Below, piece after piece: positions 1 to 64,000 of a stretch of DNA of 64,000 nucleotides. A program made the translations under genes and the position numbers. Each line of letters opens with the position of its first letter. The first letter of the stretch is position 1. The DNA is from Planomonospora sp. ID67723. Its GTDB lineage: Bacteria > Actinomycetota > Actinomycetes > Streptosporangiales > Streptosporangiaceae. Where the stretch lies: the NCBI RefSeq assembly GCF_015711605.1, contig NZ_JABTEZ010000004.1:186001-250000 (forward strand), written 5' to 3'. The notes under the pieces were generated by a model. That model saw only the letters and a program-made list of their open reading frames with translations. It was not told the DNA's origin and did not search any database.

Positions 1-335
1 CACATCTCGGCACCACACCCGGCGCATACCGGCGGACCTTCAGTCAAACCTGACGGCGTAGTCGGGTGTTCATGCACACGCGAGCGGGTGCGCAGGCGGG
101 TCGCGTCCAGATCGCGGCATTCGAGCAGTAGCCTCCAGCTCCCACTCTCTGCGCCTCGGCAGGGACCCTTTCTCCCGAACCGATGTCGCTACGGTCCGGT
201 ACCGCGGCCCGTACTCCGCGGGGCCTCGCTCGCCCAGCGGCAGGTGAGGCTCGACCAAGGACCACTCGTTGGCTTTGCCTGTGAGAACCGGATCTGGATC
301 AAAGTCCGTGAAGCGGTGACTGCGGGTGACGATCA
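1..335. other. No gene recognised; probable non-coding flank of the ISL3 remnant
   Basis: I see no convincing start or family match on either strand. The segment lies just downstream (minus strand) of the ISL3 transposase stop, so it may be the terminal non-coding part of that element plus its flank. I could not identify a terminal inverted repeat. Confidence 0.3.
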
Positions 336-1546
336 CTAGTGGGTGAGGAGCACGCGCTTGCGGAGGAGGGCAAAGCCCGCTCGGCCGAATATCTGACGTT
401 TGATCATCTTGATCCGGTTGACGTGACCTTCCACTGGACCTGAGTTCCACGGCAGGGTGAGACCGGCGGTAACGGCGTCAAGATCGCGCTCTAAGCCGCT
501 GGCGAAGCCGTGGAGGGAGGGCAGGTCATCGGCCTCGACTGCGGCGAGCCAGGCCGGAAGATCCTGGCCCTGGCGCTTGGTGAGCATGATGGCAAAAGAA
601 CGCACATGTTTGCTGAGCGCGGCCAGCTCAGGACAGCGGGCCAGGACAGCCTTGAGCTGCAGATGGAGGGATTCCTCCAGGCGGTCGGGGTGGGTGGTGA
701 TCCAGCCGGTGACCTTGCGGGCCGAAGGAGTCGGCGGTGCGACAGGGTGGGGTGCGCGCAAGGGGCGCAGATAGTCACTGAGCGCGGCGTAGCTGCCGCA
801 ATAGCCCAGTGCGGTGATTTCCTTCAGCAGCCGGGTGGCGTTGCGTTCGCCTTCGTGCCAGTGCTGGTGCAGGTAGGGCTTGAAGTCATCGACCATGCTG
901 GGCTTGGTGGTCCACTGACCCCACAGCAGATCCTCAGCCGTGGCGGCATGGGCGTAGCGGATCACGGTGCGGCCGCTCATGCCAAGCTGGCGGGCGATGC
1001 TGCGCAGGCTGTGGCCAGCCGCTTTCAGCTCATGGATGCGCCTTCAGCATAAGCGCTGGTCCGGTCGCGGCAGATCACCTCGACGTCGGGGTGCTGGCGC
1101 AGCCAGTCGGCCAGGGTGGTGGCCTGGCGGTCGGCCAGCAGGTCGATGGACCGGTGAGTGACCATATCGAGCAGGACGGTGCCGTAGCTGTTGCCGCGGC
1201 GGATGGCGAAGTCGTCCACGCGCAGCACGGTGATCTGGCCGATCTGGGGATCGGGCAGGGCGTGGATTAGCCGGATCAGAGTGGAACGGCTGGCGGTCAA
1301 GCCGAGCACACGCACCAATCGTGTGCCGGCGCGACCGGCCAGAGCCAGCGCGACGGTTTCCAGCACGCTGCGAAGCAGCCGGGTGCGGCGAGCATGGCGC
1401 TGGGTCAGTGCTGGGACCTGCTCGGCAAAGGTGCGCATTTCACCGCGTTGGAGTCCGGGCCTTGGAAGGACAGTCCTTGGCGATGGTGGCGCGATCAACG
1501 CGCCGCGCAGCCGTGGGCAGCGCCAGATCGACGAGTCAGGAGGCAC
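336..1546 (-). pseudogene. ISL3-family transposase, internally deleted and truncated
   Basis: Two minus-strand pieces belong to one ISL3-type DDE transposase. The upstream piece (1025-1546) carries the RTFAEQVP region and runs to a [12 protein letters not shown] motif typical of the first catalytic half, then hits a stop. The downstream piece (336-980) carries the helix-turn-helix (about SIARQLGMSGRTVIRY) and the C-terminal NSGPVEGHVNRIKMIKRQ catalytic end. The family normally has a VADRFHLW-type stretch between these parts. It is missing, and the halves are in different frames, so there is an out-of-frame internal deletion near 1040. The N-terminal zinc-ribbon part is also absent, so the 5' end is probably truncated near 1470. 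The element cannot make transposase. Confidence 0.85.
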
Positions 1547-1564
1547 CCATCGGGAGAGAGAAGT

Positions 1565-1996
1565 TTATCTATGTGCCGTCGGCCACGCCCAAGCGACCCA
1601 TGTGATGACCATCAGGAGCGCTATCTCGATCAGGGTTCCGACGATGTAGTAGACCCAGCTCTCACCGATGAGCGAAGCCGCTGCGGTTACCACGTAGAAC
1701 AGGCTGACCACGATGTTGGCGATCCGGTTGACCCGCGCCTGGGCGAGCAGCGAGACGACGACCATCAACGCCGCGACGACGATGTACAGCGTCGTGAGCG
1801 CAAGGAACGTCTGGTCGATCGCGAACTCGGTGCCGGACACCTCGCCGGCGAGCACTCCGTTGATCACATCAGCGCGGTAGAAGCCGAAGATGTCGACGTA
1901 GGCGAACACCAACAACGTGGTGACCCATAAGCCGCAGAGCACGACCTTGACGTCGACCTTGGCGTCAAGAAGTTCGCTCGCCTGATTTCCGTTCAC
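1565..1996 (-). CDS. Small four-helix membrane protein (DUF6326-like)
   Basis: This encodes 143 residues with four clear hydrophobic helices: VKVVLCGLWVTTLLVFAYV, a helix around residues 60-80 (TLYIVVAALMVVVSLLA), NIVVSLFYVVTAAASLIG and YYIVGTLIEIALLMVITWVAWAW. The short cytosolic N-terminus reads MNGNQASELLDAKVDVK. The size and topology fit the DUF6326 family, which has no known biochemical role. The start is preceded by a purine-rich AGAAGGAGACGACC stretch that can serve as ribosome binding site. It lies head to head with the broken kinase gene at 2165. No motif suggests transport or catalysis. The assignment to the DUF rests on pattern memory. Confidence 0.7.
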   Translation of the reverse strand: MNGNQASELLDAKVDVKVVLCGLWVTTLLVFAYVDIFGFYRADVINGVLAGEVSGTEFAIDQTFLALTTLYIVVAALMVVVSLLAQARVNRIANIVVSLFYVVTAAASLIGESWVYYIVGTLIEIALLMVITWVAWAWPTAHR

Positions 1997-2164
1997 GGGT
2001 CGTCTCCTTCTCGTAGCCCGTAGCGGTGGCCGGTCCCAGTCTCAGTCGTACCGGCGGCGGGACGCCCGAGTCCTGTGGCCGACGCTTCCCTGGCTCATTG
2101 GCCAGGCAAGCGGCTGGTCGCGCGGCGGGTTCGCGGGGAACGCCCGATCGCTACTGTGGTAGTC

Positions 2165-3307
2165 GTGTCGAACGCTGCGACGACGTTGCGGGCCGCCGTG
2201 CGGCGCCCGTCGCCGTACACCTGGCGTGACTGGGCCCTCGCTGCGCTGGTGTTGACCGTGCTCGTGTTTGAAGCAGCCTTCCGAGACCTGGTCTGGTGAC
2301 CGGTAGCCGTTGCATTCGGGTGTGGCCTGGCGCTCGCGGTCCTGGTCCGGCGGGCCTATCCGTTGCCCGTCGTAGTGTTCGCCTTCGGAGGGTTCGCGGT
2401 CCTCGACGTCGCCACGTTCGTCGTGGGCACCGAACCCGTGGCCCTGCACAGCGGATGGGTGGTGTTCGTGCTGGCCTACTCGCTTCTGCGTTGGCGTGCC
2501 GGCCGCGATGTAGCCATCGGGATGGCGGCCATGGCGGTGGGACTGGCCGCCATTGTCAGCGTCGACTTCCCCGGGTTCGCCGAGACGACCGCCGGGATCG
2601 CCATGGTGCTCTTCGCCGCTGCCCTCGGGGCCTCCGTGCGCTACCGGACCATCGCCCGCAGACAGCTGATCGTGCAGGCCAAGCTTCAGGAACGCGAACA
2701 GCTGGCTCGGGAGCTGCACGACACCGTGGCTCACCACGTCTCCGCAATCGCGATCCAGGCACAGGCAGGCTTGTTCCTTGCCCGGTCATCGTCGCTGAGC
2801 GGAGCGACGGAAGCCCTCGAAACCATCAACCGCGAGGCGGCCCGGACGCTCGCGGAGATGCGCACGATGGTCAGCGCACTGCGCGACCGCCAGCAGCAGC
2901 CGCCTCTGGTTCCCCAGCGTCGGATCGCCGATATCAAAGGTATCGCCGCTGACAGCACCGAGGCGCTGCGCATCGACGTCGAGCTGCACGGTGATCTGAC
3001 GAACCTCCCGCCAGCCGTCGAGGGTGCCCTCTACCGTGTGACGCAGGAATCGATCACCAACGCCCAGCGCCACGCCCAGCAGGCGACCCGAGTCAGGGTT
3101 GAGGTGACCGGCAGCGCTACCGATGTCCAGTTGACGGTCAGCGACGACGGCGTCCGAATCGCGTCTGCCGCTGGTCCGTCCGGATTTGGGCTGGTCGGCA
3201 TGACCGAACGCATCACGCTCCTGGGTGGCACGTTCACCGCCGGACCGAATCCGGATCGCGGCTGGATCGTCCGGGCCGTCCTTCCCCGCCAAGGCGCGGC
3301 GACATGA
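2165..3307 (+). pseudogene. Two-component sensor histidine kinase (HisKA_3 type), nonsense-interrupted
   Basis: The gene would start at GTG 2165 (VSNAATTLRAAV), giving an N-terminal membrane domain. The reading frame is broken by an in-frame TGA at 2297-2299, directly after FRDLVW, and then continues in the same frame with PVAVAFGCGLALAVLVRRAYP. Downstream the NarL/DesK-type kinase core is intact: dimerisation/phosphoacceptor box ARELHDTVAHHVSAIAIQAQ, a TQESITNAQRHA N-box, and DDG/GFGLVGMTERI G-boxes near 3140-3220. A shortened form could start at ATG 2363, but it would lose the first membrane helices. The stop is one transition away from an Arg codon (CGA to TGA). The cognate regulator, which overlaps the stop codon by ATGA, is also broken. 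Confidence 0.85.
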
Positions 3308-4007
3308 CCATCCGCGTCCTCATCGCCGACGACCAGGGCATCGTCCGGGCCAGCCCGGCATCGAGGTGGTCGGGCAGGCGGCCGACGGACGTACGGCCGT
3401 CGCGCTCGCCCGCCAACTGCGGCCGGATGTGTGCCTGTTCGACATCCGGATGCCCGTCCTGGACGGTATCGAGGCCACCCGTCTGCTCGCCGGACCGGAA
3501 ATCTCCAATCCGATCGCCGTCATCGTGATCACCACGTTCGACACCGACGAGTACATCTACGGAGCCCTCAAGGCGGGCGCCCGCGGCTTCCTGCTCAAGG
3601 GCGCCGAACCGGACCAGCTGGTCGAGGCGATCCACGCCGCCGTGCAGGGTGATGCACTCATCGACCCGGCCATCACCGGCAGGCTACTCGCCACGTTCGC
3701 CACCAGCGGCCCTACCGCCACACCGGCCCAGCCGGTTCAGGCCCTGACCGACCGGGAGGAAGACGTGCTGGCCGAGGTCGCGCGGGGCAAGACGAACGCC
3801 GAGATCGCGCGGGACCTGCACATCAGCATGAGTACGGTCAAGTTCCATCTCGCCGGTCTCATGGCCAAGCTCGAAGCCCGGAACCGCGTCGAACTCGCCA
3901 TGTGGGCCTACCAGACCAAGCTGGGCCCTCGCATACTTGAGACGCCCACTGGCACAATCCGACGTCCGGACATCGACAGAAGTGCGCATCGCACCATCCC
4001 GCGTTGA
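3304..4007 (+). pseudogene. NarL/FixJ-type response regulator, frameshift deletion in receiver domain
   Basis: The start ATG 3304 overlaps the kinase stop and gives MTIRVLIADDQGIVRA, the normal beta1 and acidic pocket of a receiver. The expected helix-1 stretch (GLRMLLEAQ in relatives) is missing. The continuing sequence PGIEVVGQAADG lies in a different frame, so a short out-of-frame deletion occurred near 3350. Thereafter the receiver (DVCLFDIRMPVLDG with the phospho-Asp, ITTFDTDEY, KAGARGFLLKG) and the C-terminal LuxR helix-turn-helix (LTDREEDVLAEVARGKTNAE) are undamaged. It belongs to the kinase just upstream. With both partners mutated the system is probably dead. Confidence 0.85.
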
Positions 4008-4239
4008 GGAAGCTGCAGGCTGTCGTGCGGGTGTTCGATCTGCGGGTGGTGCGACAGGTGGCAATCGAAAATCCGGAGGGAGTCCGGCAGTTGGCCCTGG
4101 AGCTGCAGACGGTGCTGGCCGATCTAGGGTGAGTGCGCCCGCGAGGCGGAATGACCCATTCAGGATCACCTGAGGCCCAGCGAAGGAGCGAGCGCCCGCT
4201 TCCGGCAGACGCCGTATCCGAGCACCAAGACGCCGCGCC
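4008..4239 (+). other. Short unrecognised open stretch downstream of the response regulator
   Basis: From TTG 4004 a 42-residue frame runs to a TGA at 4130-4132 (ending LALELQTVLADLG). It looks protein-like but has no ribosome binding site and no family I recognise, and may be the tail of a lost gene. Nothing else is supported here. Confidence 0.25.
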
Positions 4240-4366
4240 GAAGGTGGCGTCCTTGCAGATGGCGGTCGCCACGCGCAGCGGCAGCCGGGACGGGATGGTG
4301 TTCCACTCGAACTGCGGGCGGAAGTACACGAGCGCCGCGCCTACCAGGCCGTTCACCGCCGCCTGA
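4240..4366 (+). mobile_element. IS3-family transposase remnant
   Basis: The plus-strand peptide VASLQMAVATRSGSRDGMVF followed by HSNCGRKYTSAA matches the IS3/IS2 orfB catalytic core, where relatives read LQMAVATR...GVVFHSDRGSQYTSAAF. The catalytic Asp of the HSDRGSQY motif is here Asn. Nothing recognisable of the transposase remains before or after, so it is a scrap. Confidence 0.6.
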
Positions 4367-4376
4367 GGAGGGCAAA

Positions 4377-4405
4377 CCGGCCTCCGAATCACCACCGGAG
4401 GCCGG
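4377..4405. terminator. Hairpin with 10-bp perfect arms
   Basis: CCGGCCTCCG (4377-4386) pairs with CGGAGGCCGG (4396-4405) across a 9-nt loop. There is no strong T tract on either side, so either a weak bidirectional terminator or a remnant hairpin is possible. Confidence 0.5.
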
Positions 4406-4510
4406 CCACGTGTCGGGGTCAGAGAGACTTGGAACGCAATCCGGCGTCAGCCGGAGTCCTGGTCCCGAAAACAGGGGCAACGGGTTCTGTCTGCCGTACT
4501 TGGTCTGCCC

Positions 4511-4800
4511 CTATGAGCAGTCCTGCACGTAGCTATATCCGTACAGGAAGAGCGTCCGGTAGGGATAGCCGTATCCGGCCGTATCCTGACAGTCCTGCCA
4601 TGCCCAGGACACCCGTTGAGGATCGCTGTCGGGCAGGCCGGGAAACGGATCGTGCACGGCGAACACGGTATGCCCAACCCGGGTGCGCAGACCGGGTGAT
4701 CGAGCCAGGATGGCCGATCATGGACAGGGCCTCCTCCACTGTACGGCCTGCCGATTTTGTTCGGTCGGAGCATGGCGGCGTCGGCCGCCCCAAGGTTCGC
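4511..4800 (-). pseudogene. Frameshifted unknown gene
   Basis: Minus-strand fragments read sensibly only when frames are joined. TVEEALSMIGHPGSITRSA lies around 4680-4740. It is followed in another frame by HTVFAVHDPFPGLPDSDPQR and then SWAWQDCQDTAGYGYPYRTL..YSYVQDCS, stopping at TAG 4511-4513. I do not recognise the family. The first part resembles the opening strand/helix of a PASTA-like module, but the evidence is thin. At least one, probably two, single-base frameshifts are needed, so it is a decayed gene. Confidence 0.4.
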
Positions 4801-4943
4801 AGCCGGCCGCGGTAACGCAGGCCCGCCGAACGGGCACCACGTCTCCTGAGGCCTCCGTTGTGTGCCGTGTGCGGACGACCTGAGTAGTTCAACGGAGCTC
4901 ACGTACTCTGGCGGCCGGCCCGTCCGAGACGGACGCTGCCGTC

Positions 4944-5423
4944 ATGACACGCGAACTGACGGGAGTGGCTCTCGGAGCCGTCCCCGCGGGACTTGTCGTG
5001 GTCTCGCTGCTCGAACCGACGGCTGCTCTCGGGGACTCCTTGGGAAGATCCTGGTGTGCTCGGGGGTGGGACGGGTTCTTCTGCTCGTTCGCCGTCGCCC
5101 TACTGACGCTGGCTGCTCTCGGCGGGATTGGGGCAGCCTTGGACGGCGCCGTTCTGTGGGCGCTCAAGGTACCGGGATGGTGCGGCATCGCGCTGTGGTC
5201 GATCCCCTTCGCCGGTTGTGGAGCCATGTTCCTCGGGGCGCTGCTCGATTGGATTCCGCGGTGGTTGTTCGCCATCGCCCTGTACCTACTCGGCAACAGC
5301 GTGTTCTTCCTGATCGGTCAGGTGTGGCAGGCCCACTGGAGCCTGCGGGCGGCGGCGCTCATCGCCGTACTCGTGCTGGTGCTTCCGGCGGGCCGATGGA
5401 TGATCCAGCTCATCCAGGCATAG
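4944..5423 (+). CDS. Hypothetical membrane protein, about five helices
   Basis: This encodes 159 residues that are nearly all membrane. Hydrophobic segments are at about residues 6-28, 48-70, 78-100, 110-128 and 135-152, with a CARGWDGFFCSF loop holding two cysteines between helices 1 and 2. There is no signal peptidase site, catalytic motif or transporter signature. It stands alone, with a decayed gene upstream and another downstream. I do not recognise it. The coding potential is good and the frame uninterrupted. Confidence 0.6.
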   Translation: MTRELTGVALGAVPAGLVVVSLLEPTAALGDSLGRSWCARGWDGFFCSFAVALLTLAALGGIGAALDGAVLWALKVPGWCGIALWSIPFAGCGAMFLGALLDWIPRWLFAIALYLLGNSVFFLIGQVWQAHWSLRAAALIAVLVLVLPAGRWMIQLIQA

Positions 5424-5568
5424 TTGCGGTGATTCATCGGCGGCGCGTACATGACCGTGCCGGGACACGACGCCCGGGCCGTCTACGAACCGGTGGCCGG
5501 CGGTGATCCGGATGTGTGGCATTACGGCGGATCGATCGGCTGAGGTGCGGCCCGCTACAGTTCCGATC

Positions 5569-5956
5569 ATGAGCGGGACCACGCCGGCGGTGGCCCGGGT
5601 CGCGCACGGCACCCTACAGCGGCTGCGCGCGTTCCTGACCGCCGAGAAGAACCGCGCCGGCGAGCTGCTGGCCGGGACGGAACCGACGCCCGGCGCTGAC
5701 GCCGCGCTGCGGGCTGAGGCCTGCACCCGCATCCGCCAGCGCTTGGAGCGGCTGCGGGAGCGCGGGGACCTGCTGGACACGGTCGACGCCGCGCTCACCC
5801 ACGGGATCCGGGTGGAGCTGGCGGGACGGGGCTGGGATCACCATTGGCCGCCGGTGCAGGCCGGCCCACTACGAGCGCCTGGCCGCACCCATCATCCCGC
5901 CGGGAGTGGTCTGGCGGGCCGGGCTGGACAGAGCCCTGCCCCCGGAGTCCGGGTGA
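5569..5956 (+). pseudogene. Unknown protein, frameshifted before a conserved C-terminal module
   Basis: From ATG 5569 (MSGTTPAVARVAHGTLQRLR) there is a helical, Arg/Glu/Leu-rich domain of about 95 residues. At about 5860 the sensible frame shifts to AHYERLAAPIIPPGVVWRAG and LDRALPPESG, stopping at TGA 5954-5956. The original frame instead runs on into unrelated residues up to 5997. The same C-terminal module occurs at 13575-13664 attached to a different N-terminal part, which shows that the module, not the run-on, is genuine. Function is unknown. Confidence 0.5.
5864..5956 (+). repeat. Shared C-terminal module, copy 1
   Basis: About 90 bp encodes AHYERLAAPIIPPGVVWRAG followed by LDRALPPES. 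It is nearly identical at nucleotide level to 13575-13664, in the same orientation. Confidence 0.8.
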
Positions 5957-6328
5957 CGGGACACCGGACGCCACTCACCAACCTGCTCTCCCTCTGACCT
6001 GGGCTCTTTCGATGGCGGCATCGGCGGCGGTGGGCCTGCAGCCAGTGCTGGACCCACGGTTCAAAAGCCTTCGACGGAGACGGGTGGCAGAGGCCGGCTC
6101 CTGCCTGAGGCGACATCGACGGTGCCTCGATAGATGCGGGTATGGCCCTCACCACTGACGAGAGTTCCGTACTGACCACGGATGTGCAGGGCTGGGCCTC
6201 GAAGTCAAATGGTGGAAATCAGCTCGAAGGAAACCAGGAGCGGCGCGGTGCTCTTCGTACCGCTCCACCATCAAACATCCACAGGGCGCCACCTCCTGAT
6301 GAGGGTGCCAGACCACGAGGAGACCACC

Positions 6329-6856
6329 ATGGCCACCAGCAAACCCGCATCCCGTGACCGCACCAAACGCCGCCTCCTGCGGGCGCTGGGCGTCGTCTTG
6401 GCGCCCGTCACCGCGATCGTCGTGATGGCGGGGCCCGCCTTCGCCGAGCAGCGGGCGTGCACCACCCGGCCCACCCACAACGTGTGCCTGACCATTTACC
6501 CGCTCGACGACGGGAACTACAAGGTCACCCTCGGGATCGACGTGCACATGAGCCAGCAGGACGCACAGGCGATCATCGATCGCCCTGGCGACCCGTTCAC
6601 GGGCAGGGTGTTCGGATCCGACTCATCCAACGAACCCAAGCAGTTCCTCTTCGCCGTCCCCCTAGACAGAGACACGGTCATCGCCACGGCGGAATTCGGG
6701 CTCAGCGCCGGGTTCAGCACCATTGTGTCCCCCGACCAGCTCAACGAGGACAACAGCCCCGGCAACCGCGTCGACGAAGTATTCGGCCGGGTCAGGCTCA
6801 TCGAGCGAGCGGCCAGCAGGGACTTCAACACCCCCGAGATCCACAACACCTTCTAG
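6329..6856 (+). CDS. Secreted protein of unknown function
   Basis: The start is ATG 6329 (MATSKPASRDRTKRRLLRAL), chosen because a GAGGAG sequence ends a few bases upstream and a textbook signal peptide follows: basic n-region, hydrophobic ALGVVLAPVTAIVVMAG, and an AFA-like cleavage site at PAFA|EQ. The mature part is about 135 residues, with two early cysteines (ACTTRPTHNVCLTIY) likely to form a disulfide, then a beta-rich acidic domain. No lipobox or cell-wall sorting signal is seen. It is monocistronic. I do not recognise the family. Confidence 0.75.
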   Translation: MATSKPASRDRTKRRLLRALGVVLAPVTAIVVMAGPAFAEQRACTTRPTHNVCLTIYPLDDGNYKVTLGIDVHMSQQDAQAIIDRPGDPFTGRVFGSDSSNEPKQFLFAVPLDRDTVIATAEFGLSAGFSTIVSPDQLNEDNSPGNRVDEVFGRVRLIERAASRDFNTPEIHNTF

Positions 6857-7043
6857 CGAAAGGCGATGACGAACGCGCTCGCACGGCCCCTTCCTCCATG
6901 CTCGCACCGCTGACCAGGGATCGCGGGCTTCAAGCGACCTGACCAAGCCCTACCAGCGAGTCGTTCTGCATAGAGGCGTCGTGGAAAGAGCGGGGTCCCG
7001 GGACAGAGCCGGCGGGCTCCGCGCACCCTCCGCCGACAGGTGT

Positions 7044-8018
7044 TCATACGGTGACCACGACCTTGCCCCTCGCGTGCCCCCGTTCGAGATAACGGACGGC
7101 CTCGGCGGTCTCATCCAGTGAGTAAGTCCGGTCGATGACGGGAGTGACCTTCCCCGACTCGATGAGCTCGCTCATGACGGTGAGATCGTCGGCGCTGGGG
7201 TGGGACAGGAAGAACGTCGTCCGGGGTGTCACCATGACCTTGACGATTCCGAGCACCGGCCCGATCCACTGCCCCTTCGACGGCGCGCCCTCCACGAAGA
7301 CACCCGTGGGCTCGAGCACCCGCCGGATCGCCCGGATGCCGTGATTGGCGACCAGGTCGAGCACCACGTCGTACCGCTTCCCGGCACGCGTGTAGTCCTC
7401 CTTGGTGTAGTCGATAACGTGGTCGGCGCCGATCGAGCGGACCAGCTCCGTGTTGCCGGTGCCGCACACCCCGGTCACCTCCGCCCCCATAGCCTTGGCG
7501 ATCTGCACCGCGAACGTCCCCACGCCGCCGGAAGCCCCGTTGATCAGCACCCGGTGCCCGAGCCGGACCCGGCCCTTGTCACGTAGCGCCTGGAGTGCGG
7601 TGAGCGCCGCCACCGGGACGGCCGCGGCCTGCTCGAACGTCAGCCCGCCCGGCATCTTGCACAGCATGCCGTTCTGACGCAGACAGGCGTACTCGGCCAG
7701 GCCCGTCGTGCCCGGTACGAGGTCCAGGCCGCAGCCGCCGTAGACCTCGTCCCCCGGCCGGAAGGCGGTGACGTCGCGGCCCACCGACTCGACGACGCCC
7801 GCTAGGTCGGCGCCCAGGGCGGTGTGCTTGGGACGGGTCAGGCCCATCTGCAGACGGACGAAGTACGGCTCGCCCCGCATGTTGTGCCAGTCCAGCGGGT
7901 TGACGGAAGCAGCGCGTACGCGGATCAGCACGTCGTCGGCCCCGACGGCGGGTATGTCGGCGTCCTGCAGTCGCAGCACCTCGGGCGGGCCGTAGGCGTG
8001 GTAGCGGATGGCTTTCAC
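7044..8018 (-). CDS. Zinc-independent medium-chain reductase, quinone oxidoreductase-like
   Basis: This is a 324-residue MDR-superfamily enzyme. The GroES-like N-domain runs from VKAIRYHAYGPPEVLRL, with GADLAGVVESVGRDVTAFRPGDEVYG. The Rossmann domain carries the NADPH motif INGASGGVGTFAVQIAKAMG. Structural-zinc cysteines and the zinc-binding GHE motif are absent, which fits the NAD(P)H:quinone reductase/alkenal reductase branch. GTG 8018 is preferred because relatives begin with MKAIRY. An in-frame ATG at 8042 would add eight residues. The gene is divergent from the LuxR-family regulator at 8097, with a palindrome between them, so it is a plausible target of that regulator. Confidence 0.88.
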   Translation of the reverse strand: MKAIRYHAYGPPEVLRLQDADIPAVGADDVLIRVRAASVNPLDWHNMRGEPYFVRLQMGLTRPKHTALGADLAGVVESVGRDVTAFRPGDEVYGGCGLDLVPGTTGLAEYACLRQNGMLCKMPGGLTFEQAAAVPVAALTALQALRDKGRVRLGHRVLINGASGGVGTFAVQIAKAMGAEVTGVCGTGNTELVRSIGADHVIDYTKEDYTRAGKRYDVVLDLVANHGIRAIRRVLEPTGVFVEGAPSKGQWIGPVLGIVKVMVTPRTTFFLSHPSADDLTVMSELIESGKVTPVIDRTYSLDETAEAVRYLERGHARGKVVVTV

Positions 8019-8052
8019 GATTCCCAGGGTGCGGACAGGCATCGGGTCCACG

Positions 8053-8074
8053 AAATCACGTGAATTCGTGATTT
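8053..8074. promoter_or_regulatory. Palindrome in the divergent promoter region
   Basis: AAATCACG (8053-8060), spacer TGAATT, CGTGATTT (8067-8074): a perfect inverted repeat with 8-bp arms. It lies between the starts of the reductase and the LuxR-type regulator and is the likely operator for one or both. Confidence 0.6.
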
Positions 8075-8096
8075 GCAGAGTAGTGTCCGAGCCACC

Positions 8097-10373
8097 ATGG
8101 CCAGACCCCCGCGCCGCCCGGGCAACCTGCCCGCCGAGGCGACCAGTTTCATCGGCCGCCGTCGCGAGCTCGCCGCGGTCAGGAGAAGCCTCGCCGAGGC
8201 CCGCCTGGTCAGTCTCGTCGGGCCGGGCGGAGTCGGTAAGACGCGCCTGGCGTTGCGGGCGGCGGGCGATCTCGGACGCGGGTTCCCCGCGGGCGCATGG
8301 CTGGTGGAGCTGGCCGAGGTGCGCGATTCCGCGCTGGTTGGCGATGCCGTCATGGCAGCCCTGGACCTGCGGAGCCAGGCCGCGGTCGAGCCGCCGGCGG
8401 TGCTGACGGCGTACCTGCGGGACAAGAGGCTGCTGCTGGTGGTCGACAACTGCGAGCACCTGCTCGCGGCGACGGCCCGGCTGGTTGCGGAGGTGATGCG
8501 GGCGGCGCCGGGCGTACGGGTGATCGCGACCAGCAGGGAGCCGCTGTCGGTGCCCGGCGAGCACGTGGTGCCCGTGCCGCCGCTCGATCTGCCCGCGCCG
8601 CCCGCCCGCCCGCCGCTGGCGGAGCTGCGGCAGAACGAGGCGGTCATGCTGTTCACGGAGCGGGCCGCGGCGGCGTCGGGCACGTTCGAGCTGACCGCGG
8701 CGAACCAGGCGGCGGTGGCCGGTCTGTGCCGCCGTCTCGACGGCCTGCCGCTGGCGATCGAGCTGGCGGCCGTGCGGACGCGGGTGTTGTCCGCCGAGCA
8801 GATCCTCGACCGCCTCGACGACCGGTTCGGGCTGCTCACCGGTGGCGGGCATGCGCTCCCGCGCCACCAGACGCTGCGCACCACCATCGACTGGAGCCAC
8901 GATCTGCTGGATCCGGCGGAGCAGGCGTTGCTGCGGCGGCTGTGCGTCTTCGCCGGCCGGTTCACGCTGGAGGACGTCGAGGCGGTCTGCGCGCAGGAGG
9001 GCCCGCCCGCGCTGGACCCGCTGTCGTCGCTGGTCGACAAGTCGCTGGTGATGAAGGAGGACGCGGGAGACCTGGCCTGCTACCGCCTGCACGAGACGAT
9101 GCGTGAGTACGCCGTGCTCAGGCTGCGCGAGGCCGGCGAGGAGGAGGCGGTCGGCCTGCGGTTCGCCGACTACTACACCGCGCGCTGCCTGCGGGCCGCG
9201 CCGCAGGTTCGGCGGCGGCTGGCCGATTGGCTCGACTGGATGGACCTGGAGATCGACAACGTACGCGCGGTGCTGCGGGGATGCGCGACCGGTGAGGGCG
9301 CGGCGCGCGGCATGGACCTGGTCTACGCCATCGGCTACTACTGGATCACCCGCGCGCTCAAGGAGGGGATCCGGTGGGCCGAGGAGTTGCTCGCCTGCGA
9401 GGGCGCCGGGCCGGCCGAGCGGGCCAGGGCCGCCTTCATGCGCGGTTTCCTGGCGGTGCTGCAGTCGGACGCGGCGAGCGCCGGCCCCGCGCTGGACGAG
9501 GCGGTGGCCGGGGCCGAGGAGGCGGGGCTGCCGTCCGTGCTGGCGCAGTCGCTGTCACTGGCGTCGATGGCGGCGAGCATGACGGGGGATCATGCGGCGG
9601 CCAGGCGGCTGGGTGAGCGGGCCCGTGCCGTCGTGGAAGGGCTGGACGATGACGCGGCCATGCTCATGTTCCTGCAGTCGCGCGCGCTGAACGGCCTCTT
9701 CGAGGGCGATCTCGACACGGTCGCGGAGGCGGCGGCGGAGGGTGTTCGCCTCGGCCGGGAGACCGGTGACCTCTACAGCCTGGACATGATGCTGCTGAAC
9801 CTGGGCGTCGCCAAGTTGATCGCGGGCGCGCTCGACGAGGCGGAGCCGCTGCTGGCGGAGGCGCTGCGGGTCGCGTACCGGATCGACGACCGGGTGGGGC
9901 AGTACGTGCTGCTCGACGCGCTGGGCTGCGTCACGGCCGGTTCCGGGCGGGCGCGGCGGGCGGCGCTGCTGATGGGGGCGGCCGAGACCGTGCGTGCGGA
10001 GGCCGGGGCGAGCGTCCTGCCCTTTCTCCCGCCGCTGCTGGCCCGGGTCGAGGAGACGGCCAGGGCGGAGCTGGGGACGGCGGCGTTCGAGGACGAGTAC
10101 GCGGCCGGAAGGCGTCTGAGCAGGGACGCCGCGATCGGGCTGGCGCTCGGTGAGCCTGTGCCACCCACCGGGGCGCCGGACGAGACGCCGCTCGGCAAGC
10201 GGCAGGCGGAGGTGGCGCGGCTGGTCGCCGAGGGGCTCAGCAACAGGCAGATCGGCGAGCGGCTGTTCATCTCGGAGCACACGGTGGACAGCCACGTGCG
10301 GGCGATCATGAACAAATTGGGGTTCAACTCGCGGGCGCAGATCGCCGCCTGGACGGCCTCCTCCGGCTCCTAG
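8097..10373 (+). CDS. LuxR-family regulator with N-terminal NB-ARC-type ATPase
   Basis: This encodes 758 residues from ATG 8097 (MARPPRRPGNLPAEATSFIG). The order is a P-loop ATPase with Walker A GPGGVGKTRLA and Walker B LLLVVDNCEHLL, a GLPLAIELAA motif typical of STAND/NB-ARC proteins, a long helical TPR-like middle (about residues 350-660), and a C-terminal LuxR helix-turn-helix (KRQAEVARLVAEGLSNRQIG, then ERLFISEHTVDSHVRAIMNK). The architecture suggests a ligand- or nucleotide-gated activator. It is divergent from the oxidoreductase. An alternative ATG lies 24 bases upstream inside the palindrome region; the downstream one matches family N-termini. Confidence 0.88.
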   Translation: MARPPRRPGNLPAEATSFIGRRRELAAVRRSLAEARLVSLVGPGGVGKTRLALRAAGDLGRGFPAGAWLVELAEVRDSALVGDAVMAALDLRSQAAVEPPAVLTAYLRDKRLLLVVDNCEHLLAATARLVAEVMRAAPGVRVIATSREPLSVPGEHVVPVPPLDLPAPPARPPLAELRQNEAVMLFTERAAAASGTFELTAANQAAVAGLCRRLDGLPLAIELAAVRTRVLSAEQILDRLDDRFGLLTGGGHALPRHQTLRTTIDWSHDLLDPAEQALLRRLCVFAGRFTLEDVEAVCAQEGPPALDPLSSLVDKSLVMKEDAGDLACYRLHETMREYAVLRLREAGEEEAVGLRFADYYTARCLRAAPQVRRRLADWLDWMDLEIDNVRAVLRGCATGEGAARGMDLVYAIGYYWITRALKEGIRWAEELLACEGAGPAERARAAFMRGFLAVLQSDAASAGPALDEAVAGAEEAGLPSVLAQSLSLASMAASMTGDHAAARRLGERARAVVEGLDDDAAMLMFLQSRALNGLFEGDLDTVAEAAAEGVRLGRETGDLYSLDMMLLNLGVAKLIAGALDEAEPLLAEALRVAYRIDDRVGQYVLLDALGCVTAGSGRARRAALLMGAAETVRAEAGASVLPFLPPLLARVEETARAELGTAAFEDEYAAGRRLSRDAAIGLALGEPVPPTGAPDETPLGKRQAEVARLVAEGLSNRQIGERLFISEHTVDSHVRAIMNKLGFNSRAQIAAWTASSGS

Positions 10374-10454
10374 TCCCGCACGCCGCCTGTCGTCCACCAG
10401 GCGCTTGTTGACGGAGAACGTCAGCGCGCCCGGGATCTCGGCGGTTGGCGGGCT

Positions 10455-11039
10455 CTACCACCGTGCCTCCACGCGCCGAACCGAGTCCGAGGATCCACAC
10501 CCGACCGGTCCGGGTGCCACCACCGCGACCCGGTGTGCGGTCTCCTCGACGGTATGCAGCTTGTCGCCGAGGAGGCGGGCAGGGTCGGATCCCGAGTCGT
10601 TGAGCAGCTTCTCCAGGTTCTCGATGAGTGCCTCGGCGGCGTCGTCACCGTCGTCACACCGGCACAAGATGTCGTCGCGGGGATCGGTCAGAAAGCGCTC
10701 GATCGCAGAGTCCAGCTTTTCGGCCAGCGGCTGAGCCTGCGCGGCCACCGATACCGGCTCGGGGGCCTCGCCGACGGCCATGCGTCGCAGCCCGTCGGGC
10801 AGCCGGCGCTGAGCGTCGCGGAGCCGGATCAGACTGGCGTCGGTGAACTCCTCCTGCAGTACCTCGACCTCGGTACGGATGACGTACGGTGCCTGCACCG
10901 CCTGCAACTGGCCGGTGATCTGCACGCCGACGCACGACAGCCCGTCCGCCTGGCGCTGGGACAGCACCGCCGACCACACCGCCAGGCCGCTGAGCGCGAC
11001 CACGGCCAAGGCGACCCCGGCGACGGCCAGGCGGGCCAT
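10455..11039 (-). CDS. Hypothetical single-pass membrane protein
   Basis: The start is taken as ATG 11039 (MARLAVAGVALAVVALSGLA). One N-terminal helix is followed by about 165 soluble residues rich in Arg, Glu and Asp. These include a helical segment TEVEVLQEEFTDASLIRLRD and a Cys pair in DDILCRCDDGDD. An open frame extends about 39 codons upstream, but that part overlaps the AraC fragment on the other strand, so the 5' side lies at a recombination junction. The promoter may have been replaced. The family is unknown. It converges with the LuxR gene at 10373. Confidence 0.5.
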   Translation of the reverse strand: MARLAVAGVALAVVALSGLAVWSAVLSQRQADGLSCVGVQITGQLQAVQAPYVIRTEVEVLQEEFTDASLIRLRDAQRRLPDGLRRMAVGEAPEPVSVAAQAQPLAEKLDSAIERFLTDPRDDILCRCDDGDDAAEALIENLEKLLNDSGSDPARLLGDKLHTVEETAHRVAVVAPGPVGCGSSDSVRRVEARW

Positions 11040-11043
11040 CACG

Positions 11044-11457
11044 TTGGACGTGCTGACTGCGGCGCTGGCCGGCGCGCTGGACGCCCACAGCGCGGTGCCG
11101 CCGCACCGCCGGCGGCGGGCGCTGGCGGCGGAAGTCCACGCCTTCATCCTGACCAACCTCGGTGATGCGCACCTGAGCCCGGACGCGATCGCCGCAGCGC
11201 ATCACATCTCACTGCGCTACCTGCACCGGCTCTTCCACGACGACGGGCACACCGTCGCCGGCTGGATCCGCCAACGCCGCCTGCAGCGGTGCCGACGCGA
11301 CCTGGCCGACCCCCGGCTGGCCGCCCACACCATCAGCTCGATCGCGGCCCGGTGGGGGTTCACCAGCCCCGCGCATTTCAGCCAGGCCTTCCGCAGCGCC
11401 TACGGCCTGTCACCACGCCAGTTCCGCCGCCAATGCGCGACAGTGCACGCAGACTAA
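11044..11457 (+). pseudogene. AraC-family regulator, C-terminal fragment
   Basis: The sequence begins abruptly at LDVLTAALAGALDAHSAVPP and contains the full two-HTH AraC DNA-binding domain (AEVHAFILTNLGDAHLSPDA, HISLRYLHRLFHDDG, ISSIAARWGFTSPAHFSQAF, YGLSPRQFRRQ). The roughly 170-residue AraC-binding-like sensor domain that relatives carry is missing. Its place is taken by the start of the minus-strand membrane gene, so a rearrangement truncated it at about 11042. No start codon with a ribosome site exists for the remnant. Confidence 0.75.
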
Positions 11458-11827
11458 AGAACTGTGCACGCATGTGAAAGACACCTCCCGGCCGTGGCGT
11501 GCACCCTTTAGTAAGCAAATCCCAAAGAGAACCACACGAAGGAAGGCCACCGCAGCGAAAGCGCGAGTCGCGCAGTCGTCGCAGGCGAGATTGCCTAGGT
11601 GTGAAGCAGCGCCCGGGGTGACGACCCGGTTGTGGTGACCCATCCGTCATCGTGCATCGGCGGACTCGGCAACAGGGAACGGAGGAACGGAGGTCAATTC
11701 CGCTCGCTCATTTACTTCCCTACCGCGGAGGTGAAGCGAGCTCGACGAAGAGAGATAAAAACATCCATTGCAACCTTGCCTGCACAAACGGCAAGGGGCA
11801 GTGCCGCACTGAGGCGGCAGAAGGGAA
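11458..11827. other. Intergenic region upstream of secreted protein
   Basis: No gene is supported. The segment is less GC-rich than its surroundings and contains TGTGCACG/CGTGCACC elements near 11463 and 11497. It presumably holds the promoter for the secreted protein at 11828. Confidence 0.35.
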
Positions 11828-12283
11828 ATGAGAACTAAGATGCGTACCTGGCGGAAACTGTCCACACTCGCGACCGTGGCCACGCTGGCCGGAGGACTCG
11901 CGCTCACCGGGACCTCGGCGGCGGTCGCCAAGGAGAATGCGGCTCAGAAGAACGCCCCCGCGACGGCCTACGCCGCAGAAAACAGTGGCTGCAACGGCTG
12001 GGCCTGCGTAAAGATCATAGGGAGCGGTGGCCGCGTGGACAAGATCCAGGCCTATACGAACTTTTGGGCGGTGCTTAGCTTCTACGGCCACTTCCGTATC
12101 TGGGGTCCCGGATTCGCCTATAACACTCCCGACAAGAGCAACCCTTACTCGCTTATCCACTCCAAGGACATCGGCCGTAACTACGCCAACGGCAGCAAGT
12201 TCTGCGTTGAGGCCTATCAGAAGAATTCTGACGGCTCGTACACGCGCAGGGGGCTTCCCTGTGTCTACACCCCGATATCATAG
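11828..12283 (+). CDS. Small secreted protein, possibly disulfide-bonded
   Basis: This encodes up to 151 residues. The signal peptide reads MRTWRKLSTLATVATLAGGL then ALTGTSAAVA, with cleavage near AVA|KEN. The mature domain is about 115 residues with four cysteines (SGCNGWACVKI, KFCVEAYQ, GLPCVY) and many aromatic residues. The start is ambiguous. ATG 11828 is only one base from AAGGGA, while ATG 11840 (MRTWRK) is 13 bases away; the second gives the more typical signal peptide. It is followed by a good terminator hairpin. I do not recognise a named family. It resembles the short secreted proteins common in actinomycetes. Confidence 0.75.
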   Translation: MRTKMRTWRKLSTLATVATLAGGLALTGTSAAVAKENAAQKNAPATAYAAENSGCNGWACVKIIGSGGRVDKIQAYTNFWAVLSFYGHFRIWGPGFAYNTPDKSNPYSLIHSKDIGRNYANGSKFCVEAYQKNSDGSYTRRGLPCVYTPIS

Positions 12284-12348
12284 AGGGGCTCAATCCAGGA
12301 AGCTCACCTGGGCGGAAGCCACCCCGCCGTGACAGGCGCACATGCAGC

Positions 12349-12388
12349 AGAAGGTCCCCGCCGGATCATCGACCGGTTGGGGCCTTCT
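12349..12388 (+). terminator. Terminator hairpin after the secreted-protein gene
   Basis: The stem AGAAGGTCCCC (12349-12359) pairs with GGGGCCTTCT (12379-12388) with one bulged T, and an inner CCGG/CCGG pairing extends it around an ATCATCGA loop. It lies 65 bases past the stop codon. Confidence 0.65.
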
Positions 12389-12613
12389 TGCTGTGAGCCG
12401 TGCCTGTGGCTCACGGCGGAGGCCAGGCTCTGTACCCACAAGGGTCCCAGACTGGTGGGCTCGCTTATTCAACCCGACGCGGCCGCCCATCCTCAACCTG
12501 TCGTTTTCGCATCCCATTGATTACTTATAGTGATCGATGGGGGTGTGGAGTGACCGACGACCTGCGGGGAGCGACAGAGACTGGCCCGCCGGCCCGCGGT
12601 ACCGCAGGGGAGA

Positions 12614-12889
12614 TCACCGCGCTGCGGTCGGCTGTACCCGCTCGGCAGCCGGGGCAGCGGCCAGGCTCACCGCCCGCAGGGCAGCGGTCTGGTCCGGGTC
12701 CGGCGGGCCGAGAACGTCGTGCGGGCCCGCCTGCCGCTCGCCCGCAGGGGCAGGCGCCTGTTTCGTCGGGCACAGGCAGTACCCGCGCTCGACGATCAAC
12801 CGGCCCCGGATCGGGGTGTAGGCGACCGCATCACCCGCCAGTACCACCCGGGAGCACGAGCGGCACGTCACCGACTCGGGAATCTGCAT
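12614..12889 (-). CDS. Small hypothetical protein with Cys-pair motif
   Basis: This encodes 91 residues starting MQIPESVTCRSCSRVVLAGD. ATG 12889 is chosen because a strong AGGAGG lies four bases upstream. The N-terminal half has CRSC and a later CLC pair (ERGYCLCPTK), suggestive of a small zinc ribbon. The C-terminal half is Ala/Pro/Arg-rich and probably disordered. It has no recognised family. It sits alone among remnants. Confidence 0.5.
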   Translation of the reverse strand: MQIPESVTCRSCSRVVLAGDAVAYTPIRGRLIVERGYCLCPTKQAPAPAGERQAGPHDVLGPPDPDQTAALRAVSLAAAPAAERVQPTAAR

Positions 12890-13172
12890 ACCGCCTCCTG
12901 CCATCCACGAGAAGTCACCCTCCCGCGGTGCGTTCGTCCCCGGGTAAAACCTCCCGGCCTGATGAGTGTGACGGATCCCCAGCAAGAACACCTACCCCTC
13001 ACAGCAGCCGGTTCCCCACAGTTGCCGGGTACGGTCCCGGACACGAGCGCGGCCACGCACCATGGCAGGCACCCAGCGGCCAGAGCAGAGATGGTGCGCG
13101 CCCGGTTGATGTCAATGAGGCCGTTCCGAGGAGGGCGATGGATGGCTCACCGGGCATCCGACGGGTCCGTAC

Positions 13173-13430
13173 TCAGACGCCTGGAGGAGCATGGCGGGCC
13201 AGCTTGACCGCGGAGATCAGCAGAATGACGGCAAGGAGGGGGATAAGGACCAGGCCGGGGATGAGGCCGAGCAGCAAGCCGCCCAGCAGCATGCCGGTGA
13301 TCGACCCTGCGGTCATGACCGCGATGAAGCGCAGGTTGGCGCCCAGGACGGCGAAGCTGCCGTCGCGGCTGTAGCGGGCGAAGGCGACCAGCATGGTCGG
13401 CAGGGACACCAGCAGCGACAGGCCGGATGG
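13173..13430 (-). pseudogene. TauE/SafE-family permease, C-terminal fragment
   Basis: The peptide from LSLLVSLPTMLVAFARYSRD through IAVMTAGSITGMLLGGLLLG and LIPGLVLIPLLAVILLISAV to KLARHAPPGV is the last three helices of a sulfite-exporter/TauE-type membrane protein. The first five helices are absent: at about 13430 the sequence changes abruptly to an unrelated plus-strand fragment, marking a recombination junction. Confidence 0.7.
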
Positions 13431-13664
13431 AGCGAGAAGATCGCCGTGCGCATCCCGGTGGAGCTGGCGACGCGGGTGCAGGCGGCGTGCTGGCACACCT
13501 CAGCCGAACCGATCGCCGCGCTGCGCGCCTGGCGGGCCGCACATCCCGGGCCGCTGATCGATCCGGAGCTGCCGGCCCACTACGAGCGCCTGGCCGCACC
13601 GATCACCCCGCCGGGAGTGGTCTGGCGGGCCGGGCTGGACAGAGTCCTGCCCCCGGAGTCGTGA
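13431..13664 (+). pseudogene. Unknown gene fragment with shared C-terminal module
   Basis: The plus-strand frame begins at the junction with EKIAVRIPVELATRVQAACW, continues through AALRAWRAAHPGPLIDPELP, and ends in the AHYERLAAPITPPGVVWRAG module found also at 5864-5956. There is no start codon with a ribosome site, so it is a 3' fragment. Function is unknown. Confidence 0.55.
13575..13664 (+). repeat. Shared C-terminal module, copy 2
   Basis: Near-identical to 5864-5956. The two copies are joined to different upstream coding sequences. Confidence 0.8.
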
Positions 13665-13736
13665 CGGTTCTCCCAGGTCCGGCCTGACAGCCGGATACGC
13701 CCCTTACTGCTAGCTAGCTGGCTTAAAGCATGCAGG

Positions 13737-14612
13737 TCACAGCGTTGCCAGTAGACAGGTCGGGATCCCCTTTCGGCGTCCTGGCCCTCGTTCCCGGTGG
13801 ACCGGCGCCGACGCAGGAGGCGACCGGTCCGGCGATCGCCCCCGGCCCCGGTCCGACTTGGGCGGGTTGCGGCGCGGGCTGCGGACGGATGCGGGGGAGC
13901 CGACCGCAGGCGGCGGCTGGGCGGCGCGCTGAGCCTTCTCCGCTTTGGCCTCGGTGCCCGGCGGCGCCTGGCGCAGGGCGAGTTCGGCGCGCACAGCCTG
14001 CAGCTGGCGGCGAGCCTCGGTCAGGATGGCCGCGGACCTCGGCCTCCCAGTCGGCGACGTACTCATCGGCCTGCCGGGCGGTCCGCCGGGCGGCGGGCAG
14101 GGCCTGCTCGGCGGCTGCGGCCTTCTCCAGGTCGGTACGTTGGGCCTGCAGGGCGGTGGCCATCGGGCCGCGCCCGGTACGGGCGGCCTCGGTCAGTTCC
14201 TCGTTGCGGAGTTCGGTGCGCACCAGCCCGTCGAGGTCGGCCTCGACGCGCGTGGCCAGGGCCCGCAGACGGGCGGTGGGCACCTGGCCGTGCGGGCGCT
14301 TGGTCCACGGGACCAGCCCGGCCACCTGGCCGGCGAAGGCCTCGCCGCGATCGGCCAGGTGGCCCGACGGCGCTCCCCGCACCCTGGCTGAGGTGGAAGG
14401 CCGTCCACATCAACACGAGTACGGCCGAGCACAGGACCGCCCACCATGCCCACTGGTCCGAGGGAATCCCCTGCTCCCAGTCCGGGTGGATCCAGGACGG
14501 AACGATGAGCCAGAAAGACAGGAACGACAACGGGACCAGAGCCCGAACAGGCGCACCCACAGTCGGATGCGCCACTCCCGCACGCCCCCGCCCGTCTCCG
14601 CCGTCGCGTCAT
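13737..14612 (-). pseudogene. Membrane/coiled-coil protein with several frameshifts
   Basis: Translation is coupled to the upstream gene (its TGA overlaps ATG 14612), but the frame breaks repeatedly. Consecutive pieces are REWRIRLWVRLFGLW; then VPLSFLSFWLIVPSWIHPDW...QWAWWAVLCSAVLVLMWTAF (two helices); then, in another frame, a charged helix containing RALATRVEADLDGLVRTELR, ADEYVADWEAEV; and then, in a third frame, AAILTEARRQLQAVRAELAL and a basic Pro/Ser-rich tail. The original product would be a two-helix membrane protein with a long cytoplasmic coiled coil. I do not recognise a family. The pair with the next gene hints at a lost element-encoded operon. Confidence 0.55.
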
Positions 14613-15238
14613 GACCGTGCACCTCCGCCTCCGTTCACACGGACGCCGGGATCTGCCGAACCGGCCGGTCTTACCAGGTCCGCCACCTCCCGGTGCCTGC
14701 GGTGGAAGGTTAACCGGTAGCGTCTGTCATCGGGGGTGACCACTAGGACGTCCACCGGCGAATCCTCGTTCCCGCGTCCGGGGAGCGTGACCTCCGCTCC
14801 TGTCAGCGGCACCGTACGACGGTTCGTCCCGCACTCCCTGTCGATTGAGAATACGACCTGCTCCTCCGACACGGTCAGGAATCCCCGGTGTGACACTCCG
14901 GCGTCGGGGGGAGCGGGGCTGGAGGGGGACGGAAGCTGCTCGAACCATCCCTCGGCCATCACTGATCCGTCCGACCGGCGGATCGGCGGGCCGAAACAGG
15001 TCTCGGCCAGCCACCGCATCCCAAGCCGGATCCAGGACAGGATCGGAGATAGGAGCCGGGACAGGACGCGGGACACGATCCATTGCCAGAGCCCTTCGAA
15101 CAGGAAGAGGACGAGAACGACCCCACTGCCGAGCAGAGCGATTGCGGAGAGCCAGCCAAATCTCCGGGTCCCCTCGGTGACTGGTCGAGTGACAGGCACG
15201 ATGATCACCTCCTGCCCGCTCAACGCGTTCGCCCCCAT
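14609..15238 (-). CDS. Hypothetical membrane-anchored protein
   Basis: This encodes 209 residues. A single strong helix at about 28-50 (WLSAIALLGSGVVLVLFLFE) is followed by a possible amphipathic segment (VSRVLSRLLSPILSWIRLGM) and a beta-rich cytoplasmic domain with GFLTVSEEQVVFSIDRECG and PVDVLVVTPDDRRYRLTF. The latter is reminiscent of a PH-like fold, but that is an inference. The stop codon overlaps the start of the frameshifted downstream gene, indicating an operon. The Pro/Ser linker PSPSSPAPPD separates anchor and domain. Confidence 0.6.
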   Translation of the reverse strand: MGANALSGQEVIIVPVTRPVTEGTRRFGWLSAIALLGSGVVLVLFLFEGLWQWIVSRVLSRLLSPILSWIRLGMRWLAETCFGPPIRRSDGSVMAEGWFEQLPSPSSPAPPDAGVSHRGFLTVSEEQVVFSIDRECGTNRRTVPLTGAEVTLPGRGNEDSPVDVLVVTPDDRRYRLTFHRRHREVADLVRPAGSADPGVRVNGGGGARS

Positions 15239-15526
15239 GCCGGTTCCTCACGCCGGATCTTCCATTCCGTGCGGTCCCGCCCGCCGTGATCCGGTAGGAC
15301 CACGCCATCGGCGTCAAGGTCTCCGTCGGCGTCGTCCACAAGACCCTCGCAGCCGCCAAAAGACTCATAAGCCGATCCGACGACCACCCGGATCCGAACG
15401 GCCAGTGACGCTAAGCCGGGCCCGCCGGACTCCTTATCGTCACTGGCCGTTCGGTTGCTGCTCAAACCCCGACACCCCCAGATGTGTGCCCGATATGCCG
15501 GGTTTCTGGGGTGCGTTAAGCGGGCA
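15239..15526. other. Intergenic region with a long hairpin
   Basis: No gene is firmly supported. A minus-strand open frame ending at 15220 overlaps the start of the next gene and includes the acidic stretch DDADGDLDADGVVLPDHGGR. It could be the tail of a lost upstream gene. The hairpin is listed separately. Confidence 0.35.
15394..15454. repeat. 17-bp perfect inverted repeat
   Basis: CCGAACGGCCAGTGACG (15394-15410) and CGTCACTGGCCGTTCGG (15438-15454) are exact complements around a 27-nt loop. It may be a bidirectional terminator between flanking genes or the fused ends of a lost element. Confidence 0.75.
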
Positions 15527-16105
15527 TTACCGCAGGTCGATGTCGATGCTGCTCTCGGTGAAGACGGCGAGCAGATATTGCAGGTCGATCGCCGGGCCCC
15601 AGGTCCGCGGGGTGTAGGCGGGGCGGTCATAGCCCGGCACGAGGTGGCGGCGGGCCCCCTCGGCGTGGCGCCGGATGAGCCGGAACGGCGGCCGGGCGCC
15701 CCACCGGCCGCGCAGGCAGTCATCGAGCGCGGCGAGGTTCCAGCCGAAGTAGCCGCCGGGACCGTTGATCGCCTCGCCCAGGGCGCAGTAGAAGCCCTCG
15801 ATTGCACCGGTGGGCGCGGGCGTTCCCGGAAGACCGAGGGTGCGTCGACAGGTACCCAGGGCTTGGCCGTCACGGTCGGTCAGCGTGAAGGCTTGGGCGG
15901 CCGGTGGCTGCGCCGGGGGCCAGCCGTCTTCCGGCAGGATGCGCAGATGCCCGCGTAGCTCGAGGTCGATGAGTCCCGGCCCCGCCGCCGAGGGGCGCTG
16001 GCCGAGCACCGTGACATCCAGCAGCTCTTCCATGCACGAGCAGCCGGGATCGTACGGCTGACAGTCAGCTGGCGGCCGCTGCGGGTCGTGGATCGGATCC
16101 AGCAC
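15527..16105 (-). CDS. Barstar-like protein (ribonuclease inhibitor fold)
   Basis: This encodes 192 residues. The region around GAIEGFYCALGEAINGPGGY followed by FGWNLAALDDCLRG is the barstar signature (helix, then GYFGxNLxALxDCL). The C-terminal DLQYLLAVFTESSIDIDL gives the last strand. About 100 extra N-terminal residues precede the inhibitor domain, including a CSCMEELLD segment. Barstars bind and neutralise secreted guanyl ribonucleases in the cytoplasm. No barnase-like nuclease is visible nearby. The first codons overlap an IS3 scrap, so the native 5' end and promoter may have been replaced. Confidence 0.7.
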   Translation of the reverse strand: MLDPIHDPQRPPADCQPYDPGCSCMEELLDVTVLGQRPSAAGPGLIDLELRGHLRILPEDGWPPAQPPAAQAFTLTDRDGQALGTCRRTLGLPGTPAPTGAIEGFYCALGEAINGPGGYFGWNLAALDDCLRGRWGARPPFRLIRRHAEGARRHLVPGYDRPAYTPRTWGPAIDLQYLLAVFTESSIDIDLR

Positions 16106-16112
16106 GATGTCG

Positions 16113-16317
16113 CCCAGCCAGGCCCGGTCGGAGGCCGAGCGGGCGGTGTTCGCCTACATCGAGGGGTTCTACAACCCTCGGCGCCGTCATTCGGCCAACG
16201 GTCAGCTCAGCCCGGCCGAGTACAAGCGCCGACAGGCACTCAAGAACGTCCACCAAGACGGTTATGCTGCCGCGTAGCCGCAAGCCCTGATGTGTCTACC
16301 GAACCGGGGCAACTTCA
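16113..16317 (+). mobile_element. IS3-family 3' end remnant with terminal repeat
   Basis: The peptide RSEAERAVFAYIEGFYNPRR then RHSANGQLSPAEYKRR ends at TAG 16275-16277. It is the invariant C-terminus of IS3 orfB transposases. It is followed by TGTCTACCGAACCGGGGCAA (from 16293), an IS3-type terminal inverted repeat. The same end occurs on the minus strand at 51541-51766. The rest of the element is missing. Confidence 0.8.
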
Positions 16318-16389
16318 TGCCTACCTGCCCGCGACGAGTGTCCCTCGTCTGGCCGGGCAGCTCGACTACACACTCACTGAGGTGATTTC

Positions 16390-16935
16390 AGCGAATGGCC
16401 GGTAGATGGTTGTGCTCAAAATGAGTGAGGTCAAGCGCGGCGCGGGCGATGTCGCCGATTCCGCCAGGGCTGGGAGTGACGCGCTGGAGAGTTCGCCAGA
16501 GGTCTTTGAGCAGGGGAAATCCGCGTTCGCCGAGACAGCGCAGGGCCCGTAGAAGCCGGTTGTAGGTGCGGTTGTCCGGGCTGAGGATCTGATGGTCGGA
16601 GAGTTGTTTGATCGGCGTGTGGATGCCGATGCCAGCGCCGTCGTAGCCGCTGTCGGCGAGGGGGGCAAGCCGCGGGCGGCAGCGGCGTACAGCGCGCCCA
16701 GGACGTTCGCACGGGCAGCCGTCAGATCATGGCCAGAACCGGGTTCGACCTCGGCGATCCACAAGGGCAGCCCATCCGGTGTCGACAGCGCTTGCAGGTT
16801 GCCGGCGTGCTGGTGAGCCTTGCCCGCGTACCAGACGTCGATGGGCTCGCCCTTTGGTGAGAGCTCTTCTACCGGGGCTCCACCTCTGTTTGAGGCCTTC
16901 GACGACTCCTCCCGAAAGGCCCGGAACGCCACCAT
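16390..16935 (-). mobile_element. IS5-type DDE transposase remnant, truncated and frameshifted
   Basis: The minus-strand sequence SPKGEPIDVWYAGKAHQHAG then GNLQALSTPDGLPLWIAEVE and PGSGHDLTAAR is the catalytic core of the IS5-like DDE family. In another frame it continues LADSGYDGAGIGIHTPIKQL and ends near RAALDLTHFEHNHLPAIR at TGA 16390-16392. One frameshift near 16660 and loss of the N-terminal helix-turn-helix make it inactive. Confidence 0.75.
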
Positions 16936-17185
16936 GGGCGTCCAAGAAATCCACATTCACTCAGTCGCTGGTCCACGGCGTCCACCGACTCCCCAGGCGG
17001 CGGCCGCGGGCCAGGGCGCGGTTCTGGCCCATATGTCGAAATGGGGGCCAGAACCTAGGTCGCCGGTGTGGACCTACCGGGGTTCGGCCACCCAGATGGG
17101 GCCATGGGCCAAGGGCCAGTAGGTGGAGCTGGAGGAGGGCCGGGTCAGCGAGGGTGGAGATGATGCCGGCGATGCCGCAGACTCA

Positions 17186-17218
17186 GTTGGGGAGGTGGGC
17201 AGGGTCCGCCTCCCCAAC
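17186..17218 (-). terminator. Terminator hairpin for the MFS gene
   Basis: GTTGGGGAGG (17186-17195) and CCTCCCCAAC (17209-17218) are perfect 10-bp arms around a 13-nt loop. The hairpin begins 12 bases after the MFS stop codon. Confidence 0.65.
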
Positions 17219-17229
17219 CGCGGCCGGTC

Positions 17230-18816
17230 TCAGGCCTGGCCGAGAACCTCCGCCGTCTCGGCGGGTGCGGGTTCGGCGACCGGTGGCTGTCTGCGGAGGG
17301 CCGCCAAGGCGAGTACGGCCAGGGCCAGGGCGGCGACCGCGCCGATCCCGGCGACGAGGTTGAGGCCTGCAGTGAACGCCTCCCGGGCGGAGGCGAGTAC
17401 GGTTTCCGCCTGGGCGGGCGGAAGATGTGCGACGGCGGTGACCGCGGCCTCGATCGAGTCGCGGGCGGCGGAGGCCGCCTCCGACGGGAGGCCGGCGGGA
17501 AGCGCGGCAGGCACGGCCTGACGGTAGACGGCGGCTCCGACGCTGCCCAGGACGGCCACGCCCAGGGCCAGGCCGAGTTCGGTGCTCGTTTCGGACATGG
17601 CCGCAGCGGATCCGGCCTTCTCGGGCGGGGCGGAGCCGACAACGAGGTCGGTGCCCAGCGCCATGACCGGGCCCTGGCCGACGTAGACGACGACGATGCC
17701 GGCGATCAGGAGGGGGAGCCCGGCTGCCTGGTCGAGCAGGGCCAGAAGGAGGAAGCCGGCCGCCGATACCGCCAGAGACCAGGCGACCACGACCCGCTCA
17801 CGCAGCCGCCGTACCAGGATGGGGGCGGCCAGGGAGGTGAGGATCATGGCGACCGACGAGGGCACCAGCCACAGGCCCGCCGTAAGGGGGGACAGGCCCT
17901 CGACTCCCTGGAGGAACCGCGTGACGAACAGGTAGGTTCCGGCGGTGGCGGCCAGGCCCAGAAGCAGGACGAGCAGGGCGCCGGTGAGAGCGCGATTCCG
18001 GAAGAGCGTCACGTCAAGCACCGGGTCGGCGAGCCCGCGCTGCCGCCGCCAGAACACCACTCCGGCGGCCAGACCGGCCAGAACGATCCCGCCGCTCAGG
18101 ACCGGGTCGCCCCCGTGGGACAGCAGCTTGACGCCGTACACGATCGTCAGCATGGCGACCAGGGAAAGCACGACGCTGACCAGGTCGGGCCGACCTGCGG
18201 TGGTGTCGCGGAACTCCGGGAGCAGCAGCGGCCCGCCCACCAGCAGCAGCGCCATCACCGGCACGGCGATCAGGAACGCCGCCCCCCACCCGAACGATTC
18301 CAGCAACGCCCCGCCGACCACCGGCCCCAGGGCGACTCCGCCGGACATGCTCGCCGCCCAGATGCCGATGGCGGTCCCCCGCTGGCGTGCGTCCCGGAAC
18401 ATGTTGCTGATCAGCGCCAACGTGGAGGGCATCAGCGTCGCCCCCGCAATCCCGAGCAGCGCCCGGGCGGCGATCAGCGCCTCCGCGCTGGGAGCGTGCG
18501 CAGCGGCCACCGATGCCATGCCGAACGCCCCCGCTCCCCACATCAGCAGCCTGCGTCGCCCGATCCGATCGCCCAGCGTCCCCATCGTCACGAGGAATCC
18601 GGCGATCATGAACCCGTAGACGTCGGTGATCCACAACATCTGCTCGCCGCTGGGTCGTAGATCGGCCGCCAAACGCGGCACTGCGAGATAAAGCACTGTG
18701 ACGTCCATGGCCAACAGCAATGTGGGCAGGGCCAGCATCGCGAGCCCGGCCCACTGTCGCACCCCAGCGACATCCGGTCGCCGACCTGCGACTTCTCGTT
18801 TAGATGGCGATGTCAT
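17230..18816 (-). CDS. DHA2-family MFS drug exporter (14 TMS)
   Basis: This encodes 528 residues with about 14 membrane helices. Signatures are the early-helix motif LLAMDVTVLYLAVPRLAADL, motif A GTLGDRIGRRRLLMWG, and the antiporter motif C-like GIWAASMSGGVALGPVVGG in helix 5. That combination is the EmrB/QacA (DHA2) proton-driven multidrug exporter pattern. It is divergent from a MerR regulator at 18874, with a shared dyad over the promoter, so induction by the exported compound through MerR is likely. A hairpin terminator follows. Confidence 0.9.
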   Translation of the reverse strand: MTSPSKREVAGRRPDVAGVRQWAGLAMLALPTLLLAMDVTVLYLAVPRLAADLRPSGEQMLWITDVYGFMIAGFLVTMGTLGDRIGRRRLLMWGAGAFGMASVAAAHAPSAEALIAARALLGIAGATLMPSTLALISNMFRDARQRGTAIGIWAASMSGGVALGPVVGGALLESFGWGAAFLIAVPVMALLLVGGPLLLPEFRDTTAGRPDLVSVVLSLVAMLTIVYGVKLLSHGGDPVLSGGIVLAGLAAGVVFWRRQRGLADPVLDVTLFRNRALTGALLVLLLGLAATAGTYLFVTRFLQGVEGLSPLTAGLWLVPSSVAMILTSLAAPILVRRLRERVVVAWSLAVSAAGFLLLALLDQAAGLPLLIAGIVVVYVGQGPVMALGTDLVVGSAPPEKAGSAAAMSETSTELGLALGVAVLGSVGAAVYRQAVPAALPAGLPSEAASAARDSIEAAVTAVAHLPPAQAETVLASAREAFTAGLNLVAGIGAVAALALAVLALAALRRQPPVAEPAPAETAEVLGQA

Positions 18817-18829
18817 GCGGCCAAGCTAA

Positions 18830-18851
18830 ACTGTCACATTGATGTGATAGT
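18830..18851. promoter_or_regulatory. MerR-type operator/promoter dyad
   Basis: ACTGTCACA (18830-18838), spacer TTGA, TGTGATAGT (18843-18851): 9-bp arms with one mismatch. It lies between the divergent MFS and MerR starts, where a MerR protein would bind its over-long promoter spacer. Confidence 0.65.
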
Positions 18852-18873
18852 CAAGCCGCACGCCGGAGGAAAC

Positions 18874-19269
18874 ATGCGCATCGGGGAACTTGAGCGCCGC
18901 ACTGGGGTCAACCGGCGCCTCCTGCGTTACTACGAGGAGCAGGGCCTCCTCCACCCCGAGCGCGAACCCAGCGGCTACCGCGAGTACGCCGAATCGGACG
19001 TCGCAACCGTCCGCCACATCCGCAACCTGCTCGCCGCCGGACTGTCCACGACCACCATCGCTGACCTGCTGCCCTGCATGGGCAAGGACGGCGATGCTCT
19101 CATCGCCGACTGCCCCGAACTCCTGCTCGACCTCCACCGCGAACGCGCCCGCATCGAGGCCGCCATCCACGAACTGGAGAGCGCCCGCACCACCCTGGAC
19201 GCGGTCATCGCCACCGCACCCCCCGAGGCCGAGCGGGCCGCCCGCGCCATGCTCGCCCCGGCGACCTGA
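18874..19269 (+). CDS. MerR-family transcriptional regulator
   Basis: This encodes 131 residues from ATG 18874 (MRIGELERRTGVNRRLLRYY), with GGAGGA immediately upstream. The N-terminal winged helix (LRYYEEQGLLHPEREPSGYR) is followed by a dimerisation coiled coil. The two cysteines in PCMGKDGDALIADCPELL do not form a heavy-metal CxnC loop, so a small-molecule ligand is more likely than a metal. It is divergent from and probably controls the MFS exporter, as is usual for MerR/efflux pairs. Confidence 0.88.
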   Translation: MRIGELERRTGVNRRLLRYYEEQGLLHPEREPSGYREYAESDVATVRHIRNLLAAGLSTTTIADLLPCMGKDGDALIADCPELLLDLHRERARIEAAIHELESARTTLDAVIATAPPEAERAARAMLAPAT

Positions 19270-19461
19270 CGGATCTGGTACGGCAGGCGCACGGGCTGCT
19301 GGTGCTGGCCATCACCCACCGCAAGGGCGGCCTGTCACGGGTTTCCGCCGCCAAGCCCGGCCGCTCCAGCGAGATCACCGCCGCCCGCCACAACTATCGG
19401 CGAAAACGATCCTTCTAGGGGTGTCGACTCGCGGAACGGAGTGCCCGTCACCGGCTCGTGG

Positions 19462-20670
19462 TCACATGTCCCAGGTGACCGGGAGGCTCTTGACCCCGTA
19501 GATGTCGGCGATCTCCGGGCGCAGGGCAACCTCTTCGGCCGGTACGGCCAGGCGCAGCGCGGGGAAGCGGTTGAGGAGCGCGGGGAGCGCGACCCGCAGT
19601 TCGACGCGGGCGAGCTGCTGGCCCAGGCACTGGTGGATACCGTGGCCGAAGGCCAGGTGGCCGCCGTCCCGCCTGCGCAGGTCGAGCACGTGGGGGTCGG
19701 GGAAGCGCTCGGGGTCGCGGTTGGCGGTGTTGTACGACAGGATGACCGTCATACCGGCCGTGATGGTGTGGCCGCCCAGTTCGACGTCCTCCAGCGCGAC
19801 CCTATGGAACTGCTTGGCGACGCTCAGATACCGCAGCAGCTCTTCGACGGCCTGGTCGGCGAGCGCAGGTTCGGCGCGCAGTGCGGCCAGTTGGTCCGGG
19901 TTGCGCAGCAGCGCGAAGGTGCCGAGCGCCAGCATGTTCGCGGTGGTGTCGAACCCGGCCGCCAGCAGGATCAGGGCCATCCCCTGCAGTTCCTCGTCGG
20001 TCAGGTCGCTGTCGAGTAGGTCGCTGAGCACGTCGTCGGTGGGATCGGCGCGCTTGGCGGCCACCAGCTCGGCGAGGTAGCGCTGGGTCGCGGCGTAGGC
20101 CGCGATCAGCTCCTCGTCGCTGACCTCTCCGCCGAGGAACTTGTCGATGTTCTCCTGGAAGAAGCCCCGGTCCGCATACGGCACGCCCAGCAGCTCGCAG
20201 ATCACGAGAGTGGGGATGGGCTTGGCGAATGCGGTCACCAGGTCCACCGGCGGTCCGGCCTTCTCCATGGCGTCCAGGTGGTCGGCGGTGATCTGCTCGA
20301 TGCGTTCGGTGAGCAGTCGCATCCGCCGTGCGGTGAACTTGCCGACCAGCGGTTTGCGGTAGCGGCTGTGCTGCGGCTCGTCCATGAGAAGGAACTCGCC
20401 GGGCGACGCCGGGGGGACCTCGATCTCACCGTAGTCGATCAGCGGGTGGTGGCGCATGAGTTCCTTGCGCGAGCTGAATCGCGGGTCGGCCAGGACCGAG
20501 CGGACCAGGTCGTAGCCGGTGACCAGCCAGCCCTGGTGACCGCTGGGGAAGGGGAAGCGACTGATCGGGCCGTGCTCACGGGCCTCGATCAACTCTGCTG
20601 GCGGGTCGAAGGGACAGCCGGGCTGACGCGCCGTCGGCATCGCTGTGAGGGTGTGGACAGAATCGTTCAT
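19462..20670 (-). CDS. Cytochrome P450 (bacterial class I, CYP105/107-like)
   Basis: This encodes 402 residues from ATG 20670 (MNDSVHTLTAMPTARQPGCP). Landmarks are the I-helix oxygen-activation motif LLAAGFDTTANM, K-helix EELLRYLS, an NRDPERFPDPHVLDLRR segment, and the haem loop FGHGIHQCLGQQLAR with the axial Cys at about residue 348. It needs ferredoxin and ferredoxin reductase, which are not in the window. It is the last gene of the PadR-DUF1048-DrrA-DrrB operon, 35 bases after the permease, suggesting oxidative tailoring or detoxification of the exported compound. The substrate is unknown. Confidence 0.92.
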   Translation of the reverse strand: MNDSVHTLTAMPTARQPGCPFDPPAELIEAREHGPISRFPFPSGHQGWLVTGYDLVRSVLADPRFSSRKELMRHHPLIDYGEIEVPPASPGEFLLMDEPQHSRYRKPLVGKFTARRMRLLTERIEQITADHLDAMEKAGPPVDLVTAFAKPIPTLVICELLGVPYADRGFFQENIDKFLGGEVSDEELIAAYAATQRYLAELVAAKRADPTDDVLSDLLDSDLTDEELQGMALILLAAGFDTTANMLALGTFALLRNPDQLAALRAEPALADQAVEELLRYLSVAKQFHRVALEDVELGGHTITAGMTVILSYNTANRDPERFPDPHVLDLRRRDGGHLAFGHGIHQCLGQQLARVELRVALPALLNRFPALRLAVPAEEVALRPEIADIYGVKSLPVTWDM

Positions 20671-20705
20671 GACCGTTCCTTTCGATGTGCAGGCACGCGG
20701 CCGAT

Positions 20706-21467
20706 CTAGGAGATCTTGCGGCGGTAGGTCCTCATGGCGAAGGCGTAGGCGACGACGAGGATGCCGACACACCAGGCCAGGGCGATCCAGATGTCGGTGC
20801 CGACCGGCTGCTGGGTGAACAGGGCGCGGATGGCGTTGACGATGGAGGTCACCGGCTGGTGTTCGGCGAAGGCGCGCACCGGGCCGGGCATGGTGGCGGT
20901 GGGCACGAAGGCCGAGCTGAGGAAGGGCAGGAAGATGAGCGGGTAGGAGAACGCGCTCGCGCCTTCCACGGTCGTGGCCGACAGGCCGGGGATGACGGCG
21001 ATCCAGGTCAGTGCCAGGGTGAACAGGATCAGGATGCCCGCCACCGACAGCCACGCCAGCACTCCCGCCGCTGAGCGGAAGCCCATCAGCAGGGCCACGC
21101 CCATCACGACCCCGAGCGAGATCACATTGGCGACCAGTGAGGTCAGCACGTGCGCCCACAGCACCGACGACCGCGCGGTCGGCATCGACTGGAAGCGCTC
21201 GAAGATGCCGCCCTTCATGTCCATGAACAGCCGGTAGGCGGTGTAGGCGATGCCAGAGGCGACCGTGATGAGCAGGATGCCGGGCAGCATGTAGTCCACA
21301 TACGAGTCCGCTCCTGTGTTGATCGCGCCGCCGAACACGTAGACGAACATCAGCATCATGGCGATCGGCATGATCGCGGTCGTGATGATGGTGTCCGGGC
21401 TGCGGGTGATGTGGCGCAGGGATCGTCCCAGCAGGACGGTGGTGTCGCCGAAGAAATGCTTGCTCAT
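20706..21467 (-). CDS. ABC-2 type permease, DrrB-like
   Basis: This encodes 253 residues with six helices. An N-terminal amphipathic segment SLRHITRSPDTIITTAIMPI is followed by MMLMFVYVFGGAI. The ABC-2 signature region EGASAFSYPLIFLPFLSSAF, then VPTATMPGPVRAFAEHQPVT, matches the daunorubicin resistance DrrB subgroup. It starts nine bases after the ATPase stop and forms the membrane half of the exporter. The protein is in the cytoplasmic membrane. Confidence 0.9.
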   Translation of the reverse strand: MSKHFFGDTTVLLGRSLRHITRSPDTIITTAIMPIAMMLMFVYVFGGAINTGADSYVDYMLPGILLITVASGIAYTAYRLFMDMKGGIFERFQSMPTARSSVLWAHVLTSLVANVISLGVVMGVALLMGFRSAAGVLAWLSVAGILILFTLALTWIAVIPGLSATTVEGASAFSYPLIFLPFLSSAFVPTATMPGPVRAFAEHQPVTSIVNAIRALFTQQPVGTDIWIALAWCVGILVVAYAFAMRTYRRKIS

Positions 21468-21476
21468 CGTTGTTCC

Positions 21477-22241
21477 CTATGCCTTCGTGCCGACGAGGGT
21501 GAGGAAGACGTCCTCCAGGGTCGGCTGCTTTTCGACGTATTCGATCTTGGCGGGCGGCAGCAGCTGTTTGAGCTCTGCCAGGGTGCCGTTGACGATGATC
21601 CGGCCCTCGTGCAGGATCGCGATCCGGTCGGCGAGGTGTTCGGCCTCGTCCAGGTACTGCGTGGTGAGCAGCACCGTCGTGCCCCGGTCGGCGAGTTCCC
21701 TGACGGCCTGCCAGACCTCGATGCGCGCCTGGGGGTCGAGCCCGGTCGTCGGCTCGTCGAGGAAGATGACCGGCGGATCGCCGATCAGGCTCATCGCGAT
21801 GTCGAGGCGGCGGCGCATACCGCCCGAATACGTCGCCACCTTCCGCGCGCCCGCCTCCGTCAGCGAGAAACGCTCCAGCAGGTCATCGGCGATCTTGCCT
21901 GGATTCCTGAGGTGCCGCAGCCGGGCGACCAGCACCAGGTTCTCCCGTCCGCTGAGGATCTCATCCACCGCGGCGAACTGTCCGGTGAGGCTGATGGACT
22001 CGCGCACGTCCGCGGCCTGCGTGGCGACGTCGAAGCCGTTCACGCGGGCGGTGCCCGCGTCGGCCTTGAGCAGCGTGGACAGGATCTTCACGACCGTGGT
22101 CTTGCCCGCGCCGTTGGAGCCGAGCAGGGCGAAGATGCTGCCCCGGGCCACGTCGAAGTCCACACCGCGCAGTACGTGCAGTTCCTTGTACGACTTCTCC
22201 AGGCCCTGCACCTGGATCGCCGGGGCTTGCTGTGTCGTCAT
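21477..22241 (-). CDS. ABC transporter ATP-binding protein, DrrA-like
   Basis: This encodes about 254 residues. Walker A is LLGSNGAGKTTVVKILSTLL, the Q-loop region SLTGQFAAVDE, the signature YSGGMRRRLDIAMSL, Walker B VIFLDEPTTGLDPQ and the switch region LLTTQYLDEAEHLADRI. A DrrA-type C-terminal regulatory stretch PTLEDVFLTLVG follows. ATG 22241 shares a base with the stop of the DUF1048 gene (TGATG), implying translational coupling; GTG 22244 is one codon earlier. It pairs with the permease to export a hydrophobic compound. Confidence 0.92.
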   Translation of the reverse strand: MTTQQAPAIQVQGLEKSYKELHVLRGVDFDVARGSIFALLGSNGAGKTTVVKILSTLLKADAGTARVNGFDVATQAADVRESISLTGQFAAVDEILSGRENLVLVARLRHLRNPGKIADDLLERFSLTEAGARKVATYSGGMRRRLDIAMSLIGDPPVIFLDEPTTGLDPQARIEVWQAVRELADRGTTVLLTTQYLDEAEHLADRIAILHEGRIIVNGTLAELKQLLPPAKIEYVEKQPTLEDVFLTLVGTKA

Positions 22242-22654
22242 CACTTGGTCCTGTCTTGTGGTGGGGTGTCGTCGCCGGCGGCGCGGGCGACGGCGCTGGT
22301 GAAACGGTTGCGTTCACGGGCCCGGTACTGGCCGAGGGGGTAGTTGGCCATGAACGCCTCGACGAACTCGATGGGGTCGTCGCCGAAGAGGTCGCGGATC
22401 GGGGTTCCGTCCGCCGCGCTCCGTTCGAGCAGGTCGGCGAGGTCCTCGTACATCGCCATCGCACCCGCGCCGTCCGCCGGCCCGAAGTGCATCAGGTAGC
22501 GCTCCAGCGCCTCGGCAGCCGTGCGGTAGTTCTCAGGAAGCTGCTTGACGCGCGCCTTGTACTGCCACCAGCGCTTCTTCTCCTCGAGCGACCCGGTGAC
22601 CACCTCCAGGTATCGCAGGTAGCGGTTCTTCGGCTCGTTCGATCCTGTGGCCAT
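22241..22654 (-). CDS. DUF1048-family protein
   Basis: This encodes 137 residues, starting MATGSNEPKNRYLRYLEVVT. The mostly helical, charged protein with RWWQYKARVKQLPENYRTAA and DPIEFVEAFMANYPLGQYRA matches the DUF1048 family. That family is almost always found next to PadR regulators and DrrAB-like transporters; its biochemical role is not established. Its stop overlaps the DrrA start and it begins two bases after the PadR stop, so all five genes form one transcript. Confidence 0.85.
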   Translation of the reverse strand: MATGSNEPKNRYLRYLEVVTGSLEEKKRWWQYKARVKQLPENYRTAAEALERYLMHFGPADGAGAMAMYEDLADLLERSAADGTPIRDLFGDDPIEFVEAFMANYPLGQYRARERNRFTSAVARAAGDDTPPQDRTK

Positions 22655-22656
22655 GG

Positions 22657-22986
22657 CTATTTACCTCCTTCGCGGAGCTGTTCGAGCCGTTCTGCGAGGA
22701 AGCTCCAGGTCCTCCAGAACTCTTCGAGGTACTCCCGGCCCTGAGTGTTGAGGGAGTACACCTTGCGCGGCGGCCCCTTCTCGGACGGAACCTTCTCCAC
22801 ATCGACCAGGCCGCGCTGCTCGACCCGGACCAGCAGCGCGTAGATGGTGCCCTCGGCGATGTCGGAGAAGCCCTGACCCCGCAGCCACGCCGTGATCTCG
22901 TAGCCGTACGCGGGCCGGCTGGACAGGATCGCCAGGACGATGCCCTCCAGCGTCCCTTTGAGCATCTCCGTCGCCTGCTTGCCCAT
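22657..22986 (-). CDS. PadR-family transcriptional regulator
   Basis: This encodes 109 residues from ATG 22986 (MGKQATEMLKGTLEGIVLAI), chosen for the AAGGAGG eight bases upstream. The winged helix contains SRPAYGYEITAWLRGQGF, EGTIYALLVRVEQRGLVDVE and KVPSEKGPPRKVYSLNTQGR, all diagnostic of PadR. It has a short C-terminal dimerisation helix, as in subfamily 2. It is the first gene of the ABC/P450 operon and presumably represses it from the tandem repeats just upstream until a ligand binds. Confidence 0.92.
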   Translation of the reverse strand: MGKQATEMLKGTLEGIVLAILSSRPAYGYEITAWLRGQGFSDIAEGTIYALLVRVEQRGLVDVEKVPSEKGPPRKVYSLNTQGREYLEEFWRTWSFLAERLEQLREGGK

Positions 22987-23015
22987 GGAAACGCCCTCCT
23001 TCATCTACTCAATGC

Positions 23016-23054
23016 TACTGACTACCAGTACAGAGTAACACTGACTACCGGTAC
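23016..23054. promoter_or_regulatory. Tandem operator-like repeats upstream of the PadR operon
   Basis: ACTGACTACCAGTAC (23017-23031) and ACTGACTACCGGTAC (23040-23054) differ at one base and lie 23 bp apart. The first is embedded in a TACTG-N5-CAGTA dyad. Their place before padR suggests cooperative PadR binding. Confidence 0.6.
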
Positions 23055-23291
23055 CTAGCAACACCGAATAGTTGAAGCGTGACCCGGGACCGAAAGCGCA
23101 TGGACGCGGGCGACTTGATCACTGCTCGTGGGCGAGCCCGCCGCCGCCCGCGCAGGGGAGGAGACGAGCTGCGTCAACCCACCGAAGATTTCGACCGCCG
23201 GCTTCGCCTCCGCAGCCGCGGCGGGAGTACCGGCGACCACGAGCGCTCCCGCGAATGCCGCAATCGCCGAACACCTCATGGCATCCACCAT
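23055..23291 (-). CDS. Possible small secreted peptide
   Basis: A frame from ATG 23291 (MVDAMRCSAIAAFAGALVVA, then GTPAAAA) gives a plausible signal peptide and a mature part of about 55 residues (AKPAVEIFGGLTQLVSSPAR). There is no clear ribosome site and its 3' end runs into the operator repeats of the PadR operon. An alternative start is ATG 23279. Treat as tentative. Confidence 0.35.
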   Translation of the reverse strand: MVDAMRCSAIAAFAGALVVAGTPAAAAEAKPAVEIFGGLTQLVSSPARAAAGSPTSSDQVARVHALSVPGHASTIRCC

Positions 23292-23489
23292 CACCGACCG
23301 CGCTGACACCGGACCGTCGCCGTGCTGACACGGTCGCCGGCGCGACACCGCACATCAGACCCGACCACCGCCGGGACCCCGCCAGCTGGCCGGGCGCGCA
23401 ACATGAACCCGAACGTCACACCGCCGTAGTCGGCATAATCAGGTTCGTGTTCACGCGCCACCTGCCGTGAGAATCTACGAGCCCGCCGC

Positions 23490-23800
23490 TTTACGCGGCC
23501 GCCGACTTCAACTTCGCGCCCGAGGCCGGGCTGCCGGCGGACGCCTCACGGATGCTTCCGTTCAACGTCGCGTCCTGGTTCGAGGACCCGCTGGCCGATC
23601 CGCCCTCCATCCCCAAGACCCGCGTCTCCAAGCGGATGCGGGAGTACCGGTTCGTCGACGCCTTCGCCCGCCTGCACGAGCAGACCGGCGACGAACGCCT
23701 TCTCGCGCCGACCGGCCGGACCGACCGCACCAACTGGATCATGCTCTCCGAATCCCTGGCCCCGGGCCTGATTGACGGCGCCCTCCTGGACAGCCCGGCT
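23490..23800 (+). pseudogene. Unknown gene fragment
   Basis: The plus-strand frame reads AADFNFAPEAGLPADASRML, then PFNVASWFEDPLADPPSIPK, RMREYRFVDAFARLHEQTGD and NWIMLSESLAPGLIDGALLD. It looks like genuine protein, but it lacks a proper start and stops making sense at about 23800, where a minus-strand MFS fragment begins. I do not recognise the family. It is flanked by rearrangement junctions on both sides. Confidence 0.45.
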
Positions 23801-23814
23801 GGCGCCAGCGACCA

Positions 23815-23990
23815 TCATGGGCAGGCGTGGATCGCGTGTGACCGTCGCGGCCAGCAGCGGGACCGCCGCGGCGAACGCGCCGTCACCGATGGCGTTGATG
23901 CCCGTCGCCCACCACCGCCGCCCGTAGGCCACCGGCAGGCGCGATCCGGCGGCCGGTGGCGCATCCGGAACCCGCTCCACCTGCGGTGGC
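23815..23990 (-). pseudogene. MFS transporter, N-terminal fragment
   Basis: AYGRRWWATGINAIGDGAFA followed by AAVPLLAATVTRDPRL is the first helix and loop of an MFS permease. After VTRDPRL the sequence no longer resembles the family, so only about 45 residues survive. Confidence 0.5.
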
Positions 23991-24433
23991 TGCGGTGGGC
24001 GTCCGACGAGCTCGCCACGCGCCCCTCGAGTCGTACCCGGCCCGCCCCACGTGGTGACCAAGAAGAGCACGTCCACCCAGACCACGGCGCGTTACCCCGC
24101 GCGGGGCGTCGGCGCGTTGTGGACCGCAGGAACCCAGCCGCCCGCGGACAGGGCGGTCCGGCTGCTCGGCCGGGCGCGCGCCGAACTGCTGGAATCCGGG
24201 CGCACCGTCGTGTACATGACGACCGCGCTCGGAGCGGGTGCGCGCCAGGCACTCCAGGGCGAGCCTGCCGCCTGCCGGGGCCGGCCGCTGGTTGGTCGCG
24301 GCGGCGGCCGTCCGGGAGCCGGCGGATCACCTCGCGGATCACCGATCCGCCTCCGGCGTCCAGGGCGACGGAGGAGACCATCCACCGCTCGGCCCGCGCC
24401 GGTAAGGCGCCTGCTGTCGTGCCTACCGAGCTT

Positions 24434-25231
24434 TCAGCGGTAGCGGGCCAGTTCCCACGGGTCGTGCGCGCAGAACACCTCGACCTCGCCCTGGTGGTCG
24501 CGCACCAACTCGCGCAGCCGCGCCTGGGTGCCGAGTCGCAGGTCGCGATGGACCTCCGAGCCGGTCTGGACGAGGTCCATCAACGGGTGCGGCTCCTTCG
24601 ACGCCTCGATCTCGCGGTGGTAGTAGTAGGCGTCGCCGCAGTGCAGGAGCCACCGGTCGCCGTCGCGCACGGCGACTCCGGTATGGCCGGCGGTGTGCCC
24701 GCCGAGCGGGATCAGCTTGATCTCCGGCGGCAGCCCTTTCGGCTGCACCGCGGTGAAGCCGAACCATTCCTCCCCCGGCGCGGCAGGGTAGGTGACCCAG
24801 TCGGGGCCGTGAGCCCAGTGGGCGGGCCGGTAGCGGAAGCTGGGTGCCTGGGCCAGTGCCGCCTCGAGTTCGGCGGCCAGCACATGGACCCGTGCGCCGG
24901 GGAAGTCGGGAAGGCCGCCGCAGTGGTCCACGTCCAGATGGGTCACGATGATGTGGCGCACCTCGGACGGCGCGTGGCCGAGCCGGGCGATCTGGCGGAC
25001 GGCCGCCTCCTCCTCATCCAGGGCGGGTTGGGCCATCTCGGCCCAGTCGGCACCGAGCGTGCCGCCCGGGTCACGGATATCGCCGAGGCCGAGTCCGGTC
25101 TCGACCAGTACCAGGCCGTCGGCGTCGGTTTCGATGAGCAGGCAGTGGTTCACCGCGGGTGCGGGCTGCGGACCGTCGTAGGTGGCCTCGATCGTCCGGA
25201 CGGACCCGCAGTTCAGATGATGGATCTTCAT
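24434..25231 (-). CDS. MBL-fold metallo-hydrolase
   Basis: This encodes 265 residues from ATG 25231 (MKIHHLNCGSVRTIEATYDG). The metal-binding motif VTHLDVDHCGG has the family's HxxxDH form with Asp in place of the second His, a common variant in lactonase-like members. Later ligands are in PLGGHTAGHTGVAV and HCGDAYYYH, and the C-terminal CAHDPWE. It is cytoplasmic, with no signal peptide. It is divergent from a MerR regulator at 25279, with a perfect dyad between, so it is probably induced by its substrate. Lactonase or glyoxalase II-like chemistry are possibilities; the substrate is unknown. Confidence 0.85.
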   Translation of the reverse strand: MKIHHLNCGSVRTIEATYDGPQPAPAVNHCLLIETDADGLVLVETGLGLGDIRDPGGTLGADWAEMAQPALDEEEAAVRQIARLGHAPSEVRHIIVTHLDVDHCGGLPDFPGARVHVLAAELEAALAQAPSFRYRPAHWAHGPDWVTYPAAPGEEWFGFTAVQPKGLPPEIKLIPLGGHTAGHTGVAVRDGDRWLLHCGDAYYYHREIEASKEPHPLMDLVQTGSEVHRDLRLGTQARLRELVRDHQGEVEVFCAHDPWELARYR

Positions 25232-25245
25232 GGCGTCTAGACTGC

Positions 25246-25267
25246 GACTTGAAGCGCGGTTCAAGTC
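25246..25267. promoter_or_regulatory. MerR operator dyad between MBL hydrolase and regulator
   Basis: GACTTGAA (25246-25253), spacer GCGCGG, TTCAAGTC (25260-25267): perfect 8-bp arms. It is centred in the short gap between divergent starts, the usual position for a MerR-controlled promoter. Confidence 0.7.
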
Positions 25268-25278
25268 AAGGGGCGTCG

Positions 25279-25713
25279 ATGAACGAAGGCTCGCTGGATA
25301 TCGCCGAGGTGGCGCGGCGGTCCGGGTTGGCGCCTTCGGCGCTGCGCTTCTACGAGAAGAAAGGACTGATCGTCTCTGCGGGACGCAACGGGCTCCGCCG
25401 CACCTATCACCCGGACGTGCTGGAACGCTTGGAACTGATCACGTGCGCGCGGGATGCCGGATTCTCGGTTGCGGAGATCGGCCGGTTCCTGGTGGCCCGA
25501 TCCGGCGATCCGGACCTGCGTGTCCGCATGGCCGCCAGGGCCTGCGCCCTCGATGAGCAGATCGGCCGGCTCACCCGGCTGCGCGACAGTCTCCGGCACG
25601 CCGCCATCTGCGATCATGAGTCGATCGTCGAATGCCCCGACTTCAAACAGGCCATCGGCAACGAGCCCGCCGCCGGGCTCGTCCGCTCCTCCCACCGCGA
25701 TCGGCTCTGCTGA
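25279..25713 (+). CDS. MerR-family regulator
   Basis: This encodes 144 residues from ATG 25279 (MNEGSLDIAEVARRSGLAPS). The winged helix LRFYEKKGLIVSAGRNGLRR is followed by a coiled coil and a C-terminal cysteine pair (HAAICDHESIVECPDF) like that of SoxR-like MerR proteins, though the spacing is not the SoxR iron-sulfur CxxCxCxxxxxC pattern. It is divergent from the MBL hydrolase and probably controls it. Confidence 0.88.
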   Translation: MNEGSLDIAEVARRSGLAPSALRFYEKKGLIVSAGRNGLRRTYHPDVLERLELITCARDAGFSVAEIGRFLVARSGDPDLRVRMAARACALDEQIGRLTRLRDSLRHAAICDHESIVECPDFKQAIGNEPAAGLVRSSHRDRLC

Positions 25714-25735
25714 AGATCTGAACTCCGAACAAGAC

Positions 25736-25992
25736 CTAGATCATCTGGGGCCGGGTCGGGCCGGCGGGAGGTTTGTGGGGCCCGCGAGCACCGTAACGCA
25801 GCACAGAGGTGTCTCCGGCGTCGGCGGCCGCCCAGGCCAGGCGTTCGGCCCCATCGCAATCCCCGTGCTGCTCCCGAAGCCACGCAAGATCATGCAGAGC
25901 GGAGGCGTCACCTGATTTCGCGGCCGCCTGAGCCAGCTGTTCAGCACCTTCGTGGTCTGCGGCCCGCTCACGCAGCCGCGCCACGTTTTCAA
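25736..25992 (-). pseudogene. TPR/Sel1-like repeat protein fragment
   Basis: Two degenerate repeats, ADHEGAEQLAQAAAKSGDAS and GDCDGAERLAWAAADAGDTS, follow the pattern of actinomycete tetratricopeptide-like proteins. The fragment has no proper start and ends in a short unrelated tail. The full-length relatives have many repeats and an N-terminal regulatory domain. Confidence 0.5.
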
Positions 25993-26062
25993 GCCGAGGC
26001 CGCGCTGAAGGCTGGCCTTTGTGCGGGCATGTCCATCACCGTGTTCTGAACGCGGTCAGCTG

Positions 26063-28477
26063 TTACGGGCCGGGCGAAGGGTAGGGCGGGGCCAGGCTCC
26101 ACACCCGCACCGTGCCGAGGTCGTTGCCGGAGACCGCCACGGGGCGGCCGTCCAACTGCGCCACCGCCACCGCATACACCGCCCCGGCATCCTCATCGTC
26201 GATGGTGAAGGGTTTGCCGATCGGCTTTCCGGTGGCCAGGTCCCACACCCGTACCGCACCGTCGTTGTCGCTGTGGCTGTCGTCGTCGCCGCCGGAGACC
26301 ACCACCGGGCGGCCGCCCAGCTGTGCCGCCGCCACCGCTCTGACCCCCCGCTTGTGGCCGGTGAAGGGTTTGCCGATCGGCTTTCCGGTGGCCAGGTCCC
26401 GCACCCCCACCGTAGCGTCGCGTTGGACGTCGGCGTAGTAGTCGTCGCCGCCGGAGATCACCACCGGGCGGCCGTCCAACTGCGCCGCCGCCACCGCCCA
26501 GACAGAGTCCTCATGGCCGGCGAAGGGGTCCCTGATCGCCTCTCCGGTGGCGAGGTCCCACACCCGCACCGTGCCGAGGTCGTTGCCGGAGATCGCCACG
26601 GGGCGGCCGTCCGACTGCGCCACCGCCACCGCATACACCGCCCCGGCATCTCCATCGTCGATGGCGAGGGGCTTGCCGATCGGCTTTCGGGTGGCCAGGT
26701 CCCACACCCGCATCGTACGGTCCTCACTACCGGAGACCACCACCGGACGGCCGTCCAACTGCGTCAGCGCCACGGCCCAGACTGCGTTCTTGTGGCCGGT
26801 GAAGGGTTTGCCGACCGGCTTTCGGGTGGCCAGATCCCACACCCGCACCGTGTCATCGCGGCCGCCGGAGATTACCACCGGGCGCCCGTCCAACTGCGCC
26901 ACCGCCACCGCCCGGACTCCATCGATGTGGCCGGTGAAGGGTTTGCCGACCGGCTTTCCGGTGGCCAGATCCCACACCCACACCGCACCGTCGTCGTTGC
27001 GGCTGTCGTCGTCGCCGCCGGAGACCACCACCGGGCGGCCGTCCAACTGCGCCACCGCCACCGCCCTGACCGCGCCCTCGTGGCCGGTGAAGGGTTCCCC
27101 GATCGGGGCGCCGAAGGGGCCGACCACCGCGGTGGAAGCCGGTGACGTAGTGGGCGCGGACGATGGGGTGCGGTTCTCTCCGGTGAGCGGATTTCGCAGC
27201 CACACAAGGATGGCAATCGCGACGGACACAGCGGCTGCGAGCGCGGCCAGCCTCAGGCGCCGAGTGGTACGGCGGCTTGGGGGATCAGCGGGTGCCGACG
27301 GTGGCATCGGAGGGTGATCTGATCTCTCCCGGGCGGGGGTGGTCGTGATGGCGTGAGCGCTGGTGCGAGAGACATCGTGCGGTGACGCGTCCGCCGTCGG
27401 CGCCGGATGCTGCCTCGGCGCCCGGCCGGCCTCTCCGGTGCCGGGATCGGCCTCAGGCATGACAGGCCGGGGCATGAACGACAGCACGGCCGGTGGCGCT
27501 GGTGGCGCATCGGTTGGGGCCGCTTGGGGGCGCGCCTGCCCCGCAGGGGGATCACCTTTCCCCGCGTGGTCTCTGGGCGAGGCCGCGACCAGGACATCAG
27601 GCGATGAGCGGCTTTCGGTCGGCTGCGCCGTATCGGCGGCGGGCCGGTTGCGGCCTCGGCCGGGAAGGGCCCGGTCATGGGTGAAGGCGGCCAGCAGGTC
27701 GGGGACGGCAGGTCGTTCGGCGGGGTCTTTGGCCAGGCACGCGGTCAGCAGCGGGTTGTGCCGGTCGGGGACGCCGGACAGGTCCGGCTCGCGGGTCACG
27801 ATGGCACCGATCACCGCTGCGGTGCTGGGGCCGGGGAAGGCCAGGTGCCCGGTGGCCGCGTACACCATGGCGGCTGCCCAGCTGAACACGTCCGAGGCTG
27901 TGCCGGCCGAGTGACCATGGAGTTGTTCGGGTGCCAGATAGGCCGGGGTGCCCACCGGCCCGGATCGGGTGGTGGTCTGCTCCAGCAGGCGGGCGATACC
28001 GAAGTCGATGACCACCGGCCCCTCCGGGCCCATGATCACATTGCTGGGCTTGAAGTCGCGGTGCACGATGCCGGCGCGGTGGATCGCCTCCAGTGCGGTC
28101 AGCGTGGTGATGGCCAGCCGCTCCAGACCGCCTTCAGCGCGAGGTCCGTCCTCGACGACCAGAGCGTGCAGCGATGGACCGGGGATGTACTCACTGACCA
28201 GGTAAGGGCGGTCGTCGTCGGTGATGCCCATGTCCAGGATGCGTGCGGTGCAAAACACCGCCACCTGACGGGCCAGGTCCGCCTCGCGCAGGAATCGTTC
28301 CCGGCTTGCGGGGTCGGCCGCCATCCGGGCATGCAGCACCTTGACGGCCACCTTCCGCCCCGCGGGTGCTTGGGCGAGGTAGACCGTGCCTTGACCGCCT
28401 TCGCCCAGCACTGCGCTCAGCCGGTAGGGGCCGACCTGCTCGGGGTCGCGTGCGGCCAGGGGGCCAGGGTCGGGCAC
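26063..28477 (-). CDS. Membrane Ser/Thr protein kinase with extracellular WD40 propeller
   Basis: This encodes 804 residues. The N-terminal Hanks kinase (about 15-275) has VLGEGGQGTVYLAQ, VAVKVL with the invariant Lys, HRDFKPSNVIMG catalytic loop, VIDFGIA (DFG) and GTPAYLAPEQ. A Pro/Ser/Thr-rich linker (about 280-410) precedes one membrane helix (LRLAALAAAVSVAIAILVWL). About 370 extracytoplasmic residues then form seven WD40-like repeats of the type GHxxAVRAVAVAQLDGRPVV..VWDLATGKPVGKPF. Such kinases are thought to sense an external ligand through the propeller. The highly repetitive DNA makes this gene prone to recombination, and an orphan piece of a relative lies at 54030. Confidence 0.93.
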   Translation of the reverse strand: MPDPGPLAARDPEQVGPYRLSAVLGEGGQGTVYLAQAPAGRKVAVKVLHARMAADPASRERFLREADLARQVAVFCTARILDMGITDDDRPYLVSEYIPGPSLHALVVEDGPRAEGGLERLAITTLTALEAIHRAGIVHRDFKPSNVIMGPEGPVVIDFGIARLLEQTTTRSGPVGTPAYLAPEQLHGHSAGTASDVFSWAAAMVYAATGHLAFPGPSTAAVIGAIVTREPDLSGVPDRHNPLLTACLAKDPAERPAVPDLLAAFTHDRALPGRGRNRPAADTAQPTESRSSPDVLVAASPRDHAGKGDPPAGQARPQAAPTDAPPAPPAVLSFMPRPVMPEADPGTGEAGRAPRQHPAPTADASPHDVSRTSAHAITTTPARERSDHPPMPPSAPADPPSRRTTRRLRLAALAAAVSVAIAILVWLRNPLTGENRTPSSAPTTSPASTAVVGPFGAPIGEPFTGHEGAVRAVAVAQLDGRPVVVSGGDDDSRNDDGAVWVWDLATGKPVGKPFTGHIDGVRAVAVAQLDGRPVVISGGRDDTVRVWDLATRKPVGKPFTGHKNAVWAVALTQLDGRPVVVSGSEDRTMRVWDLATRKPIGKPLAIDDGDAGAVYAVAVAQSDGRPVAISGNDLGTVRVWDLATGEAIRDPFAGHEDSVWAVAAAQLDGRPVVISGGDDYYADVQRDATVGVRDLATGKPIGKPFTGHKRGVRAVAAAQLGGRPVVVSGGDDDSHSDNDGAVRVWDLATGKPIGKPFTIDDEDAGAVYAVAVAQLDGRPVAVSGNDLGTVRVWSLAPPYPSPGP
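26100..27110 (-). repeat. Tandem WD40-coding repeats
   Basis: About seven units of roughly 130-150 bp. Each contains a conserved stretch coding QLDGRPVVVSG and one coding VWDLATGKPIGKPF, with high nucleotide identity between units. This indicates recent expansion or homogenisation. Confidence 0.85.
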
Positions 28478-29014
28478 CGTGCCTTCCTTCCCGCCGCTTG
28501 CTCAGCAGGACGGCCCCGTCCGTCGCTGTATCCGGAACATGACGATAAGTGCCCGCCGGTCACAGCGGAAGCCGTATCGAACGATCGCCGTATCCCGTTT
28601 CCCAGCACGCCCGGCCCCGACGGGGCCATTCCCGAGCCTCCCGGCGCCCGGAGGGGGAGGTCGCAAACGCAGCATAGGCACGGTTATGCATCAGAAGCAG
28701 AGAACTGCCGCGGGGGAGGGAGCGGCAGCCGCTGATCCGTCCAAGCGGGCAGGAAAGATCGGGCGGGCTGGCCGCCGTCCCGCAGCCGGTTCGGGCCGCT
28801 CTGACTGTTGCCCGCGGGTCGGCCTCGCGGGACGGCTCTGTGGTTGAACGGACGAACGTCTCCGCCGCTCTTTTCGTGACCGGCTCCGCAGCGGTGACGC
28901 CGACGATCCCTGACGTGCCAGCTCAACGCCTGTCGGCCCGCTGGGAGACGCACGTACCTCAGACGGAGACCGTTTGCACGACATCGGCCCCGCCGCGCCC
29001 GGTGGCCCAGCCCT
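28478..29014. other. Intergenic region, nothing recognised
   Basis: About 540 bases with no convincing gene on either strand. It presumably contains the kinase promoter near 28500 and the end of the CMD-SDR operon. Confidence 0.4.
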
Positions 29015-29677
29015 TCAGCCCGAGCACTGCTGAGGGAGCAGGGCATCCGCGGCGGCCCAGGCGCGGCAGAGCCCGAATTCGGCCAAGCCGCGGATCAAGT
29101 CGCGGAACGTCTCGTCGGTGGCACCGGCTGACCGGGCCAGCTCCGCATGCAGCCGCAGCGATGGGCCCAGCGTCTGGTAGATGACGTCCACGGTCAGGCA
29201 GGCGATCGCCCGCTCGCGGATGCTGAGATGCGGGCGGGCCCACCGCTGGGCCAGTTGGTCCTCGGTGAAGGCGGCGAGTCCGGGGTCCACTTCCTCCAGG
29301 TCATGGACGGCACGGATCAGGGGCCCGGCCAGCGGCACCGGCTTGATCGGGTCGGTGTCCTGGGCGGCGGGCAGGCCGAGTTCGGTCAGCCGCTGGAAGG
29401 CGGTGACGAGGATGGGGTAGCCGACGTAGGGGGCCAAGTGACGGTAGAGCTCCCTGATCGATTCAGCGTCCACGCCGTTGCCGAGGGCCATCTGCACGTG
29501 CATGGCCAGGGGCACGTCCAGGTGCGGGTGGCACAGGTCGGCGGTCAGGCAGATGAAAGCCTTCTCACGCATGGTCAGGTGGGTCAGGCCCCACAGATTG
29601 TGGCCCGCGCCGACGGCGAGCTGGGCGAAGACGGGGTCGAGGGCGGTGAGGGCATCGGCTCCGGCGAGCTGGGTCAT
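29015..29677 (-). CDS. Carboxymuconolactone decarboxylase-like protein, two-domain
   Basis: This encodes 220 residues from ATG 29677 (MTQLAGADALTALDPVFAQL). Two copies of the CMD/AhpD-like helical fold are visible: first LTMREKAFICLTADLCHPHL..HVQMALGNGVDAESIRELYRH, then LSIRERAIACLTVDVIYQTL..HAELARSAGATDETFRDLIRG. The AhpD CxxC redox pair is absent; ICL and ACL give single cysteines, so peroxidase activity is unlikely and a decarboxylase/isomerase-like or structural role is more likely. It is the last gene of the 32.8-29.0 kb run, 13 bases after the SDR. Confidence 0.82.
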   Translation of the reverse strand: MTQLAGADALTALDPVFAQLAVGAGHNLWGLTHLTMREKAFICLTADLCHPHLDVPLAMHVQMALGNGVDAESIRELYRHLAPYVGYPILVTAFQRLTELGLPAAQDTDPIKPVPLAGPLIRAVHDLEEVDPGLAAFTEDQLAQRWARPHLSIRERAIACLTVDVIYQTLGPSLRLHAELARSAGATDETFRDLIRGLAEFGLCRAWAAADALLPQQCSG

Positions 29678-29690
29678 CGCGGGGCTCCGT

Positions 29691-30509
29691 TCAGGACAGG
29701 CCGAGCGCACGCAGGCGCAGGCGGTCGAGGGTGTATTGGGGGACGATGCGGCCGAGAGTGCTCATCAGCCGCGACTTCTTGCCGACCGGGTAGCGCGAGC
29801 GGGGCTTGCGCGCGGTCAGGGCGTGCAGGACGGCGCGTGCGACCACATCGGGGCTGGAGCCGGAGCGTTCCTCCCTGAGCCCGCTGGTGACCATGGTCTT
29901 GTACGCGGTGCCGTACAGGCGGCGGCCTTCGGGGCCGAGGGAGGCCAGGCGGGGTTCGACCTCGTCTTCGAGCTTGTCGACGGCGTCGGTGTGGATGGAG
30001 CCGGGTTCGATGAGGACGGCCGCCACGCCGTACGGCATGAGCTCCATGCGCAGGGCGTCGTTGAGGGAGCGGATGGCGTGCTTGGAGGAGCAGAGCGGGC
30101 CGCCGAAGGGAAGCGTGATCCAGCTGCCCACCGAGCCGACGGTGACGACGCGCCCGCGCGAGGCGCGCAGCTTCGGCAGCATGGCCTGGGTGACGGCCAC
30201 CTGGCCGAAGACGTTGACCTCGTACTGCCGGCGCAGCGCGTCGAGGGGGACGAACTCCAGGGGGCCGGTGACGCCGATCCCGGCGTTGTTGACCAGGGCA
30301 TCCAGCCGGCCCAGACGCTCGGCGGCTTCGGCGATCTGGCTCGGATCCGTGACATCCAGCTTGATCGGGGTGACGGTCGGGCCGAGCGCGTCGCCGTCGG
30401 CATCCTTGCGGACGCCGGCGTGGACGGTGAAGCCCTCGCGGGCGAGCAGCAGCGCTGTGGCGCGGCCGATTCCGGTTGAGGCGCCGGTGACGAGCACTGT
30501 CTTCGACAT
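29691..30509 (-). CDS. Short-chain dehydrogenase/reductase with altered active site
   Basis: This encodes 272 residues from ATG 30509, with GGAGGA just upstream. The cofactor motif VTGASTGIGRATALLLAREG, the NNAGIGVTG motif and VVTVGSVGSW catalytic-Ser strand are normal. The catalytic YxxxK position instead reads LCSSK (Leu about 139, Lys about 143), so the general-acid Tyr is missing. The C-terminus is long and basic (RYPVGKKSRLMSTLGRIVPQ). It sits in an operon with a CMD-like protein, a TrmO-like protein and a hydrolase. Either another residue supplies the acid, or the protein has a non-redox role. Leu variants at this position may be a subfamily trait. Confidence 0.85.
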   Translation of the reverse strand: MSKTVLVTGASTGIGRATALLLAREGFTVHAGVRKDADGDALGPTVTPIKLDVTDPSQIAEAAERLGRLDALVNNAGIGVTGPLEFVPLDALRRQYEVNVFGQVAVTQAMLPKLRASRGRVVTVGSVGSWITLPFGGPLCSSKHAIRSLNDALRMELMPYGVAAVLIEPGSIHTDAVDKLEDEVEPRLASLGPEGRRLYGTAYKTMVTSGLREERSGSSPDVVARAVLHALTARKPRSRYPVGKKSRLMSTLGRIVPQYTLDRLRLRALGLS

Positions 30510-30524
30510 GAGGGTTCCTCCAGG

Positions 30525-30989
30525 TCAGTAGTAAGAGCGCATGAGCTCGGTCGCCCACTCCGGTTGCACCGTCTCGCCCTGCGGTCCGAACTCGGCCATG
30601 TAGGGCTTGACGTCCAGGACGGGACTGCTGTCGATGGCGTCGAGGCCGCGGACGTGGATGTCCAGACCGTCGACGGCGAGCAGCCGGCAGCGGGAGACGC
30701 CCAGCAGGTTCGGGCGGTTCCTGCCTCGCTGGGCGAAGATGCCGACCTTGGGCCAGTCCGGGTTTCCTCGGGGGTGGCGGGCGGAGGTGTTGATCGAGGC
30801 GGGCTCAACAAGGTGGAACTGGAAGACCACCTCCAGGTGCGAGAAGGCGTCCAGACCGGCGAGGGATTCCGGCCCGAAACGGGTTCCGTCGAGGCGGATC
30901 ACCGCCTGTTCGGCGCTCCAGTCGTCGTCGAGCGCCTCGACGCGCCCGCCGGCGACTGTCCCGACAGGTTCCAATGCGATGGTCTGCAT
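30525..30989 (-). CDS. TrmO-family (YaeB-like) methyltransferase
   Basis: This encodes 154 residues from ATG 30989 (MQTIALEPVGTVAGGRVEAL), preceded by AGAGG. The motifs LAGLDAFSHLEVVFQFHLVE, ARHPRGNPDWPKVGIFAQRG and RNRPNLLGVSRCRLLAVDG are those of the beta-barrel SAM enzyme that N6-methylates t6A37 of tRNA-Thr (TrmO/TsaA). The position in an accessory operon with redox and hydrolase genes is unusual for a housekeeping tRNA enzyme, so it may act on another substrate. An open frame extends upstream, but the residues before Met are not conserved-looking. Confidence 0.85.
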   Translation of the reverse strand: MQTIALEPVGTVAGGRVEALDDDWSAEQAVIRLDGTRFGPESLAGLDAFSHLEVVFQFHLVEPASINTSARHPRGNPDWPKVGIFAQRGRNRPNLLGVSRCRLLAVDGLDIHVRGLDAIDSSPVLDVKPYMAEFGPQGETVQPEWATELMRSYY

Positions 30990-31050
30990 GGCGTTCCTCT
31001 CATGATCGGACTGCTGATCGCGACCGTACGGGCCGGTGATTCCGGCCGAA

Positions 31051-32094
31051 TCAGTCATGGCTGCTGAAGTCGTGCGGGGCCCCCGCCGGCTGGTTAGGTA
31101 GGGGCTGAGCACCGAAGAAAGCCTGAAGGTGGCGGTTGACCGGGTCCGGGCAGTCCAGTTGGGGAGCGTGGCCACAGCCGTCGAGGATCACGAGCTGCTC
31201 GTTCGGGAGCAGCTCGGCGAAACGGTGGGCGCGCTCGACGGGCTGGATGGTGTCCTGCTTGCCCCACAACACCAGGGTCGGGGTCTTCGTGGCAGGAAGG
31301 GCGGACTCGGTCTGCGCCCAGTCCAGGCGGCGTTCGAGCAGGTACGTGGCTCGGATGTTGTCATGGAAGGTCATCGGCGCCCACCACTCGTCGAGCAGTC
31401 GCTCGGTGACGCGGCCCTTGTTGACCATCATGCCCTCAGCCAGGCTGCGGACGGTGGACTTGCCGGTGGACAGCTTGACGGCCAGCTCGCCGACGACGGG
31501 AATCTTCAGGGACTCCCACATGAGGGTGCCCGGCAGGTCCAGTCCGGTGGCGTCGAGCAAGGCGAGCTTGGTGACGCGATCGGGGTGGCGCTGGGCGAAG
31601 GCCAGGGCCCAGCCGCCACTCCAGGAGTTGCCCGCCAGAGCGGCTTGCCGTATTCCGAGGCTGTCCATGAACGCGCTGACGGCAGTGACCATGGCATCGA
31701 GGTCGAAGGCGAAGCCGGATTCGTTGAGTTGTGTGTAGCCCTGGCCGGGAAGGTCGACTACGTAGACAGTGTGGTCGCGGGCAAGCACGTCGAGCTGGTC
31801 CTTCCAGCCGATGACGGAGGTGCCGCCGGGAGAGAGCAGGATCACGGGCGTGCCGGATCCGGCCTGGACGTAGTGGAAGCGGGCGATCGGGGTGTCGGTG
31901 TAGCGGGAGCCGACCTGGGCCAAGTACGGCGAGCGGAAGGCGCGGCCGTCTTCGGCGGGCTGCCAGCCGTAAGCGCCGAACAGCATCACGGCCACCAGCA
32001 GCGCCATCGCTGCCGCGACCCAGCGGGGCCAGCGCCGCTTGCGCACCGGTCGGGCGACGGTGGTCTGAGGAGTGTTGTCGGTAAGGGGAACCAT
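31051..32094 (-). CDS. Membrane-anchored alpha/beta hydrolase
   Basis: This encodes 347 residues. The N-terminus is basic and then hydrophobic (KRRWPRWVAAAMALLVAVML, FGAYGW), giving a signal anchor that places the catalytic domain outside. The hydrolase core has the oxyanion-region LLSPGGTSVIGW, nucleophile elbow GNSWSGG, acid in VLWGKQDTI and His in LDGCGHAPQLD. AAGGA lies upstream of ATG 32094. It follows the HXXEE protein by 88 bases and precedes the TrmO-like gene by 61. It probably hydrolyses an ester, lactone or epoxide at the cell surface; the substrate is unknown. Confidence 0.87.
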   Translation of the reverse strand: MVPLTDNTPQTTVARPVRKRRWPRWVAAAMALLVAVMLFGAYGWQPAEDGRAFRSPYLAQVGSRYTDTPIARFHYVQAGSGTPVILLSPGGTSVIGWKDQLDVLARDHTVYVVDLPGQGYTQLNESGFAFDLDAMVTAVSAFMDSLGIRQAALAGNSWSGGWALAFAQRHPDRVTKLALLDATGLDLPGTLMWESLKIPVVGELAVKLSTGKSTVRSLAEGMMVNKGRVTERLLDEWWAPMTFHDNIRATYLLERRLDWAQTESALPATKTPTLVLWGKQDTIQPVERAHRFAELLPNEQLVILDGCGHAPQLDCPDPVNRHLQAFFGAQPLPNQPAGAPHDFSSHD

Positions 32095-32182
32095 GGTGAT
32101 CCTTCGGCCTGGTCGGAGAAGCGTTCATGCGTCTAGACGGGCGGGCGCCGGACACCGTGACGGCCAAGGCGAGTGATCTGGC

Positions 32183-32779
32183 TCACACGGCGACTGGGAA
32201 GCGCTCCGCCTCCTCAGCCTTGAGAAGGCGGTTCTCCTTGATGAGGAAGTAGATCAGCAACCCGCTCATGACGAAGTGGCCGCCGGCGGTGTACAACCCG
32301 GGGAAGTAGCCGCCCTTGATGATCGGGAAGACGAAATGGGCGATCCCGTTGAGCAGCCCCGCGCCCAGGGCGTACCACCACAGGAAGAAGTTGGCCACAC
32401 GGATGCGGTACAGCGCGCCGGCACCGGCAAAGAAGTAGAGCGCACCGAAACCGAAGACGAATACGAGCAGGAACTCCTTCTCCGGCCAGTCACGCGGTGA
32501 ATCGAACAGCTCGACGATCTCGTGCGGGAAGCCGCCGGTGTACTCCTCGGCCATGTGGATGAGCTGGAAACCCACCGCGCACAGGTAGACGGCGATCACC
32601 TTCCGTGATTTCACCGGGCGGGTGTAGCTGAAGGTCATCCAGCCGCTCCAGCCCAGTACGCTGGCCACCACGAGGACCATGGCTCCCTGGATGGGGAGGG
32701 TGAGTAGTGCCCAGGCGCAGAAGGCGACGGCCAGAATCGCCATGACGGCCGCCGAATAGGGCTCAGGTCGTTTGATCAT
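32183..32779 (-). CDS. HXXEE-domain membrane protein
   Basis: This encodes 198 residues with six hydrophobic helices. The diagnostic segment LIHMAEEYTGGFP (His-x-x-Glu-Glu) sits at the start of the third helix, and a second conserved His follows in GIAHFVFPIIKGGYFPG. Paired His/Glu residues in the membrane suggest metal binding or hydrolysis, but the family has no proven function. An AGGG precedes ATG 32779. It is the first gene of the minus-strand run to 29.0 kb and is divergent from 32900, with a long imperfect dyad in between. Confidence 0.8.
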   Translation of the reverse strand: MIKRPEPYSAAVMAILAVAFCAWALLTLPIQGAMVLVVASVLGWSGWMTFSYTRPVKSRKVIAVYLCAVGFQLIHMAEEYTGGFPHEIVELFDSPRDWPEKEFLLVFVFGFGALYFFAGAGALYRIRVANFFLWWYALGAGLLNGIAHFVFPIIKGGYFPGLYTAGGHFVMSGLLIYFLIKENRLLKAEEAERFPVAV

Positions 32780-32810
32780 GGCTGAACCCTAGGAAGAGTG
32801 CGATAGCGGT

Positions 32811-32867
32811 CGCCTCTGTCATGTGACTGATGGACGCCCGGGGCACATCAGTCATCTGACGGAGGCG
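32811..32867. promoter_or_regulatory. Long imperfect inverted repeat in divergent promoter
   Basis: Arms of 22 bp match at 19 positions around a 13-nt spacer, with a perfect core TGACTGATG (32824-32832) and CATCAGTCA (32846-32854). It lies between HXXEE and the gene at 32900 and is a strong operator candidate. Confidence 0.65.
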
Positions 32868-32899
32868 ATCCCCCGGCGTCACTGTCTAGCGTCAGCGCC

Positions 32900-33616
32900 A
32901 TGAAACTGATCAATGACCACCTGGCCGTCAAGGCCCGCCTGCTGCCCCCGACCGGCGACGGTTTTCTCATGCTGGCCGGCGAGGTCGGCACCTGGCGCGG
33001 TTACTTCGCCTCCGCCCCCGTCCGGCTCGCCGCCCACCTCAAGGCCCTGGCGGCCGGCATCGAGGCGCGCGAGACGAACGTGTTCCGCGCCGTCCTGCGC
33101 ACGCCCGGAGAGGGCGACGAGCTGCTGAACGCCAGGGGCATCCAGCCGGCTCGCTATGACGTCGTCGTGCTGATCCGCACCGCGTCCGTGGAGGACGCTC
33201 TGGCGCTGCGCGACAGCCCCGCCTACAAGGAACTCGCCGAGGCGCTGCGCGCGGTCGCCCGCCGTACCCACCAGATCGTCGCAGGCAACGCCGGACGGCT
33301 CGGCGACGTCGACCACAGCCAGGACCACTGCTACCTGTTCAACTACTTCTACGCCGACGACCGCGAGACCCTGTTGAAGGTGTGGGAGTACACGGCCGGG
33401 TGGTTCCAGGCCAAGACCGCGCTGCCGAACTCGGCGCTGATGCGACCGCTGGAGGGAGAGCCCGCCGACTACGGACTCGTCAACCACGCCAGCTGGCCGA
33501 ACTGGCGGACGTTCCTGCCTAGTCTGATCTTTCGGCCCACCTTCCGCAGCTTCGTACTGGCCAACTTCAAGGCCAACGGCATCGCCGCGCAGCCGATCAT
33601 CTATCGCCGGGTCTGA
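32900..33616 (+). CDS. Unrecognised protein, probably two dimeric alpha-beta barrel-like halves
   Basis: This encodes 238 residues, no signal peptide. The first half has a ferredoxin-like pattern YDVVVLIRTASVEDALALRD then SPAYKELAEALRAVARRTHQ. The second repeats the pattern with CYLFNYFYADDRETLLKVWE then YTAGWFQAKTALPNSALMRP and a C-terminal LANFKANGIAAQPIIYRRV. Such ABM/EthD-like folds bind haem, quinones or ring-cleavage substrates. The assignment is an inference from the secondary-structure pattern. It is divergent from the HXXEE operon and its stop lies one base from the end of the convergent LAL regulator. Confidence 0.65.
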   Translation: MKLINDHLAVKARLLPPTGDGFLMLAGEVGTWRGYFASAPVRLAAHLKALAAGIEARETNVFRAVLRTPGEGDELLNARGIQPARYDVVVLIRTASVEDALALRDSPAYKELAEALRAVARRTHQIVAGNAGRLGDVDHSQDHCYLFNYFYADDRETLLKVWEYTAGWFQAKTALPNSALMRPLEGEPADYGLVNHASWPNWRTFLPSLIFRPTFRSFVLANFKANGIAAQPIIYRRV

Positions 33617-33617
33617 C

Positions 33618-36362
33618 CTACGCCACCCCCAGCCTGGCCAGCTCGGCGCGGGAGGAGACGCCCAGCTTGGGGAAGGCCTTGTACAGGTGTGAGGCGACGG
33701 TGCGCGGGCTGAGGAACAGCTGGGCGCCGATCTCGCGGTTCGACGCTCCGGTGACGGCCAACCGGACGACCTGGAGCTCCTGTGCCGTCAGAGCAGCCAG
33801 CGGACCGCCGAAGCGGGTCCGGTCAGGCAGGGAGGCGCCGGTGGCCCGCAACTCGGCCGCCGCCCGGGCGGACCAGGGAGCCGCGTCGAGCCGATCGAAG
33901 ACCTCGACGGCGGCCTCGAGTTGGGCGCGTGCCTCGACGCGCCGTTGCTGGCGGCGTAGCCACTCCCCGTAGACCAGGCGGGTGCGCGCCTCGTCGAAGG
34001 GCTGCCCGCCCTCGGCATGGAGGACGAGCGCCTGCTCGAAGAGTCTCTCGGCCTCGTGCTCAGCGGCCAGCAGCGCCTGAGCCCGATGCAGTACGGCAAG
34101 CGGCCTGGCCTGGCCGGTGGCGCGCGCCCACTCGGCATACGGTCGCAGCGCCTCCTTCGCACATCGGGGATTCCCCGCCCGTGTGGCGGCCTCGACGTAG
34201 TCGGGCCAGGCGTAGCGCCAGAGAAAGGCATGGCGAGTCGGGCCGACCGCCGCCCGGTCCACCCGCTCGAGCACCGCCTCGTAGCGTCCCGCTCCGAGGT
34301 CGAGCATCAGCCGCGCGTATTCCGCCCAGAAGGCTCCCGGCATCCACCTGCGGTGCTCGGCGTCGCGGATCGCCTGCTCCGCCATCTCGCCGCACTCCTC
34401 CTGTGCACCGGCGACCGCCGACAGCCAGGCGTGCAAGCCCGCCAGATAGCTGCTCCACTGCGCCTGGCCCACGTCGGCGGCCAGGGCCAGGCCCGCGGCC
34501 ACCGTGGCCCGCGCTGACCGATGGCGGCCGCTGACGAGCTGGGCGATGGTGAGGGCGGTCATGGCCTGGGGCATGCGTCCCAGCCGTCCCTCAGCGCGGC
34601 AGTCCTCCACGAGCATGGCCGCGCCGTCCAGCATGCCGTCGTGATCGGCGCGGACGACGTCCTGGTAGGCCAGGACGAAACGCACCTCGAACGGCACGCG
34701 TTCGGCCCGGTCCGGCGGCTGGTAGGTGAGCGTGGTCGCTGTGTCGCCTTCGAGGAGCAGGCGCAGGGTGTGGTTGAGCGTGCGCACCGTGGCGGCCAGC
34801 CCGTCGCCGTCCGGGCACAGCTCCTCGGTACGGCGAGCCAGTGCTACCTGATCGGGGTGGGGAGCGCCGGCCCAGGTGTAGAAGCCGGCCAGGCTGAGCA
34901 GCGACAACTTGGCGGGCAGATCCGTCACCGCCTCGGCTCCCTGATGCAGCAGGCGCACGCCCTCCAACGGGCGGCCCGCCTCGATCTCCAGCTTCGCCTT
35001 CACCTGGGTCAACTCCGCCAGCACCGATCCAGGGAGCGCCGCCTCCTTCGTCATCATGGATCCGGGGAGTGCCGCCTCCTCGAGCAGGTGTGACGCCTTG
35101 CTGACCAGCTCACGCGCCCGCTCCCACAGGCCCGCCTCGGCTGCGGCCCCGGCGGCGACTGTCCACCGTTGTACGGCCGCGACGGGATCGGCTGACAGCT
35201 CGGCCGCCCGCGCGTAGGCCGCCGACACCGCCGTCTGTCCTCCGCGCTGCCGGGCGCGCAGGGCCAGGCACTCCATCATCCGGGCCACCTCCTCGTCGGG
35301 CTGCAGAGTGACGGCGGCCAGGTGCCAGGCCCGCCGATCGCCGTCGACAGCTTCGGCCAGGGCCCGGTGCGCCGCCATCCTGGCGCCGATGTCGCACGAC
35401 AGCAGCACGGCTGTACGCACGAGCGGGTGGCGGAAGACGACACCCTCCGAACCCACCCTGGCCAGGCCCGTCCGCTCGACCTCCGCGAAGTCGGTCAGCG
35501 AGGCGCCGAGCAGGCCGATCGCCCGTGCGAACACATCCAGCTCGGCCCGGTCGTCGAGAGCGGCCACCAGCAGGCAGGAGCGAGTGGCGCGGGGCATCGC
35601 TGCGATCCGGTCCCGAAAGCCGCACAGCACCCGATCAGTCACCGGCTGCGCCGTACCGAGGGAGAACGACAGCGGGACGAGCGCGCCCCTGCGCTGCTCG
35701 GCGGTGAGCATCCGGGCCAGCTCGACCAGGGCAAGGGGATTGCCCCGGGCCTCGGCGACAAGCTGCTCCCGGACGGCCGGCGGCAGATCCGCCGCCTGCT
35801 CGGCGAGCAGGCGGTGGGCGGTCCCGGCGTCGAGTTCGCCCAGCCACAGCTCGGGCAGTCCCCTCGAAGGGAAGAGCCCATCGCCCTCCCTCGCGGCGAA
35901 CAGCGTGGCGACGGGCTCGCCATGCAGGCGGCGGGCGGCGAACAGCAGCGCGTCGGCCGACTCGCCGTCCAGCCACTGGGCGTCATCGACCAGGCAGACC
36001 AGCGGGCCCGCCGCCGACAGCTCCACGAGCAGGCTGAGCGTCGCCAGGCCGACGAGGAAACGGTCGCCCCGGGCCGGGCCGCCAAGGCCGAGCGCACTGC
36101 GTAACGCCTCTGCCTGCTGCGGCGGCAGCGCTCTCACGTGGTCGAGGACCGGGCGGAGCAGCAGGTGCAACGCGGCGAACGGCAGGTCGGTCTCGGACTC
36201 GACGCCGTTGACTCGCAACACGCGTGCCTGTGCTGTCGCGGCGGTGTAGTCCAGAAGGGCCGACTTGCCGATGCCCGCCTCGCCACGCACGATCAGAGCG
36301 CCGGAGCGCGCCTGGAGCAGCTCGTCGATCGCGGCCTGTTCCGCCTGGCGCCCGTACAACAT
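33618..36362 (-). CDS. LAL-type LuxR regulator (large ATP-binding)
   Basis: This encodes 914 residues. The N-terminal AAA-like module has Walker A IVRGEAGIGKSALLDYTAAT and Walker B LVCLVDDAQWLD. A long helical, TPR-like central region follows, then the LuxR helix-turn-helix at the C-terminus (LTAQELQVVRLAVTGASNRE then IGAQLFLSPRTVASHLYKAF). Proteins of this architecture (MalT/LAL) are pathway activators in actinomycete specialised metabolism. There is a local tandem duplication EAALPGSMMTKEAALPGSVL near 35030-35085. It follows the hydrolase at 36409 by 46 bases and may be co-transcribed with it. Confidence 0.9.
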   Translation of the reverse strand: MLYGRQAEQAAIDELLQARSGALIVRGEAGIGKSALLDYTAATAQARVLRVNGVESETDLPFAALHLLLRPVLDHVRALPPQQAEALRSALGLGGPARGDRFLVGLATLSLLVELSAAGPLVCLVDDAQWLDGESADALLFAARRLHGEPVATLFAAREGDGLFPSRGLPELWLGELDAGTAHRLLAEQAADLPPAVREQLVAEARGNPLALVELARMLTAEQRRGALVPLSFSLGTAQPVTDRVLCGFRDRIAAMPRATRSCLLVAALDDRAELDVFARAIGLLGASLTDFAEVERTGLARVGSEGVVFRHPLVRTAVLLSCDIGARMAAHRALAEAVDGDRRAWHLAAVTLQPDEEVARMMECLALRARQRGGQTAVSAAYARAAELSADPVAAVQRWTVAAGAAAEAGLWERARELVSKASHLLEEAALPGSMMTKEAALPGSVLAELTQVKAKLEIEAGRPLEGVRLLHQGAEAVTDLPAKLSLLSLAGFYTWAGAPHPDQVALARRTEELCPDGDGLAATVRTLNHTLRLLLEGDTATTLTYQPPDRAERVPFEVRFVLAYQDVVRADHDGMLDGAAMLVEDCRAEGRLGRMPQAMTALTIAQLVSGRHRSARATVAAGLALAADVGQAQWSSYLAGLHAWLSAVAGAQEECGEMAEQAIRDAEHRRWMPGAFWAEYARLMLDLGAGRYEAVLERVDRAAVGPTRHAFLWRYAWPDYVEAATRAGNPRCAKEALRPYAEWARATGQARPLAVLHRAQALLAAEHEAERLFEQALVLHAEGGQPFDEARTRLVYGEWLRRQQRRVEARAQLEAAVEVFDRLDAAPWSARAAAELRATGASLPDRTRFGGPLAALTAQELQVVRLAVTGASNREIGAQLFLSPRTVASHLYKAFPKLGVSSRAELARLGVA

Positions 36363-36408
36363 CAGGTCACCTCCATGGTCGGTGATGTGCGGTCCCGAGC
36401 TGCTCCTT

Positions 36409-37296
36409 TCACACCGATGCGGTAGCCCGGTGGAAGAAGGCGATCTGGTCGGCGACTACCCGATCACGGAAGACGGGATCGGTGTAGAAGGTGAAGTGCG
36501 TGCCGGGGTAGACCCGCAGCTCGCCTCGAGGCGCACGGTCGGCGAGCACCCGGGTGGTCTCCAGCGGCGTCTCCCGGTCCTCGGCGGCGACGCAGACCAG
36601 CAGCGGGCAGGCCAACCGGGCGGCGGAGCCGGCGGGGCGATAGCGCATCATCTGCAGCAGGCCTCTGGGGGCGACGCTGTTGCGCCACAGCGTCTGTCCG
36701 CCGCCGGTGAGGGTCTGGATGTGCTGGTCGGCTTCGGGAGTGGCGGTCACGGCGAGCTCTCCAGGCCGTCCCACCATGGGGATGTAATGCGGGCGCATGC
36801 CCACCTTGCCGCGGAGAGAGTCCCAGACGATCGCGCCCAGCAGCCGCAGCGTCTCGCCGGTCGAGCGGTCCTCCACCTTTTTGGGGAAGCCGTTGAACGG
36901 GATCTGCGCCACCACCGCGGTGATCCGGGGATCGTCCGCGGCCACGGTGATGGCGTGCGCGCCGCCCAGCGAGTTGCCCCACAACATCACCCTGTCGGGG
37001 TCGATCCGCTCGTGCGCGCGGGCGAAGGCCACCGCGGCACGGACATCGACGAGCTGGCCGTCGATGTCGGGGACCTGGCGCGGCTCCCCGCCGCTCTCTC
37101 CGAAGCCGCGGTAGTCGAAGACCAGCGCCGCCAGGCCCGCGGCGACGAAACGCTCGGCATAGTCGGAGAGCCGGTCCATCGTCCCGCTGAAGCCGTGACA
37201 GAGCACCACGCACGGCACCGGTCCGTGGTCGGCGGGCAGGTAGAGGTAGCCGGCGCAGCGGACGCCGTCAGCGGTGAAGGACACCTTGGTACGCAT
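36409..37296 (-). CDS. Cytoplasmic alpha/beta hydrolase
   Basis: This encodes 295 residues if it starts at ATG 37296 (MRTKVSFTADGVRCAGYLYL). Codons before this, up to 37359, overlap the promoter of the divergent regulator and are unlikely to be translated. The core has CVVLCHGFSGTMDRLSDYAE, nucleophile elbow LWGNSLGGAHA, acid in CVAAEDRETP and His in YPGTHFTFY. The pattern resembles the dienelactone hydrolase/X-Pro dipeptidyl-peptidase-like group. It is divergent from the TetR-type regulator at 37359, which probably represses it, and upstream of the LAL regulator. Confidence 0.85.
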   Translation of the reverse strand: MRTKVSFTADGVRCAGYLYLPADHGPVPCVVLCHGFSGTMDRLSDYAERFVAAGLAALVFDYRGFGESGGEPRQVPDIDGQLVDVRAAVAFARAHERIDPDRVMLWGNSLGGAHAITVAADDPRITAVVAQIPFNGFPKKVEDRSTGETLRLLGAIVWDSLRGKVGMRPHYIPMVGRPGELAVTATPEADQHIQTLTGGGQTLWRNSVAPRGLLQMMRYRPAGSAARLACPLLVCVAAEDRETPLETTRVLADRAPRGELRVYPGTHFTFYTDPVFRDRVVADQIAFFHRATASV

Positions 37297-37323
37297 GCAG
37301 ATCATCCCCGCAGCAATAGACTG

Positions 37324-37367
37324 ACTGCCGGTAAGTACTATATCGAAGGAACTGACCATTGGTAAGT
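37324..37367. promoter_or_regulatory. Operator candidates overlapping the regulator start codon
   Basis: ACTGACCATTGGTAAGT (37351-37367) is a palindrome with 7 of 8 pairs matched and covers the TTG start of the TetR gene. A related ACTGCCGGTAAGT lies at 37324-37336. Binding here would repress both divergent genes. Confidence 0.55.
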
Positions 37368-38069
37368 GAAACCTCCGAGCGGATCCTGGAGGCGGCGCGC
37401 GCCCTGTTCGCCGCCCGCGGCTACCGCGCCACCTCCATGCAGGCCGTCGCCGACGAGGTGGGCATCACCAAGGCCGCCCTCTACTACCACTTCGAGTCCA
37501 AGGAGGAGATCCTCCACCAGCTCACGATGCCGCTGCTGGACGAGCTGGAGGGGACGCTGGCGCGGGCCGAGTCGTGCGAGAGCGCCGAGGAGGTGCGCTG
37601 GCGGGCGATAGAGGGCTACGTCGATGTGCACCTGCGCCACCGCCAGACCCTCACCATGCTCGTCAAGGACATGACGCTGCTGGTGCAGACCCCCGCCGGC
37701 GACCGCTTCCGCGCCGCGATCGGCCTGGCCAACGAGCTGGTGGCCGGTCCCGGCGGCGGGCTCGAGCAGCGGGTGCGCGCCTGCCAGGTGGTCGCCGGGC
37801 TGGCCGATCCCGTGGTGCTGTTCCGCGACGAGCCCGTCGACCGGTTGCGGAGCCTGATCCTCGACGGCGCCAGAGCTCTGCTGGGCGAACCGGCCGCGCC
37901 CCGGCCTCGCGGGCGCGCCCGGGGACGGAGTGGCGGGCGACGCGCCGCCCTCACCGAGGAGCAGATCGCCCAGGCGAGATCCCTCTACGGCGAGGGCCGC
38001 AGCGTCGAGGAGATAGCCGCCGCCTTCGAGATCTCCAGGGCGACTGCGTATCGCTATCTCAAAAACTAA
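37359..38069 (+). CDS. TetR-family regulator with an added C-terminal resolvase-type HTH
   Basis: This encodes 236 residues from TTG 37359 (read as MVSETSERILEAARALFAAR), with GAAGGA eight bases upstream. The N-terminal TetR HTH reads TSMQAVADEVGITKAALYYH; a ligand/dimer domain runs to about residue 170. Then comes a basic Arg/Gly/Pro linker (PRPRGRARGRSGGRRA) and a second helix-turn-helix, LTEEQIAQARSLYGEGRSVE followed by EIAAAFEISRATAYRYLKN, of the Hin/resolvase HTH_7 kind. Most TetR proteins lack this second domain. It is divergent from the alpha/beta hydrolase and probably autoregulated. Confidence 0.88.
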   Translation: MVSETSERILEAARALFAARGYRATSMQAVADEVGITKAALYYHFESKEEILHQLTMPLLDELEGTLARAESCESAEEVRWRAIEGYVDVHLRHRQTLTMLVKDMTLLVQTPAGDRFRAAIGLANELVAGPGGGLEQRVRACQVVAGLADPVVLFRDEPVDRLRSLILDGARALLGEPAAPRPRGRARGRSGGRRAALTEEQIAQARSLYGEGRSVEEIAAAFEISRATAYRYLKN

Positions 38070-38284
38070 AGATTATGAGATTTGATTTTGAGAACATCGC
38101 GTCGACGGTCTTCAGGCACGTCAGGTGATCCAGCAGTCCCGGAGGTGGGGCCGCGCCGTGTCCAAGGGATCTGAAGCTTGCTCGGACGGGCCGTCGGTCG
38201 CGTCCGAGGTGCGGTGCAGAAGAGAACGAGCGTAGGTTGCCGTGCTGAACCGACCAAAGTTCGCACTATGCAAGGGCCTACGCT

Positions 38285-38400
38285 CGTGGCACGCATACCA
38301 CCGCCATCAAGACCACCACCGGTCCGGTCACCATCGCCCGCCCGAAGCTGCGCAACACCGCCGAGACGTTCGCCTCCCGCCTGTTCGGCACCGGTATCGG
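38285..38400 (+). mobile_element. IS256-family transposase N-terminal scrap
   Basis: The plus-strand peptide TTAIKTTTGPVTIARPKLRN then TAETFASRLFGTG is the N-terminal region of IS256-type transposases. It breaks off at about 38400, where an IS3 sequence begins. A related scrap is at 48951-49085 on the minus strand. Confidence 0.65.
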
Positions 38401-38419
38401 ATCGTGCACGGCCAGGCCG

Positions 38420-38775
38420 AGCCGCCGGTCTCCGGGCCGGAGCGGGCCCGGATCCGCGAGTTGGAGCGGGAAAACGCCGAGCTCCGCGAGAAGCTGGCGT
38501 TCTTGAAAAAAGCAGCCTTCTTCGCGGCCGAGACTCGATGACGCTCGCCAAGTTCGAGCTGATCGATGCGGAGAAGGCGCACCATAAGATCGCCGAGATG
38601 TGTGCCTGGCTGGGGGCGTCGCGCTCGGGCTACTACGAGTGGCGCACTCGGCCGGCCTCGGCCACCGCGCAGCGCCGGGTGCTGCGGGCCGCTGTCGTCG
38701 CCGAGATCTTTGCCGATGCCCATGAGACCTACGGGTATCGGCGGGTGCACGCCGCCCTGCTGCTGGAAGGCTATT
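38420..38775 (+). mobile_element. IS3-family orfA/orfB remnant with frameshift signal
   Basis: orfA ends with RIRELERENAELREKLAFLK then KAAFFAAETR (stop TGA 38539-38541). orfB starts at the overlapping ATG 38538 and gives MTLAKFELIDAEKAHHKIAE, LGASRSGYYEWRTRP and DAHETYGYRRVHAALL before the catalytic DDE core is lost at about 38775. A slippery A6G run at 38506-38512 is the usual minus-one programmed frameshift site of this family. Both ends are truncated. Confidence 0.8.
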
Positions 38776-39235
38776 CGGAGGAGATGCCGGACGAACTCGC
38801 GGAGACCGTCGAGCAGATGGGTGCCGCCGAGCCCCACGGAGACCGGCGTTCATGTTGGCCGAGCGTCTCACTGGGATCACGATGACACCGCAGCTGCTGG
38901 AGGAGGCCGCCTGCCTGTGCGGGGGCGTTCCCAGACGGAGGCGAACGGAGCCCGCCGTTCACGGTCTCCGCGAGTCAGCCGCGGCCGGTGGATCGCTTCG
39001 CTTCTTGGCGAACTTCACCGTGTCGTCGCCGACCGCGACGGCGGCCGGGAACATCTCGGCAGCCGCCGACGGCTGGAAGCCGCCACCGGATCGCAGGGCG
39101 GCGGTGACGGGGCCGAGTGGGGCGTGACCGGGTGGGACGCACCCCAGCCCGGCGGACCAGTCGATGGAGTGGCAGTCGTCGACACCCCGCGTTCAGGCGC
39201 CGGATTCGCTTTCCAGCAGCAGCGACGGAAGCGGA
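38776..39235. other. Scrambled region, no gene supported
   Basis: Short peptides such as EEMPDELAETVEQMG (plus strand, 38780) and FPAAVAVGDDTVKFAKKR (minus strand, near 39030) look like protein but have no start, stop or family. It is probably residue of rearranged genes. Confidence 0.3.
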
Positions 39236-40018
39236 CTACTTGGTGGGGCCGTTGAAGGCCCAGACGCTGAATGCGCCGCCCTGCGGGTCGCGCAACGCCG
39301 CCAGCGGCCCCACCGGGGTGCTGATCGGCCCGTGCACGACGGTGCCGCCGAGTTCCTCGACGCGTCGCGCGATCTCCTCGACGCCCGCCACGGAGAAATA
39401 GACGATCCAGCGGTGTTCGACGCCCTCCCGCTGGGGAGGGATGATTCCGCCGATCATGTCCTCACCGACCGTGAAGCCGGTGAAGGGGGAGCCGCCCAGG
39501 TCCACGGTCGTCGTGGTGAGGCCCAAGACCTGCTCGTAGAACGGCAGCGCGGCGTCATGGTCGGCGGTCATGAGCTCACTCCAGATGAACGTGCCGGGCT
39601 CGTTCACCACGGTGGCCCCAATGTGCTTCCCGGCCTGCCAGAGCCCGACGCTCACACCCGTAGGATCGGCGGCGAAGGCCATTCGCCCGGCGTCCGCGAC
39701 GTCGAACGGCGCCGTCAGCAGCCGCCCGCCCGCCACCTCGACCCTGGCAGCCGAGGCGTCGACGTCGTCGACGGCGAAATGGGTGTTCCACCTCGGTGGC
39801 ACGTCCCGCGCGGCCCTGTCCGGTGCCTGTGAGGCGATCCCGGCGACGATCCCGCCGTTCTTGACGGCCATCGAGTAGGTCGGGCCCTGGGGCATTGGAC
39901 GGTCCTCGAACTCCCAGCCGAACAAGCGGCCGTAGAAGGACTTGGCGGCCTCTTGGTTGGGGGTCTGCAGCTCCACCCAGTTGGGCGTGCCGTGGCGGTA
40001 GGAGGTACGTCGCGGCAT
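39236..40018 (-). CDS. VOC-family protein (two glyoxalase-like domains)
   Basis: This encodes 260 residues beginning MPRRTSYRHGTPNWVELQTP. Each half has the beta-alpha-beta-beta-beta pattern of the vicinal oxygen chelate superfamily: NWVELQTPNQEAAKSFYGRL FGWEF in the first, FIWSELMTADHDAALPFYEQ VLGL in the second. The closing GPLAALRDPQGGAFSVW and GRMAFAADPTGVSVGLW segments carry the usual DPxG turn. This two-domain arrangement is typical of actinobacterial VOC proteins of unknown substrate. It is monocistronic among remnants. Confidence 0.87.
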   Translation of the reverse strand: MPRRTSYRHGTPNWVELQTPNQEAAKSFYGRLFGWEFEDRPMPQGPTYSMAVKNGGIVAGIASQAPDRAARDVPPRWNTHFAVDDVDASAARVEVAGGRLLTAPFDVADAGRMAFAADPTGVSVGLWQAGKHIGATVVNEPGTFIWSELMTADHDAALPFYEQVLGLTTTTVDLGGSPFTGFTVGEDMIGGIIPPQREGVEHRWIVYFSVAGVEEIARRVEELGGTVVHGPISTPVGPLAALRDPQGGAFSVWAFNGPTK

Positions 40019-40309
40019 TGAGGTTCCTTTTCTTCCGGGCAGCCCGAAAGGGCGGCGAGGAGATCATGGAGAGTTCGGGGCCGGTCGCGCCGGTGCCGGT
40101 GAGGACGTCAGGCCTCGTTGTCGCAAACCGCTGGCACGTTCAGAACGGGAGTCGGTTCCGGGGGCGCACTTATCCAGACTATCGGTACCGAGCGGCTACG
40201 CGTGTCCGGCCCTCGGGCGCGGGGAGCGATCTACGCAGACACGTCAAAGGGGCCGGCTCGCGGGTGCGGACGAGCGCCTGCAAGGCGGCGATCCGCACCT
40301 GTACTCCCT

Positions 40310-41230
40310 GCATCGATGTCTGCGACGACTGGGAATCCACCCTGCGGATGCTCGACGCCGACGTCCGGGCGGCAGGGTGCGCCGTGGTCGGTATGGGCGC
40401 GAGCCCCGGTATCGGCAACCTGCTCGCAGCCAGGGCGGCGGCCCGGCTCGACATCGTAATCGATCTCTACACCGCCTGGCCTGTTGATGTGCTGCCGACG
40501 TCCGGTGCTGAAGCGACCGACCTGCGAGGCCCGGACGGCCGTCCCACGGCGGCTGGGCGCTGGCATGTGGCGTTCGCCGTCATCCCCGAGCCGATTCCCG
40601 CCCCCGGTAACGGCGAAAGCATCGGCGTGGACCGCGGGGTGACCGTGTCGGCGGCTCTGTCCACCGGAGAACTGCTGACGGTGCCGGTCCTGACCGACAG
40701 CGAGAAGCGGCGACTGGCGCGCCTTGAACGCAAACTCGTCCGCGCCCGGCGCGGCTCCAAGCGGCGCGACAAGGCCAAGGCCGCCGTTGCGAAACTGAAA
40801 GCCCGTCAGACCGACCGGCGCAAAGATTGGCCGAGAAGACCAGCACGGATCTGGCCCGCCGCTTCGACGTGATCGCTGTGGAGGACTTGAGGATCCGGAA
40901 CATGGTCCGGTCGGCGAAGGGCACGATCCAGGCCCCCGAGGTCAACGTGGCGGCCAAGGCCGGGCTGAACCGGGGCATCCTCGCCAACGAGTGGGGCCTG
41001 CTGGTCGAGCGGCTGGAGGACAAGGCCCCGGGCGGGTCGTCAAAGTCAATCCCGCGCACACCTCGAAGCGGTGTGCGGCGTGCGGGACCATCGAACACCG
41101 TCGGCCATCCCGAGCCGGTGACCTTGCGGTATAGCTACCGGCCGGTCGAAAACTCGGCCAACCTCCTGGTCGTCACGCCTGGGACCGCGGCTTATCTGAT
41201 CGATCCCGGCCGGTTCTTCACCGAGCCGGC
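40310..41230 (+). pseudogene. Saccharopine dehydrogenase-like gene, N-truncated and interrupted by TnpB
   Basis: The first part, CIDVCDDWESTLRMLDADVR then AAGCAVVGMGASPGIGNLLA and DLYTAWPVDVLPTSG, parallels the gene at 42753-43571 (CDDWEPTQQMLGLDEQDRAA, CAVVGMDASPGIS, AAWPVDVP). After GPDGRPTAA (about 40552) a TnpB fragment intervenes. At about 41098 the homology resumes with TVGHPEPVTLRYSYRPVENS, LLVVTPGTAAYL, then jumps to IDPGRFFTEPAG. The Rossmann N-terminus is missing, and 42 residues of the paralogue are replaced by the TnpB sequence. Confidence 0.75.
40553..41097 (+). mobile_element. IS605-type TnpB remnant, two frameshifts
   Basis: The RuvC-I region SIGVDRGVTVSAALSTGELL is followed by a Lys/Arg-rich helix (RRLARLERKLVRARRGSKRR). 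After a one-base deletion at about 40832 comes RuvC-II, AEKTSTDLARRFDVIAVEDL with the catalytic Glu. A second one-base deletion at about 41034 precedes the zinc ribbon NPAHTSKRCAACGTIEHRR. The N-terminal domain and RuvC-III/C-terminus are absent, so neither nuclease nor guide RNA function is expected. Confidence 0.8.
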
Positions 41231-41845
41231 GGGGCGGCGGTGCTTTCCACGTCGCTGTCGAGGCGGAAGAGGCGGGTGTGCTCGCTGTCCGGGTCGGCGT
41301 TCTCGTTCAGGAGCGACCAGCACTGCGCGACCAGTGCGCGTGCCTGGCTGCCGGGCCAGGGCCGCAGGAGCATCTGAGGCGGCAGGAGGGGGTCGGGCTC
41401 CATGGCGCGGGCGAATGCGGCGGCCAGTTCCACCGCGATGGTGAGGCGCTGCGCTTCGGAGAGGTCGCTGTGGTCGCGGAGGCGCTCCAGCCGCGGTCGG
41501 GTGACGGCGGCGAGCCGGTGGTAGCGCTCGGCGACCTCGTCCAGTGGCCACAGGGCGCGGGCGAATGCGGCGGAAGCGCCCTTCGGCGACCAGTCGCTTG
41601 ATGCACAGGCGCACCCGCTGGTCGGTCATGCCCAGCAGATTGCCGGTGGCGTAGAGCTCACCGGTGTCGACCGTGAGGTCGGCGCGGACGAGCGCTTCGA
41701 CGAGCATCCGGGTGGGGACCTGCACGTCCGGTCCTGGCATCTGCGCTGCGGCGGTCACGGTGGGAGCCTTCCAGGTGCGGGCGGACAGCAGAGTGCCCGG
41801 AGAGCCGAGCCTGGCTACCTCTCCGGGCGGTCCGTCACGGGTCAA
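41218..41845 (-). pseudogene. PaaX-like transcriptional regulator, internally deleted
   Basis: The N-terminal winged helix reads VQVPTRMLVEALVRADLTVD then GELYATGNLLGMTDQRVRLC and IKRLVAEGRF. The C-terminal part lies in another frame: FARALWPLDEVAERYHRLAA...LERLRDHSDLSEAQ and PQMLLRPWPGSQARALVAQC. The middle domain is missing. A 20-bp direct repeat (41404-41423 and 41554-41573) may have favoured slippage. The possible TTG start at 41845 overlaps the hydrolase stop, so it was the last gene of the minus-strand operon. Confidence 0.6.
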
Positions 41846-42756
41846 TCGGCCTTCAGCCCGTCCCAGAAACCGGTGAGCAGGGCGGCGAACTGCTCAGCTT
41901 GCTCGATCTGGGGCAGGTGGCCGGTTCGGGGGAACAGGTGGGTGCGGGCGCCGGGCAAGGCGGCCGCCGCGTTGACGAGGTGGCCGGCGGGCAGGATCCG
42001 GTCGTGGGTGCCCCAGGCGACGAGCGTCGGGATGCCGAGCCGGGCCGTCTCCGCGAGAAGGTCCCGGCGCCAGCCCGGGCGGACGCCCCGCAGGGAGCCC
42101 AGGTCGGCGGCTATGCGCCGCAGGGTTCGGGCGGCCCCTGGGCGCTGGGAGAGCTTGTGCGCCAGGGCGACCCGTTCGGGGGTGGCGAAGGCCGGATCGT
42201 AGAACAGCGCACGCTCGGTCGAGCGTGCGGTGTTCTCGTCGGGGCGTAGCAGCAGCCGCCACAGCAGCGGCAGGTCCAAAACGCGCAAGGCCCAGGTGAC
42301 CTGGTGGCCGAACCCGGCGCTGCCGGCCAGGGCCAGCGAGGTGACCCTGGCGGGGGCGTCGGCGGCGAGCCGCATCGCGACGGCGCCGCCCAGCGAGTTG
42401 CCCACCAGGTGCACGGCGGGAGTGACTCCGAGGACGTCCAGCGTTCTCATGACGTGCCCGGCCAGGGAGCCGAGCTGCGGGTCGGGCAGGGGATGGGAGT
42501 GCCCAAACCCGGCGAGGTCGATCGCCAGCACGCGATGCCCGGACAGGGCCGCGCGCAGCGGCTCCCAGTCCTCCAGGCTGCGGCCCAGCCCGTGCAGCAG
42601 GACCGTCGGCGGGCCGCTGCCGGTCACGCGGTAGCGGACACGGTGCCCGTCGACCTCGGCGAAATCGGCCTCGGCGAACAGCGCGGGCGGAGCGGTGAGG
42701 CCGTGCGGCCTGGAGGATTCCTGCGCCTTAGCGGGTCGCTGATGGGCTTTCGTCAC
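41842..42756 (-). CDS. Alpha/beta hydrolase
   Basis: This encodes 304 residues. The core reads VLLHGLGRSLEDWEPLRAAL, nucleophile elbow LVGNSLGGAVAMRLA, acid in VAWGTHDRILP and His in FPRTGHLPQIEQAE: a complete triad of the epoxide hydrolase/meta-cleavage hydrolase type. There is no signal peptide. ATG 42756 overlaps the stop of the upstream saccharopine-like gene (ATGA), and its own stop overlaps the PaaX-like start, so the three are translationally coupled. It is divergent from the flavin monooxygenase. Confidence 0.87.
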   Translation of the reverse strand: MTKAHQRPAKAQESSRPHGLTAPPALFAEADFAEVDGHRVRYRVTGSGPPTVLLHGLGRSLEDWEPLRAALSGHRVLAIDLAGFGHSHPLPDPQLGSLAGHVMRTLDVLGVTPAVHLVGNSLGGAVAMRLAADAPARVTSLALAGSAGFGHQVTWALRVLDLPLLWRLLLRPDENTARSTERALFYDPAFATPERVALAHKLSQRPGAARTLRRIAADLGSLRGVRPGWRRDLLAETARLGIPTLVAWGTHDRILPAGHLVNAAAALPGARTHLFPRTGHLPQIEQAEQFAALLTGFWDGLKAD

Positions 42757-43571
42757 GATCGGAGCGCCTCGACGTCGGCCAGGGTCACGTCCACCGCCAC
42801 GCGGTCGGGGGCGCGGTCACTGCGCAGGCGGGGGGCCTGGCGCGCCAGGCCGCGGAAGAACCGCTCGGGGTCGATGACCGGGTCGTCGTGACGGGTTCCC
42901 GTGGCGGTGGCGGTGGCGGAGAACGGCGACAGCGTTCCGGGGCCCTTGCGGCCCAGTGGGGTGAGGGCGGAATGCAGGCCGTGCACGATCGAGGGCCTGG
43001 CCAGATCGGTGGCCGCGGTCTCGTTGGTGAGCCTGCCGGAGTCGATACTCCGGTGCAGCAGATCCAGGTAGGCGAGGGTCCCCGGGGTGATGACCATGAG
43101 GTTGACGGCCTTGCCCGTGGAGTGGAAGCTGCGGCGGGAGGTGACCGGTTCGGGACGCCCCACGGTGTAGGCCGCGTCGGAACGTTTGGGGGCGACGGCC
43201 AGCATGACCGGCGTCAGTGGCCGTTGGTGAACGAGCCGGCCGCCGTCGACCACGGCGACGTGGACGCTGGTCTGATCCATCCGGTGCACGGCGGCGGCGC
43301 TGGGGCGCCCATTGGGATCGAGCAGCTGTTCGTCGTCCTGCTTTCCCTGCCTGCCGGTTCCCGAGCCGGGAACGTCCACCGGCCAGGCGGCGGACAGGCC
43401 CTGGGCCGGCCCGTCCAGCATCGTGAGGCCGTGTAGGGCCGACAGGTCGCTGATGCCCGGGCTGGCGTCCATGCCCACCACGGCGCAGACCCCGGCGGCC
43501 CGGTCCTGCTCGTCCAAGCCGAGCATCTGCTGGGTCGGCTCCCAGTCGTCGCAGGTGTCCAGTATTCTCAT
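42753..43571 (-). CDS. Saccharopine dehydrogenase-like oxidoreductase, N-terminally short
   Basis: This encodes 272 residues starting MRILDTCDDWEPTQQMLGLD. Relatives have about 100 more N-terminal residues holding the GxGxxG NAD(P) site. Here the frame begins inside the Rossmann fold at the strand before CDDW, so the cofactor site is incomplete. Downstream segments CAVVGMDASPGIS, AAWPVDVPG and TVGRPEPVTSRRSFHSTGKA are family-like. It may be a truncated remnant that is still translated, since the frame is open and coupled to the hydrolase. A perfect dyad sits just upstream. Confidence 0.65.
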   Translation of the reverse strand: MRILDTCDDWEPTQQMLGLDEQDRAAGVCAVVGMDASPGISDLSALHGLTMLDGPAQGLSAAWPVDVPGSGTGRQGKQDDEQLLDPNGRPSAAAVHRMDQTSVHVAVVDGGRLVHQRPLTPVMLAVAPKRSDAAYTVGRPEPVTSRRSFHSTGKAVNLMVITPGTLAYLDLLHRSIDSGRLTNETAATDLARPSIVHGLHSALTPLGRKGPGTLSPFSATATATGTRHDDPVIDPERFFRGLARQAPRLRSDRAPDRVAVDVTLADVEALRS

Positions 43572-43595
43572 CTCACTCCATCTATCGAATCTTTT

Positions 43596-43618
43596 ACTAT
43601 CGTAGTCTATACGATAGT
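43596..43618. promoter_or_regulatory. Perfect palindrome between divergent genes
   Basis: ACTATCGTA (43596-43604), spacer GTCTA, TACGATAGT (43610-43618): 9-bp perfect arms in an AT-rich gap between the saccharopine-like gene and the flavin monooxygenase. A further TCTATCG half-site lies at 43581. It is a likely operator for both transcripts. Confidence 0.7.
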
Positions 43619-43650
43619 TTCTAAATCAAGAGATTGTGGATGGAGGCACC

Positions 43651-45261
43651 ATGACCGACCAGAACCCAGGTGAGGCGCAGCGGATGCACGGGGACGGGGA
43701 TGAGACGAGCCCGCCCGTGCCGCATGTCGCCGTGGTCATCGTCGGCGCGGGGTTCGCGGGACTGGGTGCGGCCATCCGCCTGCGCCAGGAAGGCCACCGG
43801 GACCTGGCGGTCCTCGAACAGGCCGACGACGTCGGCGGCACCTGGCGGGACAACACCTATCCCGGCTGCGCCTGCGACGTCCCCTCGCGCCTGTACTCGT
43901 TCTCGTTCGCACCGAACCCGGACTGGAGCCGCCGCTTCGCCCCGCAAGGTGAGCTCGAGCGCTATCTACGGCGTTGCGCCCACGACCACGGCCTCATGTC
44001 CTGCCTGCGACTGGGCGTCGCGCTTCAGCAGGCGTCCTGGGACCCCGGGCGGCACCGCTGGATCCTGCAGACCAGCCGGGGGCCGCTCACCGCGGGAGTA
44101 CTGGTCATGGCGCAGGGACCGCTGTCGGAACCGGCCGTTCCCTCCCTCCCCGGGATGGAGGACTTCGCAGGCGAGGCGTTCCACTCCGCCCGCTGGCGGC
44201 ACGACCTCGATCTGCGCGACAAAAGCGTGGCGGTGATCGGGACCGGCGCAAGCGCCATCCAGTTCGTTCCGCACCTGCAACGCGTCGCCCGGCGGGTGAC
44301 CGTCTTCCAGCGCAACCCCCCGTGGATCATGCCGCGTCACGACAGGCCGATCCCCGCCTGGCGGCGCCGCCTGTACCGGCTGGCTCCGCCGCTGCACCGC
44401 CTGGCGCGCGGCGTGGAGTACCTGCGCCGCGAGGCGGGCCTGCCCGTGCTGCTGGGCAGCCGCACCATGGCCGACCTGGGCCGCAAAGAAGCACTCGCCC
44501 ACCTGCACCGGCAGGTCGCCGACCCGGCGCTGCGCGTCAAACTGACCCCGGACTACGAACTGGGCTGCAAGCGGATCCTCCTGTCCGACGACTACTATCC
44601 GGCTCTGACCCGGCCCAACGTCGAGGTGGTGACCGACCCGATCACCACCGTCACCCGGGAGAGCGTGATCACGGCATCTCATCCCGCACGGGATGAGAGT
44701 GCGCATCCGGCGGATGTCCTGATCTTCGGGACCGGGTTCCGCGTCACCGACGCCACCTTCACGCAGTGCATCATGGGCGCCGACGGGCGAAGCCTGGACG
44801 AGACCTGGCGGGGGAGCCCGCAAGCCTATCTCGGCACCACCGTCGCCGGCTTCCCCAACCTGTTCCTGATGGCCGGACCCAACACCGGGGTGGGACATAC
44901 CAGCCTCATCTACATCATCGAGTCGCAGATCAACTATCTGCTCGACTGCCTGCGTGTCATGGCCGAGCGCGGCCTGGCCGCCGTGGAGGTGCGCGCCGAC
45001 GTCCAGGCCTCCTACAACGCCGCCCTCCAGCGGCGCATGGCCGGCACCGTCTGGGCGGCGGGCGGCTGCACGAACTGGTACATGGACTCCCAGGGCCGCG
45101 TCACCGCCATCTGGCCCGAGCCGACCTGGAGGTTCCGCCGCCGCACCCGCACCTTCGACCCGAGGCCGTACACGCTGACGCCCGCACACGGCGCGCGGCC
45201 CGGCCCGGCACCGGATCACCCGGACCGTACGCTCGTCCGGCATGCGGAGCCCGGACCGTGA
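43651..45261 (+). CDS. Flavin-containing monooxygenase, Baeyer-Villiger type
   Basis: This encodes 536 residues from ATG 43651 (MTDQNPGEAQRMHGDGDETS), with GGAGG five bases upstream. The FAD motif is VIVGAGFAGLGAAIRLRQEG, followed by DDVGGTWRDNTYPGCACDVP. The Baeyer-Villiger fingerprint is FAGEAFHSARWRHD, and the NADPH Rossmann motif VIGTGASAIQFVPHLQ. The C-terminal GPNTGVGHTSLIYIIESQIN is also typical. It would insert oxygen next to a ketone or oxidise a heteroatom using NADPH and O2. Next to a hydrolase (ester cleavage) and an amine oxidase this suggests a catabolic sequence. Confidence 0.9.
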   Translation: MTDQNPGEAQRMHGDGDETSPPVPHVAVVIVGAGFAGLGAAIRLRQEGHRDLAVLEQADDVGGTWRDNTYPGCACDVPSRLYSFSFAPNPDWSRRFAPQGELERYLRRCAHDHGLMSCLRLGVALQQASWDPGRHRWILQTSRGPLTAGVLVMAQGPLSEPAVPSLPGMEDFAGEAFHSARWRHDLDLRDKSVAVIGTGASAIQFVPHLQRVARRVTVFQRNPPWIMPRHDRPIPAWRRRLYRLAPPLHRLARGVEYLRREAGLPVLLGSRTMADLGRKEALAHLHRQVADPALRVKLTPDYELGCKRILLSDDYYPALTRPNVEVVTDPITTVTRESVITASHPARDESAHPADVLIFGTGFRVTDATFTQCIMGADGRSLDETWRGSPQAYLGTTVAGFPNLFLMAGPNTGVGHTSLIYIIESQINYLLDCLRVMAERGLAAVEVRADVQASYNAALQRRMAGTVWAAGGCTNWYMDSQGRVTAIWPEPTWRFRRRTRTFDPRPYTLTPAHGARPGPAPDHPDRTLVRHAEPGP

Positions 45262-45563
45262 CGAGACGCTCTGAAGACGCGCGTCCCCGGAGCACGCTTC
45301 ACGCCCGCCTGCCCGGCGACACGGTCCGAACAGGGGCGATGGCGCTGATCAACGACATGGCCGAGGGCACCGGCATCCCGCTCGCGCTGGGACTCGCCCG
45401 AGTGCTGGACGGCACCGCACGCACCCCCGGCATCCACCCACCTGAGATCGCGATCAACGCCGACCGCTTCTTCCGCGACCTGGCACACCACACCGCCGGC
45501 GCCCCGCCGCCGCCCTCCGGCGACGGCGTCCTGGTCGACCGGAGCGCCGCGCCGCCTCGCTGA
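45258..45563 (+). CDS. Saccharopine dehydrogenase-like C-terminal fragment
   Basis: This encodes 101 residues if read from GTG 45258, which overlaps the monooxygenase stop. The sequence GDTVRTGAMALINDMAEGTG then IPLALGLARVLDGTARTPGI and HPPEIAINADRFFRDLAHHT is the extreme C-terminus of the saccharopine dehydrogenase-like family, whose full length is about 350-400 residues. No catalytic or cofactor region is present. It is the third partial copy within 5.3 kb. The overlap with the monooxygenase suggests it is still translated, but it is probably non-enzymatic. Confidence 0.6.
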   Translation: MTRRSEDARPRSTLHARLPGDTVRTGAMALINDMAEGTGIPLALGLARVLDGTARTPGIHPPEIAINADRFFRDLAHHTAGAPPPPSGDGVLVDRSAAPPR

Positions 45564-45595
45564 CCCGCGCCCGATCCGCCGAACAGGAGAACCCC

Positions 45596-47023
45596 ATGCA
45601 AGAACACACCGTGACCGCGGACCGCCTGCCGGCCGTTCAATCCGGCGAGGTCGACGCGGTCGTCGTGGGAGCCGGGCTGGCCGGACTCCTCGCCGCGCGC
45701 CGACTGCACCAAGCGGGCATGAACGTCGTCGTCTGCGAGGCCAAGGACCGCGTCGGCGGACGGATGCTGACCATGACCTCCACCACGGGCGTCCCCGTCG
45801 ACGCCGGTGCCGCCTGGGTGGGGCCTGGCCAGAAGGCGGTCCTCGCACTGCTGGAAGAGCTGGGCATCGGACTGATACCGCAGTACGACGACGGGGCGAA
45901 CCTGCTGCACGTGGACGGCAGGACCTACCGCTACCAGGGGAGCATCCCCCCTGTCGGGCCGATCGGCCTGCTCGACCTCGGACGCGCCCAATACGCCCTG
46001 GACCGGATGGCCCACCGACTTGGCCCTCCGCCCTGGCACGGGGCCTACGCCCGCCGCCTGGACGCTCAGACCCTCGGCGGCTGGATGCGCCGCCACGTTC
46101 ACACCCATGCGGGCCGGATGGTCTTCGAGGCGGTGACCGCCAGCGGTTTCGGCTGCAGGCCCGACGCGCTGTCGCTCCTGGCGTTCTCCGCCCACGTCGG
46201 AGGAGCAGGAGGGCTCAGCTCACTCCTCGAGGTCAGCGGAGCGCTGAAATACCGGATCGCCGGCGGCGCGGACTCGCTGACCACCAGGCTGGCGGCGGAC
46301 CTGGGCGGCCGGGTCCTCACCGGCCACCCGATCACCCACATCAGTCGCACCGATCGCACGGCCTGCGTGAACGGCCCCGGCAGCACATCCATCACCGCCC
46401 GCCACGTCCTTATCGCCACGGACCCCGCAACCGCCCGGGCCATCGCGCATGACCCACCGCTGCCCACGGCCCGAGCCGATCTGCAACGCCGCTGGCAGAT
46501 GGGGCACGGCAGCAAGACCCACCTCATCTACTCGCGGCCGTGGTGGCGAGATCGGGGCCTCACCGGCGCCGCCATCACCGAATGCGGCCTCGCCCGCATG
46601 ACCTTCGACGTCAGCCCGCCCGATCCGGACGCCCCGGGCGTCCTCCTGGCATTCGTGGACCTCAGCAACGTCGACGACCCGAACCTCCTGCGGCCCGGAG
46701 CGGCCCCCGAGCGTGAACGCCAGGTGCTCGATGACCTGGAGGCACTCTTCGGCGAGCAAGTCCGCGACCGCCTGGACTACCTCGAACACGACTGGGCCGC
46801 CGAACCCTGGCAGAGCGGTTGCGTCCCCGCCCCGCCCCCCGGCCTGCTCGCATCCCACCACCCGTGGCTGGCCCGCCCCATCGGGCCCCTGCACTGGGCA
46901 GGCGCCGAGACCTCCTACCTGTGGGAGGGCCACATGGACGGCGCCGTCCGCTCCGCCAACAGAGCCGTCACCGAAATCCTCACGGTTGCGTCCTCGGAGC
47001 GGTTAAAAGGCTCGACGAGATAG
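45596..47023 (+). CDS. Flavin amine oxidase (monoamine oxidase-like), C-terminus altered by IS
   Basis: This encodes 475 residues from ATG 45596, preceded by AGGAG. The dinucleotide-binding motif AVVVGAGLAGLLAARRLHQA, then EAKDRVGGRMLTM, and the C-terminal flavin motif GPLHWAGAETSYLWEGHMDG are complete. The last residues, TVASSERLKGSTR, are encoded by the end of the IS256-type element that begins at 46984, so the native C-terminus was replaced after AVTEIL. The flavin core is intact, so activity is possible. It would oxidise a primary or secondary amine, or act as a related dehydrogenase. Confidence 0.88.
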   Translation: MQEHTVTADRLPAVQSGEVDAVVVGAGLAGLLAARRLHQAGMNVVVCEAKDRVGGRMLTMTSTTGVPVDAGAAWVGPGQKAVLALLEELGIGLIPQYDDGANLLHVDGRTYRYQGSIPPVGPIGLLDLGRAQYALDRMAHRLGPPPWHGAYARRLDAQTLGGWMRRHVHTHAGRMVFEAVTASGFGCRPDALSLLAFSAHVGGAGGLSSLLEVSGALKYRIAGGADSLTTRLAADLGGRVLTGHPITHISRTDRTACVNGPGSTSITARHVLIATDPATARAIAHDPPLPTARADLQRRWQMGHGSKTHLIYSRPWWRDRGLTGAAITECGLARMTFDVSPPDPDAPGVLLAFVDLSNVDDPNLLRPGAAPERERQVLDDLEALFGEQVRDRLDYLEHDWAAEPWQSGCVPAPPPGLLASHHPWLARPIGPLHWAGAETSYLWEGHMDGAVRSANRAVTEILTVASSERLKGSTR

Positions 47024-47543
47024 GTGCCGTAGGTTGATCTTAGGCGGCCTCGGTAGCCGTCGTCACGACGGTCTGCGAAGCGGGGTGGAGCTGGGTCGGC
47101 GGGTGCAGCAGCGCGCGCCGTAGGTCCTGCGGAACACGCAGTCCGGCCGGGGTCGTGGTGAAGCCGCGCCAGCCCCGTGAGGCCCGGTCCAGGACGGCCC
47201 GCACCAGCGACACGCACGAGGTCTCGCCGGGGAAGCGGCCGATCACCTTCACGCGGCGGGTCTCGCCGAAGGTCCGCTCGATGAAGGTGCAGTGGCGCAC
47301 GCGCTTGTGGTGCTCGGCGGGGAAGCGCAGGTAGGAGGTCAGGTTGTGGCGGTCGGTCAGCAGGCTCCTGACCGCCGCCGGGCAGGAGCGGCCCCAGGCC
47401 TCGGCGAAGGCGTCGATGCGGGCCCGCACCAGTTCGACCAGCTGCCGGCCGGGCGTGACGTCGCCGAGGCCGGCAAGATCGAAGATGCCCCAGCAGGCGG
47501 CTTTGACCGCGGCCTGGTCGGTGGCTGAGATCTTGGAGGCGAT
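46984..47543 (-). repeat. 560-bp inverted repeat, left copy
   Basis: Nearly identical in inverted orientation to 51766-52325. Both comprise the 3' end of the same IS256-type transposase and its terminal sequence. I noted only a few differences, such as RFPGE here against RFAGE there. Confidence 0.85.
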
Positions 47544-47763
47544 GTTGCGCAGGCGGTGGACGAGACAGCGCTGGCGCAGCGAAGCGGGAAAGACCTGCTC
47601 GGCCGCGCTGATCGGGCCGGGTGCGCCGTCGGAGACGACCGGCAGTGGCGGACGCAGACCGCGACCGACCAGATCGGTCAGGAAGTCACTCCAGGCGTCG
47701 GTCGATTCGGATCCGGCGGCGGTCAGGCCGACGAAGACGGGCGTGCCGCCGGTGGTGATGCCC
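46984..47763 (-). mobile_element. IS256-family element, 3' part of transposase
   Basis: The minus-strand frame GITTGGTPVFVGLTAAGSES, TDAWSDFLTDLV, PLPVVSDGAPGPISAAEQVF, RQRCLVHRLRNI, and the C-terminal HTRPAEHHKRVRHCTFIERTF-like region (FPAEHHKRVRHCTFIERTFG) to stop 47040 is an IS256/mutator transposase. The outer end is 46984. At 47764 the coding sequence is cut by an IS630 insertion; its upstream continuation lies beyond it, at 48951. Confidence 0.85.
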
Positions 47764-47765
47764 TA

Positions 47766-48948
47766 GTGAGCCGGTCTTGAGCTGTGGTGTCACCACATGA
47801 GGTGAATTGTGTTTCAGGCCGCAGCGCGAGGTGACGAGACCTCCGCGCCGCGTTCTGCTGGAGGGATGAGTGATCCACGACTGGAGCCGCTGGTGCTGAC
47901 CGAGCTCGAACGCTCGACGTTGCAGGGGTGAGTGAAACGCCGTACGACCGCGCAGGGCTTGGCACTGCGGGCACGGATCGTGCTGGCCTGCGCCGAGGGC
48001 GGCAGCAACATGGCGGTGGCCGGACGCTTACGGATCCACCGTAAAACCGTGGCCCGCTGGCGCAGCCGATTCCTGTCCGCCCGGATGAACGGACTGCATG
48101 ACGAGCCCCGGCCCGGCGTGCCGCGCACCATCACCGACGCCCAGGTCGAGGAGGTGGTAGTGCGCACGCTGGAAGAAGTCCCTGCCGGAGCCACCCACTG
48201 GTCCAAACGCGAGCTGGCCCGGAAGGTGGGCATCTCCCCGACCAGTGTGCTGCGGATCTGGCGGGCGTTCGGCCTGCAACCGTGGCGGACCGAGGACTTC
48301 AAGATCTCCCCGGACCCGCTGCTGATCGACAAGATCCGGGACGTGGTCGGACTGTATCTGGCCCCGCCGGCCGGCGCGGTGGTGTTCTCGATGGATGAAA
48401 AACCCCAGATCCAGGCCCTGGAACGGACTGCGCCCGTCCTACCGATGCTGCCCAGGACCCCGGAGCGGCGCAGCTTCGACTACATCCGGCACGGCACTGT
48501 GGACCTGTTCGCCGCGCTGAACACCGCAACCGGCCAGGTGATCAGCAAACTGTCGGCCCGGCACCGCGCGATCGACTTCCGCGACTTCCTGGCCGAGATG
48601 GACCTGCAGGTCGAACCCGACCTGCAGGTCCATGTGATCTGCGACAACCTCGCGGCGCACAAGGCGCCGCTGGTGCACCGCTGGCTGCTGGCCCATCCAC
48701 GCTTCACGCTGCATTTCACCCCAACCTATGCCTCGTGGATCAACCAGGTCGAACGTTGGTTCGCCGAGTTGCAGCGACGCTGCCTGGAGCGTGGGGTGTT
48801 CTGCTCCCTGGGGGCGCTGACGACCGCTCTGGAGGAATGGATCGCGTTCTGGAACGACAATGCCAAGCCGTTCCGGTGGACCAAGACTGCCGACCAGATC
48901 ATCGACCGTATCTGCCGCTACTGCGACAGGATCTCAAGACCGGCTCAC
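47766..48948 (+). mobile_element. Complete IS630-family element, 1183 bp, with TA duplication
   Basis: Terminal repeats GTGAGCCGGTCTTGAG (from 47766) and CTCAAGACCGGCTCAC (to 48948) are exact complements. Each end is flanked by TA (47764-47765 and 48949-48950), the expected IS630/Tc1 target duplication. It carries one transposase gene. It is inserted inside an IS256-type transposase gene. Confidence 0.9.
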
Positions 48949-48951
48949 TAG
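47866..48951 (+). pseudogene. IS630-family transposase with early nonsense codon
   Basis: From ATG 47866 the protein reads MSDPRLEPLVLTELERSTLQ, G, then TGA (47929-47931), then VKRRTTAQGLALRARIVLAC. Relatives have Trp at the stop position (GWVKRRT), so this is a TGG to TGA change. Translation could restart at GTG 47932, giving 339 residues with the N-terminal HTH (AVAGRLRIHRKTVARWRSRF) and the DDE core (VVFSMDEKPQIQALERT, VHVICDNLAAHKAP, TYASWINQVERWFAELQRR) intact, so activity is not excluded. The final stop TAG (48949-48951) is completed by the target-site TA. Confidence 0.8.
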
Positions 48952-49085
48952 GCGGCCAGCACCGGCTCGGCCCGGGCGCCGTCGTGCATTGTGAAGTGCG
49001 AGTTGGGGCGGGCGATGGTGATCGGTCCGCTGGTGGTCTTGATGGTGGTGGGGCAGTGGCCGCCCGGGGTGGCCGGGCCGTACCG
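48951..49085 (-). mobile_element. IS256-family element, 5' fragment beyond the IS630 insertion
   Basis: The minus-strand frame reads PTTIKTTSGPITIARP, then directly NSHFTMHDGARAEPVLAA, which should continue with WGITT as found on the other side of the IS630 at 47763. The long region normally between IARPKL and DGSHF is missing, so the IS256 copy had an internal deletion. Joined across the IS630 the codon after LAA reads TAG where relatives have TGG. Confidence 0.75.
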
Positions 49086-49216
49086 GCCCGTCGGAGGCGG
49101 TGGAGGTGTTGTCCAGCGCCCTCCCGGTGGTTCATCGATCGATGCCTGCGCGCCCAGTTGCGAGTCTCGTTGCCGATTGCGCCTGCCGGAGAAGGGCGGG
49201 CAGGTAGGTTCTGGAT

Positions 49217-49741
49217 ATGGAGACCATCAATCTGGGTGAGGCGGATGGCCTGCCGCCGGTGGATTGGGCCGCCGTCATCGAGAAGCTTGATGCGGGGTCG
49301 ACACCGCGACCGGATGCGGCGAACGCCCGCACGACGTGGCTGTGCACCATCAACGAGGACGGCAGCCCGCATGTGACCGCGGTCGGCGCTCTCTGGGTGG
49401 ACGGCGCTTTCTGGTTCCAGACGGGCTCGGGCACGCGCAAGGGGCGCAACGTCGCGCGCGATCCGCGGTGTTCGGTCGCGGTGTCGATCCGCGACGCGGA
49501 TGTCGTGATCGAGGGTGCCGCAGTGCGGATAATCGAGCCGGATGCGGTGGCGCGCATTGCCAAGGCGTGGGCGGACAACGGTTGGCCGGCGGAGCCCGAT
49601 GAGAGCGGTTCGGGCATCATCGCCCCGTTCAATGCACCGTCGCAAGGACCACCGCCGTGGAACGTGTATCGCATCGAGCCACGCTCGGCGACGGTGGTCT
49701 CGGCGACGGAGCCGGGCGGCCTAACCCGCTTCCGCTTCTGA
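49217..49741 (+). CDS. Pyridoxamine 5'-phosphate oxidase-like, F420-dependent class
   Basis: This encodes 174 residues starting METINLGEADGLPPVDWAAV. The split-barrel fold is indicated by TTWLCTINEDGSPHVTAVGA, LWVDGAFWFQTGSGTRKGRN and VARDPRCSVAVSIRDADVVI EGAA, the pattern of PPOX-class F420/FMN-binding proteins. The basic TGSGTRKGRN loop would contact the cofactor phosphate. It lies inside the segment bounded by the IS256 inverted repeats and has no operon partner. It is probably an F420H2-dependent reductase of unknown substrate. Confidence 0.85.
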   Translation: METINLGEADGLPPVDWAAVIEKLDAGSTPRPDAANARTTWLCTINEDGSPHVTAVGALWVDGAFWFQTGSGTRKGRNVARDPRCSVAVSIRDADVVIEGAAVRIIEPDAVARIAKAWADNGWPAEPDESGSGIIAPFNAPSQGPPPWNVYRIEPRSATVVSATEPGGLTRFRF

Positions 49742-49829
49742 CACGAAGAGTGCACGCCTCCCGTTGGGTAGTGCAGACCTGATACCTGGGTCGGGTGGCC
49801 GGGAGGAATCCCACCTTCCGGCTCCCACA

Positions 49830-49863
49830 GAACCGGACGTGACAGTCTCCCGTCATCCGGCTC
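49830..49863 (-). ncRNA. Group II intron domain V
   Basis: On the minus strand a 34-nt hairpin, GAGCCGGATGACGGGAG.. paired with ..CACGTCCGGTTC, follows the maturase remnant at the expected distance and has the characteristic AGCCG...CGGTT domain V form. A likely domain VI stem (GGGAGCC..) follows to about 49790. Confidence 0.75.
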
Positions 49864-49869
49864 TTATCA

Positions 49870-50385
49870 CGCCTGGCCCCCAGAAACCGCAGGTCCAGCG
49901 CCAGGGCACGAACAACCGGGGATAACGGGCGGTCATCCCCTCCCAGCACGTCCTGGCTTTCTTGAACCCCCGCAGCCGTCTCTACTTCTTGCGGAGCCAC
50001 CGCATCAGATAGGCGTTGATGCGGTGCAGGAAGGGATGCAGCGCGGAGCGGTAGAACGCCCTGTAGTACTGCATCCAGCCCCCGACGATCGGGTTGATCG
50101 CGCGGGCCAGCTCGGCAAGGCTGTGGCCGACGCGCCGGTGCAGTCGCCAGCGGCGCACCTGGACGCTGATTTTCTTCAGGGCGTCCTTGCTGATCGCGGG
50201 CAGGAAGTCGGTGAAGTTCCTGCCGTGACAGCTTCTCGCCTTGCGGGCGCGGAAGGTGAACCCCAAGAAGGTGAACGACACGTGCTCATATGAGCCTCGC
50301 CGGTTGCCGTCCTTGCAGTACACGATCCGGGTCTTGCCGGGGTGCAGCCGCAGCCCGACGCATTCCATCCCCTCCCTGTCAAAAT
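49870..50385 (-). mobile_element. Group II intron reverse transcriptase/maturase, 3' remnant
   Basis: The minus-strand sequence VGLRLHPGKTRIVYCKDGNR, HVSFTFLGFTFRARKARS and LARAINPIVGGWMQYYRAFY is the end of the RT domain plus maturase X domain. After RWLRKK comes TAG (49982-49984), then RRLRGFKKARTCWEGMTARY PRLF in the same frame, so a Tyr codon has become a stop. Upstream of about 50385 the RT domain is gone. The intron is 5'-truncated and immobile, although domain V persists. Confidence 0.85.
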
Positions 50386-50696
50386 AGACAGAGGTAACAA
50401 ACAGGCATGAAACTCTGTGCTGAGGGTGGGGAAGGAGACATCCCTTCGTGGGAGCAAGCAAGCCGGATCCGGAGATCCTCGACCCTCAAGTGCGCGAATG
50501 GGGGAGTCCGCGCCCCTACTCCGCTGGGCGGATGAGGTTACCGGTACGCACAGGGTTGACGCGCCCGGGTCGGCGCGTATCTTTCGCTTAGGAAAGTTTC
50601 CTAAGCATTTCCTCTGCTGCACTTCCCCGGAATGAGGCGTGAACCGGGGCGTACGGAACATGAAACAGCCATCCGTCACCAATCCTAGGAGAGGGT

Positions 50697-51008
50697 ATGA
50701 GAAGAACCCTGCGCGTCCTCGCCGCGACCATGCTCACAGCGGGAGCCGTTACCGTCGGATCGAGCATGCTGAGCCCGGCGTCGGCAGGAGTCGATGACTG
50801 CGACTACGCCGTCGGTCAGAACTCATTCTCCGCCCGATGTGCGACGAACGGTCCCGCCTACGAGTTCCGCGCGTGGGTCCAGTGTGTCAACGGCCGTAGG
50901 GACGGCGGCTGGGTGACGACCAACAGCGGCCAGTGGAGCACGGCGAGCTGCGGACCATGGTGGATCGATCGTCTGAGCTACGGCATGGACGTGCGCCCGC
51001 TGTCTTGA
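50697..51008 (+). CDS. Small secreted cysteine-containing protein
   Basis: This encodes 103 residues from ATG 50697, with GGAGAGG immediately upstream. The signal peptide is MRRTLRVLAATMLTAGAVTV then GSSMLSPASA|GV. The mature part is about 70 residues with four cysteines (DDCDY, SARCATN, VQCVNG, ASCGPWW), likely two disulfides, and aromatic clusters. It is followed by a strong terminator, so it is a single-gene transcript. The size and cysteine pattern resemble small secreted proteins of actinomycetes; no function is assigned. Confidence 0.78.
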   Translation: MRRTLRVLAATMLTAGAVTVGSSMLSPASAGVDDCDYAVGQNSFSARCATNGPAYEFRAWVQCVNGRRDGGWVTTNSGQWSTASCGPWWIDRLSYGMDVRPLS

Positions 51009-51044
51009 CGCGGGGACGGCCACGCCGCCACGAGGGGCGATACC

Positions 51045-51082
51045 GCAGGGGCGTGGCCGACTGCGCTCGGCCACGCCCCTGC
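51045..51082 (+). terminator. Strong hairpin terminator
   Basis: GCAGGGGCGTGGCCGA (51045-51060) and TCGGCCACGCCCCTGC (51067-51082) are perfect 16-bp arms around a 6-nt loop, 37 bases after the secreted-protein stop. There is no long T tract, as is common in actinomycetes. Confidence 0.8.
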
Positions 51083-51323
51083 TGCAGGGTTTGGTCGTAG
51101 CGCAGAAAGGCGGCACAACCGGTCAGGTAGCGGATACAGGCGTCGATCTGGTGTGACGGCGATGTGCCGCGAGCGCGGTGGCCCGGGCCTTCAGCGCGCC
51201 GTGCTCTGCACCGCATTGGCGATCGTGGGGTGTTCACGAGTGGCCCTGACCTGCGGACAAGCCAGGGAATCGTTGATTGCTTTCCCAGGATGAAGATGAT
51301 CGTTCCTCTGGCCGGCCGTGCAC

Positions 51324-51541
51324 TCAAGGCCCAGGTGGGTGCCAGGAGGGGTCGCCGATGCGCGAGTGCCGCGCCTGGAACCAGTCGGTGGCGATGTCGG
51401 TTTCGGTGATCCGCCCGATCAGCGCCAAGGCGGAACTGACGCTCTCGTCTGCTTCCACGGGGTCGACGTCGTCATCGGTGACCTGGAAGCGCAGTCCGTC
51501 CATCAGGTGGTCGAGCGCGTGTGGATCGTCGCCGAACTGGA
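51324..51541 (-). pseudogene. C-terminal fragment of an unknown acidic protein, cut by IS3
   Basis: The minus-strand frame QFGDDPHALDHLMDGLRFQV then TDDDVDPVEADESVSSALAL and IGRITETDIATDWFQARHSR ends at 51324. Its 5' side begins exactly at the IS3 terminal repeat at 51541, so an IS3 insertion separated it from its N-terminus. I do not recognise the family. Confidence 0.55.
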
Positions 51542-51766
51542 GTTGCCCCGGTTCGGTAGACACATCAGGGCTTTCGACTACGCGGCAGCATAGTCGAGAT
51601 CTTGGGTGGCCTTGAGCGTGTGTCGGCGTTCGTATTCGGCGGGACTGAGCTGGCCATTGGCCGAGTGACGCCGGCGTGGGTTGTAGAACCCCTCGATGTA
51701 GGAGAACAGCGCCCGTTCGGCCTCTGACCGGGTGCGGAAGGTGCGCCGATCGATCAGCTCGCACTA
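51541..51766 (-). mobile_element. IS3-family 3' end remnant
   Basis: The minus-strand peptide RSEAERALFSYIEGFYNPRR then RHSANGQLSPAEYERRHTLK ends at TAG 51578-51580. The terminal repeat AGTTGCCCCGGTTCGGTAGA (51541-51560) matches, inverted, the one at 16293-16317. The remnant is joined at about 51766 to the IS256 fragment in opposite orientation. Confidence 0.8.
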
Positions 51767-52325
51767 TCGCCTCCAAGATCTCAGCCGCCGACCAGGCCGC
51801 GGTCAAAGCCGCCTGCTGGGGCATCTTCGATCTTGCCGGCCTCGGCGACGTCACGCCCGGCCGGCAGCTGGTCGAACTGGTGCGGGCCCGCATCGACGCC
51901 TTCGCCGAGGCCTGGGGCCGCTCCTGCCCGGCGGCGGTCAGGAGCCTGCTGACCGACCGCCACAACCTGACCTCCTACCTGCGCTTCCCCGCCGAGCACC
52001 ACAAGCGCGTGCGCCACTGCACCTTCATCGAGCGGACCTTCGGCGAGACCCGCCGCGTGAAGGTGATCGGCCGCTTCGCCGGCGAGACCTCGTGCGTGTC
52101 GCTGGTGCGGGCCGTCCTGGACCGGGCCTCACGGGGCTGGCGCGGCTTCACCACGACCCCGGCCGGACTGCGTGTTCCGCAGGACCTACGGCGCGCGCTG
52201 CTGCACCCGCCGACCCAGCTCCACCCCGCTTCGCAGACCGTCGTGACGACGGCTACCGAGGCCGCCTAAGATCAACCTACGGCACCTATCTCGTCGAGCC
52301 TTTTAACCGCTCCGAGGACGCAACC
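51766..52325 (+). mobile_element. IS256-family 3' end, right copy of the inverted repeat
   Basis: The plus-strand frame ASKISAADQAAVKAACWGIF, then LLTDRHNLTSYLRFPAEHHK and RVRHCTFIERTFGETRRVKV to stop 52267-52269 is the transposase C-terminal half. The outer end (to 52325) is identical to the inverted end at 46984. The 5' half is missing, replaced by the IS3 remnant. Together with 46984-47543 it forms a 560-bp inverted repeat. Confidence 0.85.
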
Positions 52326-52430
52326 GGCGGTGTCGGCGTACTGGCTTGTGTGCAGAGGCGGGTACGGGTGGATGCGCAGAGGCCGCTGTGCCCATGCGAC
52401 GGAGCAATGTCCGCAGGCTGGGGGCTCGGC

Positions 52431-53066
52431 TCAGTTCGGCGAGCTCCGGCCTGGCTCGGCCTCCGGCCAGGCAGCCATCGCCATATCGGCGATGGCTGCC
52501 AGTTCGGTCGCGTCGGCTCCATCGCGGGCGCGCTGTGACATCCCCTGGATGACGACGGCGAAATAACCGGCCAGGGCGCGAGGGTCGGCGCCGGGAGGGA
52601 GTTCGCCTTCCTGCTGGGCGGTACGCAGGCGGTCGTGGAAAACCATGAGGTTGGCGTTACGCAGGTCGCGCAGGAACACCGCTATCTCGGCGTCCTGGAC
52701 TGTGACGTTGGTGGCGGCGCTGATGGTCAGGCAACCGGCCGGGTGGGAGGGATCGGGGTAGATCGCCGCCGCCTGGTGCAGGATTCGGGCGAACGCCCGG
52801 AAGGCGGTGGGCTCCTCCTTCAGGGCGATGCCGATGAACGCGCCGACGGACGAGCGCGCGTAGGCGTGCACCACCTCCTTGAACAGCGACCTCTTGTCAC
52901 CGAAGGCGGCGTAGAGGCTGCCTGGGCGGATGCCCATCGCTTCGGTGAGCTCGTTGAGCGAGGTGGCCTCGTAGCCGCGCTCCCAAAACAGGCGCATGGC
53001 CTGCGTGAGGGCGGCGTCGCGATCGAACGTGCGCGGCCGTCCCCGTGGTGCACCCGTCTGGCCCAT
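52431..53066 (-). CDS. TetR/AcrR-family regulator
   Basis: This encodes 211 residues from ATG 53066 (MGQTGAPRGRPRTFDRDAAL). The N-terminal HTH is TSLNELTEAMGIRPGSLYAA FGDKRSLF. The C-terminal domain with IYPDPSHPAGCLTISAATNV matches the TetR_C group that often senses electrophiles or regulates SDR genes; the Cys in HPAGCL is conserved in such members. Upstream open codons beyond 53066 run into the promoter and are not used. It is divergent from the SDR at 53152, with two palindromes in the gap, so it probably represses both. Confidence 0.9.
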   Translation of the reverse strand: MGQTGAPRGRPRTFDRDAALTQAMRLFWERGYEATSLNELTEAMGIRPGSLYAAFGDKRSLFKEVVHAYARSSVGAFIGIALKEEPTAFRAFARILHQAAAIYPDPSHPAGCLTISAATNVTVQDAEIAVFLRDLRNANLMVFHDRLRTAQQEGELPPGADPRALAGYFAVVIQGMSQRARDGADATELAAIADMAMAAWPEAEPGRSSPN

Positions 53067-53073
53067 GCACTCA

Positions 53074-53137
53074 TTGTAGAGCGATCGCTCAATAAGTTGT
53101 GCTAGCTTCTTTGTTGAGTAATCACTCAACAAAGAAG
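53074..53137. promoter_or_regulatory. Two related TetR operators
   Basis: Site 1 (53074-53095) is centred on the perfect palindrome GAGCGATCGCTC. Site 2 is CTTCTTTGTTGAGT (53106-53119), AATC, ACTCAACAAAGAAG (53124-53137), 14-bp perfect arms. Both share TTGT-GAG--ATC-CTCAA-AA with centres 37 bp apart. Confidence 0.8.
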
Positions 53138-53151
53138 AGTGGAAGGACACC

Positions 53152-53925
53152 ATGGGCGCACACGTGCTGAACGACAAGGTCGCGCTGGTCACCGGCGGCA
53201 GCCGAGGAATCGGCCGGGCCATCGCCGAGCGGCTCGGCAGGGACGGCGCCGTCGTGGCCGTCGCCTTCGCGCGCGACAAGGCCGCGGCCGACGAGGTCGT
53301 CGAGAAGATCGGCAAGGGCGGCGGCCGGGCGTTCGCGATCCAAGCCGAGCTGGGCAGGCACGGTGACGCAGCCGCGCTCTGGGCCGCCTTCGACGACCAG
53401 ATCCAGCAGCACTCGCCCCGTGCGGGCGTCGACATCATCGTCAACAACGCCGGCATCGGCCGTAGCGCGGACCTGGTCTCACTCACCGAGGAAGGATTCG
53501 ACGAGGTCTTCGCGGTGAACGTCCGGGCGCCGTTCTTCATCGTGCAGCACGGACTCGAGCGGCTGCGCGACGGCGGACGCATCATCAACATCTCCAGCGG
53601 CGCGGCCCGCCTGGCCATGCCGGAGATCATCGCCTACGGCTCCACGAAGGGCGCTTTGGACACCTTCACCCTCAACCTGGCCAAGCAGCTGGGTCCGCGA
53701 GGCATCACGGTCAACTCGGTGGCGCCCGGGATCGTCGATACTGACGTTAACGCGGGGTGGTTGCGCGGCAACTCGCAAGCCCAGGCCCACGCTGCGTCCC
53801 TGGCGGCCCTCGGCCGGATCGGACGACCTGACGACATCGCCGACATCGTGGCCTTCCTCGCCGCCGACGACGCCCGCTGGGTGACCGGCAGAGTGATCGA
53901 CGCGACCGGCGGCGCCGGCCTGTGA
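53152..53925 (+). CDS. Short-chain dehydrogenase/reductase, FabG-like
   Basis: This encodes 257 residues starting MGAHVLNDKVALVTGGSRGI. The cofactor motif VTGGSRGIGRAIAERLG, NNAGIGRSADL, catalytic Ser in INISSGAAR and AYGSTKGAL (YxxxK) are all present, as is the C-terminal IGRPDDIADIVAFLAADDAR W. This is a classical NAD(P)H-dependent SDR, cytoplasmic and probably tetrameric. It is divergent from and presumably repressed by the TetR regulator. The substrate is unknown; such pairs often reduce or oxidise xenobiotic carbonyls. Confidence 0.9.
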   Translation: MGAHVLNDKVALVTGGSRGIGRAIAERLGRDGAVVAVAFARDKAAADEVVEKIGKGGGRAFAIQAELGRHGDAAALWAAFDDQIQQHSPRAGVDIIVNNAGIGRSADLVSLTEEGFDEVFAVNVRAPFFIVQHGLERLRDGGRIINISSGAARLAMPEIIAYGSTKGALDTFTLNLAKQLGPRGITVNSVAPGIVDTDVNAGWLRGNSQAQAHAASLAALGRIGRPDDIADIVAFLAADDARWVTGRVIDATGGAGL

Positions 53926-54029
53926 TGCCCCTCTCGGGCGGGAAGTGCCCGCCGTATCGCTCCCGCCCGAGACGATCACCCACCCCGCGGCGATGACGAC
54001 TGCACAGCCGGGTGCTCTGCACGATCACT

Positions 54030-54239
54030 CGTACGCACCTCTGCATGTCAAGGGGCACGCCGACGGGCGGCGACTCCACGGTGTGGGTGTGGGACTTGGC
54101 CGCAGGTAAGCAGATCGGCCAGCCGCGCACCGGTCACACCGGCATCATCGGCGCATTGGCGGTCGGCCAGTTCGGCGGCCGGACCATCGCCGTCTCCGGT
54201 GACGGCAAGCTGCTGATGTGGAACCTCGGCCCGTCCTGA
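54030..54239 (+). pseudogene. WD40 C-terminal fragment of a kinase-like gene
   Basis: DSTVWVWDLAAGKQIGQPRT then GHTGIIGALAVGQFGGRTIA and VSGDGKLLMWNLGPS is the last one and a half WD40 repeats and C-terminus of a protein related to the one at 26063-28477. No start or kinase domain precedes it. It is an orphan end left by deletion. Confidence 0.65.
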
Positions 54240-54541
54240 TCGGTGGGGCGGTGCTGACTGTGGGCGCTGGATGCCTCGGTGGGCGCCGACGCGGGTGCGG
54301 TGGGGAAAGCAGGCGCCTGGTGTAGCGGTGGCCGTGGCCGATGAACCGCGCGCCGTCGCGTGAGCGCAATAGCGGCGGCCGCATGCAGGGCGTAGTCGGC
54401 ATCACCGGGAACCAGGGTGGTGGCGTCGTCGGCGTGCTAGCCCTCCGGCGTGTCGACGTGCACGGGCACCACGAGGGAGCCGTCGGCGCGCTTAATCGCA
54501 GTCCACACAGCGTAGTCCGTGTGTGCGGGCGGTCTTTGAAG
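54240..54541. other. Intergenic region with a minus-strand remnant
   Basis: On the minus strand TDYAVWTAIKRADGSLVVPV HVDTPEG stops at TAG 54437-54439, and protein-like sequence continues beyond in the same frame (HADDATTLVPGDADYALHAA). This suggests a decayed small gene. Nothing else is supported. Confidence 0.3.
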
Positions 54542-54676
54542 TCACGGCGAGAGGCCGCCGGCGGCCCGGGGGTCGAGCAGGATGAGGATGGTCAGCAGAA
54601 CGATCCAGACGATGACCGCCGCCAGCAAGATCCTGCTCCAGGACAGGTGGCGGTGCGAGGGTTTCGGCGTCTTCAC
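54542..54676 (-). CDS. 44-residue single-pass membrane peptide coupled to CorA
   Basis: GTG 54676 overlaps the CorA stop codon (GTGA). The peptide reads VKTPKPSHRHLSWSRILLAA then VIVWIVLLTILILLDPRAAG GLSP: a basic cytosolic N-terminus and one strong helix. Its size, topology and translational coupling suggest an accessory subunit of the CorA channel or a small regulator. This is inference from context. Confidence 0.55.
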   Translation of the reverse strand: MKTPKPSHRHLSWSRILLAAVIVWIVLLTILILLDPRAAGGLSP

Positions 54677-55674
54677 AGCCACCCGCTCTTGCGCAGCATC
54701 CGATAAACGATGATCACGGCGATGACCATGACGGTCAAACTGAAGGGATAGCCCAGCAGCCAGTGCAGCTCGGGCATGTGGTCGAAGTTCATGCCGTAGA
54801 TCCCGGCGATCATGGTGGGGACAGCGATGAGGGCGGCCCACGAGGAGATCTTGCGCATGTCGGCGTTCTGCTGCATGGCCGCGGCGCTGTGCTCGCGGCC
54901 CACCAGCGCCAGGTGCGCGCTCAACGCGCTGGTCAGCAGCTCGTTGTGCTCATCGACCGCGGCGTCCACCCGCAGCAGATGGTCCAGCACGTCGCGGAAC
55001 TGCTCCCGGGCGACCGAGCACAGCTCCACCCGGCCCTTGACGATCTCTTCCAGGACCGGCACCAGAGGGTCCTGGGCGGCGCGGAACTCCAGTACCTCAC
55101 GTTTGAGGGAGTAGATGGCCTCGATGACGTCGGCGTCCTGGCCGCTGAAGACGCGCCGCTCCAGGGCGATCAGGTCGGCTTCGACCTCGTGGGAGATGCG
55201 CGAGTAGGTGTCGACGACCTGATCGCAGATCGCATACAGCACCCCGGCCGGGCCGGCGGCCAGCAGGTCAGGGTCGGATTCGATGCGCCGGCGCACTCCG
55301 GTCAGCGGGTTGGCCCGGCCGTGGCGGACGCTGATGACGAAGTCATCGCCGAGGAACAGGTTGATCTCGCCGACTTCGATGTCGGAGCCCTCTTCCACAT
55401 ACCGCAGCGGCTTGAGCACCACGAACAGGGTGTCGTCATAGCGCTCCAGCTTGGGCCGCTGGTGGGCGTGGATGGCGTCCTCGATGGCCAGGGGATGCAG
55501 CGTGACCTCGCTGGTGATCAGATCGAACTCCTCCTGGGTGGGGTCGTGCAGGCCGATCCAGAGAAAACAGTCGCCGTCGGCGCGGGCGGCGGCGAAGGCA
55601 TCGCTGATGTCGCCGGTGATGGTCTCCCGCGCGCCGTCTCGGTAGATGGCCTTGTCCACAATCACATCAGGCAT
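54673..55674 (-). CDS. corA: CorA-type magnesium/divalent cation channel
   Basis: This encodes 333 residues. A large acidic N-terminal cytoplasmic domain (with LHPLAIEDAIHAHQRPKLER and ISVRHGRANPLTGVRRRIES) leads into the long stalk helix. Two C-terminal helices are separated by the invariant IYGMNFDHMPEL signature (Gly-Met-Asn at about residues 294-296), which is the selectivity entrance. The last residues RMLRKSGWL carry the family's basic tail. It forms pentamers in the cytoplasmic membrane and imports Mg2+. It is downstream of a K+ transport block and coupled to a 44-residue peptide. Confidence 0.93.
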   Translation of the reverse strand: MPDVIVDKAIYRDGARETITGDISDAFAAARADGDCFLWIGLHDPTQEEFDLITSEVTLHPLAIEDAIHAHQRPKLERYDDTLFVVLKPLRYVEEGSDIEVGEINLFLGDDFVISVRHGRANPLTGVRRRIESDPDLLAAGPAGVLYAICDQVVDTYSRISHEVEADLIALERRVFSGQDADVIEAIYSLKREVLEFRAAQDPLVPVLEEIVKGRVELCSVAREQFRDVLDHLLRVDAAVDEHNELLTSALSAHLALVGREHSAAAMQQNADMRKISSWAALIAVPTMIAGIYGMNFDHMPELHWLLGYPFSLTVMVIAVIIVYRMLRKSGWL

Positions 55675-55750
55675 TGTGCCGGATGGGGCGATCCTCCCCT
55701 CTGCGGGAGGCCGATGCGTAGCAGCTGTCGGCGACCGCCCGGGGCCCGGC

Positions 55751-57145
55751 TCACCCGACGATGACTTTTTCCTCGGGCAGCTCGTAACGGCGGGTGCGAG
55801 TCTGGAGCGCCAGTGCGGAAAACAAAGTGGCCGGGCCGACCCGGCCGGCGAACATCAACGCCGCGACGAGCAGCTGCCCGGCCGGGGTGAGGTCGGCGGT
55901 GATGCCGGTGGACAGGCCCACCGTGGCGATGGCCGAGACCACCTCAAACAACACCGCATCGAGGCTGTGCGGGGTCAGCGCGAGCAGCGCGTAGGTACTG
56001 GCGGTGACCAGCCCCACGCCCAGCAGGGCGATGGCCAGCGCCTGGCGCTGTACGGTGGCGGCCAGGCGGCGGTGGCCGGCGTTGACGTGGGTCTCGCCGC
56101 GCAGCTCGGCCCAGAGCGCGTAGGCCAGCACGGCGAAGGTGGTGACCTTGATGCCGCCAGCGGTGCCGGCGCTGCCGCCGCCGATGAACATCAGCACGTC
56201 GGTGGCCAGCCAGCTGGTCGGGTACATCGCGGCGATGTCCAGGCTGTTGAATCCGGCGGTGCGGGGCATCACGCCGGTGAAGAGGCCGGCCAGCAGCTTG
56301 CCGCCCAGATCCATCGGCCCCAAGGTCTTGGGGTTGGCCCACTCGGTGATGGTGAAGGCCAGGAAGCCTAAGGCGAGCAGGACCAGCGTGGTGACGACGG
56401 TGATGCGGGTCAGCACCGACCACCGGCTCGGATGGCGCCAGGAGTGGCGCAGCTCGAAGATCACCGGAAAGCCCAGGCCGCCGATGATGACCGCCAGCGC
56501 GATCGGCAGGCAGATCCACCCATCGGTGGCAAAACGCATCAGGTTGTCGGGCCACAGGCCGAAGCCGGCGTTGTTGAACGCCGAGATCGCATGGAAGACT
56601 CCCAGATAGGCGGCCCGGCCGAACGGCTGGCCGTAGCCGAGCGCGAAGCGGGCAGTCAGCACCGCGGCGATGAGCGCCTCAGTCGCCAGGCTGAAGAGCA
56701 CCACCTTGACGATCACCCGGCGCAGGTCGCTCATCTGCGGGGACCTGGTCTCGGCCTGGGCCCACATCCGGGCGCGCAGCCCGATTCGGCCGGAGATCAT
56801 CATCGCGAACAGGGTGGCCAGCGTCATGATGCCCAAGCCTCCGGCCTGAATCAGCACCAAGATGACGGCCTCGCCGAAGACCGACCAGTGACCGGCGGTG
56901 TCGACGACCACCAGCCCGGTCACGCACACCGCCGAGATTGCGGTGAACAATGCGTCGATCAGCTTGGTGGCCTGCCCGGACTCGCTGGCCCACGGGCTGG
57001 CCAGCGCCGCGGTGCCGAGCACCGCGGCGACGGCGAACGCGGTCACGATGATCTGGGCCGGATGCTGGAAGCGGTCCAGCAGCACCTGAGAGGCGGAACG
57101 ACGCATTGATTGGACCATCCTGTCGCTTGAGTCGCGCCTGGGCAT
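55751..57145 (-). CDS. TrkH/KtrB-type potassium uptake channel subunit
   Basis: This encodes up to 464 residues; ATG codons at 57118 and 57106 are equally possible starts. Four MPM repeats are seen, each with a P-loop: TAISAVCVTGLVVVDT, FHAISAFNNAGFGLWP, GVMPRTAGFNSLDIAA and SAIATVGLSTGITADL. Gly residues of the K+ filter are present in each. The IGGGSAGTAGGIKVTTFAVL segment is the intramembrane gate loop typical of KtrB/TrkH. It works with a cytosolic RCK subunit (KtrA/TrkA), which is not in the window. It is flanked by an APC-type transporter and CorA. Confidence 0.92.
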   Translation of the reverse strand: MPRRDSSDRMVQSMRRSASQVLLDRFQHPAQIIVTAFAVAAVLGTAALASPWASESGQATKLIDALFTAISAVCVTGLVVVDTAGHWSVFGEAVILVLIQAGGLGIMTLATLFAMMISGRIGLRARMWAQAETRSPQMSDLRRVIVKVVLFSLATEALIAAVLTARFALGYGQPFGRAAYLGVFHAISAFNNAGFGLWPDNLMRFATDGWICLPIALAVIIGGLGFPVIFELRHSWRHPSRWSVLTRITVVTTLVLLALGFLAFTITEWANPKTLGPMDLGGKLLAGLFTGVMPRTAGFNSLDIAAMYPTSWLATDVLMFIGGGSAGTAGGIKVTTFAVLAYALWAELRGETHVNAGHRRLAATVQRQALAIALLGVGLVTASTYALLALTPHSLDAVLFEVVSAIATVGLSTGITADLTPAGQLLVAALMFAGRVGPATLFSALALQTRTRRYELPEEKVIVG

Positions 57146-57334
57146 CGGTGGGGTGATGACGACGGTTTGAAGGGGTGCCAGGTGTCGGTCGGCTGCGGGA
57201 CCGCTTAGCGATCACGAAGACATGATCTGAGGTCGAGTTCTGGCGCCGCTCTGAAGGGGTCAATCCACGCGCGGACTGCCGGGAGACAGGTGTGATCAAA
57301 GGCGGGTGTAGTGAACGCCGCTGCCGGTGGCGGC

Positions 57335-59329
57335 TCAGCCGACATGGACCAGCGGGCGACGGGCGGGGTCAGGCTCGGCTTGGCGCAGTACCTCCCGGGT
57401 CAGCGGCGGGATGTCGCCGCCGCCGAAGACCAGGTAGCGCAGCAGCGCGCCGATCGGGTTGCCCTCGGCGGCCCAGTGGAAGTAGACGTGCGGCGTCTTG
57501 CCGGTCTCATCGCGCAGGTACAGCAGCAGTGCGGCGATGGCGTTGGCGATGGTCGGGCTCTCCATGCGCAGGATACGGAAACCGTGGCGTTCCTCGCCGA
57601 TGACGCGCAGCTCGCTTTCGAACTCCGAGGCGTCCGGGACGGTCACCTCTAAAAAGATCAGGCCTTCGGCCGTGCGCAGCCGGTGCAGCCCCCAGGCCTC
57701 GCGGGCTTTGTCGACGTACTCCTTGCAGTCTCGGGCGTGCGGCTCGTTGGCGATCAGATGGATCTCCCCGGCCTCGTTGATGTAGCGCCGGGCGGCGTCA
57801 TCCAGGCTGATGCGGGTGACGCGCAGTTCGGTGGAGCGGGTGGCCCGGGAGATCAACGAGGTGATCACGATGGCTAGCACGAACAGCAGCGCGATCACCA
57901 GGCCGTCGGGCCGCTCGATGATGTTGGCCACGGTGGCGTAGGTGAAGATCAGGCTGATGACGCCGAAGGGAACCGCGGCCCGGCGGCGGCCCGTGGTCCA
58001 GGCCGACAGGGTGACCGCGACCGCCGCCGACAAGATCAGCGCCAGCACGCCGGTGGCGTAGGCGCCGCCCTGGGATTCGACGTCGGCATTGAAGACCAGG
58101 GTGATGGCAAAAGAGATGGCGGTGAAGACCAGCACCATCGGCCGGGTGGCCCGGGACCAGTCCGGGGCCATGCCGTAGCGGGGCAGGTAGCGCGGGACGA
58201 TGTTGAGCAGTCCGGCCAGCGCGGAGGCGCCGGCGAACCACAAGATGGCGATGGTGGAGAGGTCGTAGGCGGTGCCGAACCAGTCGCCCAGGAACTCGTG
58301 CGCGAGATAGGCCAGGGCGCGGCCGTTGGCGCGGCCGCCCTCGGCGAACTCCTCGGCCGGGATCAGCACGGTGGTGGCGACGCTGGAGGTGACCAGGAAG
58401 CCGCTCATGATGAGTGCGGCGGTGGTCAGCAGCTTCTTGGCCCCCGCGATGCGCCGCGTCAGATCACCCTTGACCAGCGGCATCACCGCCACTCCCGTCT
58501 CGAAACCGGACAGCCCCAGGGCGAGTTTCGGCATGACGTACAGCGAGACGGCGATCATCGCAATCGGGCTGGAGTGCTCGGCGGCCAGCGCGGCGCCCCA
58601 GTCGCCGACCAGGGCCGGCTCGGCCAGCACGTGCTGGACGGCCACCGCCACGACCACGACGTTCAAGACCAGGTAGACGGCGACCAGCACCACCGCGATG
58701 GAGATGGCCTCGCTGAAGCCGACCAAGAACACCCCGCCCAGGGCGGCGATCAGCGCCAGCGTCACCGGCACCTGCCAGCCGGACAGGAACTCGGGCACGA
58801 AGGGGTTGTGCAGCACGTGGGCGGTGGCGTCGGCGGCCGACAGCGTGATCGTCACGATGAACGCGGTGGCCACGAACCCGAGCAGGAACAGCACCAGCAG
58901 TTTGCCGCGCCAGCCGGGCAGCAGGCTCTCCAGCATCGACAGCGAGCCCAGCCCGTTGGGGCTCTGCCGGGCCACGGCCCGGTAGGTGGGCAGCGCGCCG
59001 AACAACGTCAGCGCCACCAGCAGCAGCGTGGCGACGGGGCTGAGCGCTCCGGCGGCCAGTGCGGCGATGCCCGGCTGGTAGCCGAGGGTGGAGAAGTAGT
59101 CCACACCGGTCAGGCACATCACCTGCCACCAGGTGTGCTGGTGGCCCGGTGCCTCCTGGTGGTGCGGGCCGGTGGTCTTGGCGTCCGAGCGCGGCAGGCC
59201 GTGCAGCAGCCATCGGCGCAGTGTGGACTCGCCGTGTGCGGATCCGGTCCTCGGCGGGGTCGATGTGTTCACCCCGGCCCACCCCCCCGTGGTCGATGTC
59301 ACTTGTCGGTGTGTTCGTGTGGCGCGCAT
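57335..59329 (-). CDS. APC-superfamily transporter with long cytosolic C-terminus, possibly K+ importer
   Basis: This encodes 664 residues. After about 60 polar residues there are about 12 helices, beginning [20 protein letters not shown] (the unwound helix 1 of the LeuT fold). Helix 6 is represented by [19 protein letters not shown] soluble tail of about 170 residues follows ([40 protein letters not shown]). The layout resembles KimA/KUP-like K+/H+ symporters, whose tail binds nucleotides, and the location between kdpE and a TrkH gene supports potassium. Amino acid transport is the alternative. Substrate is an inference. Confidence 0.75.
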
Positions 59330-59383
59330 GGCGCGCTTCCTTCCGGAACTCGAAAGCGGTGGCCGTCTGACGAATGACCGGCC

Positions 59384-60052
59384 CTAGGGCGTGAACCGGT
59401 AGCCCATGCCGGGTTCGGTGATCAGATGGGCCGGGCGGGCGGGGTCGGGCTCCAGCTTCCGGCGCAGCTGGGCCATGTACTGGCGCAGGTAGTGGGTCTC
59501 CTTGGCGTAGCCGGCGCCCCACACCTCGGCGAGCATCTGGCGCTGGCTGATCAACCGGCCCGGGTTGCGTAGCAGCAGCTCCAGCAGGCGCCATTCGGTC
59601 GGGGTCAGCCGCACATCGCCGGAGACCGTCTTGGCGGCCAGATCGACCGTGCGCTCCCCGATCCGGAACTGCGCCGGCTGCGTCTCATGTGGTGAGGCGC
59701 GGCGGGTGACGGCCCGGATCCGAGCCAGGAGTTCTTCGATGTCGAACGGTTTGGTGACGTAGTCGTCGGCGCCGGCGTCCAAGGCGTCGATCTTGTCCTG
59801 GCTGCCCGCCCGGCCCGACAGCACGATGATCGGCACGGACGTCCAGCCGCGCAGGCCGTGAACCACTTCCACGCCGTCGATGTCGGGCAGGCCCAGATCC
59901 AGCACGACCACGTCGGGGTGGAATTGCGCGGCCTGGCGCAGCGCGGAGCCGCCGTCATCGGCCAGGGTGACTTCGTAGTGGCGGGCGGCCAGATTGATGC
60001 GCAGCGCCCGCAGCAGCTGCGGCTCGTCGTCGACGATCAGGACGCGGGTCAC
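59384..60052 (-). CDS. kdpE: KdpE-type response regulator (OmpR family)
   Basis: This encodes 222 residues. The receiver has VLIVDDEPQLLRALRINLAA with the acidic pocket, phospho-Asp in DVVVLDLGLPDIDGVEV, and Lys in DDYVTKPFDIEELLARI. The winged-helix effector has LTPTEWRLLELLLRNPGRLI, ETHYLRQYMAQLRRKLEPDP and ITEPGMGYRF. The LRQYMAQLRRKLE helix is characteristic of KdpE. Its ATG overlaps the kdpD stop (ATGA). It normally activates kdpFABC under K+ limitation; here the next gene downstream is the APC-type transporter instead. Confidence 0.93.
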   Translation of the reverse strand: MTRVLIVDDEPQLLRALRINLAARHYEVTLADDGGSALRQAAQFHPDVVVLDLGLPDIDGVEVVHGLRGWTSVPIIVLSGRAGSQDKIDALDAGADDYVTKPFDIEELLARIRAVTRRASPHETQPAQFRIGERTVDLAAKTVSGDVRLTPTEWRLLELLLRNPGRLISQRQMLAEVWGAGYAKETHYLRQYMAQLRRKLEPDPARPAHLITEPGMGYRFTP

Positions 60053-62610
60053 GCGTCCTCCTTCGCGGAGGCATGCTCCGCCGTGGGGGGGACGGGCATA
60101 GAAACGATCATGGTGAGTCCGCCTCCGGGGGTCTCGTCGGGAACCAGGGTGCCGCCCATGGCCTCGGTGAGCCCGCGCGCGAGTGCCAGGCCCAGGCCGA
60201 CGCCGGTGTGGGTGTCGCGGTCGCCGAGGCGCTGAAAGGGCAGGAAGACCTGCTCACGGGCCGCGGGCGGGATGCCGGGTCCGCGGTCGATCACGCGGAT
60301 CTCCACGCGGTCGCCGTACCGGCTGGCGGTGACCAGGACCTTGTGATCGGGCGGGCTGTGGCGGGCCGCGTTCGACATCAGGTTGACCAGCACGCGTTCC
60401 AGCAGGGCCGGATCGGCGACGATCTCAGGCAGGTCCAGAGGGATGTCGCCTTCGACGCGCTCGCGCAGTGGGCCCAGGGTGTCGATGGAATGCGGCACGA
60501 TCTCCTCCAGCGCCACCGGATGTGCGGCCAGGCCGAGCACGCCGGCCTGCAGGCGGCTCATGTCGAGCAGGTTGGCCACCAGCCGGTCCAGCATGGCCAG
60601 GGATTCGGCGGCGGTGGCCAGGAGCTCGGCGCGGTCGTCGTCGCTCCAGTCGATCTCGGTGCTGCGCAGGCTGTCGACGGCCGCCTTGGCCGAGGCGAGC
60701 GGGGTGCGCAGGTCGTGGCTGACGGCGGCCAGCAGGGCGGTGCGCATCTTGTCGGCCTCGGCCAGCGGCCGGGCCCGCGCTGCCTCCTGCTGCAGGCGTT
60801 CCTGGCGCAGGGCGACAGCGGCCTCGGTGGCGAAGGCCTCCAGCACCCGGCGGTCGGAGGCCTTCAGCAGTCGCCCGCGGACCGCCAGCACCAGGGAGGC
60901 GTCGATGGCGACGTCGGTGTCGGCGGTGGCCGGGTGGGTGCAGGGCGGGCCGCCGGAGGTGGCCAGGATGCGCCAGGCTCCGGGATCACCGCGGTCTTCG
61001 AGGCCCGGCTCGCCGACGCGTTCCAGGAGCGTCACCGAGGTCAGGGCGAAGGTCTCGCGCAGCCGGGCCAGCAGGGAGGCCAGCGCGGCCTGGCCGCGCA
61101 GCACGTGCCCGGCCAGGGTGGACAGCACCTCGGCCTCCGCACCGGCGCGGGCGGCCTCTTCGGTCCGGCGGGCGGCCAGGTCGACGATGGTGCTGACCGT
61201 GACCGCGACCAGCACGAACACGATGAGCGCGAGCAGGTTGTCCGCATCGGCTACGAACAGGGTGTGCAGAGGCGGGGTGAAGAACCAGTTGAGCAGGGCG
61301 GATCCGCCCACGGCGGCGGTGATCGCCGGCCATCTGCCGCCGAGCAGGGCCACGCCGACGACCAGCAACAAAAACAGCAGGATCCTGCTGGACAGGCTCA
61401 CCGCCCCGCCCAGCCAGACGAGTGCTGCGGCCAGGGCGGGCAGGCCGAGTGCGGTCAGGCACCACCCGGCGATCCGCCGGGTCCGGGAAATCCCGGCACG
61501 CGAGCGTGACGGTCGCCGCCGACCGGTGGCGGTCTGCTCGTGGGTGACCATGTGGACGTCGATGGAACCGGACAGCGCGATGGTCTCCACGCCGACGCCG
61601 CGAGAGCGCAGGCGGGCCAGCCGGCCGCGGCGGGAGGCGCCCAGCACCAGTTGGGTGGCGTTGACGCCGCGGGCGAAGTCCAGCAGCGCGCGCGCGACGT
61701 CGTCGCCCACCACCTGGTGGTAGGAGCCTCCGAGGGCTTCGACCAGCGTGCGCTGGCGGGCCAGATGGGCCGGACCCGCGTCGGCCAGGCCACCGCCCGC
61801 GCGGGTGACGTGCACGGCCAGCAGGTCGGCGCCCTTGGTCCGGCCGGCGATGCGGGCCGCCCGCCGGATCAGCGTCTCGCCCTCCGGACCGCCGGTGAGC
61901 GCCACCACGACCCGCTCCCGCGCCCCCCAGGGCGCGGCGATGCCGTGCTCGACGCGATAACGTTCCAGCTGCTCGTCGACTTTTCCCGCCACCCACAGCA
62001 GCGCCAGCTCCCGCAGCGCGGTCAGGTTCCCCTCGCGGAAGTAGTTCGACAGCGCCGCGTCGATCTCCTGCGGTGCGTAGACGTTGCCGTGCGCCAGGCG
62101 GCGGCGCAGTGCCTGGGGGGTCATGTCGACCAGCTCGACCTGTTCGGCCCGCCGTACGACCTCGTCCGGCACGGTCTCGTGCTGTGCCACTCCGGTGATC
62201 TGCCGCACCACGTCGCCGACCGACTCCAGGTGCTGGATGTTGACCGTGGAGACGACGTCGATGCCGGCGTCCAGGATCTCCTCGACGTCCTGCCAGCGCT
62301 TGGCGTTCTTCGACCCCGGAGCGTTGGTGTGAGCGAGCTCGTCGATGAGGGCGACTTCCGGCCGCCGGGCGATGACCGCCTCGGTGTCCAACTCGGTGAA
62401 GATCTCACCCCGATGGGCCAGGGTCTTGCGGGGGACGAGCTCCATGCCGTCCGACAGCCCGGCGGTGCGGGTACGGCCGTGGGTCTCCACCAGGCCAATG
62501 ACCACATCCCTGCCGCGCTCCACCCCGCGACGCCCCTCGCTCAGCATCGCGAAGGTCTTGCCCACCCCCGGCGCCGCACCCAGGTAGACCCGCAGCCGCC
62601 CCCGTGGCAT
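60049..62610 (-). CDS. kdpD: KdpD sensor histidine kinase
   Basis: This encodes 853 residues from ATG 62610 (MPRGRLRVYLGAAPGVGKTF); ATG 62622 is an alternative, while codons further upstream belong to the IS30 flank. The N-terminal KdpD domain has Walker A GAAPGVGKT and the DELAHTNAPGSKNAKRWQDV motif, followed by a universal-stress-like domain (VVALTGGPEGETLIRRAARI). Four membrane helices lie near residues 400-500, then a GAF-like domain, the phospho-His box AAVSHDLRTPLASAKAAVDS and HATPase motifs (NLMSNAARHS, RVIDRGPGIP, GVGLGLALARGL). It senses low K+ and phosphorylates the adjacent KdpE. Confidence 0.95.
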   Translation of the reverse strand: MPRGRLRVYLGAAPGVGKTFAMLSEGRRGVERGRDVVIGLVETHGRTRTAGLSDGMELVPRKTLAHRGEIFTELDTEAVIARRPEVALIDELAHTNAPGSKNAKRWQDVEEILDAGIDVVSTVNIQHLESVGDVVRQITGVAQHETVPDEVVRRAEQVELVDMTPQALRRRLAHGNVYAPQEIDAALSNYFREGNLTALRELALLWVAGKVDEQLERYRVEHGIAAPWGARERVVVALTGGPEGETLIRRAARIAGRTKGADLLAVHVTRAGGGLADAGPAHLARQRTLVEALGGSYHQVVGDDVARALLDFARGVNATQLVLGASRRGRLARLRSRGVGVETIALSGSIDVHMVTHEQTATGRRRPSRSRAGISRTRRIAGWCLTALGLPALAAALVWLGGAVSLSSRILLFLLLVVGVALLGGRWPAITAAVGGSALLNWFFTPPLHTLFVADADNLLALIVFVLVAVTVSTIVDLAARRTEEAARAGAEAEVLSTLAGHVLRGQAALASLLARLRETFALTSVTLLERVGEPGLEDRGDPGAWRILATSGGPPCTHPATADTDVAIDASLVLAVRGRLLKASDRRVLEAFATEAAVALRQERLQQEAARARPLAEADKMRTALLAAVSHDLRTPLASAKAAVDSLRSTEIDWSDDDRAELLATAAESLAMLDRLVANLLDMSRLQAGVLGLAAHPVALEEIVPHSIDTLGPLRERVEGDIPLDLPEIVADPALLERVLVNLMSNAARHSPPDHKVLVTASRYGDRVEIRVIDRGPGIPPAAREQVFLPFQRLGDRDTHTGVGLGLALARGLTEAMGGTLVPDETPGGGLTMIVSMPVPPTAEHASAKEDA

Positions 62611-62719
62611 GCCGATCACCATTTCCCCGATCTCGAAACCTCGCCCAGCCCTCCAGGAGAAGGACCAAGACCCATGAAATAGCGATAATCGGAGCTTCCC
62701 CCGCATCTTGACGCTTTCT

Positions 62720-62998
62720 CTACGCCGCCGGAGGGGTTGTTGACGCGATCCATACGCGTCTTGCCGGCGCGCCCGGGCATGGGCCTGCGCGTCGGCAGGA
62801 CCGGCCCGGTAGTGCTCGCGGCCGCCGTTGCGGGGCCTGGCGCACGCCACCGCTTTGCGCGAGTAAACGGCGGATGCGGTGCATGGAGGCGCCCAGTGCG
62901 CGGCCCATCACGTTGAACGACTCCCCGTTGCGCCATCGCCGCCAGATCTCGTCTTGCTGAGCGGGGGAGAACCCGTAGTCCCGCACACACACCTCCAT
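62720..62998 (-). pseudogene. IS30-like transposase N-terminal fragment
   Basis: The minus-strand sequence GFSPAQQDEIWRRWRNGESF then NVMGRALGASMHRIRRLLAQ SGGVR is the N-terminal helix-turn-helix of an IS30-type transposase. After about 62850 the frame loses similarity and no catalytic domain follows, so only the first 50 or so residues remain. Confidence 0.6.
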
Positions 62999-63100
62999 GG
63001 CCCACATGATCATCCATGGGTGGTGCGTTGATCCCTTGAGGGTGCCACCACGACGAACGTGATCGATCGCTCCGCTTGCCGAGCCGGTGGCTTCGGGGTT

Positions 63101-63919
63101 TCAGTCAAAGGCGGGAAGCGAGGGAACAGCAGCGAGGCCGAGATAACGGCCTGCTGCGTTCAGAGCCGTACGGACATCGTCGGCGACCTGCTGTACGACG
63201 GAGTCCCCGCAGGCTTCAGGGGAGTGACCGAAGCCGATCCACACCTCGGCTGTGGTGCGGCCCCGGGAGATCCGCTCGCTGCAGGCGCCCGGTACGAGTT
63301 CCCCGAAGATGAGCAGTTCCTGTAGGCCCGCCGGGCGCCACCAGGCGAGCCACTGCGGTGACTCGTTGACGGCCCGGACGAGGCGTTCGGCGGCCTGGGC
63401 GTAGGCGCTGCCATGCGGCAGGCCGCGATCGGTGATGCTCCAGAACGCCTGCAGCCATTGCTTGCCGGGGTGGGAGTGGTCCGCGACGAACGGGGCGGCC
63501 GGCTCCTGCGGTTCCCCGTGCAGGGCCTTTCGGTAGGGGGCCAGGTGCTTCAGGAACTCCGGCCAGTCCGCGGCCCGGACCTCGCTGAGATAGTTGTCGT
63601 CGGCACGGGTGGCCAGATCGAACGCGACGGCGGCCAGCCGACGCAGGTCAGCGGAGACGGTGAAGGGGTTGCGGTCCAGCCAGTGATGAGCGACCTCATC
63701 GGGAGCGATTCCTGAGATGCGGGCTGCGACCAGGCAGGCGATCGCCAGGGCGGCCTCCACTTGGCCCTCCTCGGCGTAGTCCTCGTTGTCTCGGACGAAC
63801 TCGTCGAGCACCTCGGTCATAGCCGCCGCGATGTCATCGCTTTCTTCCAGTTCCGCGATGGCGTCGGCGGCCTCGTCGCTGTCGAAGGGGCCCTCGAAGA
63901 AGGGCGTCTGGTCATCCAT
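63101..63919 (-). CDS. DUF4259-like protein
   Basis: This encodes 272 residues from ATG 63919 (MDDQTPFFEGPFDSDEAADA). The opening FFEGPFDSDEAADAIAELEE, followed by helical segments with EEGQVEAALAIACLVAARIS, corresponds to the DUF4259 pattern (GPFDNDDAADF in relatives). The C-terminal half (HSHPGKQWLQAFWSITDRGL and GFGHSPEACGDSVVQQVADD) resembles uncharacterised actinobacterial proteins and may be a second domain. The product is acidic, cytoplasmic and of unknown function. The frame is open further upstream to 63973 but GACTCC-rich sequence precedes, without a ribosome site. Confidence 0.7.
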   Translation of the reverse strand: MDDQTPFFEGPFDSDEAADAIAELEESDDIAAAMTEVLDEFVRDNEDYAEEGQVEAALAIACLVAARISGIAPDEVAHHWLDRNPFTVSADLRRLAAVAFDLATRADDNYLSEVRAADWPEFLKHLAPYRKALHGEPQEPAAPFVADHSHPGKQWLQAFWSITDRGLPHGSAYAQAAERLVRAVNESPQWLAWWRPAGLQELLIFGELVPGACSERISRGRTTAEVWIGFGHSPEACGDSVVQQVADDVRTALNAAGRYLGLAAVPSLPAFD

Positions 63920-64000
63920 ACCGCGACTCCTTCCCAAAGGGGCGATCAGGGTATGCGCAGGAGTCACGGTCATGTCCAGCGAGGTGGTGTACGCAAGTCG

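Follow-up and report, generated by a model that had tools for sequence, protein, structure and literature searches.

The locus comprises five minus-strand genes in series, encoding an HXXEE membrane protein, an alpha/beta hydrolase (ABH), a TrmO-like protein, an SDR-fold protein and a carboxymuconolactone-decarboxylase-like protein (CMD), and a divergent gene for a barrel protein on the other side of a long dyad. It is found in a 64-kb window, by which is meant the whole stretch of DNA analysed, and its features are listed in Table 1. The ORF coordinates confirm the first-pass annotation with respect to the gaps between the five genes, which are 88, 61, 15 and 13 bases with the listed starts; an alternative in-frame start of the TrmO-like gene at 31058, the gene caller's choice, results in an overlap with the ABH gene. 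The LAL regulator that had been described as converging on the barrel gene was likewise recovered in that orientation and with both expected domains. The interval first annotated leaves out the LAL gene itself and the ABH2/TetR pair, both of which recur in relatives. A terminator scan gave two sites where 2.0 were expected, and a sigma-70 scan none where 0.2 were expected. PKS and NRPS genes are absent from the scanned part of the window. Literature searches covering listings, titles and the beginnings of abstracts gave no paper on this gene set, in agreement with the earlier suggestion that the system is undescribed.

Table 1. Features of the locus, with positions counted from the first base of the window.
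Feature	Position	Strand	Family or basis
CMD: two-repeat carboxymuconolactone-decarboxylase-like protein, 220 aa	29015..29677	-	PF02627
SDR-fold protein, 272 aa, Leu139 replaces catalytic tyrosine	29691..30509	-	PF00106
TrmO_N-only SAM-methyltransferase-like protein, 154 aa	30525..30989	-	PF01980
ABH: alpha/beta hydrolase related to HsaD/BphD, N-terminal hydrophobic anchor	31051..32094	-	PF00561
HXXEE membrane protein, 198 aa	32183..32779	-	PF13787
-10-like element TAGGGT, 6 nt before HXXEE ATG	32786..32791	-	
Predicted operator arm 1, centre 44 bp upstream of HXXEE ATG	32811..32835	+	
Predicted operator arm 2, centre 45 bp upstream of barrel-protein ATG	32843..32867	-	
-10-like element TAGCGT, 7 nt before barrel-protein ATG	32887..32892	+	
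Tandem dimeric alpha-beta-barrel protein (DABB), 238 aa, oxygenase-like	32900..33616	+	AlphaFold model, fold matches
LAL regulator (AAA_16 ... LuxR HTH), 914 aa	33618..36362	-	AAA_16 + GerE
ABH2: second alpha/beta hydrolase, adjoins TetR	36409..37359	-	Hydrolase_4, 82.8 bits
TetR regulator with extra C-terminal resolvase-type HTH	37359..38069	+	TetR_N 80.8 bits, HTH_7 49.8 bits

Recurrence and composition of the locus

HXXEE genes with 82-94% identity are found in Nonomuraea, Micromonospora, Nocardia, Actinoplanes, Catellatospora and Glycomyces, so the conservation is not confined to this strain. The following counts refer to 27 loci from 21 genomes, which were selected by HXXEE, this gene therefore being constant; the N. 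basaltis genome accounts for five of the loci. Left out were L095 (a 3.8-kb contig with no operator), L096 (a 34% relative only) and G086 (a degraded HXXEE gene and no operator). LAL is present in 23 loci, CMD in 22, SDR in 20, the barrel gene in 18, ABH in 18, ABH2 in 14, TetR in 11 and the TrmO-like gene in 10. The ABH count is made up of 10 orthologues and eight copies of a 41-44% paralogue. FAD monooxygenases occur in six loci and MFS genes in five. The SDR gene adjoins CMD on the same strand in 18 of the 20 loci that have it, and TetR adjoins ABH2 in 10 of 11. The distance between LAL and HXXEE is at most 5.6 kb in 22 of 23 loci and 19.7 kb in the remaining one; LAL was not seen in four loci, three of which are cut by contig ends, and L074 has 10 kb on one side without it. 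A large PKS gene was found near two of the 27 loci, one of these genes adjoining CMD: in L075 it encodes 996 aa, is 2.6 kb away and clusters in one family with that of G049, which encodes 1256 aa (KS-AT-DH-ACP) and is 12.7 kb away.

The gene order around HXXEE varies among the loci, and several copies of the locus can occur in one genome. The usual set is HXXEE with LAL and the SDR-CMD pair, while ABH and the TrmO-like gene are variable. The locus can thus be described as a recurrent, modular, LAL-associated accessory locus, of which the window holds one copy. Of the accessory operon proposed in the first-pass annotation, the idea that the genes belong together stands, because the set recurs in other genera, the held-out loci included; a single fixed operon of five genes does not, as the set is reshuffled around HXXEE. 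Among the held-out loci, L146, which duplicates L081, was dropped, and L144 has only an HXXEE fragment with an operator arm. The three full held-out loci all have LAL, and one of them has TetR (at least 55% identity).

The distribution of HXXEE is patchy. Of 200 genomes of the order, 7 gave a match, which was close and full-length in five; matches were also found in 13 of 54 genus genomes and, with a class-wide profile search, in 3 of 296 genomes including the own one; G007, a neighbour of the same genus, has no HXXEE match. Both the small number of genomes in the order and the gap within the own genus are what would be seen if the genes were chance neighbours in one strain that form no functional unit. 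This explanation is already refuted by the recurrence in six named genera, in five of them with the operator, and in the held-out loci, and its remaining probability is negligible. Horizontal transfer of HXXEE between families, which was expected from the 82-94% identities, is unsupported: in the tree, the four rows from Micromonosporaceae group as a single clade (96/91), and of the 25 inner branches 17 are open.

The paired operator and its regulator

The long dyad noted earlier at 32811-32867 consists of two 25-bp arms that match at 20 of 25 positions; elsewhere in the 64 kb a single inverted repeat as good as this (spacers of 3-15 bases) is found, near 15392. All 25 loci in which the HXXEE start is recognisable have an arm, CGCCTCYGTCANNTGACTGATGTG, whose centre is 44-46 bp upstream of the HXXEE ATG, and 21 of them have both arms; an arm is likewise placed before the barrel ATG in 10 of 11 loci. 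The scores of 37 of the 38 arms used are 20.5-40.6 bits; as background, other loci amounting to 213,012 bases gave a single match of at least 11 bits. In L142, L143 and L145, which were not used for the motif, an arm is found 45 bp before the HXXEE and barrel genes; the barrel-gene arm of L145 is weaker (17.2 bits) and L143 repeats the shared dyad of the window. The operator was found in five of the six named genera, the Glycomyces locus L091 having kept HXXEE and LAL with no arm.

In the own 8.3-Mb genome the stricter pattern, with up to three mismatches allowed, matches nothing but the two dyad arms, and a looser pattern gives a third site. The looser pattern matches in 31 of 200 genomes, mostly as single sites with two mismatches, compared with six genomes for the reversed control. 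Ten of the 36 operator-like places listed outside HXXEE loci were read. A full-length LAL paralogue is near three of them (L129, L133 and L135), a short LuxR-HTH protein is near a further one (L134), and six have no LAL nearby. The dyad is a predicted conserved operator. A hexamer like TAGGGT is found at about the same place before HXXEE in relatives, and the TAGCGT-like element before the barrel gene is the same in most of them. Because these -10-like elements are only 6-7 nt before the ATGs, we infer that the HXXEE and barrel transcripts are leaderless.

The LAL protein scores 54.2 bits for AAA_16 (cut-off 32.6) and 55.8 bits for GerE (cut-off 23.5), and so agrees with the definition of LAL used here, an N-terminal AAA ATPase and a C-terminal LuxR HTH in about 900 aa. 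Of 25 LAL rows taken from these loci, 21 carry SPRTVASHLY in the HTH. The most likely activator is LAL, which is also a candidate operator-binding protein. Binding by the TetR protein or by another regulator encoded elsewhere appears improbable. Each arm contains a short palindrome, GTCANNTGAC, equally compatible with a dimeric TetR, and it was in the neighbourhood of a TetR gene that a distant HXXEE relative (L140) was found; the operator-like places with no LAL nearby point the same way. TetR is nevertheless present in only 11 of 27 loci and one of three full held-out loci, compared with 23 and three for LAL, and its position beside ABH2 is nearly constant.

Properties of the encoded proteins

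The HXXEE protein passes PF13787 with 28.6 bits against a cut-off of 25, a margin of 3.6 bits. The H-x-x-E-E motif is kept, with H75, E78, E79, N144 and H148 invariant in 18 sequences. The model, built on 17 sequences, has six long helices (mean pLDDT 72.4) and no solved structure matched it at E 0.001. Distant relatives (25-29%) of one genus diverge from LAL genes, directly in L071 and with LAL one gene away in L139. According to the accessible parts of two reports, the HXXEE-domain membrane protein MucF of the Streptococcus mutans muc cluster is an acylase, its homologues in non-producers detoxify reutericyclin, and TetR regulators and a DHA2-family MFS transporter accompany MucF and stand-alone homologues (PMC9112991, PMC10161427). 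The activity that defines a MucF-type acylase is the release of the acyl group of an N-acyl tetramate. By analogy, the HXXEE protein is assigned to the MucF family and an acylase role is predicted; in the parts of the literature available, experiments on the family concern the muc acylases and homologues only. The locus differs from that of MucF in the likely LAL control instead of TetR, in the predicted operator, in the extra enzymes and, for the scanned part of the window, in having no NRPS or PKS gene, although PKS genes are near two of the 27 loci.

The earlier description of a two-half barrel is supported by the AlphaFold model (mean pLDDT 76.8; range of the five models 47-77), in which the secondary structure shows a single chain with two half barrels, both ferredoxin-like. 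The model folds like the anthrone oxygenases, with the anthrone oxidase-like structure 5f9p as a match (Foldseek E 1.0e-6; Z 14.4, rmsd 3.3, 194 residues aligned), and may be compared with the AlpJ-type oxygenases, for which a precedent is given in the accessible part of PMC11181247. Sequence identity to these is about 10%, and the gene is not part of a recognised aromatic polyketide cluster. Sulfur oxygenase reductase, DyP and chlorite dismutase/HemQ folds also match the model. The score for DUF1330 is 20.1 bits (cut-off 23), and the family alignment gave no hit with E below 0.2 among PDB sequences.

CMD scores 61.2 bits for PF02627 with the listed start and 61 bits from a longer start (cut-off 23), and 41.2 bits for the PcaC equivalog TIGR02425, where 155.7 are needed. 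ABH scores 85.9 bits for PF00561 and 108.4 for the HsaD equivalog NF045632 (cut-off 400); its best PDB match is 6i8w (E 1e-23), with HsaD 7zjt at E 1.8e-23. The SDR protein scores 135.1 bits for PF00106 and contains the classical SDR motifs TGxxxGIG, here TGASTGIG, and NNAG. The classical YxxxK is lacking: aligned to human 17-beta-HSD1 it has LCSSK in place of YCASK, and the catalytic tyrosine is Leu in all 21 SDR sequences, the window included.

The TrmO-like gene had been thought odd for a tRNA-modifying family in this setting. Its place in the family holds, with a TrmO_N domain (PF01980; 84.4 bits from the listed start, 83.2 from the longer one) and residues 38-135 aligning to 1xqb. A tRNA role is not indicated by the sequence, because this short TrmO_N-only protein misses the cut-off of the TrmO equivalog TIGR00104 (73.4 bits for 154 aa or 72.2 for the long start; cut-off 93.25). 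In a search of 200 genomes its clade (at least 75% identity) was found in six besides the own one, and relatives at 53-60% often adjoin TetR and exporter-like genes. That the gene marks a tRNA-modification or translation-stress locus, which the PF01980 score would favour, is thus very improbable: the equivalog score, the neighbours of the relatives and the absence of this non-core gene from 17 of 27 loci all speak against it.

Possible functions of the locus

The preferred reading, at a probability of roughly 0.4, is that of an inducible cluster for the inactivation or catabolism of a metabolite that is acylated and probably aromatic. Once activated by a ligand or a metabolic signal, the local LAL regulator would bind both dyad arms, these overlapping the -35 regions, and thereby switch on two divergent leaderless transcripts together, the operon HXXEE-ABH-TrmO-like-SDR-CMD and the barrel oxygenase. 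The HXXEE membrane protein would strip the acyl group, as MucF does with reutericyclin; the anchored ABH, the oxygenase and CMD would oxidise, cleave or decarboxylate the core, and the methyltransferase-like protein would cap it. In some relatives the FAD monooxygenases and the MFS exporter would add to this process. Overall, a natural product from a neighbour or from the own cell would be inactivated or catabolised.

Several observations count against the catabolic reading: the loss of the catalytic tyrosine in SDR, the PKS genes, the Glycomyces locus without an arm, the loci without LAL, the slim PF13787 margin, the HXXEE model that matched no solved structure, the other barrel-fold matches, the operator-like places with no LAL nearby, the third looser site in the own genome and the share of loci that N. 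basaltis contributes. Tailoring of the own product is nearly as likely. LAL would then be a pathway-specific activator of a biosynthetic module whose enzymes make or decorate a small metabolite or signal; its scaffold would come from genes close by or in another part of the genome. LAL regulators occur in secondary-metabolite clusters, as stated in the accessible part of PMC3282765, and the anthrone-oxygenase-like fold and the methyltransferase-like and FAD monooxygenase genes would suit such a module; the PKS genes near 2 of 27 loci favour tailoring. The other 25 loci have no comparable large gene (non-LAL genes of at least 600 aa in the stretches read, few of them Pfam-scanned), which together with the strong reshuffling around HXXEE and the several copies in one genome argues against it.

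The locus resembles the actinomycete LAL clusters in having a 900-aa regulator (AAA_16 and C-terminal LuxR HTH) beside metabolic genes, and differs from them in the paired long operator between divergent promoters and in the reshuffling of the gene set around a membrane protein. It is a speculative and rather unlikely extension that these loci form a family of actinomycete chemical-defence islands, with a LAL sensor, a dedicated paired operator, a conserved membrane acylase, interchangeable oxygenases, hydrolases and exporters, and diverged copies per genome, each for a different acylated antibiotic.

The HXXEE family gains a regulated context in actinomycetes, the locus supplying a small gene set together with an operator and an activator, both predicted. 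Should the locus serve detoxification, the operator could reveal inducers and further resistance-type enzymes in genera that produce antibiotics; should it serve tailoring, it would point to a metabolite family hitherto without a link to HXXEE-locus genes.

Composition of the locus

The positions that the first-pass annotation gave for seven genes and a dyad were all borne out on re-reading the window sequence, as were the intergenic gaps of 88, 61, 15 and 13 bases, provided that the TrmO-like gene starts at 30989. Its family names agree with the Pfam matches.

Features of the window and their domain matches
Feature	Coordinates	Strand	Match or remark
Inverted repeat	15392-15470		the only other one in the window with at least 20/25 matches, spacer 3-15 bases
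Upstream neighbour	26063-28477		protein kinase domain (PF00069, 132.3 bits), then WD40 repeats
HXXEE-ABH-TrmO-like-SDR-CMD operon	29015-32779	minus	
CMD		minus	PF02627
SDR	29691-30509	minus	PF00106, 135.1 bits
TrmO-like	from 30989	minus	TrmO_N, PF01980
ABH, anchored alpha/beta hydrolase		minus	PF00561, 85.9 bits
HXXEE		minus	PF13787, 28.6 bits (cut-off 25)
Dyad, two 25-bp arms	32811-32867		
Barrel protein	32900-33616	plus	
LAL, large LuxR regulator	33618-36362	minus	AAA_16 and GerE
ABH2	36409-37359	minus	
TetR	37359-38069	plus	additional C-terminal resolvase-type HTH (HTH_7, 49.8 bits), an unusual combination

Residues H75, E78, E79, N144 and H148 of the HXXEE protein are invariant in an alignment of 18 sequences. 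Its model, of middling quality, has six long helices and gave no significant fold match. The family of the window protein includes MucF, described in PMC9112991 and PMC10161427 as an HXXEE-motif acylase converting reutericyclin to mutanocyclin, with homologues that detoxify reutericyclin in strains without the cluster.

The model of the barrel protein consists of two ferredoxin-like halves. The nearest structures are the anthrone oxidase-like 5f9p (Z 14.4) and PenE, 9kdp (Z 13.0). Putative monooxygenases and sulfur oxygenase reductases come next (Z about 12), and DyP and chlorite-dismutase-like proteins rank below them. The fold is oxygenase-like; as several barrel families match the model, an oxygenase activity is tentative. 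A published precedent for such a single chain (PMC11181247) is the AlpJ family, in which a monomer resembles the dimeric anthrone oxygenases.

ABH is related to HsaD and BphD and has an N-terminal hydrophobic anchor. The SDR protein reads LCSSK where 17-beta-HSD1 reads YCASK, replacing the catalytic tyrosine by leucine. Because LCSSK is constant in 21/21 sequences, within a nearly invariant stretch, the protein is under selection, yet is not a textbook SDR. The CMD protein matches PF02627 and not PcaC, and the TrmO-like protein scores under the TrmO equivalog cut-off.

A second TrmO_N match in the same genome (L002 946-1644, contig C4, about 711.7 kb) covers no more than the domain's final 50 residues and lies inside a longer reading frame, by eye near a resolvase-like one; several other genomes have short matches of this kind. 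More distant TrmO_N-only proteins (53-58%; L043, L044, L046, L048, L049 and L051) adjoin, in several genomes of the order, a TetR gene and, by eye, ABC exporter-like genes, which is another recurrent setting of the subfamily.

Recurrence in other genera

Among 200 genomes of the order, the own genome included, HXXEE was found at E 1e-10 in 7 (close and full-length in 5). The barrel protein turned up in 26, 4 of which have a close, full-length match, and a TrmO-like protein of any degree of likeness in 74. Of the 24 loci that an HXXEE alignment picked out of 84,980 species genomes, 22 share 82-94% identity; the genera are Nonomuraea, Micromonospora, Nocardia, Actinoplanes, Catellatospora and Glycomyces, and N. 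basaltis alone carries five. The comparison set comprised 27 loci of 21 genomes, including the window and four further loci of three more genomes, with stretches of 11-21 kb for the scan loci, 20-52 kb for the four and 25 kb for the window.

HXXEE is present in all 27 by selection. The others are LAL (23 loci), CMD (22), SDR (20), the barrel gene (18), ABH (18; 10 orthologues and 8 a 41-44% paralogue), at least one of two paired, weakly YtkA-like proteins (15), ABH2 (14), TetR (11) and the TrmO-like gene (10). Extra genes of the relatives are FAD_binding_3 monooxygenases (6) and MFS (5). Where LAL is present, its distance from HXXEE is at most 5.6 kb in 22 loci and 19.7 kb in the remaining one, and SDR and CMD adjoin on the same strand in 18 of 20 cases (gaps 11-37 bases). 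Gene order varies: HXXEE-TrmO-SDR-CMD in L073, L077 and L083, HXXEE-SDR-CMD in L074, L075, L080 and L087, and SDR-CMD on the far side of LAL in L092 and L093.

Confinement to this strain, which the first-pass annotation named as refuting its proposal, is therefore not what was found. The locus is accessory, since HXXEE occurs in 13 of 54 genomes of the sister genus, in up to five copies (the genome with five carries a 9% contamination flag). In G183 and in G491 a single contig carries two full copies; a WD40 protein also flanks the second G183 locus (L069 93-2255). As far as open-access papers go, mostly by titles and abstract starts, the gene set is undescribed: no description of it was found, nor any paper on TrmO with actinomycetes and a gene cluster, and no paper mentioning HXXEE was on actinomycetes by title.

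Operator arms and the candidate regulator

The dyad is common to sequences upstream of HXXEE genes. A weight matrix was built from 38 arms picked by a core pattern anywhere within 190 upstream bases, their place not being fixed; 37 score 20.5-40.6 bits, and 213,012 background bases contain one site of at least 11 bits. Since its sequence is in the matrix, the window does not test it independently. The arm is centred 44 (4 loci), 45 (19) or 46 (2) bases before the HXXEE ATG in all 25 loci with a recognised start. L083 has both arms with a start region out of frame by the pattern used, and no arm was found upstream of HXXEE in L091.

An arm also lies 44 or 45 bases before the ATG in 10 of 11 barrel genes with a recognised start, L075 being the exception. 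Outside this count are eight barrel genes whose start was not recognised, among them L078 (arm at 44), L079 and L090 (other distances from the called start) and L082 and L084 (no arm nearby). In several loci (L073, L092, G146, G183) the HXXEE and barrel genes are separated, and an arm precedes each of them. In three loci outside the matrix, L142 and L143 (both G491) and L145 (G476), HXXEE and the barrel gene are each preceded by an arm at 45 bases, the one before the L145 barrel gene being weaker (17.2 bits). L141 (N. gerenzanensis) and L145 are apparently one locus; the L141 sequence, NZ_LT559118.1 (11.85 Mb), is in PLSDB as a plasmid with 10 annotated features only.

Under a stricter pattern with at most three mismatches, the own genome (8.3 Mb) contains only the two arms of the window dyad and no match to the reversed pattern; a looser pattern adds one site, on contig C1. 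In G129 (L129-L132) there are several variant operator-like arms (CTGTCACGTGACTGGTG), one near a LAL and a CMD-like and SDR-like set.

A TANNNT-like -10 element precedes the ATG by 6-7 bases in the window, and relatives have one in much the same position. The transcripts of HXXEE and barrel genes are therefore probably leaderless, with the arm overlapping the predicted -35 region. This is the position of a class II activator, a geometry that suggests activation from the arm.

LAL is the likely activator at the operator. It is the commonest regulator, present also in all three held-out full loci, and its HTH stretch SPRTVASHLY is identical in 21 of 25 rows. TetR is found in fewer loci and adjoins ABH2 in 10 of its 11. 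Ten operator-like places were read outside HXXEE loci: a full-length LAL paralogue is near three, a short LuxR-HTH protein near one, and neither near six. In L091, LAL and HXXEE occur together without an arm.

Possible inactivation or tailoring

That the enzymes tailor an own product is a tentative reading, ranked close behind that of inactivation or use of a metabolite. Polyketide-synthase genes were found in two of the 27 loci: in G049 a KS-AT-DH-ACP gene 12.7 kb from HXXEE, and in L075 one of the same cluster family, 2.6 kb away and adjoining CMD.

The reading ranked first, at a probability of 0.38, is a LAL-activated route in which an acylated and probably aromatic metabolite is de-acylated and oxidised or hydrolysed, either to inactivate it or to use it. 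LAL would switch on these steps. HXXEE and the barrel oxygenase, which most regularly have the operator before them, are the likely core, and the remaining genes would be exchangeable helpers.
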